Part shown: positions 1-12,105 of the stretch, one piece after another | Position numbering within the stretch: the stretch's first letter is position 1 | Layout: each line of letters begins with the position of its first letter | NCBI GenBank assembly: GCA_021790615.1 | Contig: JAJYGW010000131.1 | Span: 1-12,105, forward strand | Reading direction: 5' to 3' | DNA: 12,105 nt | DNA from: Actinomycetes bacterium | GTDB taxonomy: Bacteria; Actinomycetota; Acidimicrobiia; Acidimicrobiales; JAKAOS01 | Made by a program: the position numbers and the translations under genes | The notes under the pieces: generated by a model | Databases searched by the model: none | What the model saw: the letters and a program-made list of their open reading frames with translations, nothing else | Told to the model about the DNA's origin: nothing

Positions 1-2
1 GG

Positions 3-524
3 ATTGGCGACTTCTCTCGGCCCCGCATCGGGTGGCGCCGGCAACGCGCCGCTGAGGCAGCGAAGGGGACAGCCGCGGGGGCGGGGACGGTGCAAGCCGC
101 GGGGGCGGGGACGGTGCAAGCCGCGGCGAACCGCAACCGCGGCTCGTTGCAGCTTCGCCACGTCGATGCCGGCTCCTGCAATGGCTGTGAGCTGGAGATT
201 GCCTCGATCTTCTCTCCCACCTACGATGCCGAGCAGTTCGGCATCCGTCTCGAGGCGTCTCCCCGGCACGCAGACGGCCTCCTAGTGACCGGCCCTGTCA
301 CTGTCAACATGTCCGGACCGCTTCGCAAGACCTTCGATGCGGTCCCAAGACCTCGGATCGTTATCGCGCTCGGTGACTGTGCCCGAGACTGCGGCGTGTT
401 CAAGGGTGCCTACGGCGTCGAGGGTGCCGTCGGAGATGTCGTCCCGGTCGACCTCGAGATCCCGGGCTGCCCGCCGCACCCGGCGGCGATCGTCGCGGCC
501 CTGCGCACAGTGGCAGGCACGTGA
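3..524 (+). CDS. hyfI: HyfI/NuoB-like 4Fe-4S small subunit, 5' partial
   Basis: Electron-transfer subunit of a group 4 hydrogenase-like / complex I-like membrane complex, at the cytoplasmic face. It should carry one [4Fe-4S] cluster next to the large subunit. Seen: DAGSCNGCE (Cys codons at 177 and 186), SPRHAD, a VTGPVT loop, GDCARDCG (Cys codons at 378 and 390) and PGCPP (Cys codon at 468). In HycG, HyfI and NuoB these segments supply the four cluster ligands; here they are the codons at 177, 186, 378 and 468. The Cys at 390 sits where relatives have Gly. The frame is open to the window edge, so the real start may be upstream. A GTG at 90 would give 144 residues but lies inside a tandem repeat and has no clear ribosome site. 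The stop overlaps the next start as GTGA. In gene order it matches Rv0082 of M. tuberculosis. Family certain, N-terminus uncertain. Confidence 0.88.
   Translation: MGDFSRPRIGWRRQRAAEAAKGTAAGAGTVQAAGAGTVQAAANRNRGSLQLRHVDAGSCNGCELEIASIFSPTYDAEQFGIRLEASPRHADGLLVTGPVTVNMSGPLRKTFDAVPRPRIVIALGDCARDCGVFKGAYGVEGAVGDVVPVDLEIPGCPPHPAAIVAALRTVAGT
71..118 (+). repeat. Tandem 24-bp repeat in the small-subunit gene
   Basis: Two perfect adjacent copies (71-94 and 95-118), followed by the first 8 bases of a third. The unit reads AGCCGCGGGGGCGGGGACGG then TGCA. In frame it encodes an Ala/Gly/Thr/Val/Gln octapeptide, giving a low-complexity segment just before the conserved iron-sulfur domain. It looks like a recent in-frame slippage or recombination product in an N-terminal tail that is poorly conserved in the family. 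Confidence 0.93.
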
Positions 525-2527
525 GCGCGGCCCTGCTCGCGGCCGCCGCCATGCTCGGGCTGCTGGCCTCGGGGGCCGGCGCCGTGGCCCCGGTCAAGCT
601 GAGAGCAGTACTCACGGTCATCCTCACCGTCGCGGCGTGCGGGTGCGCCGGAGCGGCGGCCGTCGAAGTGCTCAGTACGGGACACACTGCGGTGATCGAG
701 ACCGGCTCGCTCATGCCGCTCAGCAGATTCGCCCTCGGGCTCGACGCCCTCGGCGCCCTTTTCACCTTGGTCGCGGCAAGTATCGGAGCCTGCGCGATGG
801 TCTTCCGCCTCGGCTACGCCGGCCACGGCCTGTCCAGCCGGACCGCCTCGAGCACGCTGCCCCTCTTCGTCACGACTCTCCTGCTCGTGCCCGCTGCCTC
901 GAATGTCACGACTTTCCTCTACCTCTGGGAGCTCATGGCGCTCACCTCCCTCGTCCTCGTGCTGACCGACCATCGCCATCGCCCCGAGGTGCAGGTTGCC
1001 GGTCAGTGGTACGCCGTCATGACTCAGCTCGGAGCCGCAGCCATCCTCATCGGCCTGGTCCTGCTTGCTACCAGGGCAGGCAGCCAGTCCTTCACGGCCA
1101 TCGCTGAGCGCGGTCCACGCCTCACGCCCTCGGTGCGCGACACGGTCTTCCTGCTCACCCTCGGGGGCTTTGCCCCCAAAGCCGGTGCGGTCCCGCTCCA
1201 CGTCTGGCTGCCGCGAGCCCACCCGGAGGCTCCCGGCCCTGTCTCGGCCCTCATGTCGGCCGCGATGGTGAACCTCGGCATCTATGGGATCGTCCGCGTA
1301 GGCGATGGGCTGCTCGGCGGCGGCCCGGCCTGGTGGTGGCTCCTCGTGATGGCCGTCGGAGCGCTATCCGCCCTCTTCGGGTCGCTCCACTCGGCGACGA
1401 GCACCGACCTCAAGCGGCTACTGGCCTACTCGACGACCGACAACGTCGGACTGATGCTGCTTGGCGTAGGCGCGTCCGGTCTCTTCGCCGCGACCGGGCA
1501 CCGGACCCTCGCTCTGGTCGCGCTCGCGGCGGCACTGCTTCACGTCGCCTTCCACGCCGTATTCAAGGGCTCGCTCTTCCTCTCCGCCGGTTCTGTCCAA
1601 CAAGCGACGGGCACCCGCGACCTTGACAGCCTGGGTGGTCTTCTCCGGGCCATGCCAGTGAGCGCGCCGATCTTCATCGTGGGTGCTCTCGCGATCGCGG
1701 CTCTGCCGCCGCTGTGCGGTTTCGTCAGCGAGTGGCTCCTCCTGCAGGCAATGCTGCACGGGCTCCCGTCGAGCAACACGGCAATCGCCATCGCCATGCC
1801 GGTAGGAGTCGGCGCGCTCGCTCTCACCGGGGGCCTGACGGCGGCGACCTTCGTCAAGGCAGTCGGGATCGGGTTTCTTGGCCGGCCCCGAAACGAAGCA
1901 GTCGCCACGGCCGGCGACGTTCCAAGGTCGATGGCGACTGGAGCGGGTATCTTGGCAACAGCCTGCCTGGTACTAGGCGTCGCACCCTTCCTCGTCCTCC
2001 CGGCGGTGCTCGACGCCGCGAGGACGGCCACAGGCACAACTATCGCCGACCCACTGTCAAGAGGCTGGAGTCTCGGCCTTTCGGGCGTGCATGGGGCCCT
2101 GGCCCCGGGTCTGATAGCCGCCGGCCTCACGCTCGCCATCGGCCTCGTCGCAGGCGCGAGACGCCTGGCCCAGGTCCGGGCGCTCCGCCATGTCGAAGCC
2201 TGGGGATGTGGCAGGGAGATACAGACAGCACGGATGCAGTACACGGCCACATCGTTCGCCGAGCCCCTTATCCGCGTCTTCGACGACGTCCTGCAGCCTG
2301 TCCATGACCTTGACATCAGTCACACTGCCGAGTCTCGCTACTACGTCGAGTCAGCCAGGTTCCATACCTCGCTCGAGGACGGTTTCGAGCGCCACCTGTA
2401 CCGACCCGCAACCTCGATGCTCCGGTGGTGGGGCGCCCTCACGAGACGAATCCCGAACGGAAGCGTCCACCGCTACCTGGCGTTCGGCTTCGTGGCACTC
2501 GTACTCGTCCTTGTCGTGGTGGCATAG
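521..2527 (+). CDS. hyfB: HyfB-like membrane subunit (NuoL/M/N antiporter family)
   Basis: Large polytopic membrane subunit, 668 residues, close to the about 670 of E. coli HyfB. Family members form proton-translocating channels in the membrane arm of complex I and group 4 hydrogenases. Seen: many hydrophobic helices; the NuoL/M/N core with WELMAL (Glu137), PKAGAVPLHVWLPRAHPEAP (Lys220), the DLKRLLAYST loop and HAVFKGSLFL (Lys349). These charged residues correspond to the helix-buried Glu/Lys residues linked to proton transfer in this family. The C-terminal part (CGREIQTARMQYTATSFAEP and on) is typical of HyfB/HycC rather than NuoL. The GTG start overlaps the upstream stop by 4 nt, which implies translational coupling. 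Corresponds in order to Rv0083. The pumping role is inferred from the family. Confidence 0.93.
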   Translation: MSAALLAAAAMLGLLASGAGAVAPVKLRAVLTVILTVAACGCAGAAAVEVLSTGHTAVIETGSLMPLSRFALGLDALGALFTLVAASIGACAMVFRLGYAGHGLSSRTASSTLPLFVTTLLLVPAASNVTTFLYLWELMALTSLVLVLTDHRHRPEVQVAGQWYAVMTQLGAAAILIGLVLLATRAGSQSFTAIAERGPRLTPSVRDTVFLLTLGGFAPKAGAVPLHVWLPRAHPEAPGPVSALMSAAMVNLGIYGIVRVGDGLLGGGPAWWWLLVMAVGALSALFGSLHSATSTDLKRLLAYSTTDNVGLMLLGVGASGLFAATGHRTLALVALAAALLHVAFHAVFKGSLFLSAGSVQQATGTRDLDSLGGLLRAMPVSAPIFIVGALAIAALPPLCGFVSEWLLLQAMLHGLPSSNTAIAIAMPVGVGALALTGGLTAATFVKAVGIGFLGRPRNEAVATAGDVPRSMATGAGILATACLVLGVAPFLVLPAVLDAARTATGTTIADPLSRGWSLGLSGVHGALAPGLIAAGLTLAIGLVAGARRLAQVRALRHVEAWGCGREIQTARMQYTATSFAEPLIRVFDDVLQPVHDLDISHTAESRYYVESARFHTSLEDGFERHLYRPATSMLRWWGALTRRIPNGSVHRYLAFGFVALVLVLVVVA

Positions 2528-2537
2528 AGGTGGCGCC

Positions 2538-3500
2538 GTGAGTAGCTCCTGGCCGGCCGCGACCGTCGCGGCTACCTCTGTCCTGCAGGTTGTCCTTCTC
2601 GTCGTAGGCGGCCCTCTCCTCGTCGGCCTGATGCGCAAGGTCCGCTGCCGTCTCGAAGGCCGCGCCGGCCCTCCGATCCACCAGCCGCTGCTGGACCTCC
2701 GCAAGCTCGCCCGCCGCGAGCGCATGCGTCCCGAGCACGCAACTTGGGTCTTCTCGGCGGCGCCTCTCGTCCTCGTGGGGACCACCCTGGTCATCGCCGC
2801 CGTCGCCCCGCTTCTCACCACGAGCCCGGCGTTTGGTCAATATGGCGATCTCTTCGCCATCGTCTACCTGCTGCTCCTCGGCTCGGTCGCACTCGCGCTC
2901 GGCGCCCTTGACACCGCCACGGCCTTTGGCGGCATGGGCGCCAGCCGAGCCATGACGATCGGGGCGGTCGCCGAGCCGGCGCTCCTGCTGTCGGTCCTCG
3001 CTCTCTCGATCCCCGCGCACTCTTCAGACCTGCCGGCGATCATCACCGGGTCGCTCACCCATCCGATCTGGCTGGCGACGCCGCAGCGGCTCCTGGCTCT
3101 GGTTGCCTTCGTCATCGTGATCGTGGCCGAGAGCGGCCGGCTCCCCGTGGACAATCCGAGCACGCACCTCGAGCTGACGATGGTCCACGAGGCGATGATC
3201 CTCGAGTACGCCGGGGCCGACCTCGCCCTCGTAAGGCTCGGGGAGTCGATGCGCCTCGCTCTTATGATCTGCCTGCTGGCCGACCTGTTCGTGCCGTGGG
3301 GCATCGCCACAGCACCGGGTCCGGCACATGTGGGCCTCGGACTTGTCGCCATCGTCGCGAAGGTGGCCGTGCTCGGTGCCGGCCTTGCAGCCTTCGAGGT
3401 CACCGTCGCAAGACTCCGCCTGTTCCGCGTGCCCGAGCTCATGGCCGGCGCTTTCGTCCTCGCCGTCCTCGCCGTCGTCTCCGCGCTGGTGAGCCCGTGA
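2538..3500 (+). CDS. hyfC: HyfC/HycD-like membrane subunit (NuoH-like)
   Basis: Membrane anchor subunit of about 320 residues (E. coli HyfC is about 322) that links the hydrophilic module to the antiporter-like subunits. In complex I its homologue NuoH helps form the quinone chamber and the connection to the proton channels. Seen: the conserved loop after helix 1 (EGRAGPPIHQPLLDLRKLAR), the acidic loop ESGRLPVDNPSTHLEL (Glu198 to Leu213), HEAMILEYAGADLAL, and about eight hydrophobic segments. GTG at 2538 was chosen because the conserved N-terminal helix begins right after it, GAGG lies at 2527-2530, and it gives the family length; the frame runs open further upstream inside hyfB but that part is not coding. 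This is the only non-overlapping junction in the operon (10-nt gap). The stop overlaps the next GTG. Confidence 0.93.
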   Translation: MSSSWPAATVAATSVLQVVLLVVGGPLLVGLMRKVRCRLEGRAGPPIHQPLLDLRKLARRERMRPEHATWVFSAAPLVLVGTTLVIAAVAPLLTTSPAFGQYGDLFAIVYLLLLGSVALALGALDTATAFGGMGASRAMTIGAVAEPALLLSVLALSIPAHSSDLPAIITGSLTHPIWLATPQRLLALVAFVIVIVAESGRLPVDNPSTHLELTMVHEAMILEYAGADLALVRLGESMRLALMICLLADLFVPWGIATAPGPAHVGLGLVAIVAKVAVLGAGLAAFEVTVARLRLFRVPELMAGAFVLAVLAVVSALVSP

Positions 3501-4156
3501 GCGGGCAACCGTTCGCCTCGGGTCTAACCCTCGCGGTAGGCGCGGTGCTCGTCTGTGCCGTCGCGGTGCTCTGGCTCTCGTCCCTCGCCTCTGTCATCCG
3601 TGCCGTCTCGTTGCAAGGGATCGCCCTCGGCACCGTCGCCATCGTCCTCGGCCTGCACCTCCACGACCCCGCGCTCATCGCGACGGCGGCGGTCGTCATC
3701 GTCGTTAAGGGGCTCGCCATCCCCATGCTGTTGCGCCACGTCACCGGCGACCAGCCCCTGGAGCGAGAAACCCGCCCCCTCGTCAATGTTCCAGCCTCCC
3801 TCGTGGCTTCAGCCGCGGTGATATTCATCGCCTTCGCGCGCACCCGCGGGATCGCCCGTTACGTTGGCACCACCGCCGGGTCCTTGGTACCGGTCGGGTT
3901 CGCGGCGCTGCTCGTGGGTTACTTCGTGCTTGTGTCCAAGAGGCGCCCGGTCTTCCAGATGGTCGGGATCCTCCTCGTCGACAACGGCATCTCACTCGTC
4001 GCGTTCCTCGTGACAGCCGGGGTGCCGTTTCTCATCGAGCTGGGAGTGTCTTTGGACGTGTTGCTCGCAGTTGTCGTCCTCGGCGTGCTCGCGGTCCGGC
4101 TACGCACCGACTTCGGCGACTTGGACCTCGACGATCTGCAGGAGCTGCACGACTGA
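3497..4156 (+). CDS. hyfE: HyfE-like membrane subunit
   Basis: Small integral membrane subunit, 219 residues (E. coli HyfE is about 216). HyfE-type proteins contain a NuoK-like part and sit in the membrane arm between the larger subunits. Seen: seven or so hydrophobic helices, the segment VVIVVKGLAIPMLLRH with an intramembrane Lys, and the family-typical RPVFQMVGILLVDNGISLVA. The C-terminus is hydrophilic and acidic (DFGDLDLDDLQELHD). GTG at 3497 is the start because it overlaps the hyfC stop as GTGA and gives the right length. Corresponds to Rv0085 (HycP) by order. Role inferred from family and context; no catalytic function is expected. Confidence 0.88.
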   Translation: MSGQPFASGLTLAVGAVLVCAVAVLWLSSLASVIRAVSLQGIALGTVAIVLGLHLHDPALIATAAVVIVVKGLAIPMLLRHVTGDQPLERETRPLVNVPASLVASAAVIFIAFARTRGIARYVGTTAGSLVPVGFAALLVGYFVLVSKRRPVFQMVGILLVDNGISLVAFLVTAGVPFLIELGVSLDVLLAVVVLGVLAVRLRTDFGDLDLDDLQELHD

Positions 4157-5685
4157 TGGCTCTCATCGGCCTCCTCCTTCTCCCCTTGCTCGGCGCGGGT
4201 GTCTTAGCTATTGGCCGAGCACGCCCGGCGGCGGCGTACACCGCCGTGGCCACCAACTGCGCCGTGCTGGTGCTCGCCATCGGCGTGGCTGTGCGCGAGA
4301 GGGAGATCGGCCCGCTGTCGGGCGCCTACGGTGTGCTACGGGCCGATGCCCTGAGCGCTTTCATGGCTCTGGTCATCGGCGCCATCGCGTGTCTGGCTTC
4401 GTGGATCGGCGTGCGCATGATCGCGGCCGATCTGGCCGAGCAGCGATGCAGCCGGGCGCGGGCGACGACCTACCTCGTGCTCGTGCAGGGTTTCGTCGCC
4501 GCGATGCTTCTCGCCGTTCTCGCCGCCAACGTGGGCGTGCTGTGGGTAGCTATCGAGGCGACGACGATCGTGACGACCTTTCTCGTCGGACACAGACGGA
4601 CGAAAGGGGCGCTCGAGGCGTCCTGGAAGTACATCGTCATCTGCTCGGTCGGGATCGCACTTGCTTTCCTCGGAACGGTCCTCGTCTACCTGGCCGCGAT
4701 GCACACCGGAGGACACTCAGCCAGCGCTCTCGATTGGACTTCTCTCAGGTCGCGCGCCTCCCATCTCGATCCTGCGGTCATGCGCGTCGCCTTCGCCCTG
4801 CTGGTGCTCGGCTATGGGACCAAGGTGGGGCTCGTGCCGATGCACAGCTGGCTCCCCGATGCCCACAGCCAGGCACCCGCACCCGTATCAGCCCTCATGT
4901 CGGGCGTCTTGTTGACGGTGGCGTTCTATGCCATCTTGCGCTTCAAGGCGGTCATGGACGTGGCGGTCGGCCCGAGCTACTCACGGGCGCTGCTCGTGAC
5001 GGTCTCGCTGCTATCACTTGCCTTCGCCGCGTCGCTCCTCCTCACCCAGCGCGACTACAAGCGCATGCTCGCCTACCACAGCATCGAGCACATGGGTCTC
5101 ATCGCCCTCGGTGCAGCTGCCGGCATCCCTCTCGCGATCGCAGCCGTGCTTCTCCACATCCTTGGTCACGGACTGGCCAAGAGCGTCCTATTCCTGGCCT
5201 CGGGCGAGATCATGGCGGTCGAGGGTACGAGCCGGATCGACGGCGTGCATGCCCTCCTCGCGCGCCGACCGGCCCTTGGGGGCATCTTCGGCGTCGGCCT
5301 CCTGGCGCTGCTCGGCCTTCCGCCGTTCAGCCTGTTCACGAGCGAGCTCCTGATGATCCGTGCGGAGTTCGAGGTCGGACTTGGCTGGGCCGCCGCAGCC
5401 GCCATGGTCGCAATGGTCGTGATCTTCGTCGCCGTCGCGGCCCATGCCCGTCACATGCTCTTCGGCCCGGCCGCCGGAGCCCGAGCCGGGACTGGGACGG
5501 ACACCGGAGCTGGTGCTGGGGCGGGGGACGAGTCGGGCGGGATCGGAAGCGCCGCGCCAGGCGTGTCCTCGTCTCTCGTCACAGCTCCGCTCGTCGCCGG
5601 CCTTGTCGCCTGCGGCCTCATCGGTGTCTTCGCCTGGCCTCTCACGGGTCTCCTGTCGGCGGCCGCGCACGTGGTGGCCCGGTGA
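4156..5685 (+). CDS. hyfF: HyfF-like membrane subunit (NuoL/M/N antiporter family)
   Basis: Second antiporter-like subunit, 509 residues (E. coli HyfF is about 526). Seen: WVAIEATTIVTTF (Glu134), GTKVGLVPMHSWLPDAHSQA (Lys223), QRDYKRMLAYHSIEHMGL, and HGLAKSVLFLASGE (Lys342). These are the conserved charged positions of the NuoL/M/N channel family and the HyfF/HycQ form of the loops. Near the C-terminus, codons from about 439 to 465 encode a Gly/Ala/Thr-rich stretch (GTGTDTGAGAGAGDESGG) between the last helices, probably an expanded loop. The ATG overlaps the hyfE stop (TGATG) and the stop overlaps the hyfG GTG, so translation is coupled on both sides. With HyfB this gives the complex two antiporter-like modules. 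Ion specificity is not visible from sequence. Confidence 0.93.
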   Translation: MALIGLLLLPLLGAGVLAIGRARPAAAYTAVATNCAVLVLAIGVAVREREIGPLSGAYGVLRADALSAFMALVIGAIACLASWIGVRMIAADLAEQRCSRARATTYLVLVQGFVAAMLLAVLAANVGVLWVAIEATTIVTTFLVGHRRTKGALEASWKYIVICSVGIALAFLGTVLVYLAAMHTGGHSASALDWTSLRSRASHLDPAVMRVAFALLVLGYGTKVGLVPMHSWLPDAHSQAPAPVSALMSGVLLTVAFYAILRFKAVMDVAVGPSYSRALLVTVSLLSLAFAASLLLTQRDYKRMLAYHSIEHMGLIALGAAAGIPLAIAAVLLHILGHGLAKSVLFLASGEIMAVEGTSRIDGVHALLARRPALGGIFGVGLLALLGLPPFSLFTSELLMIRAEFEVGLGWAAAAAMVAMVVIFVAVAAHARHMLFGPAAGARAGTGTDTGAGAGAGDESGGIGSAAPGVSSSLVTAPLVAGLVACGLIGVFAWPLTGLLSAAAHVVAR

Positions 5686-7274
5686 CCACCATCGGCGAGC
5701 ACGTGGAGTTGGACCTCGTGCCGGCCGGCCATCACCGCCGCGCGGCTGTGGTGACACGCGACCAGCTCCTCGCGGCCGCCACGGCCCTGCTCGGGGCGGG
5801 CATGCGCCTTGCCCTTGTGTCGGGACACGACGACGGCACCTCGATGCGAGCGGTCTACCTGTTCACCTCCGGGCCACCTGGCAGAAGGGTCGAGCTGCAC
5901 CTCGATATCGACCGGTCGAGCCCACAGGTGCCGAGCCTCGCCGGCGTCTCGTTTCCCGCGAGCCGCTTCGAGCGAGAGATGCGCGATCTCTTCGGGATCG
6001 AGCCCATCGCGCATCCGCAACCGCGCAGGCTCGTGCTCCACCAGCACTGGCCGGCGAACTGGTTCGCGCTGCGCCATGGAACCGGACACCGGCCTGAGAT
6101 GGTCGCAGACGCCGGAGGGTTTCCCTTCATTCCCGTCAAAGGTGCAGGTGTCTACGAAATCCCGGTCGGTCCCGTGCATGCAGGGCTCATCGAGCCCGGC
6201 CACTTCCGGTTCTGGGTAGTGGGCGAAACGATCCTCCGCATGAAGGCCCGTCTCTGGTACCTGCACAAGGGGATAGAGCGCCTTTTCGAGGGCAGGGACG
6301 TCAGCTCGGGCCTCGAGCTTGCCGAGCGGATCTCGGGCGACACCGCCGTTGGCCATAGCCTCGCCTACTGCCTGGCGATCGAGGATGCGTTGTCGATCGA
6401 GATTCCTCCCGCCGCCCGGGTGTCCCGGTCGATCTTGTTGGAGCTCGAGCGCCTCTACAACCATGTCGCAGACATCGGCGCTCTCTGCAACGACGTGGGC
6501 TTTGCTCTCGCCAACGCCCGGGCGCTCGGCCTTCGCGAGCAGCTCTTGCAGCTCAACGGGAAGGTCACCGGACACCGGCTCCTCCGTAGCGGCATCCGGC
6601 CCGGAGGTGCTCGCCTGCAACGCCTGCCCGGGGCCGGAGAGCTGAGCGAGGTGAGCGAGCAGTTCGAAGACCTCATCGAGCTCGCCACCTCAAATGCCCT
6701 TGTGATGGAGCGTTTCACCGGCACAGCGGTGCTGGACGCAGCTCATGGGGCGGAGCTGGGCGTTGTCGGCGTGGCTGGCCGAGCCTCAGGCGTGGGTTGC
6801 GACTGCAGGGTGGCTCACCCGTGGGTGGAAGCCGGAGCCGAGTTCTCCGAGACAGTGCGCAGCGACGGGGACGTGCGCGCTCGCTTCGAGGTGCGCGTCG
6901 GCGAAGTTCGTACATCTCTGGCGCTGCTCTCGGAGATGCTCGGCCGTGCGGGAGAGCTCGACAGCGTCGCTGAGATCGGCGAGATAGTCGGGAGTGGCGA
7001 GCCGAGCGAGCGGCGCAGTGGGGTGAGGACCGGGCTGCGCAGTGGGGAGCCGAGCGAGCGGCGCAGTGGGGTGGGGATCACCGAAGCGTGGCGCGGGGCC
7101 GTGGTGCACCGCGTCGAGCTCGGTCCTGACCGGCGCCTTACCCGGGTGAAGGTGGTCGATCCATCGTTCCTCAACTGGCCCGCCGTCCCGGTCTCGCTGG
7201 CAGACACGATCGTGCCGGACTTTCCTCTGGCAAACAAGAGCTTCAACCTCTCTTATGCCGGAAACGACCTGTGA
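5682..7274 (+). CDS. hyfG: HyfG-like NuoC-NuoD fusion, [NiFe] ligands missing
   Basis: Large peripheral subunit, about 530 residues. The N-terminal part is NuoC-like, with FEREMRDLFGI starting at Phe96. The C-terminal part is NuoD/hydrogenase large-subunit-like, with VGPVHAGLIEPGHFRF near 162-177, WYLHKGIERLFEG, the HSLAYCLAIE helix and LLELERLYNHVADIG. In true group 4 hydrogenases, four cysteines in ERxCGxC and DPCxxC hold the Ni-Fe. Here they read ERISGDTAVGH (215-225) and DPSFLNW (493-499), with no cysteine in either, so a Ni-Fe site cannot form in the known way. The NuoD-like ISGDT replaces the first motif cleanly, and the C-terminal signature DFPLANKSFNLSYAGNDL is intact, so this is not a frameshift. 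A four-unit repeat is inserted at about 437-468. GTG at 5682 overlaps the hyfF stop. Best described as an Ehr-type large subunit of unknown substrate. Confidence 0.92.
   Translation: MTTIGEHVELDLVPAGHHRRAAVVTRDQLLAAATALLGAGMRLALVSGHDDGTSMRAVYLFTSGPPGRRVELHLDIDRSSPQVPSLAGVSFPASRFEREMRDLFGIEPIAHPQPRRLVLHQHWPANWFALRHGTGHRPEMVADAGGFPFIPVKGAGVYEIPVGPVHAGLIEPGHFRFWVVGETILRMKARLWYLHKGIERLFEGRDVSSGLELAERISGDTAVGHSLAYCLAIEDALSIEIPPAARVSRSILLELERLYNHVADIGALCNDVGFALANARALGLREQLLQLNGKVTGHRLLRSGIRPGGARLQRLPGAGELSEVSEQFEDLIELATSNALVMERFTGTAVLDAAHGAELGVVGVAGRASGVGCDCRVAHPWVEAGAEFSETVRSDGDVRARFEVRVGEVRTSLALLSEMLGRAGELDSVAEIGEIVGSGEPSERRSGVRTGLRSGEPSERRSGVGITEAWRGAVVHRVELGPDRRLTRVKVVDPSFLNWPAVPVSLADTIVPDFPLANKSFNLSYAGNDL
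6989..7084 (+). repeat. Four tandem 24-bp units within hyfG
   Basis: Four adjacent 24-bp units at 6989, 7013, 7037 and 7061. GCGCAGTGGGG begins units 2, 3 and 4. Units 1 and 3 share GAGCCGAGCGAGCG, so the array looks like an ABAB duplication and contains a 27-bp perfect direct repeat (6999-7025 and 7047-7073). In frame the units read GSGEPSER, RSGVRTGL, RSGEPSER and RSGVGITE. They lie between the helical domain and the conserved TEAWRG segment, a place where a surface loop can be lengthened. Confidence 0.9.
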
Positions 7275-7368
7275 TCGCGACACGGTTGGTACTTTCGTTG
7301 AAGTGGCTGCTTCGCTGCAGCGCGGGCGCGAGCTCTCACCGGCGCGGTCAGGAGGTTTCTGCGGGATC
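7275..7368 (+). promoter_or_regulatory. Leader between hyfG and the ArsR-type gene
   Basis: A 94-bp gap, the largest in this gene run. It holds AGGAGG at 7350-7355, a near-perfect Shine-Dalgarno 13 nt before the ATG at 7369, which is longer than usual spacing; no closer in-frame start exists. A perfect 10-bp palindrome CGCTGCAGCG lies at 7313-7322 and could be an operator half, but this is speculative. No convincing -35/-10 pair is visible. The regulator may be read through from the operon, have its own promoter, or both. Confidence 0.45.
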
Positions 7369-7827
7369 ATGACGACGCCCGCCTACCCCACCAGCCATGC
7401 CTATCCCATCTACCGGGTCAAGGCGGACTTCTTCAAGGCCCTCGGCCATCCGGCGCGTATTCGTATCCTCGAGGTGCTGAGAGACGGTGAGCGACAAGTA
7501 GCACGTCTGATCCCCGAAGTCGGGATCGAGCCATCGCACCTCTCCCAGCAGCTCGGGGTGATGCGGCGCGCGAATCTGATCCAGGCTCGAAAGTCCGGGT
7601 CGAGCGTGTACTACTCGGTTGGGGACCCGTCGATATTCGAGCTGCTCGAGGTCGCCAAGCGAATCATCACCTCGTCGCTCGCCGACACCCAGGAGCTCTT
7701 GGCGCAGCTCGCCGATACCGACCACTCCGTGGCTGTCCCGTCGGGGCGGGCGGGGCGCTCGGCGCAGGCGGCGCAGGGGGGAGTCGGGCAGGCCAGGGCC
7801 GCCATTTTTGGCGAACCTCGTGCCTGA
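7369..7827 (+). CDS. ArsR-family winged-helix regulator, Rv0081-like
   Basis: Cytoplasmic DNA-binding repressor of the ArsR/SmtB fold, 152 residues. Seen: YRVKADFFKALGHPARIRIL (15-34), a recognition helix around SHLSQQLGVMRRANLI (56-71), and a wing ending SSVYYSVGD. These match the pattern I recall for M. tuberculosis Rv0081, a hypoxia-linked regulator that sits next to the same set of hydrogenase-like genes, so control of the preceding operon is a reasonable inference. There is no cysteine anywhere in the protein, so the usual Cys-based metal or arsenite sensing is excluded and the signal is unknown. The C-terminal 35 or so residues are Gly/Ala/Arg-rich and probably disordered; Rv0081 is shorter. 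ATG at 7369 was chosen for its ribosome site and its position just before the conserved domain; an ATG at 7255 inside hyfG lacks both. Confidence 0.87.
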   Translation: MTTPAYPTSHAYPIYRVKADFFKALGHPARIRILEVLRDGERQVARLIPEVGIEPSHLSQQLGVMRRANLIQARKSGSSVYYSVGDPSIFELLEVAKRIITSSLADTQELLAQLADTDHSVAVPSGRAGRSAQAAQGGVGQARAAIFGEPRA

Positions 7828-7860
7828 AGTGACCGGACAGGGGGGTCGCCGGTCACTTTC
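7827..7860 (+). terminator. Stem-loop at the end of the ArsR-type gene
   Basis: Perfect 10-bp stem: AAGTGACCGG (7827-7836) pairs with CCGGTCACTT (7849-7858) around a 12-nt G-rich loop. The left arm starts at the last base of the stop codon. The T tract after it is short (TTTC), so it could end transcription weakly or protect the 3' end. The right arm overlaps the first copy of the 35-bp repeat, and the second copy could also pair with the left arm. Confidence 0.6.
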
Positions 7861-7925
7861 GGCACACGGTTCGGGCCCAGCCGGCCGCTGCGGTCACTTT
7901 CGGCACACGGTTCGGGCCCAGCCGG
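7850..7925. repeat. Two 35-bp direct repeats in the convergent intergenic gap
   Basis: Identical 35-bp copies at 7850-7884 and 7891-7925, separated by 6 bp. Each begins CGGTCACTTTCGGCACACGG and ends TTCGGGCCCAGCCGG. They fill most of the 140-bp gap between the converging ArsR-type and secreted-protein genes; the rest (7926-7967) is G/C-rich with no clear structure. Two copies only, with a spacer too short for CRISPR. A dispersed intergenic repeat family or duplicated 3' regulatory element are options. Confidence 0.88.
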
Positions 7926-7967
7926 GCCGGCCGGGCGGGCCAGGTAGGCGGGCCCACCACGCTCACC

Positions 7968-8573
7968 CTAGGGGATGGGCTTGGCCGAGCTCAGGAACGC
8001 CGACGCCCCTGCCGAGGTACTCTCGATCGCGTCAGCCTCGAAGAGCGTGTCACCCTTACCGAGTATCAGGACACCCAGGTAGGACTTCGGATCCGAGATC
8101 GTGGATCCCTTGGCGATGGGAGAGGTTGCGGTGGAGGAGACGAATCGCATACCAGAGAAACCGTTCACCTTCACTGCCTTGGCTTTCGGCAGCACCTTCT
8201 TGATCTCGCCTACGAGGCTCGGGACAAGTGAGGCCCGCGAGAAGTGAATGACGATCACGGCTTCGGTGGGCGGTGCCGGCACAGGTGCTCCACTACGGAA
8301 AATATCCCTCGTCGAATGAGTCGCGTAGTAAAGGACGACTCCGGTCACTTCGGGGTAGTCCTTGGCGAACTGCTTCAGTTGCGCACCCGACCCTCTCTTC
8401 GGGGTCACAGGGAAACCCGCCTCGAAGCGCGACCAGCCAGCTCCATATGTCGCTCTCGCTGAGGTCGCAACGGCAACGCTCGACCACGACCCGGCAAGCG
8501 CCAGCCCGAGAGCAACCCCCACTGTCGCCACCGACAGAGCTGGGCAGCGAAGCAGGCCCACCCGTCGTCTCAC
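7968..8573 (-). CDS. Secreted protein of unknown function
   Basis: 201-residue protein that I do not recognise. Seen: a clear Sec-type signal peptide (RRR near the start, a hydrophobic core at about 13-28, and AVA before a likely cut at 36/37). The mature part is soluble, with two segments of alternating hydrophobics (VTGVVLYYATHS; EAVIVIHFSRAS) and a C-terminal YLGVLILGKGDTLFEADAIE that looks like an alpha/beta fold. The only cysteine is in the signal peptide and there is no lipobox, so it is probably free or wall-associated rather than a lipoprotein. The start is GTG, with GAAAGGA (plus-strand 8579-8585) 5 nt upstream. It converges on the ArsR-type gene and diverges from the YcaQ-type gene, so it is probably a single-gene unit. 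Confidence 0.82.
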   Translation of the reverse strand: MRRRVGLLRCPALSVATVGVALGLALAGSWSSVAVATSARATYGAGWSRFEAGFPVTPKRGSGAQLKQFAKDYPEVTGVVLYYATHSTRDIFRSGAPVPAPPTEAVIVIHFSRASLVPSLVGEIKKVLPKAKAVKVNGFSGMRFVSSTATSPIAKGSTISDPKSYLGVLILGKGDTLFEADAIESTSAGASAFLSSAKPIP

Positions 8574-8710
8574 GCTGTTCCTTTCGAACGACCCGGGAGT
8601 GCCGACTCCCTTCCGATATCCTCATCCTACCCGGTGAGGCGCACCGATGAGATGGAGGAGCGGATCACACCGGTGACCTGGAGTCCTTGGGGCGAGCGCA
8701 GGCGTCGTTG
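8574..8710. promoter_or_regulatory. Divergent intergenic region with a small inverted repeat
   Basis: This gap must hold the promoters of the minus-strand secreted gene and the plus-strand YcaQ-type gene. It contains a perfect inverted repeat GGGAGT-GCCG-ACTCCC at 8595-8610, which would lie in the 5' leader of the secreted gene as a hairpin or act as an operator. A TAGGAT-like -10 is readable on the minus strand near 8626-8631, but no matching -35 is evident. GGAGGAG at 8654-8660 has no in-frame start at proper distance for the YcaQ-type gene. Confidence 0.4.
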
Positions 8711-9913
8711 ATGCCAACCGGCGCACCGGAGCCCATCTCAGCCCGAGACGCGCGCCGCATCGCGCTCGCCGGCCAGGGTCTCCTTGGATCGCGCCTCGCG
8801 ACCAACCCAGCCGGGATGCTCAGGCGACTTCGAGCCGTGCAACTCGACACGATCTCTGTCCTCGCGCGCTCGCACCAGCTAGTGGCCTACGCCCGGCTCG
8901 GACCCGTCGAAGCCCAGAAGGTCGACAGCGCCTACTGGGCCGGTCCACCCTTTGGTGCGTTCGAGTACTGGGCGCATGCCGCCTGCATCCTGCCGATGGA
9001 GGACTGGCCCTTCTACGACTTCCAGCGCCAGGCCCGGCGCGAGCGCGGGCACCGGTGGCACAGGCTCGACAACGCCGATCAGGCCTGCAAGATCATCCTC
9101 GACCGGCTCCGCTCAGATGGCCCGCTCACAGCCAACGAGCTCGGTGGCGCGAAAAGAGGTGGCCCCTGGTGGGACTGGTCAGATACCAAGATCGCCGTGG
9201 AGTGGCTCCTCGATATTGGTGAGGTCGTGTGCGCGAAGCGGCGGGGGTTTCAAAGGGTTTACGACCTGCCCGAACGGGCAGTCCCGGGCGAGCTGCTCGA
9301 GACCAGGATCGAGCCGGACGATCAGATCCGCCACCTGCTGCGACAAGCGGCCGGAGCCCTCGGTGTCGCCACCACGCGAGACCTCGCAAGCTATACCGGA
9401 GTCAAGTCGGCGGTCGTCAACAGGCTTGCCGGCGATCTTGGGCTTGCGCCCGTAGCGATTGAGGGCTGGCGCAAGCCGGCATGGGCCGTGCCGGAAATGC
9501 TCCAGGCCGGTACAGCCGGGCTCCGTACCCGACCAACGCTGCTCTCTCCGTTCGACTCGCTCGTCTGGGATCGGGATCGAGTGGAGCGGCTTTTTCGGTT
9601 CCGCCACCGACTCGAGGCCTACACTCCCAGCTCAAAGCGCATATACGGCTACTTCGCGATGCCAGTGCTCGTCGGTGATCGCCTAGTCGGCAGGGTTGAT
9701 CCGGGGCGCGACGGCAGGACGCTCGTGGCCAAGAGCGTCCATCTCGACCCCTCCGCCTCCGCTGCGACAGTGCGCGGCCTCGCCGGTGCGCTGCTGAGGG
9801 CGGCCTCCTGGGTCGACTCCGCCGACATCAGGGTCGAGAATGTGACCCCCGAGGACCGGCGGGCAGAGATGCTCGACGCGGTGCGCTCGGCGAAACGACA
9901 GTGTTCGCCATGA
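8711..9913 (+). CDS. ycaQ: YcaQ/AlkX-family winged-helix DNA glycosylase
   Basis: About 400 residues, matching E. coli YcaQ (AlkX, about 410) along its length. E. coli YcaQ removes bulky N-alkyl lesions and unhooks DNA interstrand crosslinks; Streptomyces AlkZ is the related self-resistance enzyme in a natural-product cluster. Seen: N-terminal SARDARRIALAGQGLL; the catalytic Q-Phi-D motif as VQLDT (Gln44, Asp46); FEYWAHAACILP; GPWWDWSDTK; KRRGFQRVYDLPERAVP; LLSPFDSLVWDRDRVERLF from about 277; YTPSSKRIYGYFAMP; and LVGRVD. The Q-Phi-D form points to the broad-repair YcaQ/AlkX branch rather than the Q-Phi-Q AlkZ branch. ATG at 8711 is preferred; a TTG at 8687 in the same frame adds eight residues and neither has a good ribosome site. 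No biosynthetic genes are adjacent, so a housekeeping repair role is likelier than self-resistance. Confidence 0.9.
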   Translation: MPTGAPEPISARDARRIALAGQGLLGSRLATNPAGMLRRLRAVQLDTISVLARSHQLVAYARLGPVEAQKVDSAYWAGPPFGAFEYWAHAACILPMEDWPFYDFQRQARRERGHRWHRLDNADQACKIILDRLRSDGPLTANELGGAKRGGPWWDWSDTKIAVEWLLDIGEVVCAKRRGFQRVYDLPERAVPGELLETRIEPDDQIRHLLRQAAGALGVATTRDLASYTGVKSAVVNRLAGDLGLAPVAIEGWRKPAWAVPEMLQAGTAGLRTRPTLLSPFDSLVWDRDRVERLFRFRHRLEAYTPSSKRIYGYFAMPVLVGDRLVGRVDPGRDGRTLVAKSVHLDPSASAATVRGLAGALLRAASWVDSADIRVENVTPEDRRAEMLDAVRSAKRQCSP

Positions 9914-10021
9914 TGGCTGCCCCCGACTACCGTGAGGGCGTATCGGCGCTGCGGGAGAAGCGACAGCCGCGTTTCTAGCGCTCGGCCACCGCGGAGCTAC
10001 ATCGCTCAAGGAGATAGATCG
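9914..10021 (+). promoter_or_regulatory. Leader with strong ribosome site for the surface-protein gene
   Basis: 108-bp gap. AAGGAG at 10008-10013 lies 8 nt before the ATG at 10022, the best-placed Shine-Dalgarno in the window. No clear promoter or terminator hairpin can be picked out by eye. Confidence 0.6.
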
Positions 10022-12105
10022 ATGCGTGGATCACTTCGTAACGCCGCCCGTTCCTCGGGAGCTGCAGCGAGGGCTGCCTCGGGAGCCGCAGCGAGGAGGG
10101 CCGCCGCGGGGGCCGCCCGCGCAGCGGTGGCCGCAGCGCTCGTCTCGAGCCTGGTCCTGTTCGCCGCGTCGCCCGCCGTGGCGTCGCCCGCCCCGGCCGC
10201 CAGGCCAGGCGCCGGCACCGCCAGCCCGACCGGATCCGCGACGGTGCCCACCGGCAACGACATCTCTTTCCCCCAGTGCGGAGGGCAGTACCCGGTCGGC
10301 CAGGCCTTCGGGATAGTGGGCGTCAACAACGGCCGGCCGCCGGGGCTCAACCCGTGCCTGGGCCCGGATCCGACAACCTCCAGCTACACCACGAGCGAGC
10401 TCTACTGGGCGGTCGCGTCTTCCACAGGTGCTACAGCCCAGCCCCGCGCGTCGCTGTATGTGAACACAGCGGATCCAGGTGACGTCTACGCCGGCTCCCC
10501 GATCACCGACTGGCCCACGTCGGGCAGCACGCCTGCGGGGATATGCACGACCACGGCAGTGAAGACGTCAACGGGCACACAGACCCTCGGCGCGAACACA
10601 CCGGCATGCGCATGGCAGTACGGCCACAACAAGGCCGTGCAGGATGCCGCGTGGCTGACGACGACAGCCGCCGCGATCAACGCAGAAACGCCCCCGGTCT
10701 CGGTCCCAAGCTCTGTAGGGAGCTACCCGTGGTGGCTCGACGTCGAGACCACCAACACCTGGTTGACAGGCACGAACGGGCTGGCGATGAACGCCGCCGT
10801 CCTCGAGGGCATCCTGTCCGGACTCGAGCAGGCGGGCGCGAGCGCGCCCGGAGAGGTGGGTGTCTACTCGACGACGACCCAGTGGAACGACATCACCGGC
10901 GGCAGCCCGCTGCCGTCGAGCTCGCTCTACGGGCTCCCCACCTGGCTTCCAGGTGCCGGATCGCTGAGCGGGGCGGCCGCGAACTGCGCGCAACCGTCCT
11001 TCACCGGCGGAGTCGTGCAGCTCACCCAGTGGGTCGGGACCACCTATGACTCTGACTACTCCTGTGTCGCCCCCGGGACCGGGCCGACCCCGACCCCGGC
11101 ACCGGGGTCGAGCCTGCCGGTGGTGAGCTATGTATCGCCGAGCAGCGGCCCTGTTACGGGCGGCACCACGGTCACGGTGGTGGGCACCGGGCTGTTGGGG
11201 GCCACATCGGTCGAGTTCGGCCTCTCCGGAGCCACGAGCTACTCGGTCGACTCGGCCACCGAGATCACCGCGACTAGCCCGGCCGAACCAGCCGGGCCGG
11301 TATATGTGGCGGTAACAACCGCGGCGGGCACATCTGTGGCGACTGCCGCTGACCAGTTCACCTATCTCGCGCCTGGAGTGCCCGCAACCTCGGGCTACTA
11401 CCCGCTCACCCCGAGCCGGATCTGCGATACGAGACCCGGCAATCCGAGTGGCCTCAGCGGAACAGCGCTCTCGAACTGCGAGAACAAGGCCCCGGGCCCC
11501 GGCACCTCGCTCGACGTCGAGGTCGCGGGCCTTGGCGGGGTCCCCGCGGGTGCGAGCGCCGTCGCACTCGACGTCGTAGCTGTCGACCCGAGCGCATCTG
11601 GGTACCTGACGGTGTTCCCGACAGGTGCAGCGCCACCCACGGCATCCAGCATGAACTTCGTCGCCAACTCACCCCCCAAGGCCAACCTCGTGATCGTGGC
11701 CCTGCCCGCATCGGGCGATGTCTCGATCTTCAACTCGGCCGGCACCACCCAGGTCGTCGTCGACGTCGAGGGCTACGTCGCCCCGGTGACGACGACGGGG
11801 CAGGGATCGACAGTCACCTTCGACCCGGCAAGGATCTGTGACACGAGAGCCGGCCAACCATCCAACCCCTGTACCGGGCAGGCTCCCAAATCGGGCGGCG
11901 CTTTCGACGTCCCCATCCTCGGTCGCGCCTCGATCCCCTCTTCCGGCGTCGAGGCCGTGGTCGTCACGATCACGGCGATCGATCCGAGCGCGCCCGGCTA
12001 CTTGACGGCCTTCCCAGCTGGGGGGACCACGCCGACCTCGTCGGTCGTCAACTACTCGACCGGCGTGACAGTCGCCAACTCGGCGATACGCACCATCGGG
12101 GACAA
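10022..12105 (+). CDS. Secreted GH25-like / IPT-TIG / repeat surface protein, 3' partial
   Basis: An uninterrupted frame of at least 694 codons running off the window. Domains: a long Arg/Ala-rich signal peptide (seven Arg before a hydrophobic core at about 35-49; AVA before a likely cut at 54/55). Next comes a domain resembling glycoside hydrolase family 25: NDISFPQCG with Asp80, FGIVGVNNGRPP, LYVNTADPG, WWLDVETTNTW with Asp240 and Glu242, and VGVYSTTTQW. GH25 muramidases use an Asp at the N-terminal strand and an Asp-x-Glu. Then a Thr/Pro linker and an IPT/TIG domain (about 366-449, VSYVSPSSGPVTGGTTVTVVGTG), and two copies of a beta-type repeat each starting R-I-C-D-T-R (Arg466, Arg604). 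Cysteines recur in the mature part, so disulfides are plausible outside the cell. Likely a cell-wall-associated protein; enzyme activity is inferred from weak similarity and not certain. Start supported by AAGGAGAT. Confidence 0.85.
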   Translation, partial: MRGSLRNAARSSGAAARAASGAAARRAAAGAARAAVAAALVSSLVLFAASPAVASPAPAARPGAGTASPTGSATVPTGNDISFPQCGGQYPVGQAFGIVGVNNGRPPGLNPCLGPDPTTSSYTTSELYWAVASSTGATAQPRASLYVNTADPGDVYAGSPITDWPTSGSTPAGICTTTAVKTSTGTQTLGANTPACAWQYGHNKAVQDAAWLTTTAAAINAETPPVSVPSSVGSYPWWLDVETTNTWLTGTNGLAMNAAVLEGILSGLEQAGASAPGEVGVYSTTTQWNDITGGSPLPSSSLYGLPTWLPGAGSLSGAAANCAQPSFTGGVVQLTQWVGTTYDSDYSCVAPGTGPTPTPAPGSSLPVVSYVSPSSGPVTGGTTVTVVGTGLLGATSVEFGLSGATSYSVDSATEITATSPAEPAGPVYVAVTTAAGTSVATAADQFTYLAPGVPATSGYYPLTPSRICDTRPGNPSGLSGTALSNCENKAPGPGTSLDVEVAGLGGVPAGASAVALDVVAVDPSASGYLTVFPTGAAPPTASSMNFVANSPPKANLVIVALPASGDVSIFNSAGTTQVVVDVEGYVAPVTTTGQGSTVTFDPARICDTRAGQPSNPCTGQAPKSGGAFDVPILGRASIPSSGVEAVVVTITAIDPSAPGYLTAFPAGGTTPTSSVVNYSTGVTVANSAIRTIGD
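10053..10096 (+). repeat. 24-bp-spaced direct repeat in the signal peptide region
   Basis: CCTCGGGAGCTGCAGCGAGG at 10053-10072 recurs with one mismatch at 10077-10096, offset exactly 24 bp. In frame it gives the related octapeptides SSGAAARA and ASGAAARR, which lengthen the basic n-region of the export signal. Confidence 0.88.
11393..12105 (+). repeat. Two protein-level beta repeats (R-I-C-D-T-R type)
   Basis: The module starting YYPLTPSRICDTR (Arg466) is followed 414 bp later by a second starting VTFDPARICDTR (Arg604). Shared landmarks are a Cys soon after the start, a hydrophobic strand with AVDPSASGYLTVFPTG in copy 1 and AIDPSAPGYLTAFPAG in copy 2, and an N-rich turn. Copy 1 closes with VVVDVEGYVAP; copy 2 is cut by the window edge. 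DNA identity is much lower than protein similarity, so the duplication is old. More copies may follow. Confidence 0.8.

What the first reader, a model, noticed from the sequence alone, without database searches (positions are those of the whole stretch)
5682..7274. Hydrogenase-like complex whose catalytic subunit has lost all four [NiFe] cysteines
Seen: the two ligand motifs read ERISGDTAVGH (215-225) and DPSFLNW (493-499). Known: group 4 hydrogenases need Cys pairs at both places. All surrounding family signatures and the other five subunits are intact and the operon is tightly coupled, so the complex is probably functional but works on something other than H2 via Ni-Fe. The first motif has become NuoD-like (ISGDT). 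With no NuoE/F/G and no formate dehydrogenase in view, the electron donor and acceptor are unknown. This is the main candidate for poorly described biology here.
Basis: partly seen in the sequence, partly recalled or inferred. Interest (0 to 1): 0.8.

Follow-up and report, generated by a model that had tools for sequence, protein, structure and literature searches.

The report
Hydrogenase-like complex without a hydrogenase site
A bacterium related to the Acidimicrobiales carries a membrane machine built like a hydrogen-making enzyme and like respiratory complex I, but its metal site was lost long ago; in some relatives most ligands of the last iron-sulfur cluster are gone too while the machine is still strongly preserved, which suggests it moves ions by some means nobody has yet worked out.

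Summary
Motif 1 is right (RxCGxC became R-I-S218-G-D-T221). The second ligand pair is not DPSFLNW (493-499). It is the C-terminus, SFNLSYAGNDL (520-530), which aligns without gaps to HycE SLDPCYSCTDR, so Cys became S524 and G527. DPSFLNW matches NuoD's xPSFxNL, so the NuoD-like motif is this one, not ISGDT.

[quoted passage not shown] The altered pocket is old and nearly invariant from Actinomycetota to Omnitrophota, and proteins end where a mature hydrogenase would. The operon is a six-gene set (I-B-C-E-F-G) plus an ArsR-type regulator; no redox partner recurs beside it in the loci examined, and membrane-arm channel residues are kept.

New here: in two separate actinobacterial lineages the small subunit has lost three of four ligands of its only [4Fe-4S] cluster (A/G-C-A-S and T-C-D-D), yet evolves under purifying selection (omega 0.05-0.10) in full operons. 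The window keeps all four ligands. I favour an ion-translocating complex whose cluster is optional. Interest 0.55.

The parts
3..524 (+). Small subunit (HyfI/NuoB-like), 5' end outside the window; four cluster ligands C59, C62, C126, C156 (codons 177-179, 186-188, 378-380, 468-470) all present
   Evidence: PF01058 97 bits; ligand columns CCCC like HyfI and HycG
521..2527 (+). HyfB-like antiporter-type membrane subunit; E137, K220, K298, K349, E404 kept
   Evidence: PF00361 180.6 bits; PRK06521 550 bits, below its cut-off 667; key residues
2520..3500 (+). HyfC/NuoH-like membrane subunit (start approximate); conserved acidic chain E152, E204, D211, E218, E224, E229
   Evidence: PF00146 138 bits; key residues
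3497..4156 (+). HyfE-like membrane subunit
   Evidence: PRK11492 72 bits, below its cut-off 136; no Pfam hit
4156..5685 (+). HyfF-like antiporter-type membrane subunit; E134, K223, K302, H312, K342, E397 kept
   Evidence: PF00361 163.8 bits; key residues
5682..7274 (+). Ehr-type large subunit (HycE/NuoCD-like, 30-kDa and 49-kDa domains), 530 aa
6324..6356 (+). Former first ligand motif, ERISGDTAVGH (215-225): Cys positions are S218 and T221
7158..7178 (+). DPSFLNW (493-499): conserved motif, NOT the ligand site; NuoD xPSFxNL-like
7239..7271 (+). True former second ligand motif, SFNLSYAGNDL (520-530): Cys positions are S524 and G527; the protein ends here with no tail
6993..7071 (+). 24-bp tandem repeat inside the gene, in a variable linker of the large subunit; the nearest genome has 16 more residues here
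7369..7827 (+). ArsR/SmtB-type regulator without cysteines (read), next to the operon in many relatives
   Evidence: NF033788 78.9 bits over cut-off 55, scanned as 7357-7824; neighbour cluster in 52 of 81 loci

Best explanation
An Ehr-type complex: a relative of group 4 [NiFe] hydrogenases and complex I that carries no [NiFe] site. Subunits B, C, E and F form an ion-conducting membrane arm; G and I form a small cytoplasmic head. In the ancestor the [NiFe] ligands were replaced by a conserved set of mainly oxygen-bearing residues (S218-G-D220-T221 ... S524-Y-x-G-x-D529, with H166, H174, H225); that they line one pocket is inferred from the hydrogenase alignment, not modelled. I think the conserved job is ion translocation (H+ or a cation/H+ exchange) gated or driven by an event in that pocket and relayed through the acidic chain of subunit C to the B and F channels, with the single [4Fe-4S] cluster of subunit I optional: present in the window, dispensable in the family. 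Shown: cysteine loss at all four columns, conservation of the new residues, no recurrent partner gene in the fetched loci, conserved channel residues, loss of three cluster ligands in two separate lineages under purifying selection. Inferred: ion translocation and its direction, the ligand or substrate of the pocket, and that the cluster is optional in the window's own lineage.
For: Ligand columns and ungapped C-terminal alignment. Motifs near-invariant in a clade of 95; the clade is one group of 99 sequences with support 1.0 in the tree. Proteins of 92 of 94 loci end exactly at ..DL; the other two are a run of unknown bases and a shortened frame. Among 81 loci the six operon genes and the regulator are the only clusters shared across genera, apart from a generic ABC-transporter ATPase cluster in 7 loci; the remaining clusters are all Cryobacterium. 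The same six genes are listed on Rhodococcus, Methylocalor, Rhizobium and Paraburkholderia plasmids. Channel residues kept in nearly all of 77-83 homologues. Cluster ligands lost in L083/L189, L178, L179 (A/G-C-A-S) and L231, L232 (T-C-D-D), in separate parts of the tree, omega of subunit I 0.05-0.10, the B, C and F key residues kept there.
Against: The window and most relatives keep all four cluster ligands (C156 in 49 of 67 small subunits, the other three in 66-67 of 67), so a redox role in the window's lineage is quite possible. The two cluster-less lineages may have been repurposed. Some members of the wider group still carry a ferredoxin-type stretch in the small-subunit gene: L110-L113 from other phyla and L228-L230 in the phylum sample. 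In L231/L232 the HyfE residues E181 and D187 read Q and N. HyfF E397 is kept in 80 of 83 and HyfC E229 in 74 of 78. The window starts inside the small-subunit gene, so what lies upstream there was not seen. No biochemistry was available, and ion transport rests on homology only.
Confidence: 0.45

Rival explanations
1. Redox-driven pump: a soluble low-potential carrier (ferredoxin-like) docks on the small subunit, its [4Fe-4S] cluster passes electrons to an acceptor (quinone or other) bound in the vacated pocket, and this drives ion pumping as in complex I.
For: The window keeps all four cluster ligands and the conserved acidic chain. PMC6349859 suggests electron transfer to the membrane part and possible quinone reduction for Ehr, there with a formate dehydrogenase (passages). 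Some members have a ferredoxin-type CxxCxxCxxxC stretch in the small-subunit gene (L110-L113; L228-L230).
Against: No ferredoxin motif in the window, and no recurrent donor gene in the 81 loci; the quinone Tyr of NuoD is Gly219 here (role of that Tyr recalled); three ligands lost in two lineages with the operon kept.
Confidence: 0.38
2. It is still a hydrogenase or formate hydrogenlyase with unusual ligands, as database names suggest.
For: Named Ni,Fe-hydrogenase III large subunit in many source records; best structural match is formate hydrogenlyase HycE.
Against: All four Cys columns changed and no conserved Cys elsewhere; no C-terminal tail for protease processing; HypD not found in 5 of 10 carriers.
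Confidence: 0.02
3. Decaying relic of a hydrogenase operon without function.
For: Loss of [NiFe] ligands and, in two lineages, of cluster ligands.
Against: Omega 0.05-0.20 for the five genes tested (I, G, B, C, F) among the cluster-less Microbacteriaceae and 0.05-0.17 for six genes between L231 and L232; near-invariant motifs; intact operons across phyla.
Confidence: 0.03
4. A different catalytic reaction in the pocket, for example on a small carbon or sulfur compound, analogous to MBS, the sulfur-reducing complex related to MBH.
For: Conserved polar residues at the old site; a solved relative 6u8y_L matches the profile (its sulfur-reducing role is recalled).
Against: No substrate-linked neighbour gene recurs; too few ligands for a cluster to feed the site in two lineages.
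Confidence: 0.12

Closest known systems
Ehr (energy-converting hydrogenase-related) complexes of Sulfobacillus, comammox Nitrospira, Riflemargulisbacteria; Ehr of Geobacter
   Same: Group 4-like large subunit lacking the Ni-Fe ligand motifs (stated for the first three; passages), complex-I/Hyf-like membrane subunits; Geobacter Ehr has NuoL-like, HyfE-like, large and small subunits (passages)
   Different: No reference sequence from those papers was put in the tree. PMC6349859 proposes a formate dehydrogenase partner; no such partner recurs here. Loss of small-subunit cluster ligands is not mentioned in the passages I read.
Mycobacterium tuberculosis Rv0081-Rv0087 locus (hycD, hycP, hycQ, hycE)
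   Same: By its gene table a parallel layout: regulator, two oxidoreductase genes, hycD, hycP, hycQ, hycE, with rv0082-rv0087 regulated by rv0081 (PMC6901956 passages)
   Different: The regulator follows the operon in the window. The Rv0087 sequence was not fetched or aligned. The paper calls the locus a putative [NiFe]-hydrogenase complex.
E. coli formate hydrogenlyase (Hyc) and Hyf
   Same: Subunit-by-subunit homologues; HycE is the best solved match (TM 0.84)
   Different: HycE and HyfG have both Cys pairs and a C-terminal tail; Hyc/Hyf also have HycB/HyfA and HycF/HyfH, and hypA-E and hycI lie beside hyc
Complex I Q-module (NuoB, NuoCD, NuoH)
   Same: Fold and the xPSFxNL stretch; no Ni-Fe
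   Different: No Tyr at the quinone-site column, first motif unlike NuoD; no NuoE/F/G/I-type gene seen in the window

Membership tests
Group 4 [NiFe] hydrogenase | N-terminal RxCGxC ligand pair | tested here: not met
   S218 and T221
Group 4 [NiFe] hydrogenase | C-terminal DPCxxC ligand pair | tested here: not met
   S524 and G527
Group 4 [NiFe] hydrogenase | C-terminal extension for the maturation protease, as in HycE (not universal: the Cys-bearing L023 also ends at the motif) | tested here: not met
   the protein stops at the motif; 92 of 94 loci likewise, two incomplete frames
Group 4 [NiFe] hydrogenase | Maturation genes (HypD as marker) in the genome | tested here: inconclusive
   HypD found in 5 of 10 carriers, G001 among them, on another contig; drafts 85-97% complete; other hyp genes not searched
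Ehr complex | Large subunit of group 4 type lacking the Ni-Fe ligands | tested here: met
Ehr complex | Antiporter-like membrane subunits | tested here: met
   two PF00361 subunits, channel residues kept
Ehr complex | Grouping with published Ehr large subunits | not tested
   no reference sequence from the Ehr papers was included
Complex I NuoD | Quinone-site Tyr in the first motif (role recalled) | tested here: not met
   Tyr column of Thermus Nqo4 falls on G219
Small subunit with a proximal [4Fe-4S] cluster | Four Cys ligands | tested here: met
   window CCCC; not met in L083, L178, L179, L231, L232

The most novel reading that the evidence does not exclude
The family is a complex-I-like machine that needs no electron transfer at all: an ion translocator whose hydrogenase-derived head senses or turns over a ligand in an oxygen-rich pocket, so that the [4Fe-4S] cluster could be discarded in two lineages (in Microbacteriaceae apparently after the fourth ligand had gone first) without loss of the complex.
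Probability: 0.3. Interest if true: 0.88.

Novelty: new member of a known kind. Interest (0 to 1): 0.55.

Why it matters
How redox chemistry is coupled to ion pumping in complex I is a long-standing question. A natural homologue that keeps the membrane arm and the head but seems to have no redox centre would let the coupling be studied without electrons, and would say what the ancestral module does. It also bears on operons that are still annotated as hydrogenases or formate hydrogenlyases.

Tried and rejected
Displaced cysteines: rejected, none of the four remaining Cys is conserved. Recent mutation: rejected, the altered motifs are clade-wide. The 24-bp repeat as a genome-wide element: its 18-base core has no exact match in G001 or G035; G001 carries a different, longer variant. 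A single-sequence structure prediction failed, mean pLDDT 33.5; the alignment-based one is good except mainly for residues 148-151, 157-195, parts of 438-456, and 525-530, so pocket geometry cannot be read from it. Partner search by clustering flanking ORFs found no recurrent partner; formate dehydrogenase was not searched for by its own profile. The seventh-ranked shared cluster outside Cryobacterium is an ABC-transporter ATPase, taken as generic. Small subunits of L233-L235 (ligand columns C-C-P-S) are ambiguous, because Cys lie near the third column; not counted as cluster-less. For L233-L235 the B row picked different genes (in L233 the F gene again), so its B comparison (omega 0.6) was not used.

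Rows dropped: 12 loci (11 repeats of loci already in the set and one hydrogenase-type protein) before the alignment; 18 rows (NuoD, a second Cys-less group, L023 and L026) left out of the clade counts; 7 fragments or near-copies left out of the tree; 5 near-copies and 2 partial loci left out of the tree. Some parent nodes have low support (0.06-0.13), including the one above the T-C-D-D pair; that the two losses are separate rests on the clade of 28 (0.999) that holds the three A/G-C-A-S sequences and not that pair. One search lists 120 of 7942 hits, and only the 7998 candidates sharing most words were scored. The genome collection scan kept 80 of 91 confirmed relatives, so its loci are not a random sample. 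The counts include the query's own genome and use E <= 1e-60.

Literature: Marreiros et al. 2013, which PMC6349859 cites for Ehr, was seen only as a reference-list entry, not read and not looked up by id; He et al. 2011 (PMC3187382) is not held. In the listings and the passages that I opened, I saw no description of loss of the small-subunit cluster ligands; no paper was read whole.
Full report
What is there. The window holds, on the + strand, a tightly overlapping operon of six genes: a NuoB/HyfI-like small subunit whose 5' end lies outside the window, HyfB, HyfC (NuoH-like), HyfE, HyfF and a 530-residue HycE/NuoCD-like large subunit at 5682-7274, followed by an ArsR-type regulator. The nearest held genome, G001, shares all sampled 31-letter words and carries the same gene at 95-98% identity. 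The closest named relatives in the genome collection are Acidimicrobiales and other Actinomycetota.

The observation, corrected. The second motif was mis-read. HycE and HyfG have CRAATYANW where the window has VVDPSFLNW, and their SLDPCYSCTDR aligns without a gap with SFNLSYAGNDL at the very end of the window protein. A profile of 58 family members gives the same register against the solved E. coli HycE, and a Cys-bearing homologue in the same organism family, L023, has CMGC and CYAC at exactly these two places. The cysteines there became S524 and G527. DPSFLNW is the stretch that resembles NuoD (APSFVNL), while NuoD's first motif reads RMDY, with its Tyr on window Gly219.

Old, shared and under constraint. 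In 95 clade members (window included; 91 when identical C-terminal parts are merged) G219 is 92/92, D220 91/92, H225 91/92, S524 93/93, G527 93/93 and D529 93/93 of the sequences that cover the column. S218 itself varies (Ser 83, Ala 8, Thr 1) and T221 is Thr 65, Ser 24, Ala 3. Of the 94 loci, 92 end exactly at ..DL with no tail; the other two are a run of unknown bases and a shortened frame. HycE carries a further tail, which from general knowledge is removed by a protease after nickel insertion; L023, which has the Cys, also has none, so the missing tail alone proves little. The clade is a single group in the tree, 99 sequences with support 1.0, covering Actinomycetota, Acidobacteria, Omnitrophota, deltaproteobacteria and PVC bacteria. 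None of the window's four remaining Cys is conserved. In the family of G001 34 of 35 genomes have some match, and 14 have one of the window's type (at least 56% identical). HypD is found in 5 of 10 genomes that carry the operon; G001 has HypD on another contig and a separate hydrogenase-type gene on a third.

Organisation. Among 81 loci (window plus 80 of the 91 relatives confirmed) the clusters of flanking genes that recur across genera are the six operon genes, the regulator, and a generic ABC-transporter ATPase in 7 loci; all other clusters of five or more loci come from Cryobacterium alone. The regulator cluster is present in 52 of 81, many loci being cut by contig ends, and it lies either before or after the operon. 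A scan for a four-cysteine ferredoxin motif found nothing in the window. In the rest of the set it matched L045, L060 and L097 among Actinomycetota, none of them in an operon gene, L100 (two genes about 6 kb or more away), and L110-L113 from other phyla, where it lies in the small-subunit gene; in the G-genome stretches it matched L147 and L155, outside the operon. In a later sample L228-L230 also have it in the small-subunit gene. Plasmids of Rhodococcus, Methylocalor, Rhizobium and Paraburkholderia list the six genes together, Methylocalor with one small extra gene between F and G, and no maturation or ferredoxin gene listed beside them (that gene table is incomplete by its makers' account). 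Residues that line the proton paths of complex I and Hyf subunits (their role recalled) are kept: for example HyfB E137 75/75, K220 76/76, K349 77/77; HyfF E134 82/82, K223 82/82, E397 80/83; HyfC E152, E204, D211, E218 and E224 78/78, E229 74/78.

The unexpected part. The small subunit's single [4Fe-4S] cluster needs four cysteines, and the window has all four. In 67 small subunits the fourth is Ser in 18. In 11 Microbacteriaceae genomes where the gene was found (of 12 regions fetched; one lacked it), the fourth ligand is Ser or Asn in all 11, and in three (Agromyces bauzanensis, G224, G232) the first and third are gone as well, leaving A/G-C-A-S. In a sample of the phylum, two further genomes (G1085, G1044) have T-C-D-D. 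Of the 19 small subunits found in the 20 regions, 14 have CCCC, 2 T-C-D-D, and 3 C-C-P-S that I count as ambiguous. The three A/G-C-A-S sequences form a group with support 1.0 inside a clade of 28 (0.999) that does not hold the T-C-D-D pair, although the node above that pair is weak (0.13). These loci have all six genes and the B, C and F key residues listed; in L231/L232 HyfE E181 and D187 read Q and N, and no ferredoxin motif was found in them. Nei-Gojobori omega for the small subunit is 0.050-0.086 among the three Microbacteriaceae and 0.10 between L231 and L232; dS is about 0.9 to 2, so the values are approximate. The second cysteine is kept in every small subunit. The 8 Microbacteriaceae carriers tested show no other PF00346 protein, so this is the only complex-I-type large subunit found in them. 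The family is patchy: 12 of 398 Microbacteriaceae, 11 of 396 in the order and 15 of 396 in the phylum, each with the query's own genome counted, the last figure including a more distant Cys-less group.

Compared with what is known. Ehr complexes lacking the Ni-Fe ligands are in print: passages of PMC6349859, PMC4378227 and PMC10284858, the last two calling the function unknown; PMC7894505 reports more Geobacter Ehr subunits on formate than in the hydrogen-containing conditions and suggests a formate link (passages); HydDB trains its classifier to exclude Ehr (passage). The window is therefore a new member of a known kind. Its layout parallels the M. tuberculosis Rv0081-Rv0087 locus as tabled in PMC6901956 (passages), whose sequence I did not compare. 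In the listings and the passages opened I saw nothing on loss of the small-subunit cluster ligands, but the key Ehr paper (Marreiros 2013) was not read.

Noticed in passing
window 6993-7071; G001 C62 (L001): A 24-bp repeat array codes for a GEPSERRSGV-type insert in the large-subunit linker; G001 has 16 more residues with a different repeat variant.
   Followed up: partly
window 71-126: Perfect 24-bp tandem repeat (2.3 copies) in the small-subunit frame, upstream of its conserved part.
   Followed up: no
G001 C230 13979-15217 (L003, L146) and L020-L022, L024, L025, L027: A second, distinct Cys-less large-subunit group (ERVEG ... SFGxSxxG) occurs in the same organism family and, in G001, beside the window's type.
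   Followed up: partly
G022 C36 36512-37345 (L023): A group 4 relative in the same organism family that keeps both Cys pairs (CMGC and CYAC), useful as a Cys-bearing reference.
   Followed up: partly
L233, L234, L235 (G926, G916, G905): Small subunits with the fourth cluster ligand changed to Ser and displaced cysteines round the third; large subunits end in SQAACDG or SQGGCDG.
   Followed up: partly
G013 C230 and G014 C71: PF00374 proteins with both end regions, but no HypD match in either genome (85% and 97% complete).
   Followed up: no
E. coli K-12 HyfG (L144 9488-11155): Aligned to HycE it lacks a stretch of about 16 residues before RFDHPY.
   Followed up: no
L060 (Phytohabitans flavus) 9041-11419: The large-subunit frame stops at ..PDFP before the last conserved motif, while tblastn matched further; not examined.
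   Followed up: no
window 8687-9913 and 9932-12103: AlkZ-like DNA glycosylase and a long protein with an IPT/TIG domain, downstream of the operon.
   Followed up: no
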